Source: an uncultured Lachnospiraceae bacterium
GTDB taxonomy: Bacteria > Bacillota > Clostridia > Lachnospirales > Lachnospiraceae
Assembly: GCA_902761225.1 (NCBI GenBank)
Contig: CACWJQ010000011.1
Span: 1-64,000, forward strand
Reading direction: 5' to 3'
DNA length: 64,000 nucleotides
Below, piece after piece: positions 1 through 64,000 of the stretch. Position 1 is the stretch's first letter; the number at the start of each line of letters is the position of its first letter. Made by a program: the position numbers and the translations under genes. The notes under the pieces were generated by a model. That model was not told where the DNA came from. It made no database searches and was given only the letters and a program-made list of their open reading frames with translations.

Positions 1-1
1 T

Positions 2-1627
2 CCCCTTATTTTCAACGATAATGAAAACGGCACATATCTTTACACGGAAAGTGCTCAGGAATCCGATATTTACTTCATTGCAGGAAGCATGAACGAGGTA
101 GTGAGGGGATACAGATTCCTCACCGGAAAGGCAGCGCTGCTTCCCAAATGGGCCTTCGGATATGTCCAGTCCAAGGAGCGCTACGAGACGCAGGAGCAGA
201 TACTTGATACCGTGAAAAAGTCCAGGGAACTCGGCATCGGAATGGACTGCATCGTGCTCGACTGGATAAGCTGGCCGGACGGAGAGTGGGGTCAGAAATC
301 ATACGATCCGGCAAGATTCCCGGCTCCTAAAGAGATGATAGATAAGCTTCATGAAGATCACGTACACTTCATGATCTCACTCTGGCCCACCATGGCAGGT
401 AATACTCCGGATCATAAGGAGTTCGCCGACAGAAACCTTTTCCTTCCCGGATGCTCTGTCTATGATGCCTTCAAAGAGGAAGCGAGGAAGCTGTATTTTG
501 ACCAGCTGAAGAGAACCCATTTTTCCTATGGAACCGATGCCTGGTGGTGCGACAGCTCCGAGCCCTTTACTCCTGAATGGAATCACAGGGTAAGACCCGA
601 GGAGAGTGACCTGTACAAGGATTTCTGTGAGGAAGCGGGACTCCGCATGCCTTATGAATACTGCAATTCGTATCCTCTTTTCCATGCAATGGGTATATAT
701 GAGAACCAGCGTACAGCCATGGAAGAGTCAGGATGTGACAAGCGTGTCATAAATCTTACCAGAAGCGCATACACCGGACAGCAGAGGTTCGGTACCGTCA
801 TGTGGTCGGGAGATACCGATGCAAGCTGGGAGACCTACCGCGACCAGATCGCAATAGGACTTCATTTCAGTGCTTCGGGGCTTCCTTACTGGACCATGGA
901 TACAGGTGCATTTTTCGTAAAGCGGGGAGAGTACTGGTACTGGAACGGAAAGTATGACAATACCGTGGAGGATCCCGCATATCAGGAGCTTTATACCAGA
1001 TGGTATCAGTATGCCGCATTTCTTCCCATGTTCCGCGCTCACGGAACCGATTTTGACAGGGAGATGTGGAACTTTACCGGACAATTCTATGATGCCATGC
1101 TTAAGGCCAACAGACTCCGTTACAGCCTGATGCCTTACATATACTCAGAAGCCGGCAAGGTGTGGCTTGAGGACAGATCCCTTATAAGATGGCTTGCTTT
1201 TGATTTCACTGAAGACAGACGCACCTGGGACATCACCGACCAGTTTATGTTCGGTGGAAGTATGATGGTGTGCCCTGTGACATCACCAATGTACTACGGT
1301 GTATCGCAGCAGGAGGCTGCATCAGCAGGCGTCAGGAAGGTTTACTTCCCCGCAGGCTGCAGCTGGTTTGATTTCTATACAGGTGAAAAATATGAAGGCG
1401 GCACCGAATGTGAGGTGAGCGCCGAGCTTGATAAGATCCCTCTGTTTGTAAAGGAAGGAAGCCTCATCCCTGTAAGAAAGCCTGCCCTTTCGACTGAAGA
1501 GCAGGCTGATGAGATAGACTGGAAGAAGTACGGTGATGGCAAGGCTTCGTATGAACTGTACGAAGATGACGGTGACGGGTACGGATACGAAACCGGAAAG
1601 TACACCCTGACGAAGATAGAGAGATGA
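2..1627 (+). CDS. Glycoside hydrolase family 31 (alpha-xylosidase/alpha-glucosidase type), 5' end missing
   Basis: The reading frame is open from base 2, so the gene starts outside the window; 541 codons are visible. GH31 retaining alpha-glycosidases remove terminal alpha-linked glucose or xylose. The expected nucleophile region is present as WWCDSSEPF (around 540-560) and the acid/base region as MWSGDTDASWE (around 800-830). The C-terminus carries the DUF5110-like signature ELYEDDGDGYGYE. An in-frame Met at 89 is internal, because the beta-strand-rich sequence before it continues the N-terminal domain. The visible part has no signal peptide, but the true N-terminus is unseen. Substrate (xyloside or glucoside) cannot be fixed from this sequence. 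Confidence 0.88.
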   Translation, partial: PLIFNDNENGTYLYTESAQESDIYFIAGSMNEVVRGYRFLTGKAALLPKWAFGYVQSKERYETQEQILDTVKKSRELGIGMDCIVLDWISWPDGEWGQKSYDPARFPAPKEMIDKLHEDHVHFMISLWPTMAGNTPDHKEFADRNLFLPGCSVYDAFKEEARKLYFDQLKRTHFSYGTDAWWCDSSEPFTPEWNHRVRPEESDLYKDFCEEAGLRMPYEYCNSYPLFHAMGIYENQRTAMEESGCDKRVINLTRSAYTGQQRFGTVMWSGDTDASWETYRDQIAIGLHFSASGLPYWTMDTGAFFVKRGEYWYWNGKYDNTVEDPAYQELYTRWYQYAAFLPMFRAHGTDFDREMWNFTGQFYDAMLKANRLRYSLMPYIYSEAGKVWLEDRSLIRWLAFDFTEDRRTWDITDQFMFGGSMMVCPVTSPMYYGVSQQEAASAGVRKVYFPAGCSWFDFYTGEKYEGGTECEVSAELDKIPLFVKEGSLIPVRKPALSTEEQADEIDWKKYGDGKASYELYEDDGDGYGYETGKYTLTKIER

Positions 1628-1632
1628 TACCT

Positions 1633-2385
1633 TCACTTAATGACAAGCTCTACAGGGCAGTGATCGGATCCCATGATATCCGTGTGTATATCCGCACTGA
1701 CAAGTCTCTTCTCCAGCTTCTTTGATGCTACGAAGTAGTCAATGCGCCATCCTGCGTTGTTCTCTCTTGAGTGGAACATGTAGGACCACCAGGAGTAGAT
1801 GTCTTTTCTGTCCGGATAGAAATACCTGAATGTATCGATGTAGCCGCTTTCGAGGACACGCCCGAAGGCGGCTCTTTCTTCGTCCGAAAAGCCTGCATTG
1901 TGGTGGTTGGATGAGGGATTCTTAAGATCGATCTCATTGTGTGCCACATTCAGGTCTCCGCAGTAGATGACCGGCTTTTTCTTTTCCAGCTTGAGAATGT
2001 AGGCAAGGAATGCTTCCTCCCACTTCATCCTGTAATCCAGGCGGGCAAGCTCCCTCTGCGAATTGGGAACATATACGGTTATAAAGTAGAAGTCTTCGTA
2101 CTCTGCAGTGATGACACGCCCTTCGTGGTCGTGTTCTTCCACACCTATGCCATAGGTGACATTAAGAGGCTCTGTTTTGGTGAAGAGAGCTGTTCCGGAA
2201 TAGCCCTTCTTTTCAGCATAATTCCAGTACTGGTGATATCCCGGAAGGTCGAGGCTGAACTGTCCCTCCGAAAGCTTGGTCTCCTGAAGGCAGAAGATGT
2301 CTGCATCAAGCTTCGCAAAAGAATCAGCGAATCCCTTTCCCGAGCATGCTCTTAATCCGTTTACATTCCATGATATGAATTTCAT
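1633..2385 (-). CDS. xth: Exodeoxyribonuclease III
   Basis: 250 aa, the usual length for ExoIII/ExoA. This AP endonuclease and 3'-5' exonuclease acts in base excision repair in the cytoplasm. The N-terminal metal-site signature FISWNVNGLRA and the catalytic Glu in FCLQETKLS (residue 35) are present, as is the C-terminal SDHCPVEL motif carrying the catalytic Asp-His. The start has an AAAGGA ribosome site 7 nt upstream on the minus strand. It is convergent with the GH31 gene, whose stop lies 5 bp from its own. It could equally be called exoA. Confidence 0.95.
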   Translation of the reverse strand: MKFISWNVNGLRACSGKGFADSFAKLDADIFCLQETKLSEGQFSLDLPGYHQYWNYAEKKGYSGTALFTKTEPLNVTYGIGVEEHDHEGRVITAEYEDFYFITVYVPNSQRELARLDYRMKWEEAFLAYILKLEKKKPVIYCGDLNVAHNEIDLKNPSSNHHNAGFSDEERAAFGRVLESGYIDTFRYFYPDRKDIYSWWSYMFHSRENNAGWRIDYFVASKKLEKRLVSADIHTDIMGSDHCPVELVIK

Positions 2386-2498
2386 ATTTTTTTCCTTTGA
2401 TAAGATTTTATGGAGACATTATACCATCTGAGATCAGGTAAAAATACTCCCTTCAGACAGCAGAGTAAATATTTAACTCCTGACTTTTGAAAAAAGTA

Positions 2499-2527
2499 TT
2501 GACATAAACCTATAAAACTGATATGTT
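2499..2527 (+). promoter_or_regulatory. Sigma-70-type promoter of an intergenic small RNA candidate
   Basis: TTGACA (2499-2504), a 17-bp spacer and TATGTT (2522-2527) form a near-consensus promoter on the + strand, in the gap between the divergent genes xth and the Fe-S scaffold-like gene. No ORF with a ribosome site follows before the terminator at 2642. Confidence 0.6.
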
Positions 2528-2533
2528 TATGAC

Positions 2534-2680
2534 TGCATCGGTTAGCGTAAGCTAACCTACCTCCAAAATAGATCTGATCCACGCATAAACAGCCCTACAA
2601 AAGGCCTAAACAGCCTGTACATTTTATAACCCCCTACACTTAAGATGCCGCCTTTACGGGCGGTATCTTATTTTTATTTT
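2534..2680 (+). ncRNA. Small RNA candidate, about 145 nt
   Basis: The segment lies between the promoter at 2499-2527 and an intrinsic terminator at 2642-2680. It opens with a perfect 7-bp hairpin, GGTTAGC-GTAA-GCTAACC (2540-2557), capped by a GNRA-type tetraloop. This is followed by ACCTCC (2559-2564), the same bases as the 3' end of 16S rRNA, so it could pair with Shine-Dalgarno sites in mRNA. TAAACAGCC occurs twice (2586-2594, 2607-2615). Most of the middle looks single-stranded. No known RNA family was recognised; transcription is inferred, not shown. Confidence 0.5.
2642..2680 (+). terminator. Intrinsic terminator of the small RNA candidate
   Basis: AAGATGCCGCC and GGCGGTATCTT form an 11-bp stem with one G-T wobble and a 5-7 nt loop, followed by ATTTTTATTTT. 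The T-run lies only on the + strand side, so it cannot serve xth. Confidence 0.75.
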
Positions 2681-2693
2681 GAAAAGAAGAATC

Positions 2694-2722
2694 TGTACAA
2701 AATACCCTGAAAAAGGTATAAT
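2694..2722 (+). promoter_or_regulatory. Promoter of the scaffold-like/GGGtGRT operon
   Basis: TGTACA (2694-2699), 17 bp, then a consensus TATAAT (2717-2722). A palindrome ATGAT-AA-ATCAT (2765-2776) lies in the presumed 5' leader and could be a repressor site or a small hairpin. The start codon at 2803 has an AAGGAGG site. Confidence 0.6.
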
Positions 2723-2802
2723 TTCTACTCAGATGCGTGATTTTTTAGTAGTTCGGCTAGATCTATGATAAATCATTCACAATCTATTAAGGAGGCTACT
2801 AC

Positions 2803-3495
2803 ATGATTTATTCAACAGAAGTAAAAGCGATGTGTCCTGTACATCAGGGCGTTCATCACGGCGCTGCTCCCATTCCCGAAGAGGCTAAATGGGTAAAGGC
2901 TAAGGAAGTTAAGGACATTTCCGGATACACTCACGGTATCGGCTGGTGTGCTCCCCAGCAGGGATGCTGCAAGCTTTCCCTCAATGTTAAGGACGGAATC
3001 ATCCAGGAAGCTCTTGTTGAGACCATCGGATGCTCAGGAATGACCCACTCAGCTGCTATGGCATCTGAGATCCTTCCCGGACTTACCGTTCTCGAGGCAC
3101 TCAATACCGACCTTGTATGTGATGCTATAAATACCGCTATGAGAGAGCTCTTCCTTCAGATCGTTTACGGACGTACCCAGTCCGCATTCTCTGAGGACGG
3201 ACTTCAGATCGGTGCAGGTCTTGAGGATCTTGGAAAGGGAACCCGTTCAATGGTAGGTACCACCTACGGAACACTTGAGAAGGGACCCAGATATCTCGAG
3301 CTTACCGACGGATATATCACTCACCTCGCTCTTGATGAGAACGATGAGATCATCGGATACAAGTACATCAACTTCGGTAAGATGATGGACTTCATCAAGG
3401 CCGGCGACGATGCTGTCAAGGCAGTTGAGAAGGCTTCAGGTCAGTATGGCCGTGTTGCTGATGCTGTCAGACTTATTGACCCTCGTAAAGAGTGA
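2803..3495 (+). CDS. Iron-sulfur cluster assembly scaffold-like protein (NifU/IscU-like)
   Basis: 230 aa cytoplasmic protein. The stretch WCAPQQGCCKLSLNV and the later VETIGCSGMTHSAAM hold the Cys residues and fold pattern of NifU/IscU N-domain proteins, which carry nascent Fe-S clusters. In Clostridia this family is found beside the GGGtGRT protein, as here: the next gene starts 18 bp after the stop. A strong AAGGAGG ribosome site fixes the start. Codon use is highly biased (many GGA, CTT, GTT, few rare codons), suggesting strong expression. The actual cluster donor or target is not known; the scaffold role is by family resemblance. Confidence 0.75.
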   Translation: MIYSTEVKAMCPVHQGVHHGAAPIPEEAKWVKAKEVKDISGYTHGIGWCAPQQGCCKLSLNVKDGIIQEALVETIGCSGMTHSAAMASEILPGLTVLEALNTDLVCDAINTAMRELFLQIVYGRTQSAFSEDGLQIGAGLEDLGKGTRSMVGTTYGTLEKGPRYLELTDGYITHLALDENDEIIGYKYINFGKMMDFIKAGDDAVKAVEKASGQYGRVADAVRLIDPRKE

Positions 3496-3513
3496 TAAAG
3501 GGAGGATTTTAAA

Positions 3514-4533
3514 ATGGCAAAATTTGAATCATATGAAAGAAGAGAGCCCCAGATCCTTGCTAAACTCGCTGAGTACGGTATCGGGTCTATCGATGAGGCT
3601 GAGCAGATCACTAAGGACGCAGGACTTGATGTATATCATCTTATCGAGGGCATTCAGCCCATCTGCTTCGAAAATGCTAAGTGGGCATACACCGTAGGTG
3701 CTGCCATCGCTATCAAGAAGGGATGCCGCAAGGCTGCTGACGCTGCAGCTGCTATCGGAGAGGGACTCCAGGCATTCTGTATCCCCGGATCCGTTGCTGA
3801 TACCCGTAAGGTTGGTCTCGGACACGGAAATCTCGGCAAGATGCTCCTTGAGGAGGAGACCGAGTGCTTCGCATTCCTTGCAGGACACGAGTCATTCGCA
3901 GCTGCAGAGGGTGCTATCGGTATCGCAGAGAAGGCTAACAAGGTTCGTCAGAAGCCCCTCCGTGTCATCCTCAATGGTCTCGGAAAGGACGCTGCACAGA
4001 TCATCTCCCGTATCAACGGATTCACCTTCGTTGAGACCGAGTACGATCCTTACACCAACACTGTTAAGGAAGTAAGCAGAACCTGCTACTCCAAGGATCC
4101 TGAGTCACCCAGAGCAAAGGTTAACTGCTACGGCGCTAACGATGTTTGCGAAGGCGTTGCCATCATGTGGAAGGAGAACGTTGATGTCTCCATCACCGGT
4201 AACTCAACCAATCCTACCAGATTCCAGCATCCCGTTGCAGGTACCTACAAGAAGGAGAGACTTGAGGCAGGTAAGAAGTACTTCTCAGTTGCATCAGGCG
4301 GCGGTACCGGACGTACCCTTCACCCCGATAACATGGCTGCAGGTCCCGCTTCCTACGGTATGACCGATACCATGGGACGTATGCACTCAGATGCTCAGTT
4401 TGCTGGATCTTCTTCAGTTCCCGCACACGTTGAGATGATGGGACTTATCGGAGCAGGTAACAACCCCATGGTTGGTATGACCGTTTCTACCGCAGTTTCT
4501 ATCGAAGAGGCTGCTAAGGCAGGAAAGTTCTGA
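3514..4533 (+). CDS. GGGtGRT protein
   Basis: 339 aa. The family is named after its GGGtGRT motif, present here as ASGGGTGRTLHPDNM near residue 260. A conserved tail follows (MGRMHSDAQFAGSSSVPAHV). It has no signal peptide or membrane segment. The family is widespread in anaerobes and regularly paired with the scaffold-like protein encoded just upstream, which suggests joint work in an Fe-S or redox process, but its reaction is unknown. It has a GGGAGG ribosome site and the same expression-adapted codon use as its partner. The operon ends at the terminator at 4561. Confidence 0.85.
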   Translation: MAKFESYERREPQILAKLAEYGIGSIDEAEQITKDAGLDVYHLIEGIQPICFENAKWAYTVGAAIAIKKGCRKAADAAAAIGEGLQAFCIPGSVADTRKVGLGHGNLGKMLLEEETECFAFLAGHESFAAAEGAIGIAEKANKVRQKPLRVILNGLGKDAAQIISRINGFTFVETEYDPYTNTVKEVSRTCYSKDPESPRAKVNCYGANDVCEGVAIMWKENVDVSITGNSTNPTRFQHPVAGTYKKERLEAGKKYFSVASGGGTGRTLHPDNMAAGPASYGMTDTMGRMHSDAQFAGSSSVPAHVEMMGLIGAGNNPMVGMTVSTAVSIEEAAKAGKF

Positions 4534-4560
4534 TCCTGACTTTACATACGTAAAATAACG

Positions 4561-4596
4561 ATCCCCCGAAAAGCTTTTGCTTTCGGGGGATTTTTT
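4561..4596 (+). terminator. Intrinsic terminator after the GGGtGRT gene
   Basis: ATCCCCCGAAA pairs with TTTCGGGGGAT around a 9-nt loop and is followed by TTTTTT; it starts 28 bp after the stop. Confidence 0.9.
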
Positions 4597-4644
4597 ATCC
4601 GAGTATTATCGCTTTTCCGGACAGAAAAAGTCTCTGCTGTACTC

Positions 4645-4681
4645 GAATGCAACTTGTACACCCCGGAATGCAACTTGTGCA
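4645..4681 (+). promoter_or_regulatory. Direct repeat pair spaced 21 bp, probable LytTR operator
   Basis: GAATGCAACTTGTACA (4645-4660) and GAATGCAACTTGTGCA (4666-4681) match at 15 of 16 positions and begin 21 bp apart, two DNA turns. LytTR-domain regulators bind two direct repeats on one face of the helix with this spacing. A LytTR gene lies in the downstream operon. A TATGTT -10-like box (4717-4722) without a good -35 follows, as expected of an activated promoter. Confidence 0.6.
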
Positions 4682-4754
4682 GATCCGGCAACAGGCTTCT
4701 TTTTTATCTGCTAAGGTATGTTCATCAAACCAAATAACAAAGGAGTTATGAAAA

Positions 4755-4781
4755 ATGAAAAAGAGATTTGTTAAGGTTTAA
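4755..4781 (+). other. Frameshifted original start of the hydrolase gene
   Basis: ATG 4755, preceded by AAAGGAG, opens a signal-anchor start (M-K-K-R-F-V-K-V) and hits TAA at 4779. One extra T in the run at 4777-4779 would join it to the open frame that encodes the anchor helix and hydrolase. It is either a real one-base deletion or an assembly/sequencing error. Confidence 0.7.
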
Positions 4782-4843
4782 AGATTGTTCTCATCGTACT
4801 TGCAGCAGTTATTATCATCGGATCCTTCTTTATCGGAAAAGCA

Positions 4844-5722
4844 GTGGCTGATATGGTCATGCATCAGAATAAGGACAACGATACAAAGAGCAACAGCATA
4901 AAGCAGCTTGAAATGTGGGGATACGACCTCGAAGCATTTAATGAGGCATATGCGGGAACAGAGATAAATGTCACTGCAGAGGACGGAAACAGAGTTCCCG
5001 GAACATCATTTATCTCCGGAGAAAACAGTGATAAGTGGGTGATCCTGGTACATGGTGCAGGCGGAGACAGAGTATGTACCTATCCTCTTGCACAGGCTTA
5101 TCTTGAAAGAGGATATAACGTTATCGCCATCGATCAGAGAGGATGCGGTGATAATGAGGATGAAAATGTGACCTTCGGCATAAATGAAAGACTGGATGTA
5201 GAGGCGATGGTTGCATATGCAAGGAATGACCTTAAGGCATCCGAAGTCATTGTTCACGGACAGTCCATGGGAGCACAGACTGCAGCCCTTTATGCATCAG
5301 CTGTTAAGCCCGGTGAAGTATGTGCTGCAGATGCGGTTATCTGCGATTCCCCCGTACCCGGCATGGAATATATGCTCCGTTCCGTCTTTTCGGACAGTGA
5401 CAATGAGGAGGATTTCCATAATCCCCTTTCTGATTACCTTATCTTTACCAGCGGCATCGCATCAAAGCTTTTCTACAGGATCGATTACGCTGACGGAGAT
5501 ACTATTGCAGCCGTTAAGACCGACATACTCCCCACCATGGTCATTCTTTCCGAAAATGACAAAGTATGCCTTCCCGATAAGGTTGAGGAAGTGTACAATA
5601 GCATAGGCTCTGATGAAAAAGAACTTGTCAGGGTGAACAGTGCACACATTGAGGGAGTGATCGACGATCCCGAGGGATATATGGATTCTGTCATGAACTT
5701 TCTCGGAAGATATGGACTTTGA
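4844..5722 (+). CDS. Alpha/beta hydrolase with N-terminal anchor lost to a frameshift
   Basis: 292 aa from this ATG. The hydrolase core is complete: oxyanion-loop region VILVHGAGGDR, nucleophile elbow HGQSMGAQ (Ser), acid in SENDKV and His in NSAHIEG. These serine hydrolases cleave esters or peptides; the substrate is unknown. Upstream in the same frame, from 4775, lie codons for a hydrophobic anchor (IVLIVLAAVIIIGSFFIG). The natural start, ATG 4755 with an AAAGGAG site, is in another frame and stops after eight codons. The gene was therefore probably a membrane-anchored extracytoplasmic hydrolase. First gene of the LytTR/DUF3021 operon. Confidence 0.75.
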   Translation: MADMVMHQNKDNDTKSNSIKQLEMWGYDLEAFNEAYAGTEINVTAEDGNRVPGTSFISGENSDKWVILVHGAGGDRVCTYPLAQAYLERGYNVIAIDQRGCGDNEDENVTFGINERLDVEAMVAYARNDLKASEVIVHGQSMGAQTAALYASAVKPGEVCAADAVICDSPVPGMEYMLRSVFSDSDNEEDFHNPLSDYLIFTSGIASKLFYRIDYADGDTIAAVKTDILPTMVILSENDKVCLPDKVEEVYNSIGSDEKELVRVNSAHIEGVIDDPEGYMDSVMNFLGRYGL

Positions 5723-5745
5723 TCACGGATATCGGATTCAGGATA

Positions 5746-6216
5746 ATGAAGATCAATTTATTTGAAGACAAGAAGATAACGGAAGAGTACCTGGATATTC
5801 ATTTCACTGAAATGAGACCAATGATCAGGCAGCTGATAGATACGGTGAAGTCGGAAAGACCGGTGATATCGGGCCGCCCTGCGGATGAGGACTTAGACGA
5901 CGGAGAAGAGATCATACTCGACCCTGAAGAGATCTACTACTTCGACCATGTGGAGAGGAAGCTCTATGCATATACCGAAAGCGGTGTCTACAGGCTTATG
6001 ACAACACTGTCATCCGTGGAGGAGCAGCTGTCGAATTACGGATTTGTGAGAGTATCCAAGTCAAATCTTGTGAATATATACAAGATCAAACAGCTTAAGC
6101 CGGACATCAACATGAAGGTGTACCTGTCCTTTGATAACGGTGAGAGGATATGCATCAACAGAAGCTACAAGAAGAGCTTTACTGAGTATCTGAACAGAAT
6201 GAGGAGGATGGCGTGA
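5746..6216 (+). CDS. LytTR-family DNA-binding regulator
   Basis: 156 aa without a receiver domain. The C-terminal half is a LytTR DNA-binding domain: EIYYFDHVERKLYAYT, then LSNYGFVRVSKSNLVNI and the closing INRSYKKSF. The N-terminal 50 residues are a short helical segment. Such stand-alone LytTR proteins paired with a membrane protein form self-regulating switches in Firmicutes. The next gene overlaps its stop, and the repeat pair at 4645-4681 is the likely binding site. A TTG at 5719, overlapping the hydrolase stop, is an alternative start; the ATG has only a close-set AGGA. Confidence 0.85.
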   Translation: MKINLFEDKKITEEYLDIHFTEMRPMIRQLIDTVKSERPVISGRPADEDLDDGEEIILDPEEIYYFDHVERKLYAYTESGVYRLMTTLSSVEEQLSNYGFVRVSKSNLVNIYKIKQLKPDINMKVYLSFDNGERICINRSYKKSFTEYLNRMRRMA

Positions 6217-6647
6217 TGAAAGAGTTCATAAAGACATATCTGATCGAACTGTGCTGTTCCTATACCGTCATATCGGTAGTGGGCGCCATTACAAATGTAA
6301 TATATGGCAGCGAGACCAATAATGCCAACGTTATCCTGATGTTCATTTTCTGTAATATAGGCGTATTCGTACTTTCCATCCACAAGCTCTTCGATAAGCT
6401 GAGCCCCCTTGCCATGATAGTCATCCAATACGTTGTGGCATTCGGACTTTGTCTCCTGGTCGTATTTATTTCCAGTCTGATCGACGAGGTATCACCGCGG
6501 GGATGGTTTGAGTTTATCCGTTCCTTTACCATCGTCTATGTCATTGCGGCAGGCTTTTACTATTACAGACTGTTCCGTGACGCAAAGGATCAGCAGGAGA
6601 TGCTCAAAGAGATCCAGGACAAAGCGGCAAGAAATAAGTTCATATGA
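6216..6647 (+). CDS. DUF3021 family membrane protein
   Basis: 143 aa with four predicted membrane helices (about residues 8-30, 38-58, 68-88 and 100-122) and a short charged cytoplasmic tail. DUF3021 proteins are encoded directly behind LytTR regulators, and by analogy with streptococcal LytTR regulatory systems they probably bind and restrain the regulator at the membrane. The ATG overlaps the LytTR stop (TGATG) and has a GAGGAGG site 8 nt upstream, so the two are translationally coupled. A GTG at 6213 is an alternative start. Confidence 0.8.
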   Translation: MKEFIKTYLIELCCSYTVISVVGAITNVIYGSETNNANVILMFIFCNIGVFVLSIHKLFDKLSPLAMIVIQYVVAFGLCLLVVFISSLIDEVSPRGWFEFIRSFTIVYVIAAGFYYYRLFRDAKDQQEMLKEIQDKAARNKFI

Positions 6648-7200
6648 GCTTTTTAAGCTCGCAGTTTTCAATTCCCTCGCTCCAGAACTTAGAGCGGGGG
6701 AGTTTTTTTATCTGTGATATGATGGCTGAGTTCATTGCCCCGTGCCCTACTATGAGGATATCCTTCCCCTTTTCCAGCTGGGGGTATACCTTCTCTTCAA
6801 GGAACTTTCCCGTTCGTTCAAACAGGTCATCCATGCTCTCTGCGCCTTCAGGCGGATTGTCATATTTTTCCGGCCTGTTGAAAAAGTCGCTCACAGGGCT
6901 TCCGTTATCGTCAAAATATCCCGTGATCCCTTCACATATGCCGAAGTTCATTTCCTTAAGCCTGTCGTCGTAAAATACAGGCACATCCCTGCCGTCAAGA
7001 AGTATCCGGGCTGTTTCTTCAGCCCTTTTGAGGGGAGAGCAGTAACAGATGTCAAAATGCACGTCCCTGTATCTTACGGCTGCTTCCTCAGCAAGTTTTA
7101 TCCCAACCTCACTTAAGGGAATATCCACCTGCCCCTGCAGCTTATGCATTTCATTCCATGGAGTTTTTCCGTGTCTTATTATGTAAAGATTTCCGCTCAT
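6640..7200 (-). CDS. Histidine phosphatase family protein (phosphoglycerate mutase-like)
   Basis: 186 aa. The RHG motif YIIRHGKTPWNE at the N-terminus holds the phospho-accepting His and Arg; a second Arg lies in CSPLKRAEETA, a Glu in LKEMNFGICEG, and the second His in VGHGAMN. Proteins of this size are usually broad phosphatases rather than true glycolytic mutases, and the window has gpmI for that role. A TAGGAGC ribosome site precedes the ATG. The 3' end overlaps the DUF3021 gene by 8 bp in convergent orientation. Confidence 0.88.
   Translation of the reverse strand: MSGNLYIIRHGKTPWNEMHKLQGQVDIPLSEVGIKLAEEAAVRYRDVHFDICYCSPLKRAEETARILLDGRDVPVFYDDRLKEMNFGICEGITGYFDDNGSPVSDFFNRPEKYDNPPEGAESMDDLFERTGKFLEEKVYPQLEKGKDILIVGHGAMNSAIISQIKKLPRSKFWSEGIENCELKKLI
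6674..6709 (+). terminator. Terminator of the LytTR/DUF3021 operon inside the convergent gene
   Basis: CCCTCGCTC and GAGCGGGGG form a 9-bp stem with a T-G wobble and 9-nt loop, followed by AG and seven T. It lies 27 bp after the DUF3021 stop but within the 3' coding end of the convergent phosphatase. Confidence 0.8.
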
Positions 7201-7328
7201 TGTTATCCGGGCTCCTATAGAACATGTTCATGATCGATTCTTTATATACGGTTTGGTCTGATGGCCACCAGTCCGGGACCTGACGCTTCGCCACAGTTTG
7301 AATCAAAAGAATCCATCCGGGTTTTATG

Positions 7329-7340
7329 GTATTATAATAC
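7329..7340 (+). promoter_or_regulatory. Promoter -10 region within a palindrome, upstream of the flavin reductase gene
   Basis: The perfect palindrome GTATTATAATAC contains a consensus TATAAT (7333-7338). No good -35 is visible 17 bp upstream. It may be coincidental or an operator. Confidence 0.4.
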
Positions 7341-7408
7341 ATACGTCATACAGATCCGCTCGTAACCTATGTATCATATCATATCGCCGGATCGGAAAGG
7401 TGAATAAA

Positions 7409-7975
7409 ATGAGTAAAATAGAATTCGACAAACCGGGCAATTTTCTCTATCCCCTGCCTGCAGTGATGGTAACCTGCGGTGATGCGGAGGGAGAGAACAA
7501 TATAATAACCATCGCATGGACGGGCACGGTATGTTCGGACCCGCCCATGGTCTATATCTCGGTAAGAAAAGAGAGACATTCCTACAGCATGATAAAGGAA
7601 AAGGGAGAGTTCGTTATAAATCTTCCCTCCGAGGAACTGACATATGCTCTCGACAGGGCAGGATGCACCACCGGTGCCAAGGTCGATAAGTTCAGTGACT
7701 GTAAGCTGACCAGGGCGAAGAGCTTTAAGGTCTCCGCGCCCTCCATTGCAGAAGCCCCCGTCTGCATCGAGTGCAGGGTCACACAGATCCTCGAGCTGGG
7801 GACACACGATATGTTCCTCGCCGAGGTTGTCAGTGTATCCGTTGATGAGAAATACCTGGATGAAAAGGGCGCATTCCATATGGACCGGTGCAACCTTGTG
7901 GCCTACGAGCACGGGGCATACCGCAAAATGGCCGAGACCATAGGAACCTTCGGGTATTCCGTAAGGAAGAAATGA
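7409..7975 (+). CDS. Flavin reductase family protein (FMN-binding split barrel)
   Basis: 188 aa. The order of motifs (NFLYPLPAVMVTCGD, NIITIAWTGTVCSDPPMVYISV, KGEFVINLPS, ALDRAGCTTGAKVDKF, SVDEKYLDEKGAFHMDR) is that of flavoredoxin/flavin reductase-like proteins that bind FMN as dimers and pass electrons in anaerobes. Cytoplasmic. The start is set by GGAAAGGTGA just upstream; the frame is open further 5' but lacks any ribosome site there. Single gene, followed by gpmI. Confidence 0.88.
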   Translation: MSKIEFDKPGNFLYPLPAVMVTCGDAEGENNIITIAWTGTVCSDPPMVYISVRKERHSYSMIKEKGEFVINLPSEELTYALDRAGCTTGAKVDKFSDCKLTRAKSFKVSAPSIAEAPVCIECRVTQILELGTHDMFLAEVVSVSVDEKYLDEKGAFHMDRCNLVAYEHGAYRKMAETIGTFGYSVRKK

Positions 7976-8086
7976 ACACCGCCTCCTGAAAAGCAATGAT
8001 TGCAAAATACCCGCAAATGTAAGAAAATAATTAATTGGGTTGATTTTTTTAATTCAGCAGGAATGAATTGTAAGAAAGGTAAAGAA

Positions 8087-9661
8087 ATGACAAACAGAAA
8101 ACAGGTAGTTTTGGTAGTAATGGACGGAGTCGGCTTCAGCAAGACCGGACTCGGAGATGCGGTCACAACCGCTAACACTCCCGTCCTTAATGAGATGCTT
8201 AAGTCCTGCCCCAATACAAGACTTAAGGCACACGGAACAGCAGTAGGTCTTCCTTCCGATGATGACATGGGTAATTCCGAGGTTGGACACAACGCTCTCG
8301 GATGCGGACAGATCTATTCCCAGGGTGCAAAGCTTGTTAATGAGTCCATTGAGAGCGGCAAGATGTTCGAGTCTGACTCATGGAAAGAGGCTCTTGCAAA
8401 TGTTAAGAGCAACAATTCAGTTCTTCATTTCCTCGGACTTCTTTCCGACGGAAACGTACATTCCAACATCTCCCACCTCCTTGTAATGCTCAAGAAGGCT
8501 AAGGAGGATGGCGTTAAGGAAGTACGCGTTCACATCCTTCTTGACGGACGTGACGTTCCCGCAACAAGCGCTCTTCAGTATGTAAAGCAGCTTGAGGACT
8601 GCCTTGCAGAGCTTTCCGATGACAGCTTCCATGCCATCATCGCTTCCGGCGGCGGAAGAATGAAGGTTACCATGGACAGATACCAGGCTAACTGGGGAAT
8701 GGTAGAGCTTGGCTGGAACACCCACGTAAAGGGAGAGGGACGCCAGTTCGACAATGCTACCGAGGCTATCGAGGCATACAGAAAAGAGCTCGATGTCATC
8801 GACCAGGATCTTCCCGCATTTGTTATCGCCAAGGACGGAAAGGCAGTAGGACCTGTTTCGAAGGAAGACAGCGTCATCCTCTTCAACTTCCGCGGTGACC
8901 GTGCTCTCGAGATCTCCATGGCATTCGACTATGAGGACTTTGGTTACTTCAACAGAGGACCCAAGCTTGGCTGCTACTATGCAGGAATGCTTGAGTACGA
9001 CGGAGACCTTCACATCCCCACCCATTACCTTGTTAATCCCCCCGAGATCAAGAACACTCTCTCAGAGCTTCTTGTTAATGCGGGACTCAGCCAGTACGCG
9101 GTTTCCGAGACCCAGAAGTACGGACATGTCACCTATTTCTGGAACGGCAACAGAAGCTCCAAGTTCAGCGAGGAACTGGAGACCTTCAAGGAGATCCCTT
9201 CAGACAACGTTTCATTTGATGAGCGTCCCTGGATGAAGTCCGCAGAGATCACCGATGATGTCATCGAGGCTATCAAGTCCGAGAAGTATGACTTCATCAG
9301 ATGCAACTACCCCAACGGAGACATGGTAGGACATACCGGCAACTTTGACGCAACCGTTACAGGTGTTGAGGCAGTTGACCTTGGCCTTTCAAGACTTATC
9401 AAGGTCTGCGACGAGTACAATGTAACTCTTCTTGTTACCGCAGATCACGGTAATGCAGACGAGATGCTTGAGAAGAACAAGAAGGGTGAGATCCAGGTTC
9501 GTACCGCACACTCCCTCAATCCCGTTCCTTTCATCATCTATGATAAGAAGAATACCTACACCATCAAGGAGGGCGAGTACGGACTTGCAAATGTTGCAGC
9601 TACCGTAGCTTCCATCCTGGGCCTCAAGGCTCCCGAGTGCTGGGAAGCTTCAATGATCTGA
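8087..9661 (+). CDS. gpmI: 2,3-bisphosphoglycerate-independent phosphoglycerate mutase
   Basis: 524 aa, close to the family's usual 510-515. It interconverts 3- and 2-phosphoglycerate in glycolysis using two metal ions (Mn in many members). Seen: metal Asp in VLVVMDGVGFS, the phosphoserine nucleophile Ser64 in DDDMGNSEVGHNALG, Arg-rich substrate loops (LDGRDVPA, FNFRGDRA), and metal ligands in NYPNGDMVGHTG and VTADHGNADEM. Start chosen at ATG 8087, after an AAGAAAGGT site; the longer frame from 8000 has no ribosome site. Highly biased codons fit a strongly expressed glycolytic gene. Confidence 0.97.
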   Translation: MTNRKQVVLVVMDGVGFSKTGLGDAVTTANTPVLNEMLKSCPNTRLKAHGTAVGLPSDDDMGNSEVGHNALGCGQIYSQGAKLVNESIESGKMFESDSWKEALANVKSNNSVLHFLGLLSDGNVHSNISHLLVMLKKAKEDGVKEVRVHILLDGRDVPATSALQYVKQLEDCLAELSDDSFHAIIASGGGRMKVTMDRYQANWGMVELGWNTHVKGEGRQFDNATEAIEAYRKELDVIDQDLPAFVIAKDGKAVGPVSKEDSVILFNFRGDRALEISMAFDYEDFGYFNRGPKLGCYYAGMLEYDGDLHIPTHYLVNPPEIKNTLSELLVNAGLSQYAVSETQKYGHVTYFWNGNRSSKFSEELETFKEIPSDNVSFDERPWMKSAEITDDVIEAIKSEKYDFIRCNYPNGDMVGHTGNFDATVTGVEAVDLGLSRLIKVCDEYNVTLLVTADHGNADEMLEKNKKGEIQVRTAHSLNPVPFIIYDKKNTYTIKEGEYGLANVAATVASILGLKAPECWEASMI

Positions 9662-9682
9662 AAGGTTTAGTATCTGAATATA

Positions 9683-9717
9683 AAACCGCGGAAGACTTTT
9701 CGTTTTTCCGCGGTTTT
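9683..9717 (+). terminator. Intrinsic terminator of gpmI
   Basis: AACCGCGGAA pairs with TTCCGCGGTT around a short T-rich loop, followed by TTTTT; starts 22 bp after the stop. Confidence 0.9.
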
Positions 9718-9751
9718 TGTTTGAGCGTGTGAACTTTTTTACACATATAAA

Positions 9752-9770
9752 GATGATATAATATATCATC
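9752..9770 (+). promoter_or_regulatory. Palindrome over the addBA promoter -10 box
   Basis: GATGATATAATATATCATC is a perfect 9+1+9 palindrome and contains a consensus TATAAT (9757-9762). The -35 region (9735-9740) is only T-rich. A bound dimeric regulator here would block addBA; AT-rich palindromes also arise by chance. Confidence 0.5.
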
Positions 9771-9825
9771 GGGTGGTGCCTGACGATTCCACATCGCAAT
9801 AAATATCCTCACAGGAGAATTCAGT

Positions 9826-12800
9826 GTGAGCAGACTGAGATTGATAACCGGACCTTCAGGGTCCGGAAAAAGCACAAGTGTATATGAGGAGATCATAAAG
9901 AGAGCGGGTGAAGAAAGAGACCGTAATTTCTTCTTCATCGTTCCGGACCAGGCTGCAATGAGTACCCAGAAGGCACTGGTTACCATGAGTCCTGCAGGAG
10001 GCATCCTGAATATAGATGTCCTTGGCTTTTCGAGACTTTCCCACAGGATACTTGAAGAGACAGGGCAGGAGGATATACCGGTTCTTGATGATACGGGAAT
10101 GAGCCTTCTTATCCAGAGAGTCGCTTCCTCGATAAAGAACAGGCTTCCCGTCCTTGGGAACAGACTTGATTCTGCCGGTATGATCGCCGAGGTCAAGAGC
10201 GCCATATCGGAATTCATGCAGTATGGGATCACTCCGGATAAGATGGAGGATCTTACGGACTGCTGTACCTTAAGGGGAGCCCTTAAGAGCAAGCTCCGTG
10301 ATATCGGCACGATATACGGAGAGTTCGAGAAGTACATAGAAGGCCGCTATATCACAAGGGAGGAGAAGCTGGATATACTCTGCGAAGCGATACCTTCATC
10401 CTCGCTGCTTCCGGACTCCGTGATCGTATTCGACGGATTTACCGGATTTACTCCTGTCCAGATGAGAGTCATCGGAGCTCTTATGGGAAGGTGCTCAGAG
10501 ATGATAGTTACCCTTGTGTGCTCCGGGGGAGAGGATGTGCGTGTTCCCGTTACGGAGGATGAGCTTTTCTATCTTTCCCATAAAACCGCACTGTCCCTTC
10601 TTAAGACTGCTTCCGATGCCGGGATGGAGGTATCCGAACCGGAGGAGCGTACTTATCCTCTGCCCGATCATGATATAGCAGTCCTTGAGAAGAATCTTTT
10701 CCGTAAGAAGAGAATGCAGCCTGCAGGCAGTAATACTGGTTCCGTTCACATAATGGAGATGACCGATACCGTCTCGGAGGTTCACCACATCGGAGTCAGG
10801 CTCAGGGATATACTGGCAGACGAAGCATACCAGTACAGGGACTTTGCCATCGTGTGCGGAGATATAGGCAGCTATGCTCCGTATTTTGAAAGAGAGTTCA
10901 GGAGCCTTGGGATCCCTTATTTCATAGACAATGTGGATGCGCTGTCTCTGGATCCTCTTGCGGAGGCTGTTCAGGCATTTCTTGAGATACAGGCCGAGGA
11001 TTATTCCCCCTCATCGGTAATAAGATTTCTTAAGTCCGGACTTACTGACATAAGTACCGGAGATATAGACCTTCTGGATAGCTACATAAGGCAGACCGGT
11101 GTCAGAGGCTTTAACCCATGGCACAGGGTATTTACCAAGACCGTAAGGTCGAAAAGAGCGGATGCTGAGTACCTCGAGAAGATCAACCGTATCAGACAGG
11201 AGATCACAGACCTCTTTACATCCTTCGAGGAGGATGGAAAAAGAGCAAAGAGCAGGGATACCGCAGCAGCCTATATAAGACGTCTGTATGATGTTCTCAT
11301 GAAGATGAACGCTCCGGAGAAGATGCGTCTTCTGAAGAGAAAGACCGAGGAAGAGGGAGACACTGCAAGGTGCAGGGAGTACGGGACTGTCTGGAAGCTC
11401 TTCGTGGAACTCTTTGATAAGATCTGGCTTCTGCTTGGCGAAGAGGAGATCACTCTTAAGAATTTTGCAGAGATCGTCTCTGCGGGAATTGCGGAGATGA
11501 GGATACCCGGGCTTCCCGTGAACGTGGACAGGGTCATCATAGGAGATATCGAAAGATCGAGACTCGGAAATGTGAAGGTCCTGTTTTTTGCAGGAGTTAA
11601 TGACGGCAATATCCCGGCTGACACATCGGGAAAGGGCATCATCTCCGATCTTGACAGGGAATTTCTCTTTGAGCAGGGGATCGAGCTTGCCCCCACTCCA
11701 AGACAGAGGATGTACATACAGAGACAGTATCTGTATATGAATATCTGTAAGCCTTCAAGGCAGCTGTATCTGTCATATGTGCGTGTCAAGCCTGACGGAA
11801 AGTCCGTAAGGCCTTCCTATCTGATCCCTGTTGTTAAGAAGCTCCTTCCATATACATCAGCGGTGATACGCCCTGAGGAGATGCCTGTCGCATCCCGTGT
11901 AAGCACCAGGGAGGACGCGCTTTCCGAGCTTGCGGTGATGATGAGGGACTATGCCGACTCCCGCGGACACAGTGAAGATTCCTCGGATACCTTCTCATTG
12001 TATCTGGCTCTTGGAGATGCTGACGGAAACAGGCAGATGCTTACCGAGGCGGTATATAAGAGATATCTTGATAATCCTCTTTCGGCTGATGCGGTTACGG
12101 CATTGTATCATTCCGGGCTCAGGGGAAGCGTAAGCTCTCTTGAGACATATGCGGGATGTCCCTACAGATACTTCCTTACATACGGACTGGGAATAGAAAA
12201 GGGCGATACCTATGAGATACAGTCCTTCGACAGAGGTAATCTCGCTCACGATATCATCAGGAGATTCTCGGCTAAGCTTGCAGCCGACGGATATACCTGG
12301 AAGAATTTTACCGATGAATATGCGGAGAAGATACTTCCGGAGACCGCCATGGAAGCTGCATCCGAATATGCCACATCGCTCTATTACGACAATAGGAGAA
12401 ATGAGTACAGCATCCTAAGGCTTGCGAGACTGGTGCTCAATTCCGCATGCTTTTTAAGAGACCAGCTTAATGCGGGAAAGTTCGAATTTGCCGATGCCGA
12501 GAAGCGCTACTCCATGGACCTTCCTCTTAAGGACGGAAAAAAGCTGCATATGACAGGCATAGTAGACCGTATCGAGGTTGCGGATACAGGCAGCAGGAAG
12601 TACGTTCAGATCATGGACTTTAAATCAAGCGGCAAGGATATCGATATAGCAAAGCTCATGGACGGAAGGCAGATACAGCTTCCGCTTTACATGTACAGTG
12701 AGAGTAAGGAACTTAAGGCTTTGCCTGCTTCCATGCTGTATTTTCAGATACAGGATCCGATGTATGACCTGGATGATATCGAAGATACTGAGAAGATAAA

Positions 12801-13254
12801 TGCCGAGCTTCGCAAAAGAATGAGACCAAAGGGAGAGATGCTCGGTGAGGAGGAAGCTCTTTCTCTTCTTGATACCTCCCTCAAGGGACTTAATCCCCAG
12901 TCTGCCTCAGAATATTTCTATGTCGCTACCAAGAAGGATGGAGGCTTTACTTCTGCCAGCAGGATACTCAGCAGGGAGATAATGGATATGATGCTTGCAG
13001 AGGCCGTCAGTGTCGCCGGAACCGAAGCGGAGGAGATCCTGAACGGAAGGATCTCAATCGCACCCTACAATGACACCTGCAAGTACTGCCCGTATAAGGC
13101 TGCTTGCGGAATTGACAGGAAGGTTCCCGGTTATAAATTCAGGGAAGAAAATACCATGAGCAGAACCGCTGCCATAGCCGCGCTCTGCGCAAAATACGAT
13201 AAATCCGAAGATAAAAAGGAAAGCGGTAAAGGAGGTGATGAAGATGGCGTTTGA
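9826..13254 (+). CDS. addB: ATP-dependent helicase/nuclease subunit AddB
   Basis: 1142 aa, typical for AddB. Partner of AddA in double-strand break resection and Chi-regulated recombination. An N-terminal Walker A (ITGPSGSGKST) sits in the inactivated helicase half. The C-terminal nuclease contains MDFKSSGKDIDI, and four Cys of the Fe-S staple are in YAGCPYRYF (near residue 781) and CKYCPYKAACG (near 1086-1095). Starts at GTG with a CAGGAGAA site. The stop overlaps the start of addA by 11 bp, so the two are coupled. Confidence 0.95.
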   Translation: MSRLRLITGPSGSGKSTSVYEEIIKRAGEERDRNFFFIVPDQAAMSTQKALVTMSPAGGILNIDVLGFSRLSHRILEETGQEDIPVLDDTGMSLLIQRVASSIKNRLPVLGNRLDSAGMIAEVKSAISEFMQYGITPDKMEDLTDCCTLRGALKSKLRDIGTIYGEFEKYIEGRYITREEKLDILCEAIPSSSLLPDSVIVFDGFTGFTPVQMRVIGALMGRCSEMIVTLVCSGGEDVRVPVTEDELFYLSHKTALSLLKTASDAGMEVSEPEERTYPLPDHDIAVLEKNLFRKKRMQPAGSNTGSVHIMEMTDTVSEVHHIGVRLRDILADEAYQYRDFAIVCGDIGSYAPYFEREFRSLGIPYFIDNVDALSLDPLAEAVQAFLEIQAEDYSPSSVIRFLKSGLTDISTGDIDLLDSYIRQTGVRGFNPWHRVFTKTVRSKRADAEYLEKINRIRQEITDLFTSFEEDGKRAKSRDTAAAYIRRLYDVLMKMNAPEKMRLLKRKTEEEGDTARCREYGTVWKLFVELFDKIWLLLGEEEITLKNFAEIVSAGIAEMRIPGLPVNVDRVIIGDIERSRLGNVKVLFFAGVNDGNIPADTSGKGIISDLDREFLFEQGIELAPTPRQRMYIQRQYLYMNICKPSRQLYLSYVRVKPDGKSVRPSYLIPVVKKLLPYTSAVIRPEEMPVASRVSTREDALSELAVMMRDYADSRGHSEDSSDTFSLYLALGDADGNRQMLTEAVYKRYLDNPLSADAVTALYHSGLRGSVSSLETYAGCPYRYFLTYGLGIEKGDTYEIQSFDRGNLAHDIIRRFSAKLAADGYTWKNFTDEYAEKILPETAMEAASEYATSLYYDNRRNEYSILRLARLVLNSACFLRDQLNAGKFEFADAEKRYSMDLPLKDGKKLHMTGIVDRIEVADTGSRKYVQIMDFKSSGKDIDIAKLMDGRQIQLPLYMYSESKELKALPASMLYFQIQDPMYDLDDIEDTEKINAELRKRMRPKGEMLGEEEALSLLDTSLKGLNPQSASEYFYVATKKDGGFTSASRILSREIMDMMLAEAVSVAGTEAEEILNGRISIAPYNDTCKYCPYKAACGIDRKVPGYKFREENTMSRTAAIAALCAKYDKSEDKKESGKGGDEDGV

Positions 13255-16200
13255 ACCTACTGAAGAACAGGCACAGATAATAAATGCCAGGAACACCAGC
13301 CTTCTTGTAAGTGCCGCTGCAGGAAGCGGTAAGACCGCAGTACTTGTAGAGAGGATAGTTTCCCTTGTGTGCGATAAGGAGAATCCCGTTGATATCGACA
13401 GGATCCTGGTCGTCACCTTCACCCAGGCCGCAGCTGCGGAGATGAAGGAAAGAGTCCTTAAGAAGATAGGGGAAATGCTGGAGAAGGATCCCGATAACGA
13501 GCACCTTCTCAGACAGCAGACGCTGGTCCACCGTGCTCTTATCACCACCACTGACTCCTTCTGTCTGGATATTATCAGGAATCATTTTCAGGATATAGGA
13601 CTGGATCCCGATTTCAGGGTTGTTGATGACGGTGAGGCAGCTCTTATCAGGGCTGACGTTCTTAAGGATGTTCTTGAGGGGGCCTATGAAGAGAGAAAGC
13701 CTGAATTCGTAAAGTGTGTTGAGGCGTTCTGCCCGGGCAATGATGATTCCGAGCTTGAGGATATCATCATAGGACTCTACAGAGCTTCCGACAGTTTTCC
13801 CTGGCCGGATGAGTTCCTTCTTGAGAGAAAGAAGGACCATGACATATCCGGACCTGAGGATCTGAACGGGACCGAGATCGAACTCGAGATAAAGCGTTCT
13901 TCTTACGGTCTCATCGAATATGCGCTCTGGTATATCGAGTCAGCCATAAGAGTATGCGAATCCCATCCCATCATGGAGAATTATGCTCTTACCTTTGCCG
14001 ATGACAGGGAAAAGATAGAGGATCTGGCTACATGTGTACGGCTCGGTACCCTTACCGATATGCATGCCCTTATAGGAGAGATCACTTCCAAAAAGCTTAA
14101 GCTCAAGGCTCTGAGAAAGGCTAAGAACGACGAAGAGGAGCTCCTTAAGGAGGAACTGTCAAAACCCGCCAAGGCATTCAGGGACCAAGCCTGGAAGCTG
14201 ATAGATAAGCTGTATAAGAATTACTTCTCTTTTCCTCTTGCCGATCAGGTGAGCTATATAAGCGGCTGCAGGGATGCCGTTAATGCGATCGTCGATCTTA
14301 CCATGGAATTCAGAAGTGCATATTCTGCGGAAAAGAAGAAGAGACACTCTGTCGATTTCTCAGATCTGTCACATTATGCACTTGATATTCTTACTACCCA
14401 CAAAGTGAAGAACGGAGTCGTGGACATCGAGCCTACGGATGCAGCGACGGAGTACCGTAACAGATTTGCCCAGGTTATGGTGGATGAGTACCAGGATTCC
14501 AACCTGGTCCAGGAAGTGATCCTGACAGCTGTGTCAGCTGAGAATATAGGAAGATACGACCGGTTCACGGTAGGCGACGTCAAGCAGAGCATCTACAGCT
14601 TCAGACAGGCAAGACCCGATCTGTTCCTGAGCAAGCAGCAGGAGTATTCTGACGTTCCTCCCAAGATGGAGATAGATCTTACCGGTAACTTCAGGAGCCG
14701 CAGAGAGGTCATAGATTCGGTCAACCGTGTATTCGAAAGGATCATGCATGTCCAAAATGGCGGTATCGAATATGATGATAAAGCGGAGCTTAAGGCAAAG
14801 GCTGTGTATCCCGAAAATGAAGGATGCAGGACCGAACTTATAGTATTCGATAAGGAGCTTGCGAAGAATGCTTCCATTGATAAGAGTGAACTGGAAGTAA
14901 GACTTGTTGCATCAAGGATCAGGGATCTTATGGCAGGTCAGAAGGTCCTTGATAAGGACGGAGAAAAGCCGGTTCTCAGGGATATCCGCTACAGGGATAT
15001 TGTTATCCTGTGCAGGAGCCTCAGCAAACTCACAGAAACCTACCGCAAGGTCTTCGCTGATATGGGCATACCCCTATACGCCGAGGGAAAGGACGGATAC
15101 TTCGGAACCGCAGAGGTGAGCATTCTTCTGCAGTTCTTAAGAGTGCTGAGCAATCCTCTTGATGATATACCTCTTTATGCTGTTATGCATTCCTGCTTCG
15201 GAGGCTTCAGTGAAGATGAGATAGCGCTTGTAAGGGCAGGAAGGAAGAAATATTCATTCTATGAATCCCTCATGATCGCTGCGGGAAGAGCAGAGGCGGC
15301 AGATGATGAAGGAAATGAGATATCGCCCGGACTGAAGGAGAAGCTCGAAGGATTCCTGGACAGTATAGACAGATACCGTGAGATGAGCTCGCATCTTACC
15401 GTAAGGAGACTTCTCGATACCATTACTGCAGATTATCATTATATGGAGATGTGCAGTGCACTTCCTGCAGGACAGTCGAGGATCGGCAATGTCAGGATGC
15501 TTCTCGTAATGGCATCGAATTACGAAAGGTCAAGTTACCTGGGACTCAACGACTTTATCAGATACATCGATAACATGCAGAAGTTTGAGATAGATTCCGG
15601 TGAAGTGGGTTCTGCATCCGAGAGTGCTGATGTAGTAAGGCTTATGACCATTCACAAGTCCAAGGGACTTGAATTTCCTGTTGTCATCTTCGCAGGACTT
15701 GGCAGAGAGTTTAATTTTATGGATGTGACCAAGCCGCTTCTTTCTGATGATGGCCTTGGACTTGCGTGCAGATATGCGGATACCGACAGGCGTGTCAGGA
15801 TCAGGACTCTGCGGTATGCTGCCGTATCCGATAAGAAGAGAAGAGATGTTGTTGCAGAAGAGATGAGACTTCTCTATGTTGCCATGACAAGAGCACGGGA
15901 GAAGCTCATTATGACGGGAGGACTGGACAAAGCGGAAGGCACGCTTGCCGAATGCCTGGAATATCCCATGGACATGCTTCCCTTCGGTAATTTCCAGAGC
16001 TCCGAGACATATCTTGATCTTATGCTTCCCGTAATAGGCTGCGAAGAAGTCCGTAATGTTATTGATATAAGGATTGCCACCCAGGACGACCTGGATCTGT
16101 CGGGGAAAGCGGATGAAGACAGTCAGGCAGGCGGAGTTACGGACTTTGCTCTTGCATCAGGCGGGGATATGTCACATGCTGACGAAGGTACAGTGGAAGC

Positions 16201-17119
16201 TCTTGAGCAGAAGTTCTCATATGTCTATCCCTATAAATACCTCGAGAATCTCTATACCAAGACAACAGTCTCCGAACTGAAGATGGCTGCCATGGCAGAG
16301 AGGGATGAGGGCGCATATGATCTGATGGAGCACGGCGAGGATGAGATACCTGTTCCCATATTTGCAGGAGGCAGTAAGAACAGGATATATGATGAAAAGG
16401 AGAGCATCGGAGCCGGGAATACTGCCAATGTGAAAACAGGTGATAGTGAATACAGCAGTGATCCCGCAAGCATGTCCGGGGATGAGGGTAAGAAGTTCAT
16501 CGTATCCGGTACAGAACGCGGTAATGCATACCACAGGATAATGCAACTCCTTTCGTGGGACAGGATCCTTATGCCTGTCATGGAGAAGGCACCCTTAGGA
16601 TATGACGAGTATCTGGGAGTGATAACCTCGGACAGGTCCCGCGTGATCGAATGCATTAAGGGATTCATGGATGAGGAAATGCGTGAAGGACATATTTCGG
16701 AGAAGGTGCATTTTTCTGTTAAGCCCTACAAGATTTACGATTTTCTCAGAAGCAGGCTGTCATACAGGATGTGGATGGCAGACAGGGCCGGGAAGCTTCG
16801 CAGAGAGCAGCCCTTTGTTTTCGGGATACCCGCATCAAGGCTTCTTGATCCGCAGCACAGGGATACCGGCTCAAAGGTACTTGATGATGAGATACTTATG
16901 ATACAGGGTATCATCGATGCATACTTTATCGAAGACGGAAGAATAGTGCTTCTGGATTATAAGACCGATGTGATAGATTCCATGGATGAGCTGTGGAAGA
17001 GATACGAGACCCAGATGGATTATTACCGTGAGGCACTTGAGAGTCTTGAGGGCATGGATGTGTCGGAAAGGCATCTGTATTCCTTCAATCTTGGCAAAGA
17101 CAAAGATTATGGTATATAA
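13244..17119 (+). CDS. addA: ATP-dependent helicase/nuclease subunit AddA
   Basis: 1291 aa UvrD/Rep-type superfamily 1 helicase with C-terminal PD-(D/E)XK nuclease. Walker A is VSAAAGSGKTAVL (about residues 22-34), motif II is MVDEYQDSN, motif III GDVKQSIYSFR, motif V TIHKSKGLEFPVV, and motif VI YVAMTRAREKL. The nuclease His is in GNAYHRIMQ and the catalytic pair in LLDYKTDVI. Of several possible starts the ATG at 13244 is best placed, 8 nt after GGAGG. An acidic, low-complexity linker (about 1040-1090) separates helicase and nuclease. Translated from the addB message. Confidence 0.96.
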   Translation: MAFEPTEEQAQIINARNTSLLVSAAAGSGKTAVLVERIVSLVCDKENPVDIDRILVVTFTQAAAAEMKERVLKKIGEMLEKDPDNEHLLRQQTLVHRALITTTDSFCLDIIRNHFQDIGLDPDFRVVDDGEAALIRADVLKDVLEGAYEERKPEFVKCVEAFCPGNDDSELEDIIIGLYRASDSFPWPDEFLLERKKDHDISGPEDLNGTEIELEIKRSSYGLIEYALWYIESAIRVCESHPIMENYALTFADDREKIEDLATCVRLGTLTDMHALIGEITSKKLKLKALRKAKNDEEELLKEELSKPAKAFRDQAWKLIDKLYKNYFSFPLADQVSYISGCRDAVNAIVDLTMEFRSAYSAEKKKRHSVDFSDLSHYALDILTTHKVKNGVVDIEPTDAATEYRNRFAQVMVDEYQDSNLVQEVILTAVSAENIGRYDRFTVGDVKQSIYSFRQARPDLFLSKQQEYSDVPPKMEIDLTGNFRSRREVIDSVNRVFERIMHVQNGGIEYDDKAELKAKAVYPENEGCRTELIVFDKELAKNASIDKSELEVRLVASRIRDLMAGQKVLDKDGEKPVLRDIRYRDIVILCRSLSKLTETYRKVFADMGIPLYAEGKDGYFGTAEVSILLQFLRVLSNPLDDIPLYAVMHSCFGGFSEDEIALVRAGRKKYSFYESLMIAAGRAEAADDEGNEISPGLKEKLEGFLDSIDRYREMSSHLTVRRLLDTITADYHYMEMCSALPAGQSRIGNVRMLLVMASNYERSSYLGLNDFIRYIDNMQKFEIDSGEVGSASESADVVRLMTIHKSKGLEFPVVIFAGLGREFNFMDVTKPLLSDDGLGLACRYADTDRRVRIRTLRYAAVSDKKRRDVVAEEMRLLYVAMTRAREKLIMTGGLDKAEGTLAECLEYPMDMLPFGNFQSSETYLDLMLPVIGCEEVRNVIDIRIATQDDLDLSGKADEDSQAGGVTDFALASGGDMSHADEGTVEALEQKFSYVYPYKYLENLYTKTTVSELKMAAMAERDEGAYDLMEHGEDEIPVPIFAGGSKNRIYDEKESIGAGNTANVKTGDSEYSSDPASMSGDEGKKFIVSGTERGNAYHRIMQLLSWDRILMPVMEKAPLGYDEYLGVITSDRSRVIECIKGFMDEEMREGHISEKVHFSVKPYKIYDFLRSRLSYRMWMADRAGKLRREQPFVFGIPASRLLDPQHRDTGSKVLDDEILMIQGIIDAYFIEDGRIVLLDYKTDVIDSMDELWKRYETQMDYYREALESLEGMDVSERHLYSFNLGKDKDYGI

Positions 17120-17207
17120 CGTCTGTAAGATATTCCGTGGCAGGTCTGCAACAGAATGAATGCACGGAGTATAAGTTGTTGCAGAGCATATGTCACTTCA
17201 GAGAAGG

Positions 17208-17236
17208 GCGACATTTATTGCCTGAAGTATTATAAT
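17208..17236 (+). promoter_or_regulatory. Promoter upstream of the phosphodiester-glycosidase-like gene
   Basis: GCGACA (17208-17213), 17-bp spacer, consensus TATAAT (17231-17236). Its last bases overlap the large inverted repeat at 17235-17269. Confidence 0.55.
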
Positions 17237-17269
17237 GATCATGCAGGTATCAGATGCCTGTATGATCAT
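17235..17269. repeat. 13-bp inverted repeat at the transcription start
   Basis: ATGATCATGCAGG and CCTGTATGATCAT pair over 13 bp with one G-T wobble and a 9-nt spacer. It covers the -10/+1 zone and has no T-run, so it is an operator or a 5'-end RNA hairpin (possible mRNA stabiliser), not a terminator. Confidence 0.6.
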
Positions 17270-17310
17270 CAGGGGAGAAATACACCGGTCAGGGTTGACC
17301 GGGTGAATAT

Positions 17311-18417
17311 ATGAGCAGAAGTATTAATGAGGGGAAAATATCTGTCGGAAGAAGGCTTGCGATTTATTTCGGACGCTTCTTTTTGTGGCTTATTCTTACA
17401 ATCCTGGTACTTGTACTGGGATTGTATCTTTTTTTATACCTTATCAATAAGGGACCATCACCGCATTTCAGAGACCTCTTCGTTGCATCTGTCATGGAAT
17501 CCAGCGCAGGTGGGATCCTTGCAAGAATGTATCTTACCGATGAAGAGATAGCTGCCATACAGGAGAATAACAGAACAGAGGATATACAGGAGATCACGGA
17601 TGTGTCCCTGGTCAATTTCGATGCTGCGGGAGATGCTGCCGGCGAAGAGGGCACTGCTCAGGGAGAAGGTACATCCTCAGGGGATGACAATGGATTTATC
17701 TATGATGACCCCGATGGCGACGGCATAGAGATCCACGAGGTACATGGAGAAACTTACTCCGGAAGGATGATGATAGTCTACGATCCTTCAAGAGTCGTGG
17801 TGTCCTCAATACCCAGCTATACACACGGATACATGGGATGGACCATCCAGCAGCATGTGGAGAATAACGGAGCTGTTGCGGGTATAAACGGAGGAAAATA
17901 CGAAGACAATAACGGCCTTGGAAGCGGCGCATGGCCCGAGGGGATTGTCATCTCGGGAGGCAGGATCCTGAACGGTAATGACGGAAGGACCTACGGTGTA
18001 TACGGTTTCAACGAAGACAATATCTTCATAGTAGGCAACATGACCGCAAAGGCTGCAGCCGATATGGGGATAAGGGATGCGGTTACTTTCGGACCTGCTC
18101 TTGTGGTGAACGGTAATCCTGCAGAATATCAGGGACTCGGAGGCGGACTTAATCCCAGGACCGCCATAGGACAGCGCCCTGATGGTGCGGTGCTTCTCCT
18201 TGTTATAGAGGGTAGGAAGAGCTCTTCACTTGGTGCGACCATGGCTGACCTTATAGATATCATGCTGGAATACGGTGCAGTCAATGCCGCCAATATGGAT
18301 GGCGGGATGTCGTCCACCATGTTCTACGGCGGTGAGATCATAGTTGATAACGCAACAGTAAGAGATACAAGGCGCATACCGACTGCATTCATAGTGATGC
18401 CGCAGCAGACCGAGTGA
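17311..18417 (+). CDS. Membrane-anchored phosphodiester glycosidase family protein (NAGPA-like)
   Basis: 368 aa. One uncleaved membrane helix (about residues 22-45) holds the rest outside the cell. After an acidic Gly-rich linker comes the NAGPA-like domain (about 140-365), with IPSYTHGYMGWT, INGGKYEDNNGLG, TFGPALVVNG, NPRTAIGQRPDGAVLLLVIEG and the closing NMDGGMSSTMFY. Members cut sugar phosphodiesters and occur in exopolysaccharide modification. GGGTGA precedes the ATG. The next gene follows after about 30 bp, so the two probably form an operon. Confidence 0.82.
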   Translation: MSRSINEGKISVGRRLAIYFGRFFLWLILTILVLVLGLYLFLYLINKGPSPHFRDLFVASVMESSAGGILARMYLTDEEIAAIQENNRTEDIQEITDVSLVNFDAAGDAAGEEGTAQGEGTSSGDDNGFIYDDPDGDGIEIHEVHGETYSGRMMIVYDPSRVVVSSIPSYTHGYMGWTIQQHVENNGAVAGINGGKYEDNNGLGSGAWPEGIVISGGRILNGNDGRTYGVYGFNEDNIFIVGNMTAKAAADMGIRDAVTFGPALVVNGNPAEYQGLGGGLNPRTAIGQRPDGAVLLLVIEGRKSSSLGATMADLIDIMLEYGAVNAANMDGGMSSTMFYGGEIIVDNATVRDTRRIPTAFIVMPQQTE

Positions 18418-18449
18418 TACATACATAACTGACATCAGTGTCATATGAT

Positions 18450-19778
18450 ATGAAGAAAAATGATAAATCCACAATTAAAGAGAGGGATGCTGAAGCGTTT
18501 GATATCGAGGATCTTGATGCTGAAGTTTCTGATATATCTGCGAAGTCTGATGATAAGAACATGGATAACCCTGGGGATTCTCTCGAAGATGGTGACATCA
18601 TAGATATTGACGACTATCTCGAAAATGACAGATCTTCAGAGAAGGATAAGGCCGGATCAGAGGAGCTTAAGAGGTATAAGGCGAAGAGAAGAAAGGGCGC
18701 CATGCTCTACCGCATCTTCCTGCTTTCATGGATCTCTGCACTTCTTATAGTCATCGGATCGCTCTTAGGGAAATTCTATGATTATCTCGATAAGTATGAA
18801 ACGGATTATCGTGCATCCAGGCCTGAAGTGATCACAGAGGATCTGATGATGCTGTACAGAACCGGTGATATATCAGGGATATACGATAAGCTTACTCAAA
18901 AGCCCGCTGTAGGCGAATACGAAACGGAGAGTGAGCTTCTTGAGTATCTGCGTCCTCTGCTTGAACAGGGGCCTGTTTCTTTTACTCAGGACAGGGCGGA
19001 GAGCACGGAAGAGCATCCCGTGTTCCTGATAAGTTCCGGAGATAAGGTCATCTCAAGGGCAGAGTATCAGATGGTTCCCAAACTCAGCGATGACGATATT
19101 CCCAGGTGGGAACTTGCCTATCTTGATCTTCCCGCAGAGCCCGGGATATCCGTTGATGTGATATCACCTGCGAATATCTCTGTTTATATTAATGGGAAGA
19201 TCATGCCGGACACCAGCATTATATCAGCCGAAGAGGAAGCTCCGGTTCAGAAATATTTCCTTGAGTTCGAGGAGATCCCTCCCATGGTGGAGCACAGCTA
19301 TATGGGACTGTATCTTGAACCGAAGGTTACAGCGAAGGATCCTGATGGAAATGATGTCCCTATCCTTTATGACAGTTCAGTTAACAGATATGTCGTGGAC
19401 TATCCGAGAGATTGCCCTGACAGAGAAGAGCTGGAGGCCTACGCTTCCAGGGTTGTTGCATCATACGCCAGCTTTGTATCGGGGGACCTTGCAGAGAGCG
19501 AACTCAGGAAGTATTTTACACCCGACAATATTTTCCTCTACTACATGACTCACGCGGGACTTACCTATTTTACAAGGCATCTGGCAGAGGAGATACACAG
19601 CACGGAAGTGCTGGACTTTATCCGCTACACAGACGATTCATTCTATTGCGAAGTTAAGGTGGAGCAGTACCTTACCATGGAGTGGGGACCCCGAGAACCG
19701 GAGGTGCTGATCACCGATGGAAAATTCTATTTCGTTAAGCTCAATGACGAGTGGAAAGTCAGCGGGATAGAGTTCTGA
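18450..19778 (+). CDS. Uncharacterised single-pass membrane protein with acidic N-terminus
   Basis: 442 aa. Residues 1-75 are highly acidic and cytoplasmic, followed by a basic stretch (RYKAKRRKGAM) and one helix (about 82-105). The rest is extracellular; it begins with a short coiled segment and ends in a fold resembling small NTF2-like domains (YASFVSGDLAESELRKYF to NDEWKVSGIEF). No catalytic motif was recognised. The start is uncertain: neither this ATG nor the GTG at 18438 has a clear ribosome site. It is likely co-transcribed with the glycosidase-like gene and probably serves the cell envelope. It ends 1 bp from the convergent regulator. Confidence 0.6.
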   Translation: MKKNDKSTIKERDAEAFDIEDLDAEVSDISAKSDDKNMDNPGDSLEDGDIIDIDDYLENDRSSEKDKAGSEELKRYKAKRRKGAMLYRIFLLSWISALLIVIGSLLGKFYDYLDKYETDYRASRPEVITEDLMMLYRTGDISGIYDKLTQKPAVGEYETESELLEYLRPLLEQGPVSFTQDRAESTEEHPVFLISSGDKVISRAEYQMVPKLSDDDIPRWELAYLDLPAEPGISVDVISPANISVYINGKIMPDTSIISAEEEAPVQKYFLEFEEIPPMVEHSYMGLYLEPKVTAKDPDGNDVPILYDSSVNRYVVDYPRDCPDREELEAYASRVVASYASFVSGDLAESELRKYFTPDNIFLYYMTHAGLTYFTRHLAEEIHSTEVLDFIRYTDDSFYCEVKVEQYLTMEWGPREPEVLITDGKFYFVKLNDEWKVSGIEF

Positions 19779-19779
19779 G

Positions 19780-20469
19780 TTAATCGTAAGGTTCGTAGAT
19801 ATATCGTTTTATTCTTCTGTCGTAATGTATCGGAAAGCCTGCGCGTGTCAGGGTTTCGAAATCTCTCTGTCTTGTTCTTTCACTTGAATACGGGAAGATT
19901 GAGTAGTACTCAGCTTTCAAATCTGTGATATCCGGCAGTTCCGGTTTATCAGGGGCTTCATCAATAGTGTATTTCTCCGGATCTTCCTTCATCAATTCGT
20001 GAATGTAGAAATGATACATTTCAAGGTCATAGAGATATTCCGACACCGCTTCTGTGTCTGTCGGAGTAAGCGAGAAGATCAGAGTGCCAAGCCTGTACAG
20101 CCGTGTCAGGTGCTGATGCCTGCGTGCGCTTATCATTTCATCTTCGTTTCTGTTTCCGCCTTTTCTTTTATCCGCAGCGTTCTTTTTGGTATATCTTTTT
20201 TTGAATCTTCCCGATTTCTTTTCTACAGTGTTGGCCGATTGATCAGAGCTGATTTCAGTACTGCTCTCATCGTTGAGGATATAGTTATCATGCTTCCTGT
20301 CGTATTTCAGTTTCAGCAGGCCGCTTTCTCTCAGGTCATCAAGGTCGCGGTGAAGAGTTCTTTTAGATATCCCGAAACGTCTGATGAGTTCCGAAGGACC
20401 GTGGTATTCGGTCATTCTGATATTGAAGTATATATTCAACTGTCTCAGTATTTTCTCTTTATTGCTCAA
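19780..20469 (-). CDS. DeoR/HTH_11-like transcriptional regulator with two HTH-like segments
   Basis: 229 aa, TTG start with AAGGGA 7 nt upstream. An N-terminal winged HTH (about 1-62) has the recognition helix SKRTLHRDLDDL. A basic, low-complexity linker (about 70-110) follows. Near the C-terminus SERTRQRDFETLTRAGFPI repeats the HTH pattern typical of WYL/DeoR regulators, so the protein may hold two DNA-binding heads with a helical bundle between. No ligand domain is recognised. It is divergent from the AAA+ gene at 20589, whose control is its most likely task. Confidence 0.7.
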   Translation of the reverse strand: MSNKEKILRQLNIYFNIRMTEYHGPSELIRRFGISKRTLHRDLDDLRESGLLKLKYDRKHDNYILNDESSTEISSDQSANTVEKKSGRFKKRYTKKNAADKRKGGNRNEDEMISARRHQHLTRLYRLGTLIFSLTPTDTEAVSEYLYDLEMYHFYIHELMKEDPEKYTIDEAPDKPELPDITDLKAEYYSIFPYSSERTRQRDFETLTRAGFPIHYDRRIKRYIYEPYD

Positions 20470-20543
20470 TTTTCATCCCTTCATACCCTGATTTTATCAC
20501 CTTTTTAAGGTTTTCGCCACCAAGATGGCACTCTGCGTTTTTC

Positions 20544-20568
20544 GCGTGTTGTATATTTTCCATACACG
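20544..20568. promoter_or_regulatory. Possible operator between regulator and AAA+ gene
   Basis: Inverted arms CGTGT and ACACG enclose TATATT, a -10-like box for the + strand gene, within the 119-bp divergent gap. Short arms make this a weak call. Confidence 0.3.
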
Positions 20569-20588
20569 AAGAAACAGGAGGTGCGAAC

Positions 20589-22652
20589 ATGATCTTTTAT
20601 GAATATAAGATTTTATTCCGGGACAGGGATATAAAGGGGGATGGGCTTGTAAGACACCTGTCAGTGGATCCGCAGTCGGAAAACTTTGAGAAGGAATTCT
20701 GCAGCGTGATCGAAAGAGCTAATAAGAGCATGAAGAATCTTGGAAGGGATGGCAATACGATCATCGCTCAGATCTATAGTGCAATACCCGGTGAACTTTT
20801 CATTGTTATGGCATGTAGTGATACCTGTAACGGAGGAACGGACTGCACTGAAATGGTCTGCAGATATCTTGAAAAAAATTATGCCATTGAAGTGATAGAA
20901 GTGACAGATGTGTCAGAAATCTCAGCACAGGATTTTTCTGACAGGATAGAAAAGGGAAATGATGAAGGTTTCATAGCAAGGTGGAGGAACTTCGATATCC
21001 AGGTGGATTACTTTAACAATAATGACTTCAATCTCTATGAGATCATTCCCGAAAAGAAAAACCTCACAAAGGATGAAGCACTGAACAGGGCAGCAGAACT
21101 CATGGGGGATAAGAGCCTGATTGAAGAGATAGAAAGGATATATTCACCGGATAATCAGAAAGGCTTTTTCGGGATACCCGTGCATTATAAGCTTTCCGTG
21201 ACATGCAGGGATGCGGCAAAGGGAATGATAGAACTGCTTGTCGGAGCACTGATGACAAACGGAAGACTGATCGGATCGAGGATCAACTATCTGTCGGATA
21301 TCACCGAGAACTGCTTTAATGATCATGATGTTGAAAAAATCTTCAAGTATGGTGAAGGAACTGTTCTCGCAATAGAGATGGCAGGAGATGAAGAAGATCA
21401 CGGAAGCTATGCATCATCATATCAGAAGGTTATGGAGTTCTATGAAAAACTGATACTAAAGCATCAGATGAAAACCCTATGCATATTCGTCGACCTGTCC
21501 GGGAAGGAGGGATTTGGCGGTGCCATGGTCAATAAGATGGCAGAGGCTCTTGATATTATCGATATCCGTGAAGGATGCGGCGGAAGAAATGAGGCGGTGC
21601 AGTATTTTCTCTACAGAGCCTTGAGGGATGGGAATGAGATTGAAGAAAAGAAAGTACGGTCCCTGTTCTCCGAGCGTAAGCAGTACACCGCAGGAGAGGT
21701 TGATGAGAAGTATTCTGAGTGGGTGAGAAGCGGGTTGAAAGACAGGATCTACAGAGCCTACAGGGAATGTTCAACCGTAAGTGTTGACAAGGCAGTCACG
21801 GTGAATGAGCCCTATCAGGAACTTCAGAACATGATCGGACTTGATGAGATCAAGAAGGTGGTGGATGAGATTGTTGATGCTGCAGCTGTCAGAAAGCTCA
21901 GGAGCAAAATGGGACTCGACAGCACGGATGCATCACTTCATATGATCTTCACCGGTAATCCCGGAAGTGCCAAGACAACCGTTGCAAGGCTTGTGGCTCA
22001 GATTCTCAAGAAAGAGGGAGTACTGGAGAGCGGACATCTTGTTGAATGCGGAAGAGCGGAACTTGTCGGAAAGTATGTCGGATGGACAGCGAAGAATGTA
22101 TGCAGGTATTTCAGGATGGCAAGAGGTGGAGTGCTTTTTATCGATGAGGCATACTCGCTTGTTGATGACAGTCATTCCTTCGGTGATGAAGCAATCAACA
22201 CGATAGTTCAGGAGATGGAGAATCACAGAAATGACACTGTAGTGATTTTTGCCGGATATCCGGATAAGATGGAAGACTTCCTTGCAAGAAATGAAGGGCT
22301 CAGGAGCAGGATAGCATTTCATCTTGAATTTCCGGATTATGACGGTGATGAACTGTACAGGATCCTCGAACTCATGGTTCATAAAAGAGGTCTGAAGCTT
22401 GGAAAGGGTGCGGAAGATGTGTGCAGGGAGATCCTTGATGGAGCATGCAGTGTTCCGGATTTCGGAAACGGCAGGTATGTCCGCAATCTGATTGAGAAGG
22501 CACAGATGAGCCAGTCACACAGGATAGTCAGGGAATATAAGGGAAAGAAGATCGGAAAGACGGTTGTGAAGACCCTGATGCCTGAAGACTTTGAACCCGG
22601 TGAGGTCAGGACGAAGAAACCTGAGAAGAGGCAGATAGGATTCTGGGTGTAG
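20589..22652 (+). CDS. CbxX/CfxQ (SpoVK)-type AAA+ ATPase with degenerate first domain
   Basis: 687 aa. The C-terminal third is a complete AAA+ module of the CbxX/CfxQ family: Walker A TGNPGSAKTTVARL (near residue 457), LVGKYVGWTAKNV pore-side loop, Walker B GVLFIDEAYSL, sensor region VIFAGYPDKMEDF and an Arg-finger zone NEGLRSRIAFHLEF. Residues about 180-350 (GIPVHYKLSV onward) look like a second AAA fold that has lost its Walker A. The first 150 residues are unique. Relatives act as remodelling chaperones; the substrate here is unknown. AACAGGAGG site. Heads a run with two uncharacterised genes. Confidence 0.82.
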   Translation: MIFYEYKILFRDRDIKGDGLVRHLSVDPQSENFEKEFCSVIERANKSMKNLGRDGNTIIAQIYSAIPGELFIVMACSDTCNGGTDCTEMVCRYLEKNYAIEVIEVTDVSEISAQDFSDRIEKGNDEGFIARWRNFDIQVDYFNNNDFNLYEIIPEKKNLTKDEALNRAAELMGDKSLIEEIERIYSPDNQKGFFGIPVHYKLSVTCRDAAKGMIELLVGALMTNGRLIGSRINYLSDITENCFNDHDVEKIFKYGEGTVLAIEMAGDEEDHGSYASSYQKVMEFYEKLILKHQMKTLCIFVDLSGKEGFGGAMVNKMAEALDIIDIREGCGGRNEAVQYFLYRALRDGNEIEEKKVRSLFSERKQYTAGEVDEKYSEWVRSGLKDRIYRAYRECSTVSVDKAVTVNEPYQELQNMIGLDEIKKVVDEIVDAAAVRKLRSKMGLDSTDASLHMIFTGNPGSAKTTVARLVAQILKKEGVLESGHLVECGRAELVGKYVGWTAKNVCRYFRMARGGVLFIDEAYSLVDDSHSFGDEAINTIVQEMENHRNDTVVIFAGYPDKMEDFLARNEGLRSRIAFHLEFPDYDGDELYRILELMVHKRGLKLGKGAEDVCREILDGACSVPDFGNGRYVRNLIEKAQMSQSHRIVREYKGKKIGKTVVKTLMPEDFEPGEVRTKKPEKRQIGFWV

Positions 22653-22766
22653 ATGGTATGTGCTGTCGGGGACATGGATAAATCGGAGAGACAGACAAGA
22701 GATATCGGATTCCGGGTTTGACCTGTATGGTATCAGAGAATAAAATTATGATATATGGCATGCGGT

Positions 22767-22790
22767 TCAGGACCTGCAGAAGTGTCCTGA
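22767..22790. repeat. Inverted repeat before the 22808 gene
   Basis: TCAGGAC and GTCCTGA, perfect 7-bp arms 10 bp apart, directly before the ribosome site of the next gene. It could be an RNA hairpin limiting translation or a protein site. Confidence 0.4.
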
Positions 22791-22807
22791 GATGATTGGA
22801 GACGGAT

Positions 22808-23527
22808 ATGGCTGATAAGATTGAGATACTTTACGAATCGGATCTGTGGGATAAGAGCGGAGAGTGTGAACTGCTGTTTCTTGCCTTTGACGGTGACCAC
22901 CTGTATGGCAGGGAAAAGTATGAAGGCAGGAGTATGAAGATACGTGTAGCTCCAAGGAAGTTCAGGCGTTATTCCGTTAAGGATACGGATCAGTGCAGAA
23001 TGGTTTATTTCAGCACGAAGAAAGGCTATCACATCTGGAATCTCATATGGGAAGAGAAAGATGACGAGAATGTAATTGATACAGAGAAATGGCTTGCCTT
23101 TGCAAGAACCCGTCTTGACGCTGCAGGAGACTATCCGATTTCGAAAGAACTCATAGAGAACCTGTCCGGGGTAAGCGGAAGATTTGTCTTTGGCACGGAA
23201 GGCTGTATTATCCACAGAGATATAAGCGGCGGTGACTGGGGACAGGATGAGCTTGTTATCTGTTACAGCGGATCGAATGTATCGATGGGTTCAGGGAAAG
23301 TATTCAGGATCCGCATTGACAGTCACACGAACCTGACTGAGCAGATGGAGAAACTGATGCCCTCGCTGCGAGGCAATAAATGGAATGAAGAGATGATCAG
23401 AGATCTTGTTAAGACCCTCGATACATACGATTCCGACACATATATAGACATGACCAATGCAAGCGGGAACTTCTCACGCCTGCAGATAAGAATGGATGGA
23501 GGAAAAATCACAGAGGCCTTAAGATAA
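22808..23527 (+). CDS. Uncharacterised protein
   Basis: 239 aa, not recognised. No signal peptide, membrane helix or catalytic motif is visible; beta-rich throughout, with an aromatic N-terminal half (FRRYSVKDTD, GYHIWNLIWEE) and a C-terminal segment describing a helical pair plus SRLQIRMDGG. The start was placed at the ATG behind TTGGAG; an in-frame ATG at 22796 is possible. It lies 155 bp after the AAA+ gene and 34 bp before the next gene, all on one strand, so it may be a partner or substrate of the ATPase. Confidence 0.6.
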   Translation: MADKIEILYESDLWDKSGECELLFLAFDGDHLYGREKYEGRSMKIRVAPRKFRRYSVKDTDQCRMVYFSTKKGYHIWNLIWEEKDDENVIDTEKWLAFARTRLDAAGDYPISKELIENLSGVSGRFVFGTEGCIIHRDISGGDWGQDELVICYSGSNVSMGSGKVFRIRIDSHTNLTEQMEKLMPSLRGNKWNEEMIRDLVKTLDTYDSDTYIDMTNASGNFSRLQIRMDGGKITEALR

Positions 23528-23561
23528 TGTGATAACCTGACGATAAAGAAGGAGCGGACTT

Positions 23562-24326
23562 ATGAAATACCAATATCCTTTTGGCGAATATGTTCACAGA
23601 CTGGTCCAGCAGGATCAGACGCCTAAGAAGGTGTTTGTCCTTGGAGTATATGCAAGTGCTGTGCATGCAAGATGGGAAAAGGATGGAAAGACTATCTGCA
23701 ATGCACTTGCTGTTGCAAGTGAACCGAAGATCTTCTGGGATGGAAATCAGGAAGAAGCAAGGAGCATAATTGACAGGATCAGGATTCCTGAGGAACTTGG
23801 CAGGCTTGTACCTACAGATAAGGATCTTAACGGTCCTTCTGCAAGAGTACTGGATGAGGATATTCTGAAGCCACTCGGATTTACCCGTGATGATGCATGG
23901 CTTTGCGACTGCCTTCCCGAGACCAGACTGAATGGCAATCAGCAGAGAACCATAGCGAAGAATTATGAACCGCTCATAAAGAAGTATGGACTTAATCCTG
24001 TTACGGTTCCTGACAGGCCATATCTGTTCTGCGACTGTAAGAGGGCGAAGGAGATAACTGAGGAATTGAAGAAATCCCAGGCAGAACTTCTTGTTCTTTT
24101 GGGAGACGTTCCCATCTGCCAGTATCTGAGACGTGTATGTAAAGTGCCGTACAGATACCTTCGTGAGTATTCTGATATGTATGGATATGGAAAAGCAACT
24201 CCTGTGATCATAGATGGAAGAGAAATTCATGTGCTGCCTCTTGCTCACCCCCGCCAGATCGGAGCGCTTGGACGGAGCAGTAGGAAGTGGTTTGATATTC
24301 ATCATGACTGGGAAAAAATTTTGTGA
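23562..24326 (+). CDS. Uracil-DNA glycosylase-superfamily-like protein
   Basis: 254 aa. The N-terminal KKVFVLGVYASAVHARW resembles UDG motif 1 (GxxP-type loop) and the C-terminal LPLAHPRQIGALGRSS resembles motif 2 (HPS-type loop), separated by the usual distance. Between them, ILKPLGFTRDDAWLCDCLPE fits the family's core. These enzymes excise damaged bases, but the key Asp/Asn of motif 1 is not obvious, so it may bind rather than cut. AAGGAGCGG site. Several Cys (CDCLPE, FCDCKRA) could hold a metal or cluster. Last gene of the AAA+ block. Confidence 0.5.
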   Translation: MKYQYPFGEYVHRLVQQDQTPKKVFVLGVYASAVHARWEKDGKTICNALAVASEPKIFWDGNQEEARSIIDRIRIPEELGRLVPTDKDLNGPSARVLDEDILKPLGFTRDDAWLCDCLPETRLNGNQQRTIAKNYEPLIKKYGLNPVTVPDRPYLFCDCKRAKEITEELKKSQAELLVLLGDVPICQYLRRVCKVPYRYLREYSDMYGYGKATPVIIDGREIHVLPLAHPRQIGALGRSSRKWFDIHHDWEKIL

Positions 24327-24332
24327 AATCTG

Positions 24333-24361
24333 TTGACATGATCGTCATGTCGGGATATACT
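24333..24361 (+). promoter_or_regulatory. Strong promoter with built-in palindromic operator
   Basis: TTGACA (24333-24338), 17 bp, TATACT (24356-24361). The spacer and -35 together form the palindrome GACATGA-TCG-TCATGTC (24335-24351). Such placement is typical of a repressor-controlled promoter. It begins 7 bp after the stop of the preceding gene. Confidence 0.7.
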
Positions 24362-24367
24362 TCACAC

Positions 24368-24471
24368 ACAACAGAAAAATAAGCTGATCCAAGAGGGACC
24401 GGTATTTAGATAATCGATTTTGGGCTAGAAGTCTACCCATTTATCGAAAATCTAAATACCGGTCCCTTTTT
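24368..24471 (+). ncRNA. Small RNA candidate made almost entirely of one long hairpin
   Basis: Between the promoter at 24333 and the T-run at 24467 lies about 100 nt with no ORF. Arms GGGACCGGTATTTAGAT (24395-24411) and ATCTAAATACCGGTCCC (24450-24466) pair perfectly over 17 bp. Inside, TCGAT/ATCGA, TGGG/CCCA and TAG/CTA continue the stem up to a 4-nt loop. The five T after it make it also a terminator. It may be a regulatory RNA or an elaborate terminator for the upstream genes; the dedicated promoter favours the former. Confidence 0.5.
24450..24471 (+). terminator. Terminator arm and T-run of the long hairpin
   Basis: The 3' arm of the 17-bp stem ends in GGTCCC and runs into TTTTT, stopping transcription before the structured leader of the next operon. 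Confidence 0.75.
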
Positions 24472-24485
24472 GCGTTCATTTGTTC

Positions 24486-24600
24486 GGAACGGTCAGTTCC
24501 TTGACAACTGAATATCGCTCTCCCGCCCGGGCGACAGCCGGGGAAGCACAGCCATGACCCGCATTCAGCGGCGAGCGTGCCAAGGCTGGTGGCGGGAGAG
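24486..24600 (+). promoter_or_regulatory. GC-rich structured leader upstream of the second AAA+ gene
   Basis: A small hairpin GGAAC/GTTCC (24486-24500) precedes a closed element: CTCTCCCGCC (24518-24527) pairs with GGCGGGAGAG (24591-24600) over 10 perfect bp. Inside are CAGCC/GGCTG (24549-24553 with 24584-24588) and CCGC-ATTCA-GCGG (24559-24571). GCAC (24546-24549) and GTGC (24577-24580) could form a competing or pseudoknot pairing. The element is clearly richer in G+C than its surroundings and ends 45 bp before the start codon. A 5'-UTR regulatory RNA is the best reading; no known riboswitch class matched. Confidence 0.5.
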
Positions 24601-24644
24601 GACGTACCCCATTAACCACCTAACATATGACAGGAGGTCAGCTT

Positions 24645-25664
24645 ATGGAAAATAACAACATTCATGTCGTTCAGAGATATGTCCCCTGGTATTCCGATGA
24701 TTACAGGATCTCTTCCCGCTCTACGGTATCAGGCTCTCATAACTATCTTGCTCTTACCCCTGTGCAGATCAGGGATGAGCTTCTGAAGGCTGTTATCGAT
24801 CAGGATGATGCATGCAAGAAAGTTGCAATGATGGTATATCAGCATCTTCACGGTCACCGCTTTGTCGGAATGCTCGCAGGCCCCACCGGTTCCGGCAAGT
24901 CCTTTATCGCTGAGAAGCTGAAGGATATGTTCCCCGAACTTGTATATATCAGGGATGTTTCCAATGTCACCTGTGATGGCTGGTCCGGCGGAAAGAAGGT
25001 CTCAACACTCTTTTCCGATGTGCCTGTTCCTGACAGGAATTCCGGTCGCATTCAGCCCATCATCTTCCTTGACGAGTGTGACAAGCTCTTCTCCCCGAAG
25101 ATAAACAGCGGTCGGGAGAATGTCAGTGAAACCGTGCAGGCAGAATTCCTCACGGTCATCCACGGCGGAGAACTCAGGGTTCCTGATTCCGATATAGACA
25201 GAAGATTCTCTACCATCGATACCTCAGGAATCAGCTTCATGTTCGCAGGTGCATTCGAGAAAACGGCAGGACAGATTGCTGAAAATGAATCCGGTCCTAT
25301 GCTCGGCTTTGGTTCGAGTCTTTCCAAGGCTAAGTCCTATGACAGGGAACTTACGATGGAAGACATCCACGAGGCAGGCTGCATCAACGAACTCTGCGGC
25401 AGGATCCACAGACTTGTGAACCTTAATCCTTTCTCTGAAGAAGCTTTCCGCAAGATCCTTGATGATCATGTAAAGGGCCCTGTGCATGAACTTGAGGAAG
25501 AGTTCGGAATGCCGATAATCATCAGCAGTGAGCGCTGTGATGAAATTGCTCATAAGGCCTACTCAAGCGGTCTCGGTATCCGCGGTATGAAAAATTCCAT
25601 CCGCGAATATATCTATGACATGATGTGGAGCGACAGCCGCCTCAAGACATTCGAGATTGCCTGA
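24645..25664 (+). CDS. ClpX-like AAA+ ATPase
   Basis: 339 aa. Walker A LAGPTGSGKSFIAEKL (near residue 78), Walker B PIIFLDECDKLF, sensor 1 in FMFAGAFEKT and a C-terminal small domain ending SSGLGIRGMKNSIREYI follow the plan of ClpX/HslU-type unfoldases, but there is no zinc-binding N-domain and the first 40 residues are unlike ClpX. The IGF-type peptidase-docking loop of ClpX was not seen. It is thus probably a stand-alone remodelling ATPase of an accessory system. AGGAGG lies 8 nt before this ATG. The two small and large unknown genes behind it run on the same strand. Confidence 0.75.
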   Translation: MENNNIHVVQRYVPWYSDDYRISSRSTVSGSHNYLALTPVQIRDELLKAVIDQDDACKKVAMMVYQHLHGHRFVGMLAGPTGSGKSFIAEKLKDMFPELVYIRDVSNVTCDGWSGGKKVSTLFSDVPVPDRNSGRIQPIIFLDECDKLFSPKINSGRENVSETVQAEFLTVIHGGELRVPDSDIDRRFSTIDTSGISFMFAGAFEKTAGQIAENESGPMLGFGSSLSKAKSYDRELTMEDIHEAGCINELCGRIHRLVNLNPFSEEAFRKILDDHVKGPVHELEEEFGMPIIISSERCDEIAHKAYSSGLGIRGMKNSIREYIYDMMWSDSRLKTFEIA

Positions 25665-25761
25665 ACGTGACCATATGACTTGCCACCATCGTCCGACAGC
25701 CTGATTCAGAGAACCAATGCAACTCAACAATTAACACTACCCTTTAAAGGAGGACATGCTC

Positions 25762-26091
25762 ATGATGCATCTTGAATACAAAAAGAACAGCTACCTTGGA
25801 ACCCACATCCACATCCAGCCTGATCACGAAAGCGATGTGCCCAGGCTCAGGGAAGTGGTTATGAACAACCTGAACATCAAGAATCCCACAGTAAGCTTTG
25901 CACTTAAGATGAATGCCGGAGAATTTGATGGTATCCCCGAAAAAGCTGTTGCTGCCGAAGCGGAAGTTGCGAATATCCTGTCCGAGCTGTGGGACGATCA
26001 GTACAGTATGAATGTCCTGATGCTCCTTGCAAGAGCCATGCAGGAGATCGTTGATCTGAAGTTGAAGGACAGCGATACATACAGATCGTGA
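25762..26091 (+). CDS. Uncharacterised small protein
   Basis: 109 aa, not recognised. An N-terminal beta part (LGTHIHIQPDHESD) is followed by two or three helices, the last with LLARAMQEIVDLKLKD. No membrane helix or cysteine pair. AAAGGAGGA sits 8 nt before this ATG; an earlier in-frame ATG (25756) is too close to it. It lies between the ClpX-like ATPase and a 640-residue coiled-coil protein, suggesting an adaptor or subunit of the same system; that role is inferred from position only. Confidence 0.65.
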   Translation: MMHLEYKKNSYLGTHIHIQPDHESDVPRLREVVMNNLNIKNPTVSFALKMNAGEFDGIPEKAVAAEAEVANILSELWDDQYSMNVLMLLARAMQEIVDLKLKDSDTYRS

Positions 26092-26191
26092 AGCAGCTTT
26101 GTTCGTAAAAATCCCGAAAAAATGTTAAAATTAAAAATAGTTCTGCTCAGAAAATTTATGAACAGAACCTTATGCTACAGGAGGACGGATC

Positions 26192-28114
26192 ATGCAGCCG
26201 AGAAAACTCAGATTACAGAAAAATGAAGACATTTACAGATCAATTCTGGACGTATATCCTTCGGAAGGTTTAAGCGTTACGCACTGTCAGAAGAAGCTGG
26301 TATTCTATGTCCTCGGATGGCTTAAGAACAAGCTTGAAGGTGAAAAGACAGGCTGTTCCAATGATGAATTCCTGGCGCAGATAACGGATGTACCGGTCAT
26401 AAAGAAAAGCAACAAGATCCTTGCACCGGAAGTGTACGATTCATACGATCTTACCAAAACAAACGGCATAGGCGCTGACAATGTAATGCACCCTCATCTG
26501 GCCTATTATGAGAAAGAATCTAAATGGGCCATGGAACTCAGCGAGATTGCCATCAGCGAGGGACGTGATTCCACATTCCGTACTGCGATAGCGGTATATC
26601 CCGAGGATGATCATGTGGTCATGGCAATCAAGTGTACTGCAGGTTACGATACCGGCAATGACATGTACATCCCCGGTTATCGTCCGCAGTTTGTAAGGGA
26701 TGCCATATGGGATGATGAACTTGCCGTAACCGAACATGGCATCGATAAGGCTTATGCTTTTGGCAGATATGCAATAGAAGTAAATGGAAAGAGCGATATG
26801 GCCTGCGAGGAATTCAGAAAGGGCCTTCTCTTTAATGAAAACAGAAAGCTCCCAGTGCTGCTGATATCAGAGGATGAAGCAGCTGAACTGATAGCCACCA
26901 CGGAGCGCGATGATATAATCGACAGGATTGCGTACTCGAGTGTCGGATTCTGTCACGTTATTCAGGTTCAGAAAAGCGTCAGAAAGCTTCTTGCAGAACA
27001 TGGCAAGGAGTACATGGATCATATTCTTCAGGGTGAGGTTGCGTTTTTAGGTCAGACTCCCATGTATTTCACCAGAGAAGAGTATGCCGAAAAGTTTGCG
27101 TTTGATAGTGAGAGGAATTACTTCTGCGGAACATTCTCTGAGGACAGGGATCTGGAACTCCGCAGATGCGATATAAGATACGATAGTGATATCTTCTTCA
27201 GGGATGTCTTCTTCCAGGAAAAAATTAACAGACTTACGGGTGATGCCGCTACCATCGAAGATCTCAGGAGCGCCTTGGCACAGTGCAGGGAAGAACTGGA
27301 GGAAACCAAGAGGGATCTTAAGTTCTGCGAGATTCTGCGCGATGAAGACTGGCATGAATGTCAGCTCGATATAGAAGATCTGAATGAGAAAATAAAGAAG
27401 CTCGAGGACGAGAACGGAAAACTTTCCAGGCGCATCGAAAGCCTGGAGAACAGCCAGAACGATAAGAGCAGCGACGTCTTCCAAAAGAGATGTGATGAAC
27501 TCGAAAAAGAAAATGCAGAACTTAAGAAAAGAAGCAGCGGCTCCACATTCAAACAGTTCTATGATCGTCATGAGGCTCTTTTTGATATGCCAATCACAAA
27601 TTCTGCTGATGATATACTCAGCTGGATTGAGGAGTATTATTCGGACTGCCTGATCGTACATGAAAAGGCTAAGAGGAGCCTTTCGGACTGTACCTGGAGG
27701 GTTGATTCGGATTCGTACCACAATCTGTACTACATGATCCATTATCTCGCAGGATATACGAGATATGTAAACAGCGAGGAAATTGACCAGAAGGACTGGG
27801 AGAAACTGCAGGAGGAATACAGAACCATCCTGTCAGGAGTAGAAATGGCTCCTGTCGGTGATGCTACCAGCAAGTACAAGGATCAGTACACCATCAATAT
27901 CTCATCCTACTATAATGATGCAATCGCTAAGGGGATTGTGGACGAAAAGAAGCGCAAGGATGCGGTTGTACTCGACAAGCACCTCAAGAGAGGCGTAGGT
28001 GCAAGGGACGAGGAAGGCCTGATCAGGATCTACTATTATTACGACAGGGATCTGAAGAAGACATTCATCGGGTATATGCCGGGACATCTGTCTACCATAA
28101 CAGGTGGAAGATGA
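26192..28114 (+). CDS. Uncharacterised coiled-coil protein of the ClpX-like ATPase cluster
   Basis: 640 aa, not recognised as a whole. Residues about 1-340 are a globular domain (LRLQKNEDIYRSIL, AVYPEDDHVVMAIKCTAG, ISEDEAAELIATTERDD). Residues about 350-455 are a long coiled coil rich in Glu, Lys and Leu. A helical domain follows, and the last 60 residues (LIRIYYYYDRDLKKTFIGYMPGHL) are reminiscent of small RelE/HigB-like toxin folds, a weak resemblance. No membrane helix. ACAGGAGG site. The operon ends at the terminator at 28166. A sensor or scaffold with a C-terminal effector is possible. Confidence 0.6.
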   Translation: MQPRKLRLQKNEDIYRSILDVYPSEGLSVTHCQKKLVFYVLGWLKNKLEGEKTGCSNDEFLAQITDVPVIKKSNKILAPEVYDSYDLTKTNGIGADNVMHPHLAYYEKESKWAMELSEIAISEGRDSTFRTAIAVYPEDDHVVMAIKCTAGYDTGNDMYIPGYRPQFVRDAIWDDELAVTEHGIDKAYAFGRYAIEVNGKSDMACEEFRKGLLFNENRKLPVLLISEDEAAELIATTERDDIIDRIAYSSVGFCHVIQVQKSVRKLLAEHGKEYMDHILQGEVAFLGQTPMYFTREEYAEKFAFDSERNYFCGTFSEDRDLELRRCDIRYDSDIFFRDVFFQEKINRLTGDAATIEDLRSALAQCREELEETKRDLKFCEILRDEDWHECQLDIEDLNEKIKKLEDENGKLSRRIESLENSQNDKSSDVFQKRCDELEKENAELKKRSSGSTFKQFYDRHEALFDMPITNSADDILSWIEEYYSDCLIVHEKAKRSLSDCTWRVDSDSYHNLYYMIHYLAGYTRYVNSEEIDQKDWEKLQEEYRTILSGVEMAPVGDATSKYKDQYTINISSYYNDAIAKGIVDEKKRKDAVVLDKHLKRGVGARDEEGLIRIYYYYDRDLKKTFIGYMPGHLSTITGGR

Positions 28115-28165
28115 TCCTGAATATCCGCAGATAAAACAGCATACTTATCCCGAAGGGGAATTTGG

Positions 28166-28197
28166 AAAACACGACGCCAATTCAGCGTCGTGTTTTT
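28166..28197 (+). terminator. Intrinsic terminator of the ClpX-like ATPase cluster
   Basis: AACACGACGC and GCGTCGTGTT form a perfect 10-bp stem with a 7-nt loop, followed by TTTTT. Its tail TTTTTGCGTTC is identical to that after the hairpin ending at 24466. Confidence 0.9.
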
Positions 28198-28349
28198 GCG
28201 TTCGTAGTAAGATTGATCCACACCCGAAAACGGGCCACTGCGGAAACCGTTAACAACAGTTTATAAGGAGGAAAGCAAGCCTCTTCTTGAAAGTAAACTA
28301 ATGTTGAACAATAATTCGATATATTGATTTGTTGAAGCAACAATTAAAT

Positions 28350-28373
28350 AATTATTGTAATGATACAATAATT
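28350..28373. repeat. AT-rich inverted repeat
   Basis: AATTATTGT and ACAATAATT, perfect 9-bp arms 6 bp apart, in a markedly AT-rich stretch (about 28300-28400) at the edge of a decayed gene. No promoter or gene function can be assigned. Confidence 0.45.
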
Positions 28374-28457
28374 TTCCATGTCGTTTCAATGTATCATTTC
28401 AGATTCAGAGAAAGGAAAAAGAATTGTAATTATTCCTATGGATCATATAATGGGCAA

Positions 28458-28799
28458 AAGGGTGGTAGCGAGAGCATACGCAATATGCTAAAATACATGC
28501 AGGATAGCAAGGAAAGTTCGGCAGTGGACGATGCTACCAAAGAACTCGATAAATACGTCAGTAATGTGCGCCGGAATCCGGAGGTGAGGGGTAATTATAT
28601 GACATTCGGGGATAGAATAGATTGGGAAAAAGAATTGAGCCGTAAAGAGGGCCGAGAAGAAGGTCGAGAAGAAGGCCATGTTGATGTGATAGAAGACATG
28701 CTGAAAAATGGAAAAACAGTTGAAATGATCGCTGAATTCTGCAATTATCCGGTTGAATATGTACGCAAGATAGAAGAACAGATGAAAGCAAACGTTTAA
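28458..28799 (+). pseudogene. Remnant of an Rpn-family recombination-promoting nuclease
   Basis: About 110 codons match the C-terminal tail of Rpn/PD-(D/E)XK transposase-like proteins: TKELDKYVSNVRRNPEVRG, YMTFGDRIDWEKE, then the charged repeat GREEGREEG and a closing helix pair (MIAEFCNYPVEYVRKIEE). The catalytic N-terminal nuclease domain is absent; the in-frame sequence before it (from 28329) is AT-rich and unlike any protein. No ribosome site is visible. It is most likely a truncated copy left by recombination. Confidence 0.65.
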
Positions 28800-28813
28800 T
28801 TGATTTGATCATT

Positions 28814-28842
28814 GGGACGATTTCCTGTGTCGGGAATCGTCC
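28814..28842 (+). terminator. Hairpin after the Rpn remnant
   Basis: GGGACGATTTCC and GGGAATCGTCCC form a long stem with a 6-nt loop. The tail ATATTATTAT is a poor T-run, so termination may be weak. Confidence 0.5.
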
Positions 28843-28944
28843 CATATTATTATAGGTAATACACATGAAAGTATTCATAAGATATGATTACTTTAAGGCG
28901 TATCATAAAATTATCTGAATGAATCAAACATTGGGAGATATGGC

Positions 28945-31920
28945 ATGTTAGACAACCTTCGTAACGGATTCGAAACCGCATATATTGATGGAACAGCAGT
29001 TTCTAACGAATCTTTAAGACCTCAATTTATATCTAACAATAACAAAGAAGGCAAAAAGGTTATTTCATCCATCGAAGATGAACTGTTGGCATGCGATGAA
29101 TTCAGGATCAGTGTTGCCTTTATAACGCTGGGAGGAATCACACCTCTATTGCAGACTCTTAAGGAACTTGAAAATCGTGGTATTCCCGGTCAGATTCTTA
29201 CAACCAATTATCTTAACTTCAGCGAGCCCAAGGCACTCGATAAGCTTAATTCTCTTAAGAATATCACACTCAGGATTTTTGACTCTGAAGCTTCGGGTGA
29301 GGGATTTCATACAAAGGGATATATCTTCCGAAAAGAAGAGATATACAGAATCATTATCGGCAGTTCCAATATGACCGGTGGTGCTCTGAAGAAGAACTAT
29401 GAATGGAATACCAAAATAGTATCCACCTCGAATGGCGAGATGACCAGGAACATCATAGATGAATATGAGAGACTCTGGAATTCACAGTATTCAGTTGTCT
29501 ATAAGGATTTCATCGATGATTACCGGGTACGTTATGAAATAATAAAGCATCAGCGGGAGATTGCTCAGAAGGAAGAACTGGTTTCGCTTGAGAAATATAA
29601 GCTCCGGCCCAACAGCATGCAGGTTGGATTTATTTCTAATCTTCGAAAGATCGTAAATGAAGGAAATAACAGAGCTCTCCTGATTTCAGCAACAGGTACC
29701 GGAAAAACATATGCATCTGCATTTGCGATGAGAGAACTCGGATTCAAGAAGGTGCTGTTCCTTGTACACAGAGGTCAGCTTGCCAGACAGTCTAAGAAGT
29801 CCTATGAGAAGGTGTTTGACAGATCGGTATCTATGGGATTGGTCGGTGCCGGATACAGTGATTATAATGCGGACTTCATCTTTGCAACAGTACAGACATT
29901 AAGCCGGGATGATCATCTTTTCGAATTTGCCCCGGATCATTTTGACGCAATATGTCTTGACGAAGCTCATCACGTACCGGCTGATACTTACCAGAAAATA
30001 ATGAAGCATTTCACACCCAAACTATGGCTTGGTATGACTGCAACACCTGATAAGCGTGATGATAACATAGAGGGTAGAAATGTTTATGAGATCTTTGATC
30101 ATCAGATAGCTTATGAGATCAGACTTCAGCAGGCAATGGAAGAGAATCTTCTCTGTCCTTTTCATTACTTCGGACTGACTGATCTTTCTATCATCGGTGA
30201 TGATAAGGATCGTGATTTCAGTGTCCTTACATGTGATGAAAGAGTAAGACACATAGTAGAACAGGCGTCTTACTACGGATTCTGCGGTGACAGGGTGAAG
30301 GGACTTATTTTCTGCAGCAGTATAAAAGAATCAGAGACTCTTTCTGACAAACTGAATCATACGATTAATCCATCTACAGGAAAGTATTACAGAACTATAG
30401 CACTTAACGGTAATGCATCTGAAGAAAAGAGAGCTGAAGCTTTTGAGAGATTGGCAGCGGATGATAATGAACATGATACTCCCGAGGAGTATTCATCTCA
30501 TTTGGATTACATCCTTTCTGTTGAGATATTGAATGAGGGTGTTGATATCATAGAAGTGAATCAGGTTATTATGCTTCGCCCCACACAGTCACCTATTGTT
30601 TTTATACAGCAGCTGGGAAGAGGATTGCGTAAGGCCGATGGTAAAGACTATGTTGTGATTCTTGATTTTATAGGGAATTACAACAATAACTTTATGATAC
30701 CGATTGCGCTTTCAGGTGATCGTACATACAACAAAGATAATATCAGACGATTTGTGATGGAAGGTGGAAGGGTTATTCCCGGAGTTTCCACCATACATTT
30801 CGATGAGATCAGCAGGAAGAAAATATTCTCTGCTGTTGACAATGCTAATTTCAGCGATATCAAGCTGATAAAAGAGAACTATACAACATTAAAGAATAAG
30901 CTGGGGAGAATACCGGCGCTCAGAGACTTTGACGAATATGGAGAGATGGATGTGCTCAGGATATTCGATAACGGAAGTCTCGGATCATACTACAAATTCC
31001 TTGTGAAATATGAAAAAGAATACAAAGTAAGATTATCTGCCAGGGAAGAACAGATAGTTGAGTTTGTCTCTAAGAAACTTGCAAGCGGAAAGAGAATTCA
31101 GGAATTAAGGTTGTTAAAGAGAATACTCGCATATGCAAGAGGTTTCTCTGTGATGGGGCTGTTTGCGGGACTTAAAAAGGATATGAGTGATGAGGGCAGA
31201 AAACTCAGCGATAAGCAGAAACGCAACATCATTAATATAATGACCAATGAGTTTTCTTCCGGATCCGGAAAGAAGACTTATTCGGACTGTGTTTTCATAG
31301 AACCCAAAGCTGAGGACTATGTTCCGGCAGCTTCCCTGCTTGAGTGCCTGTCCAATAAAGATTTTTATGATATCCTCTCTGAACTTGTGGATTTCGGTAT
31401 AAGCAGGAACGAACGGGATTATTCCGACCTGTATGACAACACTGATTTTGTTCTGTATCAGAAGTATACTTACGAAGATGTATGCAGATTGCTTAACTGG
31501 GAAACTAACGAAGTTCCACTGAATATAGGCGGTTATAAATACGATAAGAAGACCAGGACATTTCCGGTGTTTATCAATTATGACAAAGCTGATGATATAA
31601 CTGACACCACGAAATACGAGGATCACTTTACCAGTACCGGATCCCTGATCGCTATTTCAAAATCCGGAAGAAGCCTTGATTCGGAAGATGTACAGAATTT
31701 TCTAAAATCAGATGAGCGTGGTATAAGTGTTGAGCTGTTTGTCAGGAAAAATAAAGATGATAAAATATCGAAAGAATTCTATTATCTCGGACATATGAAG
31801 GCCAGCGGTAATGCAAGAGAATTTGTTATGAATAATACCGATAAGACGGCTGTTGAAATCGAGTGGATGCTGGATGTGCCCGTGAGAGAAGATATATACC
31901 AATACATAGTTAATACCTGA
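28945..31920 (+). CDS. PLD-helicase-DUF3427 protein (superfamily II), probable defence enzyme
   Basis: 991 aa. An N-terminal phospholipase D-like nuclease domain (about 30-190) has the HxK motif GFHTKGYIF (H122, K124) and IIIGSSNMT. Superfamily II helicase motifs follow: Walker A SATGTGKTYA (249-255), DEAH box CLDEAHHVPA (339-342), GMTATP, and motif VI QQLGRGLRKADG. The last 300 residues match the DUF3427 plan. This fusion is typical of restriction-like defence islands. Start by GGGAGA. The gene looks more AT-rich than its neighbours, a sign of transfer. A NUDIX gene follows after 10 bp. Confidence 0.85.
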   Translation: MLDNLRNGFETAYIDGTAVSNESLRPQFISNNNKEGKKVISSIEDELLACDEFRISVAFITLGGITPLLQTLKELENRGIPGQILTTNYLNFSEPKALDKLNSLKNITLRIFDSEASGEGFHTKGYIFRKEEIYRIIIGSSNMTGGALKKNYEWNTKIVSTSNGEMTRNIIDEYERLWNSQYSVVYKDFIDDYRVRYEIIKHQREIAQKEELVSLEKYKLRPNSMQVGFISNLRKIVNEGNNRALLISATGTGKTYASAFAMRELGFKKVLFLVHRGQLARQSKKSYEKVFDRSVSMGLVGAGYSDYNADFIFATVQTLSRDDHLFEFAPDHFDAICLDEAHHVPADTYQKIMKHFTPKLWLGMTATPDKRDDNIEGRNVYEIFDHQIAYEIRLQQAMEENLLCPFHYFGLTDLSIIGDDKDRDFSVLTCDERVRHIVEQASYYGFCGDRVKGLIFCSSIKESETLSDKLNHTINPSTGKYYRTIALNGNASEEKRAEAFERLAADDNEHDTPEEYSSHLDYILSVEILNEGVDIIEVNQVIMLRPTQSPIVFIQQLGRGLRKADGKDYVVILDFIGNYNNNFMIPIALSGDRTYNKDNIRRFVMEGGRVIPGVSTIHFDEISRKKIFSAVDNANFSDIKLIKENYTTLKNKLGRIPALRDFDEYGEMDVLRIFDNGSLGSYYKFLVKYEKEYKVRLSAREEQIVEFVSKKLASGKRIQELRLLKRILAYARGFSVMGLFAGLKKDMSDEGRKLSDKQKRNIINIMTNEFSSGSGKKTYSDCVFIEPKAEDYVPAASLLECLSNKDFYDILSELVDFGISRNERDYSDLYDNTDFVLYQKYTYEDVCRLLNWETNEVPLNIGGYKYDKKTRTFPVFINYDKADDITDTTKYEDHFTSTGSLIAISKSGRSLDSEDVQNFLKSDERGISVELFVRKNKDDKISKEFYYLGHMKASGNAREFVMNNTDKTAVEIEWMLDVPVREDIYQYIVNT

Positions 31921-31930
31921 GGGATATTTT

Positions 31931-32332
31931 ATGAAAACAGTCAGAGTAGTCGCTGCAATAATCTGCGACAGCATGGAGAATAAGACAAGGATTTTTTCCA
32001 CGGCACGTGGATACGGAGAGTTCGAGGGAAAGTGGGAATTCCCCGGGGGCAAGATAGAAGAGGGTGAGACTCCGCAGGAAGCCTTAAAGCGTGAGATAAG
32101 AGAAGAGCTTGATACGGAAATAGAGGTTGGAGATCTCATTGATACCATAGAATATGATTATCCGACATTTCATCTGTCCATGCAGTGCTTCTGGGCTGAA
32201 GTTATCTCGGGACACCTTGAGCTGAAGGAAGCTGAGGCTGCCAGATGGCTGACGGCAGATGCGATCGACAGTGTCGAATGGCTTCCTGCAGACAGAACAT
32301 TGCTTGATAAGATCAGGGAAGCCATGTCCTGA
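31931..32332 (+). CDS. NUDIX (deoxy)nucleoside triphosphate pyrophosphohydrolase (MutT-like)
   Basis: 133 aa, one NUDIX domain. The NUDIX box reads GGKIEEGETPQEALKREIRE followed by EL, with Asp where Gly is usual near its end. These enzymes hydrolyse oxidised or unusual (d)NTPs to monophosphates. GAGGG precedes the ATG. It starts 10 bp after the PLD-helicase stop and so is expressed with it, which suggests either nucleotide signalling or pool control in the same defence unit rather than plain housekeeping MutT. Confidence 0.85.
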   Translation: MKTVRVVAAIICDSMENKTRIFSTARGYGEFEGKWEFPGGKIEEGETPQEALKREIREELDTEIEVGDLIDTIEYDYPTFHLSMQCFWAEVISGHLELKEAEAARWLTADAIDSVEWLPADRTLLDKIREAMS

Positions 32333-32367
32333 ATTGCAGGAAAATAAGTAAACAGAGGTGAGAGTAA

Positions 32368-33459
<1,092 letters not shown>

Positions 33460-33467
33460 TATAATGC

Positions 33468-33510
33468 GGGGCTTCGCCCTGATGATTTAATCATCTAGTG
33501 CGACAGCCCC
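33468..33510. repeat. Nested hairpin between two lipoprotein genes
   Basis: GGGGCT (33468-33473) pairs with AGCCCC (33505-33510); inside, GATGAT-TTA-ATCATC (33481-33495) forms a second hairpin. No T-run follows. It may be an mRNA-processing or stability element, or a dispersed chromosomal repeat. Confidence 0.45.
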
Positions 33511-33541
33511 ATTTGACGGTAATTCTACGAGGGATGGGAAA

Positions 33542-35194
33542 ATGAAATACTTAAAAAATATATTATTACCTGTGTCAGCAGTGGTCCTCTCTGTCTGTAT
33601 GCTGTGTTCATGCAATGGAAACAGGGACGAGGATATAGCGGATATCCGCAAGGTACCTCAGGCTTTTATCGATGCACTTTATGATATTGATGAAGATGCT
33701 GCTGAAGAGTGCTGTCCCGGTTTTGACCTTGGAAAATGGGAGGAATACAGTGATGCCCACAGGGATATGCTGAGACACATAATATCGTTTGCTCAGATCA
33801 CTGAGATGGGAGAACCTGTCTTCTACGATGAAGATGGCAGCGCTTCAATGGATGTGACTGTTTCCTATCTTCCTCTGGACGGTTACTACAGATCCCTTGA
33901 TACATACTATATGACCATAGAAGAGATCAGGGATTCCCTCGATGATTATGACGACAGAAAAGAGAAGACCATCGATCTTGAGTTTGAATATGATGAAGGT
34001 GAGGGATGCTGGTATCTTGCCGGCAATTCTGCGCGTAAGTTATACAGACTCTTTAACACTGATTCGGTTGTAAGACTTATGATAGTGGACTACTCCAACA
34101 AGGATGCCAAAGCTCTGTTTGAGGAGTATCTGAGAAGCATAACCGAAGCCAGGGATGTATCTTCCCTTCCGGGTGACATTGATGTCAGTGAATACCGGTA
34201 CTATGATGATTCGCTCTACCTGGGTCAGACGGACAGAACTGATGATGCGGTTGCCAGGTTCATTGCAGCATACATGGATTATGTTCTTTCCCATGACTAT
34301 GAACTTTGGGATGATCATGCTTATTCATACGAACTGCATGGAAGTGCACCGTCATATGATGATCTGGTGGAGGCACTTACATCTGATGAGTATTACATAC
34401 AATATCATGCCAATCTGATCAGGTATGCGGAGCTTGGAATGTCTATTGATGAGATGGCGGATGTCCAGAACGCACTTATCTATGACACACTTGCTGAGGC
34501 AGTGCCGCAGTGCAGTCCTGAGGAATATTATCTATACGGCAGCGTTTCTCCTTATGCAGGTGGAGATGATGAGTGCCACTTGTACGGTGAACTGATCAAT
34601 TTCCCTTATGGTATCAATAATTCATATGAAATAACTGAAGATGATTACTACAGATATATCTATTCTGCCATTGATCTTCTGTATGATAACGGCGAGATAG
34701 ATGATGAACAGTATGAGAGTCTGACAGAATCCGTAGTGCCTATGGAGGAAGCGTTTTATACCGACGTGACTGTCAGCTCTTCAGGACATACCAATCAGGC
34801 TGTGAATACCTGTGAATATGTTCCTTCCTGGGATGATCCGGAAGACCCTGTCATCATCTATGCGCAGTCAGATGTGGATGAGAACGGCATATGGATGTTC
34901 TATTCAAAGGGGCCCGGATGGCTTCATACGGCGGGATACTGTTTTGATGAGGATGGTATATGGATCGATAATTATTTTGACAGACTGTTCTATCCCGGCA
35001 ATGAAGTGATAGTGGACTGGTGGCTGGATGATGATCTTATCGTGGATACCCAGATCATCACAGTTCCCGGGCTGACCAATGAGATAGAGGTGTTCCTTCC
35101 TGTGGATGAACTTCCGGAGCATTTTTACTACGAGATGCGCCTCTGGGAAGCTGACCACAGTCATGTAATATCCTATGTGACACTTACCAGATGA
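33542..35194 (+). CDS. Uncharacterised lipoprotein
   Basis: 550 aa. The signal peptide ends in the lipobox MLCSC (Cys about 24). The mature part is strongly acidic and rich in Tyr, Asp and Glu, with two similar alpha/beta regions (about 30-200 and 225-400) and a C-terminal beta-sandwich-like segment (about 410-550: GIWMFYSKGPGWLH, VDWWLDDDLIVDT). No enzyme motif recognised. GAGGGATGGG precedes the ATG. Its 3' end overlaps the convergent hydrolase gene by 22 bp. Surface sensing or binding is possible but unproven. Confidence 0.7.
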   Translation: MKYLKNILLPVSAVVLSVCMLCSCNGNRDEDIADIRKVPQAFIDALYDIDEDAAEECCPGFDLGKWEEYSDAHRDMLRHIISFAQITEMGEPVFYDEDGSASMDVTVSYLPLDGYYRSLDTYYMTIEEIRDSLDDYDDRKEKTIDLEFEYDEGEGCWYLAGNSARKLYRLFNTDSVVRLMIVDYSNKDAKALFEEYLRSITEARDVSSLPGDIDVSEYRYYDDSLYLGQTDRTDDAVARFIAAYMDYVLSHDYELWDDHAYSYELHGSAPSYDDLVEALTSDEYYIQYHANLIRYAELGMSIDEMADVQNALIYDTLAEAVPQCSPEEYYLYGSVSPYAGGDDECHLYGELINFPYGINNSYEITEDDYYRYIYSAIDLLYDNGEIDDEQYESLTESVVPMEEAFYTDVTVSSSGHTNQAVNTCEYVPSWDDPEDPVIIYAQSDVDENGIWMFYSKGPGWLHTAGYCFDEDGIWIDNYFDRLFYPGNEVIVDWWLDDDLIVDTQIITVPGLTNEIEVFLPVDELPEHFYYEMRLWEADHSHVISYVTLTR

Positions 35195-35823
35195 AGCAGC
35201 TGAGCGAAAGCTCTTGCAGTCCTGATATCAGGTTCTTTAAAGTGTCCGCCCCTGTTCCATTCAAGGATGCAGGGTATGTTCCTCGTGCTCAGCAGACTGT
35301 GGCACTCCCTTATCCTGTCACCGACCGTCCTCATTACGGCATTCTTTGTCATCTCTTCCCTGTCTCCAAGGCTGAGATATACGCCTTCTGTCCTGATGTC
35401 GTTTTTTTGGACGTAGTCGTTAAAGCCTGGGAACCATACCGAAGGAGAGGCGGCTGCTATCCCTGCGAAGGAATCTGTCTGACACGCTGCCCAGAGGGAA
35501 AAGAGACCTGCCAGTGAGTAGCCTCCCAGGAAGTATTTTTTATCCTTATGGGTACAAAGCTTTAATATTCCCGAAAGTGTATCGGCAGCTCCGTCTCCAA
35601 AGTCTTCATTTCCGAATACTGCCGGCGCCTTCCAGGGTGAAAGGTCGCGGTTCCAGTCCTTTACCATATAGCCGATGAATCTGAAGTCTGTATCGGATAT
35701 ATCTTTTATCATGGCGACCTCATCTGCCAGCCCCCTCTGCTCATGTTCACCTGTCGGCTGGATCAGTATGATATCCGCATCGGGATTTCCGTATTCTATT
35801 ATGTTATCTGTCCCCGGATTCAT
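35173..35823 (-). CDS. Alpha/beta hydrolase fold esterase-like protein
   Basis: 216 aa, short but complete for the fold. Nucleophile elbow FLGGYSLAGLFSLWA carries Ser; SPSVWFPGF is the typical strand-loop of esterase D-like proteins; the catalytic His is likely in WNRGGHF near the C-terminus. No signal peptide, so cytoplasmic. Substrate unknown. It is transcribed against the lipoprotein gene. The upstream gap to the next + strand gene holds no other feature I can support. Confidence 0.72.
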   Translation of the reverse strand: MNPGTDNIIEYGNPDADIILIQPTGEHEQRGLADEVAMIKDISDTDFRFIGYMVKDWNRDLSPWKAPAVFGNEDFGDGAADTLSGILKLCTHKDKKYFLGGYSLAGLFSLWAACQTDSFAGIAAASPSVWFPGFNDYVQKNDIRTEGVYLSLGDREEMTKNAVMRTVGDRIRECHSLLSTRNIPCILEWNRGGHFKEPDIRTARAFAQLLHLVSVT

Positions 35824-36014
35824 AGCTTTCCTTCGTGATCTTTCACTTTTTTTCTTTATCAGATCTAATGTCTCGTCCCGCTCATTATATCATCTGTCCC
35901 GAAGTCTGACCGTGCCTGTTTTCACATGGGACGGACAACTCGTATATTGCTGTGTACATCCGGCATGGAAAAAGGTGTATGATTAACCGTAAAGTACAGG
36001 TCAGGAGAAATAGG

Positions 36015-36782
36015 ATGTTTCATAATGCTAAAAACGGATGCGCCGGGTTTGACGGCGTGAAGATGGATTATATAAGGTTTGGCACCGGAAAGCGGAATGC
36101 CATAATCCTTCCGGGGGTGGGTGACGGACTCAGGACCGTAAAGGGACTGGCTGTTCCCTTTGCCATTCTTTACAGTAAGTTCGCTAAGGATTTTACGGTA
36201 TATGCTTTCAGCAGAAGGCGTGATATCCCGGGCGGGATGACTGCAAGGGAGATGGCGGGAGACCTTGCAAAGGCACTGGACAGCCTGGGACTTGATAAGG
36301 TTGACGTGGTCGGCGTATCCCAGGGAGGGATGATCACTCAGTGGCTTGCCATAGATTATCCGGAGAAGGTTGAAAAGCTGGTGCTTACCGTTACCATCAG
36401 CAGACCCAATGATACCCTTATAGATGTCCTTAACAGATGGATAGGGATGGCTGAGAGGGCGTATTCCGAGGAGCGCCTTAAGGCGGGAAAAGAGCATATG
36501 ATGCTGGGCAATCTGGGGCATCCCGGGAGCTTCGACAGGTTCATAACCCTTGCTTCCTCCGGACTTACCCACAATTCATATGACGAGCTGCACAGGATAA
36601 CGGCCCCTACCCTTGTCATAGGCGGGAGACAGGACCGGATCGTGACGGGAATGGCATCCGAGGAGATTGCCTCACAGATACCTGACTGCAGGCTGTACAT
36701 GTACGAGAATCTGGGCCATGGTCTGTATGAGGAAGCACCTGATTTCCTGGACAGGGTGGCGGAGTTCTTTCTCGGAAAATGA
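36015..36782 (+). CDS. Alpha/beta hydrolase
   Basis: 255 aa. N-terminal IRFGTGKRNAIILPGVGDG, nucleophile VVGVSQGGMITQWLA (Ser), the acid in VIGGRQDRIVTG and the His in ENLGHGLYEEAPDF give a full catalytic triad. Resembles the soluble 3-oxoadipate enol-lactonase/BioH-type group, substrate unknown. Start chosen at this ATG because AGGAGA lies upstream; the frame is open 21 codons further without any site. Cytoplasmic, single gene. Confidence 0.82.
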   Translation: MFHNAKNGCAGFDGVKMDYIRFGTGKRNAIILPGVGDGLRTVKGLAVPFAILYSKFAKDFTVYAFSRRRDIPGGMTAREMAGDLAKALDSLGLDKVDVVGVSQGGMITQWLAIDYPEKVEKLVLTVTISRPNDTLIDVLNRWIGMAERAYSEERLKAGKEHMMLGNLGHPGSFDRFITLASSGLTHNSYDELHRITAPTLVIGGRQDRIVTGMASEEIASQIPDCRLYMYENLGHGLYEEAPDFLDRVAEFFLGK

Positions 36783-36898
36783 GTTTTCGCAATTTATGAC
36801 CCACAGATGTCAACTTTTGAGTTTATTGTTTTCCGGGGATGTGATAAAATCGTTTTCGTAGGTCCCCATTAAGGGGCAAAATGTGCAGGAGGTACAAT

Positions 36899-38380
36899 AT
36901 GATCAATATTCCCAAAGTTAAAGTCGGAATCGTGGCAGTAAGCCGCGACTGCTTCCCTGAGTCACTTGCAGTTAACCGCCGCAAGGCTCTTGTTGAGGCT
37001 TATACCAAGAAGTATGATGCAGCTGACATCTATGAGTGTCCTATCTGTATCGTTGAGAGCGAGATCGATATGGTCAATGCTCTTGAGGATGTAAAGAAGG
37101 CCGGATGTGAAGCTCTTTGTGTATATCTCGGAAACTTCGGTCCCGAGATCTCCGAGACTCTTCTTGCTAAGCACTTCGAAGGACCCAAGATGTTCTGCGC
37201 AGCTGCTGAAGAGAGCCAGGCTGATCTTCAGGACGGCAGAGGAGATGCTTACTGTGGAATGCTCAACGCAAGCTACAATCTCCATCTCAGAAATGTAAAG
37301 GCTTATATCCCTGAGTATCCTGTCGGCGACGCTGAGGATTGCGCTGACATGATCCACGATTTCCTTCCTATCGCTAATGCAGTTTATGCTCTTAATAACC
37401 TTAAGATCATATCCTTCGGTCCCAGACCTCACAACTTCCTTGCTTGTAACGCTCCTATCCAGCAGCTTTACAACATGGGCGTAGAGATCCAGGAGAATTC
37501 AGAGCTCGACCTCTTCGAGTCCTTCAACAAGCATGCCGGAGACGAGAGAATCCCTGCTAAGGTTAAGGAAATGGAAGAAGAGCTCGGCGCTGGAAACAAG
37601 AAGCCTGAGATCCTTGAGAAGCTTGCTCAGTACGAGCTTACTCTCCTTGACTGGGTTGAGGCTAACAGAGGCTACAGAAAGTATGTTGCCATCGCAGGAA
37701 AGTGCTGGCCTGCATTCCAGACCATGTTCAAGTTCGTTCCCTGCTATGTAAACAGCCGTCTTACCGGAATGGGAATCCCTGTATCCTGTGAGGTTGATAT
37801 CTATGGATGTCTCTCCGAGTTCATCGGACAGATCGTCAGCGGCGATATCGTTACCCTCCTCGACATCAACAACTCCGTTCCCAAGGATATGTACAATGAG
37901 TCCATCAAGGGCAAGTTCGACTATGAGCTCACCGATACATTCATGGGCTTCCACTGCGGCAACACCTGCACCAAGAAGCTTTGCAGCAACTACGAGATGA
38001 AGTATCAGAAGATCATGGCTCGTGCTCTTCCTGTAGAGGTTACCAACGGAACTCTCGAGGGCGACATTGCTCCCGGCAACATCACCTTCTTCAGACTTCA
38101 GTCCACCTCCGACAACAAGCTTAAGGCTTATGTTGCAGAGGGCGAAGTTCTTCCCGTTGCTACCCAGTCCTTCGGCGGAATCGGCGTATTCGCTATCAAG
38201 GAGATGGGACGCTTCTATCGTCACGTGCTTATCGAGAACAACTTCCCTCATCACGGAGCTGTTACATTCGCACACAACGGAAAGGCTCTTTACGAAGTAT
38301 TCAAGTATCTTGGAGTTGAGTCTCTTGGCTACAATCAGCCCAAGTCACTTCCTTATCCCACCGAGAATCCTTTCAAGTAA
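36899..38380 (+). CDS. L-fucose/L-arabinose isomerase family protein
   Basis: 493 aa. It follows the FucI/AraA-type fold: an N-terminal Rossmann-like part (VGIVAVSRDCFPESLAVNR, ALCVYLGNFGPE), a middle part with ISFGPRP, and a C-terminal part with FHCGNTC, GDIAPGNITFFRLQ and a closing NNFPHHGAV region whose His may bind metal. True fucose isomerases are about 590 aa, so this is a shorter relative and the sugar is uncertain. GCAGGAGG fixes the start. Strong codon bias suggests high expression. A CCCC-ATTAA-GGGG mini-hairpin (36864-36876) is in the leader. Confidence 0.82.
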   Translation: MINIPKVKVGIVAVSRDCFPESLAVNRRKALVEAYTKKYDAADIYECPICIVESEIDMVNALEDVKKAGCEALCVYLGNFGPEISETLLAKHFEGPKMFCAAAEESQADLQDGRGDAYCGMLNASYNLHLRNVKAYIPEYPVGDAEDCADMIHDFLPIANAVYALNNLKIISFGPRPHNFLACNAPIQQLYNMGVEIQENSELDLFESFNKHAGDERIPAKVKEMEEELGAGNKKPEILEKLAQYELTLLDWVEANRGYRKYVAIAGKCWPAFQTMFKFVPCYVNSRLTGMGIPVSCEVDIYGCLSEFIGQIVSGDIVTLLDINNSVPKDMYNESIKGKFDYELTDTFMGFHCGNTCTKKLCSNYEMKYQKIMARALPVEVTNGTLEGDIAPGNITFFRLQSTSDNKLKAYVAEGEVLPVATQSFGGIGVFAIKEMGRFYRHVLIENNFPHHGAVTFAHNGKALYEVFKYLGVESLGYNQPKSLPYPTENPFK

Positions 38381-38399
38381 TTCATAAGAGATAAGTGAT

Positions 38400-38436
38400 G
38401 AAGCCCCGTCCGGAATATTCCGGGCGGGGCTTTTTT
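38400..38436 (+). terminator. Intrinsic terminator of the isomerase gene
   Basis: AAGCCCCGTCCGGAA pairs with TTCCGGGCGGGGCTT, followed by TTTT; one of the strongest hairpins in the window. Confidence 0.93.
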
Positions 38437-38600
38437 GGTCTTATGGGCTGACGGCTCGTGAAGAAGCGTAAAGGGGAAGATACAGTTAATGTTGTATGAA
38501 GTCAGCGATAGATGATAAAATAATGAAGGTATGTTACTAAAGTGATCCGGAACGTTTCACATATGATCATGGATCGTCCGGTCCTGTGATGGAGTGGAGA

Positions 38601-39401
38601 ATGGCTGAGCTTGACGCAAAACCTGTTTCAATGAGATGCAAGATCTGCGGCGGAAACCTTGCAAATGATTATTTTGCGGGAGCATGCAGATGTGAAAACT
38701 GCGGGAATAAATGGAACCTGTCTGACCTTGTACCGAACTATAAGGATTATCAGAAGATCATCGAAAAGCTGAACAGGGCTGCGGAGATGCTGGATAATGC
38801 CGATGATCCCGCCAAGGCAGGCCAGGCTTTTCTCATGTATAAGAGTACCGCTGCAGCCTGCATGGACCATACAGATGCCGTGGGTGCAGATCTTATGAGA
38901 CTCTGTAAGGAGGGGCAGGACAAGGCTGTACTCGTTAAGCACTATACCACCGGCAAGTCCTATCTTGAGAAGGATAACTGCAGGAAGGCTCTTGCCGAAC
39001 TTGAGAAGGTGAAGGGATTCCGTGATGCGGATATCCTGGCAGAGCAGTGCAGGGAGAAGGCAGCCATAGAGAAGAAGAAGCGTATCCCCTATGCCGTGAT
39101 CATAGGCATGATAATCCCTGCCGTTGCCTGTATTCTCCTTAAGGAAAAGGCAGGACTTCCCATAGCTGCCTGCATCCCCATATTCCTTATATTATCGGCA
39201 GGGTTTGGCTTTGTGGTATATCTGGAAAATGCCTGGTCCGTGATAGTGGAGATCCTCGCCTTCCTCTCAGCCGTGCCCCTGATACTTTTCGTCATACTTG
39301 CATACGGCTTCCATATGAGCGTTGCCATGTCCGCATGGATAGCGATCGGAGTTCCGGTGGGACTGCTGGTGCTGTTCGCGGTTCTTGCCGAGAGAAAGTA
39401 G
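38601..39401 (+). CDS. Zinc-ribbon membrane protein of unknown function
   Basis: 266 aa. Two CxxC pairs in the first 45 residues (CKICGG and CENCGN) form a zinc ribbon. Residues about 55-160 are helical and TPR-like (KALAELEKVKGFRDADILAEQC). Four hydrophobic helices fill the C-terminal 95 residues. Clostridial relatives with this layout are common and unassigned. The ATG has GGAG 6 nt before it; earlier in-frame starts at 38586 and 38589 lack a site. Terminator at 39415. Confidence 0.7.
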   Translation: MAELDAKPVSMRCKICGGNLANDYFAGACRCENCGNKWNLSDLVPNYKDYQKIIEKLNRAAEMLDNADDPAKAGQAFLMYKSTAAACMDHTDAVGADLMRLCKEGQDKAVLVKHYTTGKSYLEKDNCRKALAELEKVKGFRDADILAEQCREKAAIEKKKRIPYAVIIGMIIPAVACILLKEKAGLPIAACIPIFLILSAGFGFVVYLENAWSVIVEILAFLSAVPLILFVILAYGFHMSVAMSAWIAIGVPVGLLVLFAVLAERK

Positions 39402-39414
39402 ATATGATATCCGT

Positions 39415-39443
39415 AAAGCCTGCCGAATGAGGCAGGCTTTTTT
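39415..39443 (+). terminator. Intrinsic terminator
   Basis: AAAGCCTGCC and GGCAGGCTTT form a 10-bp stem with a 6-nt loop and further T residues; 13 bp after the zinc-ribbon gene. Confidence 0.9.
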
Positions 39444-39491
39444 GATGAACATCAGGATGAAAGCCTGAATAACGTATTTACGGTTTTGTTA

Positions 39492-39520
39492 TTGTTATCA
39501 GGGGTAAAAAATGTTAGGAT
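39492..39520 (+). promoter_or_regulatory. Probable promoter of potABCD
   Basis: TTGTTA (39492-39497), 17-bp spacer, TAGGAT (39515-39520). A GGCATG/CATGCC inverted repeat (39609-39626) follows in the leader. Confidence 0.45.
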
Positions 39521-39650
39521 ATACGCGGTCTGGTCTGAAAAAACGCGGAGGCAGGAGTATCCTGTCCGTACAGACTTCAGGTGCGCTGAATGGCAGAACC
39601 CGCGGGGAGGCATGAAGTAGCATGCCGGGATCAGGTCACGGAGGAAAGAA

Positions 39651-41102
39651 ATGAGTAATTCCACGGCTGCCCCGGAGCCCATCATAGAGCTTCGGAATGT
39701 CACAAAGAGGTTCGAAGATAACGGATTTATCGCGGTCAATGATTTTAACCTGACCATCGAAAGAGGCGAATTCGTTACATTCCTCGGCCCCTCAGGTTGC
39801 GGTAAGACCACAACTCTCAGGATGATCGCAGGTTTTGACAGACCTTCAAGCGGTCAGATCCTTCTCGGAGGCAAGGATATATCAAAGCTTCCGCCCAACA
39901 AGCGCCCCGTTAATACGGTGTTCCAGCGCTATGCTCTTTTTACCCACATGAACATATATGACAATATCGCCTTCGGACTCAAGCTCAAGAAGATGGCCCG
40001 TGAGGAGATAGACAAGAAGGTCAGACACGTTCTTGAGATGGTGGATCTCGAGGGCTTTGAAGAGCGCAGTGTCGCTACGCTTTCAGGCGGTCAGCAGCAG
40101 CGTATCGCCATAGCAAGAGCTCTTGTCAACGAGCCTGAGATCCTGCTTTTGGACGAGCCTCTTGGAGCACTGGATCTTAAGATGAGAAAAGAGATGCAGA
40201 TAGAGCTCAAGGCAATGCATGACCAGCTTGGCATTACCTTTATATACGTAACCCATGATCAGGAAGAAGCCCTGACCATGTCTGATAAGATCGTCGTCAT
40301 GAACGGCGGTGAGATACAGCAGATAGGAAAGCCCGAGGATATCTACAACGAGCCGAAGAATGCCTTTGTTGCGGACTTCATCGGAGAGAGCAATATCTTC
40401 AAGGGCATCATGACCGGCAGGATGAAGGTCAGATTCTGCGGCGGCGAATTCGAATGCATGGATGATGTGCCTGAAGGAACACAGATCGATGCGGTTGTGC
40501 GCCCCGAGGATGTGATCATCACCGAGCCTTCAAAGGGAACCGTTACAGGAAAGGTCACCGGTGTCGTTTTCAAGGGTATCCATTATGAGATTACCGTGGA
40601 GAGCGGCAAGTATGAGATGGTGATTCAGTCCACCAGGACTCCCAAGGTTGGTGATGAGGTGGGAATGTGCCTTGATCCCGATGGCATCCACATCATGATC
40701 GCAGAAGACCATACCACCAGATTCGATGCGGATGTGAACGAAGATTACAGTCTTGAATATAACGGAAAAGCAATAGACGCGGATATCACCAAGGTGGTGA
40801 AGGGTTCCGTTCTTAAGGACGGAGTTCTTAAGGATTCTTCGGGTGAGACCATCAGACCCGAAAACCTTAAGATCCATGTCTCCATTGAACCTGCGGATAT
40901 AGAGATGACCGATGATACCGAGAAGGGACTTACAAGCGGCGAGATCATCAACCTTATCTACAAGGGCGACCATTACAGCTATGTTGTCAGAACTGCCAAC
41001 GGTCACGATCTTATAGTCGATGATGAGTATCTCTGGAACCTGGGTGATATGGTAGGTCTTGTGATGCCCGCGGAGAAGATGAAATTCACACTTGCGAAGT
41101 AA
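39651..41102 (+). CDS. potA: Spermidine/putrescine ABC transporter ATP-binding protein with extended C-terminus
   Basis: 483 aa, about 110 longer than usual PotA. Walker A FLGPSGCGKTTTL, Q-loop TVFQRYALFTH, signature TLSGGQQQRIAIARAL, Walker B ILLLDEPLGALD and switch His in YVTHDQEEA are intact. A TOBE domain (about 255-350) is followed by a second TOBE-like part (about 400-483, INLIYKGDHYSYVVRT). The second copy parallels KGIHYEITV of the first, so it looks like a duplication. GGAGGAAAG site. First gene of the potABCD operon; drives polyamine uptake at the membrane. Confidence 0.9.
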   Translation: MSNSTAAPEPIIELRNVTKRFEDNGFIAVNDFNLTIERGEFVTFLGPSGCGKTTTLRMIAGFDRPSSGQILLGGKDISKLPPNKRPVNTVFQRYALFTHMNIYDNIAFGLKLKKMAREEIDKKVRHVLEMVDLEGFEERSVATLSGGQQQRIAIARALVNEPEILLLDEPLGALDLKMRKEMQIELKAMHDQLGITFIYVTHDQEEALTMSDKIVVMNGGEIQQIGKPEDIYNEPKNAFVADFIGESNIFKGIMTGRMKVRFCGGEFECMDDVPEGTQIDAVVRPEDVIITEPSKGTVTGKVTGVVFKGIHYEITVESGKYEMVIQSTRTPKVGDEVGMCLDPDGIHIMIAEDHTTRFDADVNEDYSLEYNGKAIDADITKVVKGSVLKDGVLKDSSGETIRPENLKIHVSIEPADIEMTDDTEKGLTSGEIINLIYKGDHYSYVVRTANGHDLIVDDEYLWNLGDMVGLVMPAEKMKFTLAK

Positions 41103-41117
41103 ACAGGAGAGAAGCAG

Positions 41118-41912
41118 ATGAAAGGTATGTTTCAGAGGAAATACTTAGGTATTCCCTATGCGCTGTATCTCCTGGTGTTCGTGGTACTTCCGCTCATCGT
41201 TATCGTGACCTACGCGTTCACTGATGCGGAAGGAAATCCGGGAGTCGGCAATTTTCTTAACTTTTTCAGGGATCCCAATACACTCGGAACCCTTGTTTAT
41301 TCACTGGTCATTGCATCCGTCACCACAATGGTATGCCTTCTTATCGCATATCCTACAGCGTACTTTCTTGCAATGAGCAGCATCAGGTCCAAGGGTGCAA
41401 TCATCATGCTGATGATAATGCCCATGTGGATCAATTTTACCCTGCGTATAACCGCACTTAAAGAGCTGCTTACGATGATCGAAGGAAACCTTGCGCTCCA
41501 TCCCTTCATGAATTCCGTGATAGGTATGACCTATGATTTCCTTCCCTTTATGATCCTGCCCATCTATAACCAGATATCCAGGATAGACAAGAGCCTTCTG
41601 GAGGCGGCATCGGACCTTGGTGCAGACAGCAGGCAGGCTTTCTTAAGGGTGCTCCTTCCCCTTTCCATGCCGGGCGTGATAAGCGGTATCTCAATGGTAT
41701 TCCTTCCCGCAATGACGAACTATGTTGTGCTGGACATGCTGTACAACAGCACCTATATCATGGGAAGTCTCATCGGAAGCTACTTCTCCGCATATGACTG
41801 GCACGGCGGATCTACCATATCCCTCATACTGCTTGCAATGATATGCATCTTTACCCTGCTTGCAGGCGGCGATGAGAATGAAGGCACAGTGAGAGGAGGG
41901 TCTGTATTATGA
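41118..41912 (+). CDS. potB: Spermidine/putrescine ABC transporter permease PotB
   Basis: 264 aa, about six membrane helices. The EAA loop that docks to PotA reads LLEAASDLGADSRQAFLRVLLPLSMPGVISG. It is slightly short: the last helix runs into a polar tail (GGDENEGTVRGG) without the usual basic end, but the overlap with potC (ATGA) shows it is the natural stop. ACAGGAGAG site 15 bp after potA. Confidence 0.9.
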   Translation: MKGMFQRKYLGIPYALYLLVFVVLPLIVIVTYAFTDAEGNPGVGNFLNFFRDPNTLGTLVYSLVIASVTTMVCLLIAYPTAYFLAMSSIRSKGAIIMLMIMPMWINFTLRITALKELLTMIEGNLALHPFMNSVIGMTYDFLPFMILPIYNQISRIDKSLLEAASDLGADSRQAFLRVLLPLSMPGVISGISMVFLPAMTNYVVLDMLYNSTYIMGSLIGSYFSAYDWHGGSTISLILLAMICIFTLLAGGDENEGTVRGGSVL

Positions 41913-42733
41913 AAAAGAATTCCATTGCCGCTCCCCTCGTGATACTCATAGTGCTGCTTCTTATCTATGCACCGATCCTGATCCTTGCATTCTACAGCTT
42001 CACTGATGCTTCATCCATAGGAGAGAGCGTACACTTTTCCATCGATAACTATATAACTCTTTTTACGACGGAAGAGCTTGCCGAGATGATCAGGGGAACC
42101 CTCTTCCTGGCACTTGGTGTTGCGATACTTTCCACCATACTGGGAACCCTCGGTGCCATGGGGTCGTTCTATTCAAAGCCCGGCACACTTGCAGCATACC
42201 GTGTCATCAACCAGATCCCCGTCATCAATGCAGATGTCGTCACGGGATTTTCCGTGTGTATCCTTCTTGTTGTTGTATTCGGTATCAGCAAGGATACATT
42301 CTTCCCTCTTGTTGCGGGACAGACTGTTATATGCGCCCCCTTTGTATATCTGTCCGTATATCCCAAACTTGGGCAGATGGATCCTTCCATTTACGAGGCA
42401 GCGCTGGACCTTGGCGCATCACCTGCCGTTGCGGTAAGAAAGGTGGTCATTCCCCAGATACTTCCCGGTATCATCTCGGGATTTGTCATGGCTGTGACAC
42501 TTTCCCTGGATGATTATTTCGTGGCAACATATACCAAGCCCGCATCATTCGATACCATATCCACATATGTGGTTAATGCCACCAGAGGTTCACAGACCCA
42601 GATCAAAACTGCGCTCTGGGCTCTTTCCACGGTGATATTCCTTATCGTTCTTGCCATCTGCATAGGAATGAACAGGAAGAACTCTGCAAGCGAGAGCCGT
42701 AAGACAAGAAAGATGAGGAGGGAGGTCGCATGA
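41909..42733 (+). CDS. potC: Spermidine/putrescine ABC transporter permease PotC
   Basis: 274 aa, six helices, EAA loop IYEAALDLGASPAVAVRKVVIPQILPGIISG, and the typical FVMAVTLSLDDYFVATYT. Basic C-terminal tail on the inside. The ATG overlaps the potB stop and its own stop overlaps the potD start, so all three are translationally coupled. It forms the channel with PotB. Confidence 0.92.
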   Translation: MKKNSIAAPLVILIVLLLIYAPILILAFYSFTDASSIGESVHFSIDNYITLFTTEELAEMIRGTLFLALGVAILSTILGTLGAMGSFYSKPGTLAAYRVINQIPVINADVVTGFSVCILLVVVFGISKDTFFPLVAGQTVICAPFVYLSVYPKLGQMDPSIYEAALDLGASPAVAVRKVVIPQILPGIISGFVMAVTLSLDDYFVATYTKPASFDTISTYVVNATRGSQTQIKTALWALSTVIFLIVLAICIGMNRKNSASESRKTRKMRREVA

Positions 42734-44280
42734 TGAAAAAGATATCCCTTCGCGTACTTTCATTTATAGGATCCGTTCTGCTGCTTGTATCGTCCGTAGG
42801 TGTGATCCCCGTAAAGGCTGCCGATGATGTGATCACCATCAGGGTGTGCAACTGGGAAGAGTATATAGATGAAGGCGGCTGGGGCGAAGATGAGGTCATT
42901 GACCTTGAATCCGGTGACATCTTCGGAGATGCCGCACTCTACGAGGAATTCGAGGACTGGTATTATGAGAATTACGGACAGAAAGTCATCGTAGAGTACA
43001 GCTGTTTCGGAACAAACGAAGAGCTCTACAACATGCTCACCCTCGGAGATGAGTTCGATCTTGTATGTCCCTCCGAATATATGATCATGAAGCTTCTCGC
43101 AGAGGACAGGCTTGTTCCCTTCACGGAAGATTTTTTTGATGAAGATAATGAGCTGAACTACTATTACAGGAATGTATCACCCTTTATCCGTGAGGTCTTC
43201 GAGACCAATGAGATCAACGGAGAATACTGGGACGGATATGCTGCCTGCTATATGTGGGGAGTTGTGGGCTTCCTGTATAATCCCGAGGTTCTTTCCGAGG
43301 AGGATGTCTCCACATGGAAGCTCCTTGTCAATGAGGACTACAAGTGCCAGATAACCATCAAGGATAATGTGCGCGACTCATACTTCGCCACTCTCGGTGC
43401 CATCAAGGGTGACATGTTCCTCAGCGAGGAATTCTTAAATGATCCCGACTATCATGAGAGACTTGAGAAGGAGATGAACGATACATCACCTGAGACCATA
43501 GCTCAGGCACTTGAATTCCTTCAGAAGGTTAAGGAGAATGCATATTCCTTCGAGACCGATTCCGGAAAAGCAGACATGGTCACAGGCAAGGTATATTCCA
43601 ACCTTCAGTGGTCGGGAGATGCAGTATATGCAATGGACCAGGCTGACGAAGAGGATTTCGAACTGGACTTTGCCGTTCCCGAAGAGTGTACCAATCTCTG
43701 GTTCGACGGATGGGTGATGCTCAAGGACGGAATAGACGGAAATGCCGATAAGCAGCGTGCATGTCAGGCTTTTGTCAACTTCCTTTCAAGACCTGACAAC
43801 GCTGTCAGAAATATGTACTACATTGGATATACTTCCTCGATCGCAGGCGGTACCGATGGTGACCAGATATTCGAGTACGTCGACTGGTGCTATTCTGCTG
43901 AAGAGGATGAGGAAGATACCATTGAGTACGATCTCGGATACTTCTTCGATGATACTCTTTACGGAGAGGATGAGGGTGAAGGAACAGGCGAATATGTCCT
44001 GACGGTTCCCGAGGAACAGATCAGGCGTCAGCTTTTTGCGCAGTATCCTCCCAGGGAGGTTACGGACAGAAGTGCGATAATGAGGTATTTTGACGGAGAT
44101 GCCAATGCACGCATCAATCAGATGTGGATCAATGTCAGATGCTACAATATCAAAAAAATAAACGCTGCCGGGTGGGCAGCGATCATAGTGGCCGTGGTGC
44201 TGATAATAGCCTCCACAGCCTGGATGAAGATAAAGAAAAGCAGGAACAGATCTATTCGTCGTCCTCTTCGGCCCCAATAA
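42730..44280 (+). CDS. potD: Polyamine-binding protein PotD with C-terminal membrane anchor
   Basis: 516 aa, about 150 longer than soluble PotD. A signal peptide or anchor (about 8-30, no lipobox Cys) precedes the ligand domain with IRVCNWEEYID, DLVCPSEYMI and WSGDAVYAM, typical of spermidine/putrescine binders. Acidic insertions (AEEDEEDTIEYD) are present. Residues about 475-500 (AAGWAAIIVAVVLIIASTAW) form a C-terminal helix with a basic tail, so the binder is probably tethered to the membrane next to PotBC. A second ATG at 42733 is better spaced from GGAGG. Confidence 0.88.
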   Translation: MMKKISLRVLSFIGSVLLLVSSVGVIPVKAADDVITIRVCNWEEYIDEGGWGEDEVIDLESGDIFGDAALYEEFEDWYYENYGQKVIVEYSCFGTNEELYNMLTLGDEFDLVCPSEYMIMKLLAEDRLVPFTEDFFDEDNELNYYYRNVSPFIREVFETNEINGEYWDGYAACYMWGVVGFLYNPEVLSEEDVSTWKLLVNEDYKCQITIKDNVRDSYFATLGAIKGDMFLSEEFLNDPDYHERLEKEMNDTSPETIAQALEFLQKVKENAYSFETDSGKADMVTGKVYSNLQWSGDAVYAMDQADEEDFELDFAVPEECTNLWFDGWVMLKDGIDGNADKQRACQAFVNFLSRPDNAVRNMYYIGYTSSIAGGTDGDQIFEYVDWCYSAEEDEEDTIEYDLGYFFDDTLYGEDEGEGTGEYVLTVPEEQIRRQLFAQYPPREVTDRSAIMRYFDGDANARINQMWINVRCYNIKKINAAGWAAIIVAVVLIIASTAWMKIKKSRNRSIRRPLRPQ

Positions 44281-44377
44281 CGCCGCTGACAACGGATGTG
44301 ATGGCTGAGATCACAACTGCAACAACTATTACTACAAGTAATCCGCCTGCAAGTACTAAGAATGCTCCTGATTCCAT
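44252..44377 (-). CDS. 41-residue single-pass membrane peptide
   Basis: ATG with AAAAGGAGC 7 nt upstream on the minus strand, 41 codons. One hydrophobic helix (LVLAGGLLVVIVVAVVISAI) is followed by an acidic end (GAEEDDE). It has its own promoter (44429-44457) and overlaps the 3' end of potD by 29 bp in convergent orientation. Not recognised. Small membrane proteins near transporters can modulate them, but toxin-like or other roles are possible; function is unknown. Confidence 0.6.
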   Translation of the reverse strand: MESGAFLVLAGGLLVVIVVAVVISAITSVVSGVIGAEEDDE

Positions 44378-44428
44378 AATGTAAGCTCCTTTTCGGCTCT
44401 GTTTCATAACAGATCCACAGATGAGGAT

Positions 44429-44457
44429 ATTTTAACACGGAAGGGCAAAAATCACAA
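44429..44457 (-). promoter_or_regulatory. Promoter of the 41-residue peptide gene
   Basis: On the minus strand TTGTGA, 17-bp spacer, TAAAAT. It directs transcription toward the ribosome site at about 44385. Confidence 0.55.
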
Positions 44458-44518
44458 CGGGAGACGCATCGTGAAAATATGCACAGCGGATAAATGATTC
44501 GTAAATAATGGCTTTTCT

Positions 44519-44549
44519 GGCTCTCTTCCCTTTGGGAGGAGAGCCTTTT
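44519..44549 (+). terminator. Intrinsic terminator, probably of potABCD
   Basis: GGCTCTCTTCCC pairs with GGGAGGAGAGCC (one T-G wobble) around TTT and runs into TTTTT. About 250 bp after potD; no + strand gene lies between. Confidence 0.85.
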
Positions 44550-44636
44550 TCGTCATATATCACGAAAATAAAGAATTTTCCGGATGGATGTTGACCTTCT
44601 TTTCCGAAGGATGTAAAGTTGACATCACTTCTACGC

Positions 44637-44661
44637 GGGCAGTTATCCGGACTGCCCTTTT
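44637..44661 (+). terminator. Terminator-like hairpin in the tad operon leader
   Basis: GGGCAGT and ACTGCCC form a 7-bp stem with a 7-nt loop followed by TTTTAT. A TTGACA (44619-44624) lies just upstream, so a transcript starting here would meet the hairpin at once; otherwise it stops read-through before the pilus genes. Confidence 0.5.
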
Positions 44662-44703
44662 ATCATGCGATCATGGCGGGCTGTCCCATGTAAGGGAGAA
44701 GTT

Positions 44704-45834
44704 ATGACTGATAACGATCTTAAGGCCCGCAGCAATCTTGAGGCGCTCACCGATGAGTATATCACCGGGAAGGGCAGTGAACTCATCTCGCTCAGACGCG
44801 GGCTTATCACCAAAGAAAAATTCATGAAGGATGCCGGTGACCATATAAGGTCCAAATACGGCTCGGAAGGCAGTGATGAACTGCTGAAGGAATTCGAGGA
44901 GTATATCTTCGGATATTCGAAGCTGTCGCCCCTCATAGATGATCCGGAGGTGTCGGACATCAGGGTCACATCATACGACCGCATTAGGGTCAAGAGGCTG
45001 GGGAAGAGAATGGATGCCGGGATCTCTTTTGATTCGGAGAAGGAGTACAGGCAGTTCATAGATTACGTCGCAGCCAAGAATCAGGTAAGTGTATCGAATC
45101 TGTCAGCAATCCAGAGATTTACCGACAGCGGATCACACCCGGGATTTATCCTGAGGTTCACGGTATCAATGCCGCTGGTCAATACCTATGAGGAGCCCTA
45201 CCTGTGTATCAGGAAGGTGCCCAAGACATTTCCGCTTCTGGCGGATCTTGTGAAAAAGGGAATGCTTGATGAAAAGTGCGCAAGGATACTCACTCTCAGG
45301 TTCAGGATGGGATCGACGCTTATATGCGGAGGCAATTCCTCGGGAAAGACCACGCTGCTCAATGCTCTGAAGGAAACCATTCCGGACGATACTGCCGTGA
45401 TGGTGGTGCAGCAGGCGGATGAGCTTACCACAATGTACCACCCTGACATGATGTTTCTCCACTCGGTACCGCCAAGCGCGGAGAGTAAGGCCTCCTATGA
45501 TCTGGAGCATATAAGCATAGCGGGACTGACCATGGACGTGGACTTTTTCATCGTAGGAGAGATAAAGGGGGCTGAAGCTCTGTACATACTGAACGCCGCA
45601 TGTACGGGACAGATATGTGCGGGAACGATACATTCCACTTCAGCCATGAGGGCGCCCGACAAGCTGGTGGATTATGCCATGTACGGAAGCAGGTATTCGA
45701 GGAATGAGCTGATGAGGATGATGGACTGCTTCAAGACGCTGGTCTTTATGAAGGATTACAGGGTGGCCAATGTCTACGCCTGCACCGGATGGAATGAAGA
45801 AAGGAGGGAACTGGAATATGAACGTTTGGTGTAG
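44704..45834 (+). CDS. cpaF: Tad/Flp pilus assembly ATPase (CpaF/TadA)
   Basis: 376 aa secretion ATPase of the GspE/VirB11 type that powers pilus assembly. N-terminal helical domain, then SPLIDDPEVSDIRV (the family's conserved entry), Walker A ICGGNSSGKTTLL, Asp-box region DFFIVGEIKGAEAL and His in TGQICAGTIHSTS. The Walker B Asp/Glu pair is within FIVGEIKG. Shorter than Gram-negative CpaF (no N-terminal extension). GGGAGAAG site; the 3' end overlaps the TadB gene by 17 bp. Confidence 0.88.
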   Translation: MTDNDLKARSNLEALTDEYITGKGSELISLRRGLITKEKFMKDAGDHIRSKYGSEGSDELLKEFEEYIFGYSKLSPLIDDPEVSDIRVTSYDRIRVKRLGKRMDAGISFDSEKEYRQFIDYVAAKNQVSVSNLSAIQRFTDSGSHPGFILRFTVSMPLVNTYEEPYLCIRKVPKTFPLLADLVKKGMLDEKCARILTLRFRMGSTLICGGNSSGKTTLLNALKETIPDDTAVMVVQQADELTTMYHPDMMFLHSVPPSAESKASYDLEHISIAGLTMDVDFFIVGEIKGAEALYILNAACTGQICAGTIHSTSAMRAPDKLVDYAMYGSRYSRNELMRMMDCFKTLVFMKDYRVANVYACTGWNEERRELEYERLV

Positions 45835-46759
45835 CGCAGCCGCATTTCTGCTGCTGACAGCCGGATTCTTCGGGATCTTCTGCAGGGTGAGAGAAGGGGA
45901 TGAGCTGAGAAAGGCTGCCAGAAGAGTGTCAGTGGGGATTGAAGAAAAGGGAAGGAGGAATGCGATTGAAAAAAGAGAAGCACTCAGGATGAGGGCGGAA
46001 TCCGAGAGTATTATCGCAAGGATAGACAGGGCTCTTGTCTACAGCGGGATCAAAAGGAGATTCCCCATGCTCTATGCGGAGCTGTTCATCGCGGGGCTCA
46101 GCATCTGCTCTGCCGCGATACTTATGATCATCGGGGCGGGAGCGGGACTTGCTGCAGGCGCGATATGTGTCCTTATCTTTCTTGCATCCGTATATGTATG
46201 TATCAGATGCATGGAGATATCCGCTCTTAAAAGGACAGGTGAGGACATGCCAAGGCTCTTGGATCTTCTGGGATCCTTTGCGGCATCGGGGGCGGTCTGC
46301 TCCAATATCTTCGGACAGATCAGTATCTATATGAACGAGCCCTTAAGGTCTGCATTCGAGGATTTTGAAGCTGAGGGGAGGATGAGCGGGGATATCCGGA
46401 TGGCCCTTCTTTCACTGGCTGACCGTATAGAGCATCCGCAGTTCAAGCAGCTTATACGGAATATGGAGATAACATCAAGGCACAGTGAGGATATAGAGGG
46501 GCTTGTGAATGACACAAGGAGAAGCCTCAGGGACTATATCAGGGAATCCTCGGACAGAAAGACCATGCTCAGGGAATCTGCCATCAATATGGGGCTTTTG
46601 ATGCTCATGAGCTATGTGGTGCTGGTCATAACGGCGGGGCTTTCAGATACGGATGCCATGACAGTACTTACCGGGACCATACCCGGCAAAGTGACCATAG
46701 GCGTGATGTCCGCGGTCCTTCTGATGTATTTCGGACAGGCGGCGTCACTGTATAAGTGA
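45818..46759 (+). CDS. tadB: Tad pilus platform protein TadB-like
   Basis: 313 aa with membrane helices near the N-terminus (about 5-22), in the middle (two, about 88-130) and at the C-terminus (about 255-310). The cytoplasmic T2SSF-like segment reads EDMPRLLDLLGSFAASGAV to LADRIEHPQFKQLI. With TadC it forms the inner platform for the pilus. GAAAGGAGG sits inside cpaF; start set accordingly. Confidence 0.78.
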   Translation: MNVWCSAAAFLLLTAGFFGIFCRVREGDELRKAARRVSVGIEEKGRRNAIEKREALRMRAESESIIARIDRALVYSGIKRRFPMLYAELFIAGLSICSAAILMIIGAGAGLAAGAICVLIFLASVYVCIRCMEISALKRTGEDMPRLLDLLGSFAASGAVCSNIFGQISIYMNEPLRSAFEDFEAEGRMSGDIRMALLSLADRIEHPQFKQLIRNMEITSRHSEDIEGLVNDTRRSLRDYIRESSDRKTMLRESAINMGLLMLMSYVVLVITAGLSDTDAMTVLTGTIPGKVTIGVMSAVLLMYFGQAASLYK

Positions 46760-46766
46760 GGTGTGT

Positions 46767-47609
46767 ATGAATACAGGAGAATACTACAGGTGCCTGGCGA
46801 CGGGGGCGAGTCTTGTATGCGGAGTGCTTGCGGGAAGCATGACATATATGGTGCTTGCCCCCGGAAAGGCTGTGATGATACGCAGTGCGGAATTTGCAGG
46901 CATGATACGTAAGAAGCAAAAGAGCAGCACTCTTTACATCAGGATGGATGAGTGGCTGAGAAAAAACGGCGCCGCATATCACATCGGAAAGTCCATGGAA
47001 CCCGGACGGTTTGTAACTGTCTGTACGGTGATGGGCATGGCGGGATTTCTGGCAGGACTGAGTATATCGGGAGCAGCCGCGGTTATCATGGCTCTGGTGC
47101 TGGCGGCTCTTCTTCCCATATGCGTGCCGGTGCTCAACAGATCCGATAACATGGCGATGCTGCCTGATATAAGACTTATCTACCATTCCATCGGAGTGCA
47201 GATAAAAAGCGGTGTGTATGTTACCGATGCACTTGCAGAGTGTTCGTCATCCGTAAGGAGCAGGAGACTTCGTGATGCACTGTCAGCATTCTATGCCGAC
47301 GTGATAATGAAATCGGATATATATGCATCCCTTGAAAAATTCAGGGCGTCCTTTGACGACAGGTATATAGATTCACTGTGCATCACGGTGGTGCAGGCCA
47401 TGGAATCGGGACAGGCGCTGGAGCTATTGTCGGATATCGCCGAACAGGTCAAGGACATGGAGGGCGAAGTGTTCGAATCGAGAAAGGCAAGGCTCGACAG
47501 GCTTCTTACCCTGAGTCAGCTGCTGCTATTAGGTTCAGTGCTTGCCACTGCGCTTTACACCTGTGTCATCTACATGATGAGCAGGGCAGTGGGTTTCAGG
47601 GGATTCTGA
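46767..47609 (+). CDS. tadC: Tad pilus platform protein TadC-like
   Basis: 280 aa, the second T2SSF-type platform protein. Helices at about 12-30, 88-125 and 255-278; cytoplasmic segment LPDIRLIYHSIGVQIKSGVYV to LELLSDIAEQVKDMEGEVF. Starts 7 bp after tadB with GAGGTG just upstream. A GTG at 46761 is less likely because it overlaps that site. Confidence 0.75.
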   Translation: MNTGEYYRCLATGASLVCGVLAGSMTYMVLAPGKAVMIRSAEFAGMIRKKQKSSTLYIRMDEWLRKNGAAYHIGKSMEPGRFVTVCTVMGMAGFLAGLSISGAAAVIMALVLAALLPICVPVLNRSDNMAMLPDIRLIYHSIGVQIKSGVYVTDALAECSSSVRSRRLRDALSAFYADVIMKSDIYASLEKFRASFDDRYIDSLCITVVQAMESGQALELLSDIAEQVKDMEGEVFESRKARLDRLLTLSQLLLLGSVLATALYTCVIYMMSRAVGFRGF

Positions 47610-47730
47610 AGGTTGCTCCGGTTAGGAACAGCCGGGGGAATGGTTAACTGCGCGGTCCGTCTGAATGGATGCGCGTACGACCGTAACAGACCCAGAATAC
47701 GAAAAGAATAACAAAAAGGAGGATAAGAAC

Positions 47731-48063
47731 ATGAAGGTTGTTGTGAGCAAAAAGTCATTTGGAGGACCTGATATGAGAACGAATAACAATACTGAAGAAC
47801 TTAAGGAGGGAAATGAAGGTATGGGTAAAACAGGTATGGGAAATATATTCGAAAGAGTCGGAAGACTTGCCATGAACAGGGAGGAGGGGCTGGACGGGAT
47901 ACTCGTCACCATAGGACTGTGCATCATAGCTCTACTGCTCTGTGTGGTGATGAGGGACTCTCTTACGGAGTTCATACAGACCATAGTATCGGAGATGACA
48001 AACAGTGCCAAGAATATCCTGGCAACAGCGGGAACACTGGTCATTCCCGGAGTAACCCTATGA
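47731..48063 (+). CDS. Putative Flp-like pilin or pilus-associated small membrane protein
   Basis: 110 aa. A polar N-terminal leader of about 65 residues ends in NREEGLDGI, followed by one helix (ILVTIGLCIIALLLCVV) and an amphipathic tail (EFIQTIVSEMTNSAKNIL). The pattern of leader, Gly/Glu near the helix start and a single helix is that of class IVb pilins, and it is the first gene after the platform proteins. AAAGGAGGA site; the codon choice and spacing suggest higher translation than its neighbours. The prepilin site is uncertain. Confidence 0.6.
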   Translation: MKVVVSKKSFGGPDMRTNNNTEELKEGNEGMGKTGMGNIFERVGRLAMNREEGLDGILVTIGLCIIALLLCVVMRDSLTEFIQTIVSEMTNSAKNILATAGTLVIPGVTL

Positions 48064-48530
48064 ATAACCCTGCTCCTGCTGACATGAATGTATCTGCGAC
48101 TGTGGTAAACTGCATCAGCCGTGAAAGAGATGATCATGGTATCACCGGATGTAACACCGCAGATTGCGGGGCAGGCAGAGTATCGGAGGGAAGTGTCGGT
48201 GATGTGATGCCCATGTGCATATTCGTCATCTGCATCGCATTTGTCATGATCACATTCTCAGACTGTGTAAGGCTCATCGGGGTTAAGACTGCAGTGTCCC
48301 AGATATCCAGGCAGTACATCTTAAGAATGGAGACATACGGATATCTGACCTCCGGTGACCGCGACAGGATGGTGGATGCACTCACGGAAGCAGGGCTTAA
48401 GGATATTACACTTGGAGGTACGGATACTGCCGAGGTGGGATACGGTAATGAGATAGTGCTTGAGATAACGGGACATACGGAGGACGGTTATGAGATCAGG
48501 GAATTCAGGACATCCACGGCCAAGTACTGA
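48060..48530 (+). CDS. Pilus-associated membrane protein, DUF4320/TadE-like
   Basis: 156 aa. One helix (about 47-68, MPMCIFVICIAFVMITFSD) followed by AVSQISRQYILRMETYGYLT, the arrangement of DUF4320/TadE-like minor pilins, and a C-terminal beta domain (about 100-156). The ATG overlaps the stop of the preceding gene (ATGA), so the two are coupled. Likely processed by the peptidase encoded at 49813. Confidence 0.65.
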   Translation: MNNPAPADMNVSATVVNCISRERDDHGITGCNTADCGAGRVSEGSVGDVMPMCIFVICIAFVMITFSDCVRLIGVKTAVSQISRQYILRMETYGYLTSGDRDRMVDALTEAGLKDITLGGTDTAEVGYGNEIVLEITGHTEDGYEIREFRTSTAKY

Positions 48531-48540
48531 CAGGGTGAAA

Positions 48541-49131
48541 ATGATGCTCCGGTCATGCATCGCTTCCCGAAGCCCCGGTCAGGCTGAATACGTTCTCGGT
48601 ATGTATGCCCTGATCCTTGTGATGGTCCTGGCACTGGCAAGTCTTAACATAATGCAGTACAAGGCGGATTCCGATATTGCGGAGGATGCCCTGGCTGCAT
48701 CATGCCTTGCCGCTCTTGATATAGATCCTTACAGATATGGGACCGACCACAGACTTGTCATAAACGATCCCTTATCTGCAAGGGGGATATTCGAGGAAGC
48801 GCTCAGGAAGAATATGAACCTGAATGCCTTCTATGAACCTGTTACCGCAGGGGACTATTACATAAGCGGAAGGGTTACGGTGGATGATTTCAGGATATAT
48901 CTGACGGAAGGAGACCGGGTCAGGGAGTTCAGGGTCGGTGAATATGGGGTTACGGAGAGCACCGGCATATACGGCGAGATGAGGACACCTTCCGGAAGCG
49001 TGGTAAGATCTGCCGGAGCCTATGCCAGGATTTCGTTCGATACATCCGGAATGTTCGGTATTAAGGTTCGGGCATGCAAGGAGGCCTATGCCGAAATGCT
49101 GTCCGATCCGGACAGACTTTCACATGATTGA
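48541..49131 (+). CDS. TadE/TadG-like minor pilin
   Basis: 196 aa. A short N-terminal leader with GQAEYVLGMYALILVMVLALASLNIM is the typical Glu-containing pilin helix with a processing site before it. The rest is an extracellular beta-rich domain. Follows the DUF4320-like gene by 10 bp. A weak AGGGTG precedes the ATG. Confidence 0.68.
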   Translation: MMLRSCIASRSPGQAEYVLGMYALILVMVLALASLNIMQYKADSDIAEDALAASCLAALDIDPYRYGTDHRLVINDPLSARGIFEEALRKNMNLNAFYEPVTAGDYYISGRVTVDDFRIYLTEGDRVREFRVGEYGVTESTGIYGEMRTPSGSVVRSAGAYARISFDTSGMFGIKVRACKEAYAEMLSDPDRLSHD

Positions 49132-49144
49132 AGAAGAGGAAAAT

Positions 49145-49819
49145 ATGAAGAGAGATAAGAATAATATACAAAAGGCGAATGTGCAAAGGGCGGGCGTTCG
49201 CAAGACAGGATACGGTCTGTTTGCAGCCTCCCTCGTAATGGCAGCAGGCGTCTTTGCGGTAATGACTTATATGCAGCGCATGGCTCTTGCCGATTTCGAA
49301 AAAAGAGATATCTATGTGGCTGCCGCGGAGATTCCCAGAGGTACCGTGATAGATATGGATAATGCTGGCGATTATATGATCATAAAAAGCGTGGATGCCG
49401 GATGCATCCCGGCAGATGCTCTGTGTGATCCGGGTGATATAGCAGGGCTGTCTCCGCTGATAGACATAAGTGAGGGTACGCTTCTTACAGGATCAATGTT
49501 TGCTTCGGCAGAATCCGTCACTCTTGGAATGAAGTCACCGGTGCTTGCGGGCTTTAAGGCAGATGACCTGTCCAAGGCAGTGAGCGGAGTGCTCAGGGCA
49601 GGGGACCGCATAGATATCTATACAACCGATCCGGAAAGCGGGGAGGGGAAGCTTCTGTGCAGTGATGTGTATGTTGAGAGAGGATACGATGCCTCGGGTA
49701 ATGTCATCTGTGATGCTACCGCTGCAGTGATGTTCAATATCTATCTTGAATCCTCACAGGCAGAGGGCTTTTATGAAGGCCTTAAGACAGGAAGCCTGTA
49801 TGTGGTCAGAAGATGCTGA
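49145..49819 (+). CDS. cpaB: Flp pilus assembly protein CpaB (RcpC-like, SAF domain)
   Basis: 224 aa. One N-terminal helix (about 20-40) and a SAF/beta-clip domain: YVAAAEIPRGTVIDMD, ISEGTLLTGSMFA, then AGDRIDIYTTDPESGEG. In Gram-negatives CpaB contacts the secretin; here there is none, so it probably acts at the cell-wall side of the pilus. GAAGAGGA site; overlaps the peptidase gene by 7 bp. Confidence 0.8.
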   Translation: MKRDKNNIQKANVQRAGVRKTGYGLFAASLVMAAGVFAVMTYMQRMALADFEKRDIYVAAAEIPRGTVIDMDNAGDYMIIKSVDAGCIPADALCDPGDIAGLSPLIDISEGTLLTGSMFASAESVTLGMKSPVLAGFKADDLSKAVSGVLRAGDRIDIYTTDPESGEGKLLCSDVYVERGYDASGNVICDATAAVMFNIYLESSQAEGFYEGLKTGSLYVVRRC

Positions 49820-50340
49820 GCGTATGCTGGGTACACCCGGGTCCGGCATCCGGCACACTCATATGCCTTGCAGGATTTATTATGTGTCTCCTTGCCGCAT
49901 CACTGTGGGATATAAGATCGCATTCGGTGCCGGACCTTATATGGTGGATCGCAGCTCTTGATATAGGGCTGCTCATTTGCATGCGTTATGGCCCGGGTGA
50001 TGTACGGTCGGGATATTCAGTCATGACTGCATCCGGCCTAATGATCGAGGCACTATTTGTCATCTTCATACAGGAAAGGGTGATGAGCAGGTATTACGGC
50101 AGGGCGGACAGCCATGCCTTTTCCTGCTGCGCCCTGTTTTTTTCCGCATGCGGCAGTTGCCTTGAAGCACACATCATCCATATGAGCATGTCGCTGATAC
50201 TGCTTACCCTGGTGCAAATCTTTAGGAAGAATATATCAAAGGGTATAAAACTGAAAGTCAGTGTGCCGTTTATACCATATATCTCAGTTTCTTTTGTTGT
50301 AACGGTTCTACTGTATACAAATGGTCTGTATCCACGATAA
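49813..50340 (+). CDS. A24-family prepilin peptidase (TadV/CpaA-like), divergent
   Basis: 175 aa, about six helices. The first catalytic Asp is in LWDIRSHSVPDLIWW, matching the DxxxxxIP signature. The second (GxGD) motif seems altered to GRAD in YYGRADSHAFS. These aspartic proteases cut pilin leaders on the cytoplasmic side. It closes the operon and fits as the processor of the three pilin-like proteins upstream. Confidence 0.72.
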   Translation: MLSVCWVHPGPASGTLICLAGFIMCLLAASLWDIRSHSVPDLIWWIAALDIGLLICMRYGPGDVRSGYSVMTASGLMIEALFVIFIQERVMSRYYGRADSHAFSCCALFFSACGSCLEAHIIHMSMSLILLTLVQIFRKNISKGIKLKVSVPFIPYISVSFVVTVLLYTNGLYPR

Positions 50341-50481
50341 TGTGGTTACAGATCATTTTTTATGGTAAAATAACTCTGTATTTGTCTAAGTACCAAGATG
50401 GTTATATTCACAGTTATCGGTTGAAGCATGCACTGATCTGAATTCATGACGGTGCTGCAGTTCTTCGGGGAGGGCTGCCAT

Positions 50482-51489
50482 ATGACAATATCCTGTGTAA
50501 TGATCGTTAAGAACGAAGAGAATATCCTGGCCAGATGCCTTGACAGTATCAGTGATCTCATGGATGAGATAGTGATCGTTGATACCGGGTCGATGGATGC
50601 GACTAAGGAGATAGCCGCAAGATACACGGACAAGATCTACGATTTTACGTGGACCGGTAATTTTTCCGATGCAAGGAACTTCGCTTTTTCCAAGGCAACC
50701 ATGGATTATATCTATTCTGCAGATGCGGATGAGGTGCTGGATGAAGCCAACCATATAAAGTTCATGGCTCTGAAGACCATGCTGCCTGACGATGTGGAGA
50801 TAGTGCAGATGCGTTACGGCAATCAGCTGCAGCATTCCACCGTCTATAATTTCGACGAAGAGCTCCGTCCCAAGATGTTCAAGCGTCTGAGACAGTTCGT
50901 GTGGCAGGATCCGGTCCATGAGATGATAAGGCTCGATCCCGTTATATATGACAGTGATATAGTCATCACCCATATGCCGGAGGCTAATCACGGACACAGG
51001 GATCTTGAGATATTCTCCAAGGCAACTGCCGGCGGAGGAAAGCTCAGCAAGAGACTTTATGATATGTATGTCAGAGAACTCTTTATGGTGGGAACCGAGG
51101 ATGATTTCAGGAATTCCCTCCCATACTTCGTGGCGTGTGCTGCAGATGTGGAGATGGACCCTGACTGTGTCAATAAGGCATGTCTTGTTATATCCCATAT
51201 AGCAAGGATCCACGGCGATATAGTGATGTTCTTCAAGTACATAACCAAGCTGATGGCAAGTGATCCGTCATCCGAGGTCTGTATTGAACTCGGCTTGTTC
51301 TATGAGAGGATACAGGATTTTGAAGAGGCAGCCATATGGTTTTATAATGCCGCCTTTGAAACCGTTCCTTCGGTCGTGATCACATCCTCGGGCAGGGATG
51401 CTGCAGAGGGACTTGTAAGAGTTTATGATGCGATGGGCATGCCCGAGGTGGGCAGGCAGTTCGCGGAAGATATAGCACAAAAGATATAG
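50482..51489 (+). CDS. Glycosyltransferase family 2 protein
   Basis: 335 aa. GT2/GT-A fold: ISCVMIVKNEENILARCL, IVIVDTGSMDATKEIA and the DxD-type YIYSADADEVLD. The C-terminal half (about 225-335) is TPR-like. No membrane helix, so it uses a cytoplasmic acceptor, possibly a protein as in SunS-like enzymes. GGGAGGG site; 11 bp before hisC. Confidence 0.85.
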   Translation: MTISCVMIVKNEENILARCLDSISDLMDEIVIVDTGSMDATKEIAARYTDKIYDFTWTGNFSDARNFAFSKATMDYIYSADADEVLDEANHIKFMALKTMLPDDVEIVQMRYGNQLQHSTVYNFDEELRPKMFKRLRQFVWQDPVHEMIRLDPVIYDSDIVITHMPEANHGHRDLEIFSKATAGGGKLSKRLYDMYVRELFMVGTEDDFRNSLPYFVACAADVEMDPDCVNKACLVISHIARIHGDIVMFFKYITKLMASDPSSEVCIELGLFYERIQDFEEAAIWFYNAAFETVPSVVITSSGRDAAEGLVRVYDAMGMPEVGRQFAEDIAQKI

Positions 51490-51499
51490 AGGCGTAAAA

Positions 51500-52555
51500 A
51501 TGAACTGGGAATCAAATGTCAGAAAAGTAGTACCCTATGTTCCGGGAGAACAGCCTTCCGGAAAAGTGATCAAGCTCAATACCAATGAGAATCCTTATCC
51601 CCCCGCTCCCGGTGTGGAGAAGGTGCTTAAAAGCTACGATGTATCCCTTTTGAGAAAATATCCCGAGCCTGACTGCAGAAGTCTAGTAACGGTACTTGCG
51701 GACAGGTATAAAGTAAAGCCCTCGCAGGTTTTTGTCGGTGTTGGTTCCGATGATGTTCTTGCGATGGCTTTTCTTACTTTTTTCAACTCGGATAAGAAGA
51801 TACTTTTTCCGGATGTAACGTATTCATTCTATGATGTATGGGCGTCGCTTTTCGGTATTCCCTTTGAGCAGATACCGCTGGACGATGACTTTAATATAGT
51901 TCCTTCGGATTATGAGAAGGAAAACGGCGGAGTGGTCATTGCCAATCCCAATGCTCCCACCGGTGTGTTCATGGGACTTGACGGTATCAGGAAGATCCTT
52001 GAAGCAAACCGTGATGTTGTATGTATCGTGGATGAAGCATATGTGGATTTCGGAGCAGAGAGTGCTCTTTCTCTTCTTGATGAATATGATAATCTTCTGG
52101 TCATCCAGACCTTCAGCAAGTCCAGATCCATGGCAGGAATGCGCATAGGCTTTGCCATCGGAAGCGAGACCATGATAAAGTACCTGAATGATGTGAAGTA
52201 TTCCTTCAATTCCTATACCATGAATTCCATCACACTTGCAGCAGGGATTGAGGCTGTTAAGGATGAAGAGTATTTCAAGGCTTCCTGTGAAAAGATAATC
52301 CGCACCAGGGAAAAGCTTAAGGCTGATCTTAAGGCTCTCGGATTTGAATTCGGTGATTCCATGACCAATTTCATCTTCGCAAAGCATGCATCCGTTCCTG
52401 CGGAGCATATATTCACGGAACTGAAGAAGAGGGATATCTACGTCAGATACTGGAATAAACCCCGCATAAGTGAGCATCTCAGGATCACTGTGGGAACTGA
52501 TGAGGAATGTGACATTCTTGTCAGAAACCTGAAGGAGATCATAGATCAGGCATAA
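51500..52555 (+). CDS. hisC: Histidinol-phosphate aminotransferase
   Basis: 351 aa, a usual HisC length. PLP enzyme for the histidine pathway (histidinol phosphate + 2-oxoglutarate). The family start LNTNENPYPPAPGV, VGVGSDDVLAM, IVDEAYVDFG, the PLP-binding Lys in QTFSKSRSMAGMRIG, and the substrate Arg in LRITVGT are present. No other his genes are nearby. Confidence 0.9.
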   Translation: MNWESNVRKVVPYVPGEQPSGKVIKLNTNENPYPPAPGVEKVLKSYDVSLLRKYPEPDCRSLVTVLADRYKVKPSQVFVGVGSDDVLAMAFLTFFNSDKKILFPDVTYSFYDVWASLFGIPFEQIPLDDDFNIVPSDYEKENGGVVIANPNAPTGVFMGLDGIRKILEANRDVVCIVDEAYVDFGAESALSLLDEYDNLLVIQTFSKSRSMAGMRIGFAIGSETMIKYLNDVKYSFNSYTMNSITLAAGIEAVKDEEYFKASCEKIIRTREKLKADLKALGFEFGDSMTNFIFAKHASVPAEHIFTELKKRDIYVRYWNKPRISEHLRITVGTDEECDILVRNLKEIIDQA

Positions 52556-52580
52556 AATAAGTTTTTAAGGAGATTTTTTA

Positions 52581-53111
52581 ATGGGTTCTTTGGCAAGAAG
52601 CATAGCGCAGGCATTTGTAAAAAACACAATGACTCAGTATTTCGGGTGTTTTATCATATCCATGATCCCTCTCATCGAACTCAGGGGTGCTATTCCCATA
52701 GCATACTGGTTCCGCGGGATGAATCCCGAGGGATTCAACATCGTTATCGGTTATGTGATCATAGCTATAGGCAATATGCTCCCAGTACCGATCATCTTCT
52801 TTTTCGCAAGAAAGGTGCTGGAGTGGGGAAAGGATAAACCTGTCATCGGTAAGTTCTTCACCTTCTGTCTTGAAAAGGGGCATAAGGGAGGACAGAAGCT
52901 CCAGTCCAAAGCGGGACGCGGACTTTTTGTAGCACTTCTTCTCTTTGTGGGAATACCTCTTCCCGGAACAGGTGCATGGACAGGTACTCTTGCAGCATCC
53001 CTTCTTGATATGAAGTTCAAAGAGAGCATCACAGCCATCATGCTTGGTGTTGCTCTTGCCGGAGTGATAATGGGAGTCGGATCGGCTCTTGTCTCAAGTG
53101 CGATCTTCTGA
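52581..53111 (+). CDS. COG2426 small multi-drug export-like membrane protein
   Basis: 176 aa with about four helices. IPLIELRGAIPIAYW and IGNMLPVPIIFFFARKVLEW, then VGIPLPGTGAWTGTLAASLLD, are conserved blocks of this family, annotated as small multi-drug exporters on thin evidence. TTAAGGAG site. Confidence 0.82.
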   Translation: MGSLARSIAQAFVKNTMTQYFGCFIISMIPLIELRGAIPIAYWFRGMNPEGFNIVIGYVIIAIGNMLPVPIIFFFARKVLEWGKDKPVIGKFFTFCLEKGHKGGQKLQSKAGRGLFVALLLFVGIPLPGTGAWTGTLAASLLDMKFKESITAIMLGVALAGVIMGVGSALVSSAIF

Positions 53112-53137
53112 ACATAGTTATATCCCGGATAAATGTG

Positions 53138-53965
53138 ATGGATCCTAATACACATGAGACAAATTCATATCAGGCATTTGCGGATGTCTATGATGAGCTG
53201 ATGAGCGATGTGCCCTATGACAGCTGGACCGAGAGGATAGACAGGGATATCAGGAAATACGGCATCAGCAAAACAGTGACAGCGGACGTGCCTGACCCTG
53301 AGAGCGAAGAGTCTTTGCTTGAAAGTGAGAGGAACCTTGTTGCGGATCTCGGATGCGGAACAGGTATCATTACAAGAAAACTTCACGATCTCGGATATGA
53401 TGTCTTCGGTATAGACAATTCGCCGGAGATGCTTACAAGGGCATTTGATTCCGATGAAGGCAGAGGGATCATGTACCTTAACCAGGACATGAGGGAGCTG
53501 GATCTGTATTCCACCATCGGAACTGCGGTATGTATCTGTGACAGTCTGAATTACCTGACGGAGGATGAGGATCTTGAGGATGCATTTGCAGGGATCTCGA
53601 AGTTCCTGTATCCGGGCGGTCTGTTTATATTTGACTGCAATACCTCCTACAAGTACAGGGAGGTTATAGGTGAATCAACAATAGCCGAGGCAGGGGATGA
53701 TGTATCCTTCATCTGGGAAAATTTTTACGATGAAGAGGAGAACATCAACGAGTATGATCTTACTCTTTTCATAAAGCAAAGAGACGGATCCTATGAACGC
53801 GCCGATGAGACCCACTTTCAGAGGGGCATCGAAACGGGCGACATAGAAAGACTTGCAGGGACCTGCGGGTTTGAGATCGTAAGCATCCTCGATTCGGATA
53901 CCGAAGAGGAAGTGACGGATAAAACCGAGAGGATCTACGCGGTCCTCAGGAAAAAGAAAGATTAG
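53138..53965 (+). CDS. Class I SAM-dependent methyltransferase
   Basis: 275 aa. Opening SYQAFADVYDELMSDVPYDSW and motif I VADLGCGTGIITRKL, then GIDNSPEML and the motif SLNYLTEDEDL are typical of a clostridial small-molecule methyltransferase. The target is unknown. Relatives are often next to hslO, as here (24 bp). Ribosome site weak; GTG 53135 is an alternative start. Confidence 0.85.
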   Translation: MDPNTHETNSYQAFADVYDELMSDVPYDSWTERIDRDIRKYGISKTVTADVPDPESEESLLESERNLVADLGCGTGIITRKLHDLGYDVFGIDNSPEMLTRAFDSDEGRGIMYLNQDMRELDLYSTIGTAVCICDSLNYLTEDEDLEDAFAGISKFLYPGGLFIFDCNTSYKYREVIGESTIAEAGDDVSFIWENFYDEEENINEYDLTLFIKQRDGSYERADETHFQRGIETGDIERLAGTCGFEIVSILDSDTEEEVTDKTERIYAVLRKKKD

Positions 53966-53989
53966 TTCCATAAAGGAACAGGACATATA

Positions 53990-54859
53990 ATGGATCAGAC
54001 AACTTCAAAAGACTATATAGTAACTTGCACCACCAGGAATATGTGTGAGGAGTCCAGAAGACTTCACAACACAAGTCCCGTCATGAGCGCAGCTCTCGGA
54101 AGAACCCTTACCGCAGCTGCAATGATGAGCATCATGATGAAGGGTGATAATGACAAGCTCACCATTCAGATCAAATCGGACGGACCATCCGGAGGTCTTA
54201 CGGTATGTGCAGATTCCCACGGCAATGTAAAGGGATATACTCCGGTTCCCGATGTGATACTCCCTGCTAAGAGCAACGGTCATCTGAATGTCTCGGGAGC
54301 AATAGGAAACGGTGATCTGATAGTGGTCAAGGACCTTGGACTCAAGGAACCCTATGTGGGAAGGATCGTACTTCAGACAGGCGAGATAGCTGAGGATATG
54401 ACGTACTATTTTGCTGCATCGGAACAGACACCTTCTTCCGTGGGACTCGGAGTTCTGATGAACATGGATAATACCGTCAGATGCTCGGGAGGATTTATCA
54501 TACAGCTGATGCCCGATGCATCGGATGATGACATCAGTGTCATAGAAAATAATCTGAAGAGCCTTAAGAGTGTTACGGAGATGCTGGATGCCGGCATGAC
54601 ACCTGAGGATATGCTGGGTGAGGTGCTTAAAGGGCTCGATGTGAGATTTAATGAAAGGTACGACACCGCATATAAGTGCGACTGCTCTGAGGAAAGAGTA
54701 GAGAAGGCACTTATAAGCCTCGGTGAAAAGGAGATCGTCTCCCTGATCAACGAGAATAAGGATGCTGAGATCCACTGTGACTTCTGTGAAAAGGATTACA
54801 TATTCGGACCGGACCGTCTTAAGGAGATACTGAAGAAGAGCAGGGCCCTGTCGCAGTAG
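53990..54859 (+). CDS. hslO: Redox-regulated chaperone Hsp33
   Basis: 289 aa, usual length. Holdase activated when its zinc-bound Cys oxidise. The C-terminal YKCDCSEERVEKAL and HCDFCEKDY hold the four Cys (CxC and CxxC). The N-terminal TRNMCEESRRLHNTSPVMSA is typical. Confidence 0.95.
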   Translation: MDQTTSKDYIVTCTTRNMCEESRRLHNTSPVMSAALGRTLTAAAMMSIMMKGDNDKLTIQIKSDGPSGGLTVCADSHGNVKGYTPVPDVILPAKSNGHLNVSGAIGNGDLIVVKDLGLKEPYVGRIVLQTGEIAEDMTYYFAASEQTPSSVGLGVLMNMDNTVRCSGGFIIQLMPDASDDDISVIENNLKSLKSVTEMLDAGMTPEDMLGEVLKGLDVRFNERYDTAYKCDCSEERVEKALISLGEKEIVSLINENKDAEIHCDFCEKDYIFGPDRLKEILKKSRALSQ

Positions 54860-54935
54860 AAGATGTTTTTACAGATCCGAAGCGTCAGAGCGGATCGTGC
54901 TGACACTGAAGATGTGGAAATATAAGGACATAGAA

Positions 54936-54964
54936 CACCTGCATTTAGTGAATTGATGCAGGTG
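54936..54964 (+). promoter_or_regulatory. Hairpin directly before the dapL ribosome site
   Basis: CACCTGCAT and ATGCAGGTG are perfect 9-bp arms with an 11-nt loop. There is no T-run. It ends 7 bp before the AGAAGGAG site, so it might affect translation or mRNA stability. Confidence 0.5.
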
Positions 54965-54982
54965 AACAAGAAGGAGAACAAT

Positions 54983-56197
54983 ATGGTAAAAGCAAATGAC
55001 AATTATCTCAAACTTCCCGGAAGCTATCTCTTTTCCACGATAGGGAAAAAGGTAAGGGAATACAGCGCGGCAAATCCTGATGCTAAGATCATCAGACTCG
55101 GCATCGGCGACGTGACCCAGCCCCTTGCACCCGCTATAATCGATGCACTTCACAAGGCTGTTGACGAGATGGCTGACAAGGACACCTTCAGGGGATATGC
55201 TCCCGACCTTGGATATGAGTTCCTGAGAAATGTGATTGCTGATACCGATTACAAGGCAAGAGGCTGTGATATCTCAGCTGATGAGATCTTCGTTTCCGAC
55301 GGTGCAAAGTCAGACTGTGCCAACATTCAGGAGATCTTCTCAACAGACAATAAGATCGCGGTATGCGACCCTGTATATCCCGTGTATGTGGATTCCAACG
55401 TAATGGCAGGAAGAACCGGAACCTACGATCCTAAGACTGAGGTATGGTCAGATGTTATCTACATGCCCTGCCTTGAAGAGAACGGATTTGCTCCCGAGCT
55501 TCCGAAGGAGACTCCCGATCTTATCTATCTGTGCTATCCCAATAATCCCACCGGTTCTGCGATCACCAAGGACCAGCTTCAGAAGTGGGTTGACTATGCC
55601 AATAAGGTCGGTGCCATCATCCTCTACGATGCTGCATATGAAGCATATATCTCCGAGGAAAATATCCCTCACTCCATCTTCGAGTGTGACGGAGCAAGAA
55701 CCTGTGCCATCGAGTTCAGATCATTTTCCAAGAATGCGGGATTTACCGGTGTGAGACTTGGATTCACCGTTATCCCCAAGGATCTTAAGGCAGGAGATAC
55801 ACCTCTTCATCCTCTCTGGGCAAGACGTCACGGCACCAAGTATAACGGAGCACCCTACATCATCCAGAGAGCCGGTGAGGCTGTTTATTCCGAGGAAGGA
55901 AAGCAGCAGCTAAAGGCACAGGTTGCATATTACATGAACAACGCCAAGGTCATCTATCAGGGACTTAAGGATGCCGGCTATGATGTATCCGGAGGAGTCA
56001 ATGCTCCTTATATCTGGCTTAAGGCACCCAATAACATGACCAGCTGGGAATTCTTCGATTTCCTTCTTGATAAGGCTCATGTTGTGGGAACTCCCGGATC
56101 AGGCTTTGGTCCCAGCGGAGAGCACTTCTTCAGACTTACCGCATTCGGCAGCTACGAGAATACTCTCGAGGCTATTGAAAGAATCAAGAAACTGTGA
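54983..56197 (+). CDS. dapL: LL-diaminopimelate aminotransferase
   Basis: 404 aa, usual length. One-step conversion of tetrahydrodipicolinate to LL-DAP for lysine and peptidoglycan. The sequence NYLKLPGSYLFSTIGKKV, LGIGDVTQPLAPA, FVSDGAKSDCANIQ, the PLP Lys in FRSFSKNAGFTGVRLG and the end GFGPSGEHFFRLTAFG are characteristic. Start chosen by AGAAGGAG. Confidence 0.96.
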   Translation: MVKANDNYLKLPGSYLFSTIGKKVREYSAANPDAKIIRLGIGDVTQPLAPAIIDALHKAVDEMADKDTFRGYAPDLGYEFLRNVIADTDYKARGCDISADEIFVSDGAKSDCANIQEIFSTDNKIAVCDPVYPVYVDSNVMAGRTGTYDPKTEVWSDVIYMPCLEENGFAPELPKETPDLIYLCYPNNPTGSAITKDQLQKWVDYANKVGAIILYDAAYEAYISEENIPHSIFECDGARTCAIEFRSFSKNAGFTGVRLGFTVIPKDLKAGDTPLHPLWARRHGTKYNGAPYIIQRAGEAVYSEEGKQQLKAQVAYYMNNAKVIYQGLKDAGYDVSGGVNAPYIWLKAPNNMTSWEFFDFLLDKAHVVGTPGSGFGPSGEHFFRLTAFGSYENTLEAIERIKKL

Positions 56198-56270
56198 TAT
56201 AGTTCTCACCACGACAGGGTGACGGACAGCCGCCCGGAGCGTATATCACAGGCAAAATCATCAAATAAGG

Positions 56271-56315
56271 AGACTAATGTCTTTTCAGTGCGAAGAGACA
56301 TTGGTCTCTTTTTTT
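56271..56315 (+). promoter_or_regulatory. Possible attenuator: two exclusive hairpins, one a terminator
   Basis: AATGTCTTTTC (56276-56286) can pair with GAAGAGACATT (56292-56302; one wobble). The alternative AAGAGAC (56293-56299) with GTCTCTT (56304-56310) is a terminator with TTTTT. The two share bases and cannot coexist. A third small pairing AGAC/GTCT (56271-56282) would free the terminator. This is the layout of a transcription attenuator before the large secreted protein gene; alternatively it is just the dapL terminator. Confidence 0.5.
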
Positions 56316-56372
56316 ATCCGGAAAAGGAGGCGGAGTATTGAACAGGATAGCATTAAAAAAGAGATTGTTTGA
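56277..56372 (+). CDS. Possible 31-codon leader peptide over the attenuator
   Basis: ATG with AAGGAG 4 nt upstream; 31 codons running through both hairpins and overlapping the start of the next gene. Ribosome position on it could choose between the hairpins. The peptide begins M-S-F-Q-C-E-E-T and has an Arg/Lys-rich patch (IRKRRRS). There is no evidence it is translated. Confidence 0.3.
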   Translation: MSFQCEETLVSFFIRKRRRSIEQDSIKKEIV

Positions 56373-59300
56373 AAAGAGAGCATTAGAAAGCAGATCATTG
56401 GAAAGGAGATCATGTAAGAAGAAGTTATGCGTCATGGTGTTCTTTATCCTGGCGCTCGTGTCGGTCATGGTATGCGGCATTGATGCTGAAGCTGAGGGGA
56501 TAGCCGCAGAGCTTCCTTCTGCAGACAGTGTTCTGCAAAGCTATCATGATAATCCATATCTTCGTTTTTACGAGGGTAACGAAGGCTCTGCATGGACGAC
56601 CATTCATCCCGGGGGATATGCGGTTACGGGGAAAGGTACATATATCTATACGGGAGCGCAGAGCATATACAGGGGTGAGGAAGGCATGATAGTTGTGCCT
56701 TCCGGAGTTGTGACAAGGAGACAGATAGCAGGAGAACTGCTTCCGGGACACCATTATTATGCCGCGCCCATAACAGACTCGGTAATACCTGTGGGCAGAT
56801 GGGTGCTTGAACATAATGATGCAAGATGTGTGCACGGTCCCTTTGATGCCTGCAGCTCATATGAGTATTACGGGATAAACGGACTGTCCAATGTAAAATG
56901 CGGTGAGCCGTATGATTCGGGATGGATAGCATATTGCGGCGACTGCGGGGCACCTCTTACGGGATTCGTCTACACCTGTGCGGACTGTGTATCGAGGATA
57001 GGATATATCTTCGCGGGTTCCGGAACGTTTTCCTACAGATATCCCGCAGAGTATCTTTTCATATGTCCTGTCAATGGGGACAATCTGGAAAATGATCACT
57101 GTCTCCGCAGTCATATGTGCAGGTGCTTTATATCATGCAACCGTTATAACGTGATATATAACGGAAACGGTGCACAGTCGGGAGTGATGGATCCTACGGT
57201 GTTCTATTACGGCGGCGAGGATGTGTATGAAGGTGAGCCTGTGGTACGGGAGGAGTTCCTCAGGGAGAATGCATTTATCAGGCCGGGATACATATTCTGC
57301 GGATGGAGTGATACCCCGGAGGGACAAGTAGTATTTTCCGACAGGGCTTCATGCAGCAGCCTGGAAAGTTATTTTGTATCGCTTCATGCGTCGGGGGACG
57401 GCTCTGATGACAGCAGTGTCATTTTATATGCAGTGTGGAAGAAGAGCGAATCGGTGCTGCAGATATCCGGAGGTGATTTTAAGGGAAATGCCGGAGCGTA
57501 TAACGGAGTGGCCTCCGGAGTTTTTTCCGAAGGACTTAACCTGTTTGAAAAGGGATATATGTATGAAACAGTGGTATCTGCAGCTGATCTGGAAGCTCCT
57601 GAGGGCTTTGCCGTCAGGCTTAATGCCATGCAGGGTACCTCTGTGGGTACGGTTTATGCTGAGTGTGAACTTACGGGATGGAGGCTTGAAAGCGATGATC
57701 CGGAAGCAGTCCTGGTCTCATACGGCGATGCCCTGAATATAAAGCTTGAAGGCAGCATCTCCGGAAGCATAAGGAGCATATCGTCGGACGGAAGCTTTAT
57801 CTACAGGCATTCATCCGTGATAAAGGGAAATAGGGATCTGGTAACTGCACTGTGGAGGAGTACATCGGTGATACTTCCGGGAGCGGAGTGCCCGGGGATG
57901 ATATTTGAAGGATGGTATACGGACCCTGACATGAAGGAGGAGCATTTTGCAGGGGGTGAAGGTGATCTGTATTTCCCTGAACGTGATACGGATCTGTATG
58001 CTTTCTTCAGGGGGATAGAGCTTGTTGCAACGCCTGATTATATGGGCGATGAGAGCTTTGGACTTCTCAGGTACAACGGATATGCATCGCTGAGCGTTCC
58101 TGATGTCCCCGGAAAGGATGTGTTCAGATATTATATCTCTCCGGATGTCATGCCTTACGACTTCAGTGAATGCGGAGCGGAGACGGAAGAGCATGAAGAA
58201 GGCGGGAGTGAAAGAACCTACTTGGGGCAGGGAGAAATCTCGTATTTTACGGCAGACAGAGCCGGAATATATGAGATGGAAATATGGGGTGCCTGCGGTG
58301 CATCCTATGGAGAATATGCCGGCGAAAAGGGGGAGTATTCCCGCTGCAGTTTTTTCCTGAAGGAAGGAGATGTTGTCGGTGTTTACACCGGGCTTCCGGG
58401 AGTATATGGATCCGGGCAGGACGGCATAGTATGTAATGGCGGTGAAGGCTCATATATAACCATAAACGGAAATGTTGTAATGGCCGCATCCGGAGGAAGC
58501 GGGGCATCGTATAACCTTCATGTTTCGGACAGGTATGAGTATACGGGAAATGTACAGATCTATACCGCCGAAGCAGAGGGCGATTACTCGCTGGAAGTAT
58601 GGGGAGCGGGCGGCACGAGAGCAGGTGACGGAAGGAGCGGTCCCGGAAGCGGCGGATACGCAGCCGGCACGGTTCATCTTGTTGAAGGCAGCACAATTTA
58701 TATCTGCGTCGGAGGAACAGGCGGTTATAACGGAGGAGCATCCGGAGGAAGCAACAGGTATGGTTCGAGAGGCGGAAACGGCGGCGGTGCCACGCATATA
58801 GCATCTGCTGCGGGAACACTTGCGTTACTTTCCGGAAACAGGGACAGCGTGTACATTGTTGCCGGCGGAGGTGGCGGAGCAGGAGGCTCGCAGTCATCTG
58901 CAGGAAACGGCGGGGGCGCTGTCGGAGGAACCGGAATATCGCCATGGCCGGGAGGACAGGGAAGCGCTTCGGGTGGAAGTCAGTCAGGACCCGGAGGCGG
59001 AGGATCCGGCAGGGGAGGATTCGGATACGGAGGAAGCGGACGGTCCGTTTCGGACGGTGATTACCCCTATAACATGAACGGCGGCGGAGGCGGCGGCTGG
59101 TACGGCGGAGGCGGCGGTACCGTTACGGGCGAATCTTACGGATGCGGAGGCGGCGGAGGAAGCGGCTATATAGGCGGAGTTGAAAACGGAATGCTGAGAA
59201 GCGGCGGCAATTCAGGTAACGGATATGCTGTCATCAGCTGTGATATCAGTATCGACGGCCTGGATGCGGTTGGAATGGATACGGTATTTTCTCCGGGTGA

Positions 59301-61221
59301 ACTGGTATACGGAGATCATATGATCGTCAGTCATTCCGAATGCATCTATCCCGATGAGGACACTGATGGAGCGGGATTTTGCAGGATAAAAGAGCCTGAT
59401 GCATCATATCACGGTTCATCATCGTATCTTGTATATTCACCGGATACCGAGGCTCCGGATGCTGTAAGCGGTATAGAGATAAAGTATGATGCCGCAAGCA
59501 GGAGTGCAGACATTTTATGGGATATGCCAAGGGATAACGGAACTGTATATGCGTATATGGCAAGAGCATACAGCATGCGGGATATCATTTCAGGTAATTA
59601 CGATCATGCACAGAGCGGGATAAGAAAGCTGTGCATTGCAACCGGAGTATACCGTTACTTTTATGTTATAGATGACCATCCATCGTTAGATGCAGGGTAT
59701 GTGCTGGATAACGGAAACGGACTTGATACGGCCTGGACGTCTGTCTCGGGAAGCGCGGCTGATGCGGATTTTGCATCCTGGTACGATGCTGCAGATCAGG
59801 AGATGAAGGTATGCCATGGAGTACGGATCATACCTGATGGAAGCGACCGCTATATCCATATTGTAAGCGTGGACAGAGCGGGGAATGTGAGTCCTGTGTT
59901 CGATGCTGCGGTGGATGGCAATAATGTGTTCATTGAATATCCCCTGGTCACAGAGAGGATAGGGGTAAGAGCTTCGGATGGAGTGTATGCATCACCTGAT
60001 AATGCGGATACTTATTATGTCAGGGCTGACGGAATGACTCCTGTATCTCTTGAGTTCTCCGCATATATAGATGGATTTGCAAGAGATACATATCAGATAG
60101 GCAGTGCGTATTTTCACAGCTCACGAAGTGAGTATGCGGAGGTGAGAACGGACAACACCCCAAGGGATGAATATGAAAGCATACCGGCGATACTTTCGGT
60201 GCAGAGAACATCCGGTTTTCCCTTTGTTCCGGTATCGTGCGTCGATGTATCGAGAACGGAACACGGACGAAGACTTGTTCTTACCGAAAGCTTTACTGTC
60301 CTTAGTGATGGTGGATCATATCTGTATCCTTCCGCATCGGCTCTTGCTGAAAACGGTGACATGATAAGGAGCGATACGGGAATGGACATCCTGAACGGGA
60401 TCAGGCTGATCGGAGACGGGATGGGACCGGAATGCCTTGTGAGCATAAACGGCGGAGCGTATACGGATCTGCCCGTAAGCAATATTTCCAATATCACAGC
60501 TGAAAATGCCATCGACAGACGCAGGGGCAATGTGCTGGTGGATCTGTATGTCAGGGATGAGGGTGCCGGTCTTAAGGGCGGCTTCAGGGTGAAGATAGTG
60601 AATACGGATAACGGTCTCGAAGAGGAATATGAAAGCAAGGGAGATCACTTTACCATTGAACTTAGGGTTGATCCTGAAAGCACTGAACCCGTATTTGAGA
60701 ACATGCTCTTTAACGGAAGGTTCGTCATCTCCGTTTACTCCGAAGACAATGTGGGTAATAAAGGATATGACAGTTCAGAGCATATAACGGAGCTTGATAT
60801 AAACGGCAGGATATGCAGATGCCTGGATGATGTGACGGGGCCTCTTACGGATGATCTTGGAAATGCCGTCATTAAGAGGGGCGAGAGCGGATATGTGCTT
60901 TCATATGTATGGGGCTATCCTGATGCCGTGCTTGTATCGTTTGAAGACGAGAGACTGAGCGGGTATGATGTGCTGTATGTGACAGGCGACAGGCTGCCGG
61001 ATGTAGCGGGATCTTTTTCCGGCACGGTGGTATATGCGGAGGCGCCGGATCAGATCCTTGAGGGAAGGACTGATTTTACCGTGCCTCTTGAATATGACGG
61101 AAGTGTCATAAATGTGCGTATAACGGCATACAGGGGAAATGAAAGTCTGTCATGGGAAACTGAATGCGGGATCGTATCCGGCGGATCTGTGCTTGATGAG
61201 CTTATAACTGTTTTAAGATAG
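56338..61221 (+). CDS. Giant secreted protein with InlB-like repeats and ALK-type glycine-rich domains
   Basis: 1627 aa, TTG start after AAGGAGG. A basic, repetitive N-terminus (KKRLFEKRALESRSLERRS) precedes a signal helix (about 31-48). Parts in order: Cys-rich zinc-ribbon-like region (about 180-265, CGDCGAPLTG and CADC); InlB/Listeria-Bacteroides-type repeats (about 265-365 and 500-560, FCGWSD and FEGWYTD); a shortened then a full glycine-rich domain (about 640-965) like the ALK receptor ligand region; beta-sandwich-like parts (about 1000-1627). No sorting motif or C-terminal helix. Likely an adhesin or extracellular matrix protein. Confidence 0.75.
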   Translation: MNRIALKKRLFEKRALESRSLERRSCKKKLCVMVFFILALVSVMVCGIDAEAEGIAAELPSADSVLQSYHDNPYLRFYEGNEGSAWTTIHPGGYAVTGKGTYIYTGAQSIYRGEEGMIVVPSGVVTRRQIAGELLPGHHYYAAPITDSVIPVGRWVLEHNDARCVHGPFDACSSYEYYGINGLSNVKCGEPYDSGWIAYCGDCGAPLTGFVYTCADCVSRIGYIFAGSGTFSYRYPAEYLFICPVNGDNLENDHCLRSHMCRCFISCNRYNVIYNGNGAQSGVMDPTVFYYGGEDVYEGEPVVREEFLRENAFIRPGYIFCGWSDTPEGQVVFSDRASCSSLESYFVSLHASGDGSDDSSVILYAVWKKSESVLQISGGDFKGNAGAYNGVASGVFSEGLNLFEKGYMYETVVSAADLEAPEGFAVRLNAMQGTSVGTVYAECELTGWRLESDDPEAVLVSYGDALNIKLEGSISGSIRSISSDGSFIYRHSSVIKGNRDLVTALWRSTSVILPGAECPGMIFEGWYTDPDMKEEHFAGGEGDLYFPERDTDLYAFFRGIELVATPDYMGDESFGLLRYNGYASLSVPDVPGKDVFRYYISPDVMPYDFSECGAETEEHEEGGSERTYLGQGEISYFTADRAGIYEMEIWGACGASYGEYAGEKGEYSRCSFFLKEGDVVGVYTGLPGVYGSGQDGIVCNGGEGSYITINGNVVMAASGGSGASYNLHVSDRYEYTGNVQIYTAEAEGDYSLEVWGAGGTRAGDGRSGPGSGGYAAGTVHLVEGSTIYICVGGTGGYNGGASGGSNRYGSRGGNGGGATHIASAAGTLALLSGNRDSVYIVAGGGGGAGGSQSSAGNGGGAVGGTGISPWPGGQGSASGGSQSGPGGGGSGRGGFGYGGSGRSVSDGDYPYNMNGGGGGGWYGGGGGTVTGESYGCGGGGGSGYIGGVENGMLRSGGNSGNGYAVISCDISIDGLDAVGMDTVFSPGELVYGDHMIVSHSECIYPDEDTDGAGFCRIKEPDASYHGSSSYLVYSPDTEAPDAVSGIEIKYDAASRSADILWDMPRDNGTVYAYMARAYSMRDIISGNYDHAQSGIRKLCIATGVYRYFYVIDDHPSLDAGYVLDNGNGLDTAWTSVSGSAADADFASWYDAADQEMKVCHGVRIIPDGSDRYIHIVSVDRAGNVSPVFDAAVDGNNVFIEYPLVTERIGVRASDGVYASPDNADTYYVRADGMTPVSLEFSAYIDGFARDTYQIGSAYFHSSRSEYAEVRTDNTPRDEYESIPAILSVQRTSGFPFVPVSCVDVSRTEHGRRLVLTESFTVLSDGGSYLYPSASALAENGDMIRSDTGMDILNGIRLIGDGMGPECLVSINGGAYTDLPVSNISNITAENAIDRRRGNVLVDLYVRDEGAGLKGGFRVKIVNTDNGLEEEYESKGDHFTIELRVDPESTEPVFENMLFNGRFVISVYSEDNVGNKGYDSSEHITELDINGRICRCLDDVTGPLTDDLGNAVIKRGESGYVLSYVWGYPDAVLVSFEDERLSGYDVLYVTGDRLPDVAGSFSGTVVYAEAPDQILEGRTDFTVPLEYDGSVINVRITAYRGNESLSWETECGIVSGGSVLDELITVLR

Positions 61222-61282
61222 TTGACCTTCGCCTATGCTAACTCTATAATCTTTGGTATAGGAAAAAACGGAGGATATTGTT

Positions 61283-62278
61283 GTGAAGAAGATGTTCAGA
61301 CAGACCTTTTTTATCATCGCAGTGCTTGCTGCTGCGCTGTTTATGCCCTTTCAGACCAAGGCGGCACCCGGAGCGGTTCCGGGAACCATTTTTCCCGGAT
61401 ATCTGAATCCGGAACCGGAGACCCTTGTATCGACACAGACAACATTTATAAACGGCATGTTTTTCACTGTTGACTGTTATCATGACAGGATCATTTATAA
61501 TGACAGCTGCGATCCTTCACTTCCGCTGATGCAGTGGAAGGTTATGGCCGATGATCTTAATAAGCCTCACAGTATATGTTCGGACGGACTGATCTATATG
61601 GTTGTTGATACCGATAATAACAGGGTAGTTACCTACACAAGACTTATTACCGGTGAGTTCATGGAGCTGCAGAGTTTTGAAGGCGTCGGAATAAGACCCC
61701 ATTACTGTGTATATGATGCAGCTACCGCATCCTTTTATGTATGGAGCTCATACACCGGAGAGATGTATATATACAAGCGCACTTCGGGATTTTCCGTAAA
61801 GCTTTCATCCGTTAAAAAGCTTCCGATTCTGTACGGTATATACACAAGGTCATTTACCATAGACGGCAATAACATCATACTGTGCAGTCAGGGTGCCGGC
61901 GGACTGATAGTTGTGAACAAGAGGACCTTCAAGATCGTTGCCGCATATCAGGTGACTGACGAACTCGGAGGAGTGGTACAGGTAGCGCATGTTGGGAACC
62001 ATTATTATCTGACTACCTCATCCGACAGATTCGGTAACCAGAACATGGCCAAAACGGTAAGAAGCGACAGTCTCGCCGGATTTACCAACAGTGCATTCTA
62101 TACGGATGTTACTGCTGAACTCGGAGGTGTCTCCGGTATCCAGGTTCCGTATTACATGACTGATGTTAATGGGATTTATTTTGTAAGATTCATGGGCGTG
62201 GGAGGATATCCGGACTGCGGATCCTGGTTTACAGAGGATATGTTCGGAAATATCATCCTCGGAGGAAAGACTTATTGA
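61283..62278 (+). CDS. Secreted beta-propeller-like protein
   Basis: 331 aa, GTG start with GGAGG upstream. Cleavable signal peptide (ALFMPFQTKA). Repeating four-strand segments (HSICSDGLIYMVVDTDNNRVVTY, HYCVYDAATASFYVWSS, FTIDGNNIILCSQG, VAHVGNHYYLTTSS) are NHL/propeller-like. No catalytic motif. It lies 61 bp after the giant protein gene and its stop abuts that of the convergent phosphoesterase (TGATCA), so it may function with the giant protein at the surface. Confidence 0.65.
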   Translation: MKKMFRQTFFIIAVLAAALFMPFQTKAAPGAVPGTIFPGYLNPEPETLVSTQTTFINGMFFTVDCYHDRIIYNDSCDPSLPLMQWKVMADDLNKPHSICSDGLIYMVVDTDNNRVVTYTRLITGEFMELQSFEGVGIRPHYCVYDAATASFYVWSSYTGEMYIYKRTSGFSVKLSSVKKLPILYGIYTRSFTIDGNNIILCSQGAGGLIVVNKRTFKIVAAYQVTDELGGVVQVAHVGNHYYLTTSSDRFGNQNMAKTVRSDSLAGFTNSAFYTDVTAELGGVSGIQVPYYMTDVNGIYFVRFMGVGGYPDCGSWFTEDMFGNIILGGKTY

Positions 62279-63952
62279 TCAGTCCTTCTCCGGAACGATA
62301 TGAACCACTCCGATAGTACCGGAAAATGCGGGAGAGAAGATATGTTCTGTGAGGCCGTCCCTGATCTCACCTTCCCACTCGGCGTGAAGATGTCCTGCGA
62401 GGACATAGGCACAGTTGGAATCCTCTGAATAGATCATATCCAGATATTTCCACATGTCGCTGTCCGGATTGTAATTCTCGCTGTCAGGACTCCAGTAATA
62501 GATCTTATTGCGGACAAGCATTGACAGCTCTTCCAGCGAAGGATCTGTCTGAGAGTAGTAGGGCACATGTGTTGCCGCAATAACAGGAATACCAAGGTTA
62601 TAGATCCCGGTGAGGACTTTCATCTGTTCCTCGCCGGGTTTTTTGATGGAATTATTAACTCCGGCTATGATGAATTCTCCGAAATCGAGATATTTATGGG
62701 TATTGTCATCGCCGTCTATCCGTGCGTGCAGGTCGTGGGCTTTATAATCATCAAAGCCTGTGCTTCCGTCACTGTACCAGGTTCCGTAATCGTGGTCGGC
62801 ACGGATGTAGAGGACCCTGTTGGATGGATATCTGAGCCTGTCAAGGCCCTCAGTGAGTATGTTCATGTTGGAAGTACTGCAGTAATCCAGCAGGTCTCCG
62901 CCGAATATCACGGCGTCAAAATCATTATAGTTAAGATAATCTATGATCTCGGGCCACAGGTCCATACCGTGAACACCGTCCGGTGTAACGGACAGAGTCT
63001 CATATCGTGAAAGTACTGTCTCAAGGCTGCCCTCGTACACATCACCTGCTTCGAAGTCGGAAATGATATGAACATCGGATACCCATGCTATGGTGTATTC
63101 CCTGGTGACACCAGGCAGCTTAATATATACATCCTCTTCGGTAAAGTTATAATCCGGCGCTTCATATGTTATCTGAACGGGCTCCGGATCTGTTACATTC
63201 TGAGGATCCTCCGGTTCGGTGACTTCAGTATTTCCCTGTTCCGCATTCTCATCTTCATCCGTTACAGACATGCCGGTATTAGAGACTTCTGTGGGAAACT
63301 GCGGTACGGCATTGGGATCCGGAAGCACGAAAAAGAGAATGATCCCTGCGATCGTGAGTACGAGAAGTATGGCAGAGAGGATTATGGTGATCTCTCTGTC
63401 GTGATCCTTTTTCCTGGAACCTGACTTAGCTGCGGGAGCTTTAGCAGGTGCAGGAGCGGGCTCTTGCCTGGGCTCGGGCACTCTGCTGATCGCGGGTGCC
63501 TCGGGTTTCTTACCCGTGCTCTTGGGAAGCTCAGGCTTCTTACCATTGCTGACAGGCATCTCAGGCTTCTTGCCTGTGCTCTTAGGTAGTTCAGGCTTCT
63601 TACCGTTGCTGACGGGCAGTTCGGGCTTTTTACCTGTGCTCTTGGGAAGCTCAGGCTTCTTACCGTTGCTGACGGGCAGTTCAGGTTTCTTGCCCGTGCT
63701 CTTGGGAAACTCGGGTTTCTTACCGTTGCTGACAGGCAGTTCGGGCTTTTTACCTGTGCTCTTTGGAAGTTCGGGTTTCCTGCCGTTGCTGTGGGAAGGC
63801 ACAGGTTTCCTGCCTGTGCTAACGGGAACACCTGCATTTACTCCACGGGATGCGGGCTGTATTGTTTTATTGTTCTCCTGTACAGAAACAGCTCCGGCAG
63901 CCTGTGCTGCCGAAGCTGTTGTATCGCTTTTCTTTTTTTTCTTGGAAGACAT
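62279..63952 (-). CDS. Membrane-anchored calcineurin-like phosphoesterase with decapeptide repeats
   Basis: 557 aa. Lys-rich start, then about ten 10-residue repeats (KPELPKSTGK alternating with KPELPVSNGK, residues 49-158), a Pro/Ala linker, one helix (about 188-210) and an outer phosphoesterase domain (about 275-557): IAWVSDVHII, FGGDLLDYC, RADHDYGTW, ATHVPYY and LAGHLHAEWEG. In the third motif Asn is replaced by Asp (ADHD instead of GNHD), which may change metal binding. The repeats should lie in the cytoplasm. ATG overlaps the stop of an upstream gene (TAATG). Confidence 0.8.
   Translation of the reverse strand: MSSKKKKKSDTTASAAQAAGAVSVQENNKTIQPASRGVNAGVPVSTGRKPVPSHSNGRKPELPKSTGKKPELPVSNGKKPEFPKSTGKKPELPVSNGKKPELPKSTGKKPELPVSNGKKPELPKSTGKKPEMPVSNGKKPELPKSTGKKPEAPAISRVPEPRQEPAPAPAKAPAAKSGSRKKDHDREITIILSAILLVLTIAGIILFFVLPDPNAVPQFPTEVSNTGMSVTDEDENAEQGNTEVTEPEDPQNVTDPEPVQITYEAPDYNFTEEDVYIKLPGVTREYTIAWVSDVHIISDFEAGDVYEGSLETVLSRYETLSVTPDGVHGMDLWPEIIDYLNYNDFDAVIFGGDLLDYCSTSNMNILTEGLDRLRYPSNRVLYIRADHDYGTWYSDGSTGFDDYKAHDLHARIDGDDNTHKYLDFGEFIIAGVNNSIKKPGEEQMKVLTGIYNLGIPVIAATHVPYYSQTDPSLEELSMLVRNKIYYWSPDSENYNPDSDMWKYLDMIYSEDSNCAYVLAGHLHAEWEGEIRDGLTEHIFSPAFSGTIGVVHIVPEKD
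63479..63808 (-). repeat. Tandem 30-bp coding repeats (60-bp higher unit)
   Basis: Ten copies of a 30-bp unit in two alternating types encode the decapeptides of the phosphoesterase. The units are close but not identical at DNA level, with many third-base changes, so the amino-acid pattern appears selected. Such arrays gain and lose copies easily. Confidence 0.9.
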
Positions 63953-63999
63953 TATCTGCTCACCCTGATGTTATCTCTGATCCAGGCTCTGGTCTCAGC
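63952..63999 (-). CDS. 3' end of an unidentified gene
   Basis: Fifteen in-frame codons (ending TRAWIRDNIRVSR) and TAA overlapping the ATG of the phosphoesterase gene. The overlap suggests a coupled upstream gene beyond the window. Too short to identify. Confidence 0.35.
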   Translation of the reverse strand, partial: AETRAWIRDNIRVSR

Positions 64000-64000
64000 T

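Follow-up and report, generated by a model that had tools for sequence, protein, structure and literature searches.

A truncated copy of a modular AAA+/protease locus carrying a covarying leader RNA with a boxA-like start in an uncultured Lachnospiraceae bacterium

Do two neighboring AAA+ ATPase genes and their uncharacterized partners form a single system, and how might their expression be controlled? The question arises from a 64,000-nucleotide stretch of DNA (the window; contig CACWJQ010000011.1) from an uncultured Lachnospiraceae bacterium, in which a sequence-only reading had proposed that six genes and a structured leader travel together as a stress- or defence-like system. All of the open reading frames were confirmed at their coordinates. 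The description of an unusual AAA+ cluster, whose partners have no known identity and which no named system fits, also held; PADLOC gave part matches only. The locus comprises the following features:

19780–20469, minus strand: divergent regulator of the DeoR/HTH_11 type (Pfam HTH_11, 1.9e-7; PADLOC WYL, 2.4e-9)
20589–22652, plus strand: CbxX/SpoVK-type AAA+ protein, 687 aa (AAA, 8.8e-16; AAA_lid_6, 3.7e-15)
22808–23527, plus strand: 239-aa backbone protein (84% in relative G020, 50% in relative G023)
23562–24326, plus strand: UDG-superfamily-like protein, 254 aa (PF03167 in two of four family members)
24333–24361, plus strand: sigma-A-type promoter TTGACA-17-TATACT (promoter scan)
24395–24471, plus strand: intrinsic terminator separating promoter from leader, made up of a long hairpin (24395–24466) and a T tract
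24496–24612, plus strand: structured leader RNA with boxA-like start GTTCCTTGACAACTGAATA (122 bits with model R1, of which this leader is itself a training sequence)
24627–25664, plus strand: AAA+ unfoldase of the ClpX type that lacks the zinc-binding domain and keeps the LGF loop
25762–26091, plus strand: 109-aa partner (p109) of the ClpX-like protein
26192–28114, plus strand: 640-aa coiled-coil backbone protein, C-terminal part similar to PADLOC candidate HEC-07 (1.6e-16)
28169–28197, plus strand: terminator (stem-loop and T tract, read from the sequence) separating the 640-aa gene from the clpP that was lost
28265–28278, plus strand: ribosome-binding site left without its gene, at the truncation point (start of ClpP in G020)
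28464–28799, plus strand: C-terminal fragment of an Rpn-like gene (named by eye), right of the truncation (90% to G020)

Comparison with two relatives, G020 and G023, revealed a backbone composed of the regulator, the CbxX-type AAA+ gene, the 239-aa gene, a variable slot, the 640-aa gene, ClpP, a VirD4-like ATPase and more. The slot in the window holds the UDG-like gene and a module (promoter, hairpin terminator, leader, ClpX-like gene and 109-aa gene). Gene order is identical in the window and G020, and G023 carries different genes in the slot. The regulator shows 98% nucleotide identity in G020 and 59% amino acid identity in G023. Identity between the window and G020 stops at 28278, the ATG of ClpP, and is 86.1–99.7% over the cluster parts at the nucleotide level against 71.0–78.2% in the flanking genes. 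The window copy is a truncated, recombined version of a modular AAA+/protease locus, which breaks off precisely at the start codon of ClpP. The VirD4-like ATPase of G020 has the domains expected of a type IV coupling protein (VirD4/TraG; T4SS-DNA_transf, 2.2e-43; TraG-D_C, 3.1e-23), and it has no match in the window's own genome. The 640-aa protein is present in three of 31 genus genomes, the window's own included, and in one of 392 order genomes, again its own. A type IV restriction-like gene adjoins the cluster (PADLOC, 1.7e-200).

The backbone proteins resemble known families only in part. The 687-aa protein shares the AAA plus lid_6 architecture of CbxX/CbbX, SpoVK and EccA and matches spore_V_K at 7.7e-81, yet stays under the cut-off (271 of 423 bits); it differs from them in having its own N-terminal domain, 400 residues without a known family, and its leader-side relatives carry an RNA-polymerase alpha C-terminal domain (alpha-CTD). 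Profile searches, which the earlier reading had called for, assigned nothing to the 239-aa protein (nothing above cut-off in Pfam/NCBIfam and nothing in PADLOC/PHROGs at E 0.1, query from residue 2) and yielded the HEC-07 likeness for the 640-aa protein, limited to its C-terminal part. For the 640-aa and VirD4-like proteins, no convincing match emerged among solved structures.

That all six genes and the RNA constitute a single anti-phage or stress system is very improbable. The shared gene order in the window and G020, the restriction-like neighbor, the HEC-07-like C-terminus and the exchange between species implied by the uneven nucleotide identities would all suit such a system. However, the module, the backbone and the UDG-like gene occur separately, and PADLOC systems give no full match. 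IetA is matched partially, through its AAA part, the rest being unlike, and IetS has no match among the cluster proteins. The ClpX-like protein matches DolB of Dodola in two stretches (9.3e-8), the better one C-terminal, but PADLOC gave neither a full DolB match nor a DolA match. With part matches alone from PADLOC, a defence role is speculative, the restriction-like neighbor notwithstanding. The six-gene system was rejected on gene neighborhoods: the module lacks the backbone in the 7–20 kb seen of G011, G007 and L017, the UDG-like gene lacks the other cluster genes in the stretches seen of G563 and Variovorax, and the slot of G023 differs.

The UDG-like gene is independently mobile. Its relatives lie in G563 and in Variovorax plasmids in other contexts, and the stretches fetched from these contain no further gene of the cluster. 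The label itself is weak. The window protein has no Pfam match at E 0.1; when PF03167 was compared with the family at E up to 5, two of the four members were matched (best E 0.0015), the window protein not among them. Structure prediction for the window protein was poor (pLDDT 33.5). Searches of solved structures for UDG-like proteins likewise yielded no convincing match.

The leader, the ClpX-like gene and the p109 gene make up a self-standing module, a conclusion that is well supported. They occur without the backbone in the 7–20 kb seen of G011, G007 and L017, and also in another family (L128/L134), where they were found through the RNA model alone. These relatives are distant (26% identity), but profile comparison clearly relates their ClpX-like proteins (E 3e-24) and the p109-like protein of L128 (E 2.4e-9) to those of the module. 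The p109 gene adjoins the ClpX-like gene, or lies one gene away, in all eight aligned loci. A linked unfoldase-partner pair is kept in two bacterial families. The least probable account considered here is that recombination brought ordinary accessory paralogues together with a terminator of the generic kind and a leader of mobile-element type, and that no functional unit exists. It would explain the sporadic distribution (a close ClpX-like gene in 4 of 59 genomes) and the many leaders that adjoin mobile-element-type genes, but the ClpX-like/p109 linkage persists at about 26% identity, and of the two cases that are most distant, L128 has the same RNA and L056 does not. Two genomes, G712 (L055) and G501 (L056), have ClpX-like and p109-like genes and no detectable leader.

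The ClpX-like protein has the AAA+ core and small domain of ClpX, and its GPTGSGKS, FLDE, [LIM]GFG, GRI and SGLGIRG regions align with ClpX in solved structures. The [LIM]GFG loop, which corresponds to the ClpP-docking [LIV]GF loop of ClpX, is kept in all eight ClpX-like proteins. Where ClpX has GYVG, six of these proteins have GWSG and two have SYRG or SYKG. They also differ from ClpX in the linked p109 and in lacking the N-terminal zinc-binding domain (Pfam, NCBIfam); their N-terminus is a short [RS]YIPWYSD-type region. The window protein falls under the NCBIfam ClpX equivalog cut-off (107.9 of 359 bits) and is about 25–33% identical to more distant, ClpX-type matches. We presumed such matches in relatives (at most 33%), including that of G013 (L015), which has no other cluster gene beside it, to be housekeeping ClpX or different AAA+ proteins. 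Structure prediction for p109 reached a pLDDT of 62, and solved-structure searches with it gave nothing convincing.

What, then, controls the module? The leader is a structured RNA, as covariation supports well despite a plain fold score: two-sided changes affect 18 of 22 pairs over 13 sequences, the covariation score is 0.571 against 0.194 in shuffled alignments (0 of 500 as high), and P1 forms a mean of 7.5 Watson-Crick pairs with its own partner against 5.0 with the partners of others, while the window leader alone folds no better than shuffles (z -0.28). Its boxA-like start, recognizable by eye in 12 of 13 rows, also occurs before 16S rRNA, and the CCTTG of boxA may pair with CAAGG of the core, a pairing that is complete in 8 of 13 rows. 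The core is compact and conserved, with internal loops GGGGAAG and CAAGG. Rfam 15 gave no match above the gathering threshold in the window or in 20 leader-bearing loci; at a lax threshold six matches appeared in 24330–24640, every one far under its cut-off. Neither this leader RNA nor a ClpP-VirD4 system turned up in literature searches limited to open-access papers. The leader may be a new gene-control element, and a strongly covarying RNA missing from Rfam bears on boxA-type control outside rRNA.

The leader model matched in 17 further genomes of 250. Judged by eye, 7 of the 20 matches lead into ClpP/AAA+ operons (among them ClpP-VirD4 operons in L096 and L097), 9 into mobile-element-type genes and 4 into others, and because of the latter two groups the leader is not protease-specific. 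An unlikely though not negligible role for it is that of a riboswitch-like or translational regulator which responds to a ligand or protein and involves no processive antitermination. The compact core with its internal loops, the start codon close behind the leader and the short two-gene operons of some genomes are what such an element would predict; the boxA-like start shared with rRNA leaders, the same RNA ahead of unrelated mobile-element-type genes and the fact that no sequestered ribosome-binding site was noticed on inspection speak against it.

The promoter and hairpin upstream were also as the sequence-only reading had them. TTGACA-17-TATACT has the top score (11 of 12) among 16 promoter-like sites in 19700–28400, a number no greater than chance (shuffles mean 13.8), and among 13 leaders on the AAA+/ClpP side, 7 have a promoter-like site upstream (those of the window, G011, G007, L017, L096a, L101 and L102). 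The fold of 24366–24482 has a z of -9.1, with none of 200 shuffles as good. The automatic terminator scan listed neither this hairpin nor the stem-loop at 28169–28197, the closing terminator, which was recognized in the sequence as a stem-loop with a T tract. A hairpin with T tract precedes 13 of 14 AAA+/ClpP-side leaders, 1 of 17 other leaders and 26 of 657 background places; L097 has no hairpin and lacks most of the boxA-like start. A strong promoter and terminator would produce a distinct transcript some 100 nt long, and by eye a short segment within the upper stem looks similar across several loci. This part could accordingly encode a trans-acting small RNA, with a separate leader served by weak read-through. 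We regard this as improbable, since the hairpin sequence differs strongly among loci and its position before the leader is constant.

Our preferred reading, held tentatively and somewhat short of even confidence, is that conditional termination and the boxA leader control an accessory unfoldase acting with ClpP and p109. Transcription from the strong promoter would normally stop at the long hairpin. Once polymerase is past the hairpin, boxA and the leader RNA may dress it through NusB/S10-like recruitment, and the dressed polymerase would transcribe the operon past the terminators within it. The ClpX-like hexamer would dock on ClpP via the LGF loop, and p109 might be an adaptor or regulator replacing the missing zinc-binding domain. 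The sequences establish the genes and their linkage, the covarying RNA structure, the arrangement of hairpin and leader, the LGF loop and the truncation; we infer the steps above, and any trigger for them. In the window strain a ClpP encoded elsewhere would have to serve, because the locus has lost its own clpP. G020 and G023 both have a terminator separating the 640-aa gene from clpP; the promoter scan listed no promoter-like site in 28197–28278, between terminator and clpP start position, and the two together fit read-through. Several findings count against the reading: the 17 kb fetched of G023 contain the same terminator but no leader, G712 and G501 have the gene pair and no detectable leader, L097 lacks the hairpin, only 7 of 13 leaders have a promoter-like site upstream, the RNA is not protease-specific, and the window's genome has no VirD4-like match. 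Since the hairpin lies upstream of the leader, the leader cannot relieve it in the usual order, and another factor would be needed.

As described in PMC11658703 and PMC8955417, canT (Tn916), conAn2 (pLS20), EAR and put (phage HK022) are processive antitermination RNAs. The leader, a candidate for this activity, resembles those described there in being a cis RNA with conserved structure ahead of an operon, in its association with mobile elements and in the presence of internal terminators. It differs from these descriptions in its length of about 115 nt, its boxA-like start and the lack of an Rfam match. In the AlpA-controlled alp lysis genes of Pseudomonas aeruginosa, as described in PMC7969949, a promoter is likewise followed by an intrinsic terminator that immediately precedes the genes and is overcome with the help of an antiterminator; that antiterminator is, however, a protein binding promoter DNA and not a leader RNA. 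If the antitermination reading is true, these bacteria would have a further processive antitermination RNA, one that would tie mobile-element gene control to accessory proteolysis.

Leaders also precede AAA+ proteins fused to the alpha-CTD, in all four CbxX-type cases. The leader might even represent a new regulatory RNA class, a terminator-gated boxA leader common to mobile elements and scattered AAA+/ClpP proteolysis modules, whose partners would be the alpha-CTD-AAA+ proteins encoded directly behind it, remodelling transcribing RNA polymerase and coupling antitermination to accessory proteolysis; we consider this extension doubtful. Apart from two frames, of 417 aa in G022 and 396 aa in G018, the survey covered 23 matches spread over 22 of the 31 genomes of the window's genus; it showed no such fusion, and the matches were mostly of RpoA-like frame length.

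A phage or plasmid origin was rejected. The viral_contigs set lacked the ClpX-like, VirD4-like and UDG-like proteins and two RNA patterns, the 640-aa and UDG-like proteins were not found in phages, and leader L076 had no plasmid match. The ClpX-like protein was matched in 68 plasmid records, with identity under 60% in every one; the 20 matches listed lie at 24.9–28.5%, ten of them annotated as ClpX and ten lacking annotation at the matched place.

Taken by itself, the gene cluster is a mosaic. The seven genes placed by the sequence-only reading agree in position with the window sequence. Profile searches (Pfam, NCBIfam, PADLOC and PHROGs) named the regulator (HTH_11), the CbxX/SpoVK-type AAA+ protein and the ClpX-like AAA+ protein, and placed no family above its curated cut-off for the 239-, 254- (UDG-like), 109- (p109) and 640-aa proteins. 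A close ClpX-like gene was found in 4 of 59 genomes, the window's own included: G000, G020 (100%), G011 (67%) and G007 (60%). The whole cluster is present at the same place in G020 and continues there with ClpP, a VirD4/TraG-like ATPase, proteins of 238, 367 and 370 aa, a 1226-aa protein that combines two AAA domains with an M41 peptidase, and proteins of 285 and 400 aa. In genome G023, the regulator, CbxX (77%) and the 239-aa protein (50%) are followed by a 306-aa protein and one with a metallo-beta-lactamase fold, in place of the window's UDG-like protein, RNA, ClpX-like protein and p109; then come the 640-aa protein (67%), ClpP (78%), the VirD4-like protein (72%) and further genes. Since shared genes flank these differing contents, the region consists of a backbone interrupted by a variable slot. 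The ClpX-like gene, p109 and the leader RNA also occur together without the backbone in G011, G007 and locus L017 (7-20 kb seen), and the proposal that six genes form a unit thus fails. A reduced backbone relative (L054, G705:C12) holds 367-like, 370-like, 209- and 223-aa proteins, along with a 1441-aa relative of the 1226-aa AAA/M41 protein.

The window-G020 match runs to 28278, the start of ClpP in G020. The ribosome-binding site of ClpP is retained in the window, the clpP gene is absent, and homology restarts at 28464, in an Rpn-like fragment. Because G023 too has ClpP at that place, it is simpler to assume that the window lineage lost the gene. The VirD4-like protein had no match in the window genome (a 93% complete assembly), and the 1226-aa protein had partial matches only (best, 40% over residues 793-1220). 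DNA identity to G020 is 86.1-99.7% in the cluster parts versus 71.0-78.2% in the three flanking genes tested, which points to exchange of the cluster between species.

ClpP and a VirD4-like ATPase adjoin in ten loci (L011, L019, L029, L049-L053, L096 and L097; one gene apart in L052), some with kinase-like or DnaK-like (both by eye) or AAA+ neighbours, and are possibly a protease-motor pair. The VirD4-like match of G011 (L049, G011:C4:139942-141216) contains one in-frame TGA.

In L019 the order is ClpB-like, 273 aa, ClpP, VirD4-like, 204, 284, leader, 196 aa, then ClpX-like and p109. Diverged ClpX-like/p109 pairs in G712 and G501 have no detectable leader. The LGF-type loop of ClpX docks on ClpP. 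At the corresponding place, [LIM]GFG is kept in all eight aligned ClpX-like proteins, in which no zinc-binding domain was seen.

The strong promoter and the hairpin proposed upstream of the leader were both upheld, the former as the top score of the region (24333-24361) and the latter by stability far above shuffles (z -9.1). The structured leader fared differently: its own folding is no better than shuffles (z -0.28), but changes at paired positions support a structure. In 13 rows (five training leaders, AAA+/ClpP-side matches and L100; 12 other rows excluded), 91.2% of cells were paired, 18 of 22 pairs showed two-sided changes and no shuffle equalled this. Because that alignment had been made to fit the model, stem P1 was tested apart from it. 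At least seven Watson-Crick pairs formed in 9/13 own pairings versus 15/156 swapped ones; singly, six of 13 sequences exceeded 95% of their shuffles, and L101 and L102 showed no excess at all.

A model built from five leaders (R1) matched in at least 18 of 250 family genomes, the window's included, with at least 20 matches besides the window's; these are lower bounds, since in each genome only the 15 top first-look candidates were scored. Seven of the 20 precede ClpP/AAA+ operons (L076-L079, L081, L082, L093), L076 being linked through a 205-aa protein related to the 196-aa one of L019, which closely follows ClpP-VirD4. Nine precede mobile-element-type genes (relaxase, Rep, XRE, resolvase; by eye) in L084-L089, L091, L092 and L095, and four precede other genes (L080, L083, L090, L094); in L090 the boxA part alone matched. 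Leaders with an extended P4 hairpin, near-identical across several genomes, adjoin XRE and Rep-like genes by eye (L085-L088, L092, L095, L129). An RNA polymerase alpha C-terminal domain was found in 4/4 CbxX-type proteins encoded after the leader (four genera; E 2e-18 to 3e-21), and by Pfam search not in the window CbxX.

CbxX-type AAA+ proteins with an alpha C-terminal domain, behind the leader
L098: 11095-13326
L099: 7843-9681
L101: 8228-10123
L102: 7369-9159

A second model (R2, from the 13 rows) matched in 7 of 196 genomes of the order, six besides the window's. The best match, in another family (G170), has a promoter-hairpin 5' and, 3', a 319-aa ClpX-like gene and a p109-like gene. The two are distant relatives: this pair was not reached by tblastn with the window ClpX-like protein at E 0.01; profile comparison gave E 3.2e-24 (ClpX-like) and 2.4e-9 (p109-like), and identity to the G501 pair is 42% and 29%, respectively. 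The other five matches adjoin mobile-element-type genes (by eye).

Under one rule throughout (a hairpin of -30 kcal/mol or lower plus a T tract, at most 65 nt upstream), a hairpin precedes 13 of 14 AAA+/ClpP-side leaders (L100 counted, near-identical G020 omitted; exception L097), 26 of 657 background places before ORFs (21 loci, partly the same leader-bearing ones) and one of 17 other leaders from the family and order searches (L137), five of which have weaker hairpins (-20 to -30 kcal/mol). Of 31 genus genomes, 10 contain the pattern GTTCCTTGANAACT of the leader start, at 17 places in all; the leader itself accounts for four of these, and several others look unrelated. We call the pattern boxA-like because it also lies just before 16S rRNA (Rfam) in two of seven loci scanned (L064, L073).

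The architecture, the linkage and the conserved RNA structure are observed. By analogy with passages on canT and conAn (PMC11658703, PMC8955417) and AlpA (PMC7969949), we infer conditional termination and antitermination, and by analogy with ClpX a ClpP partnership of the ClpX-like protein. Mechanistically, this would amount to a variant of processive antitermination; the unusual order, terminator then leader, is the weakest point of this reading. Rfam gave no leader match at any of the 20 R1-matched loci, and the family is absent from Rfam 15 and was not found in the open-access literature searched.

Four Variovorax plasmid records, each about 0.8 Mb long, carry a relative of the UDG-like protein (L142, 49% identity), which adjoins a DUF87 ATPase in the one record examined. 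Adjoining the window cluster, 28945-31920 encodes a PLD, helicase and DUF3427 protein matching a PADLOC type IV restriction enzyme (1.7e-200). At 62279-63952 (minus strand) the window encodes a 557-aa protein, metallophosphatase-like by eye, with repeated KPELPKSTGKKPELPVSNG units.
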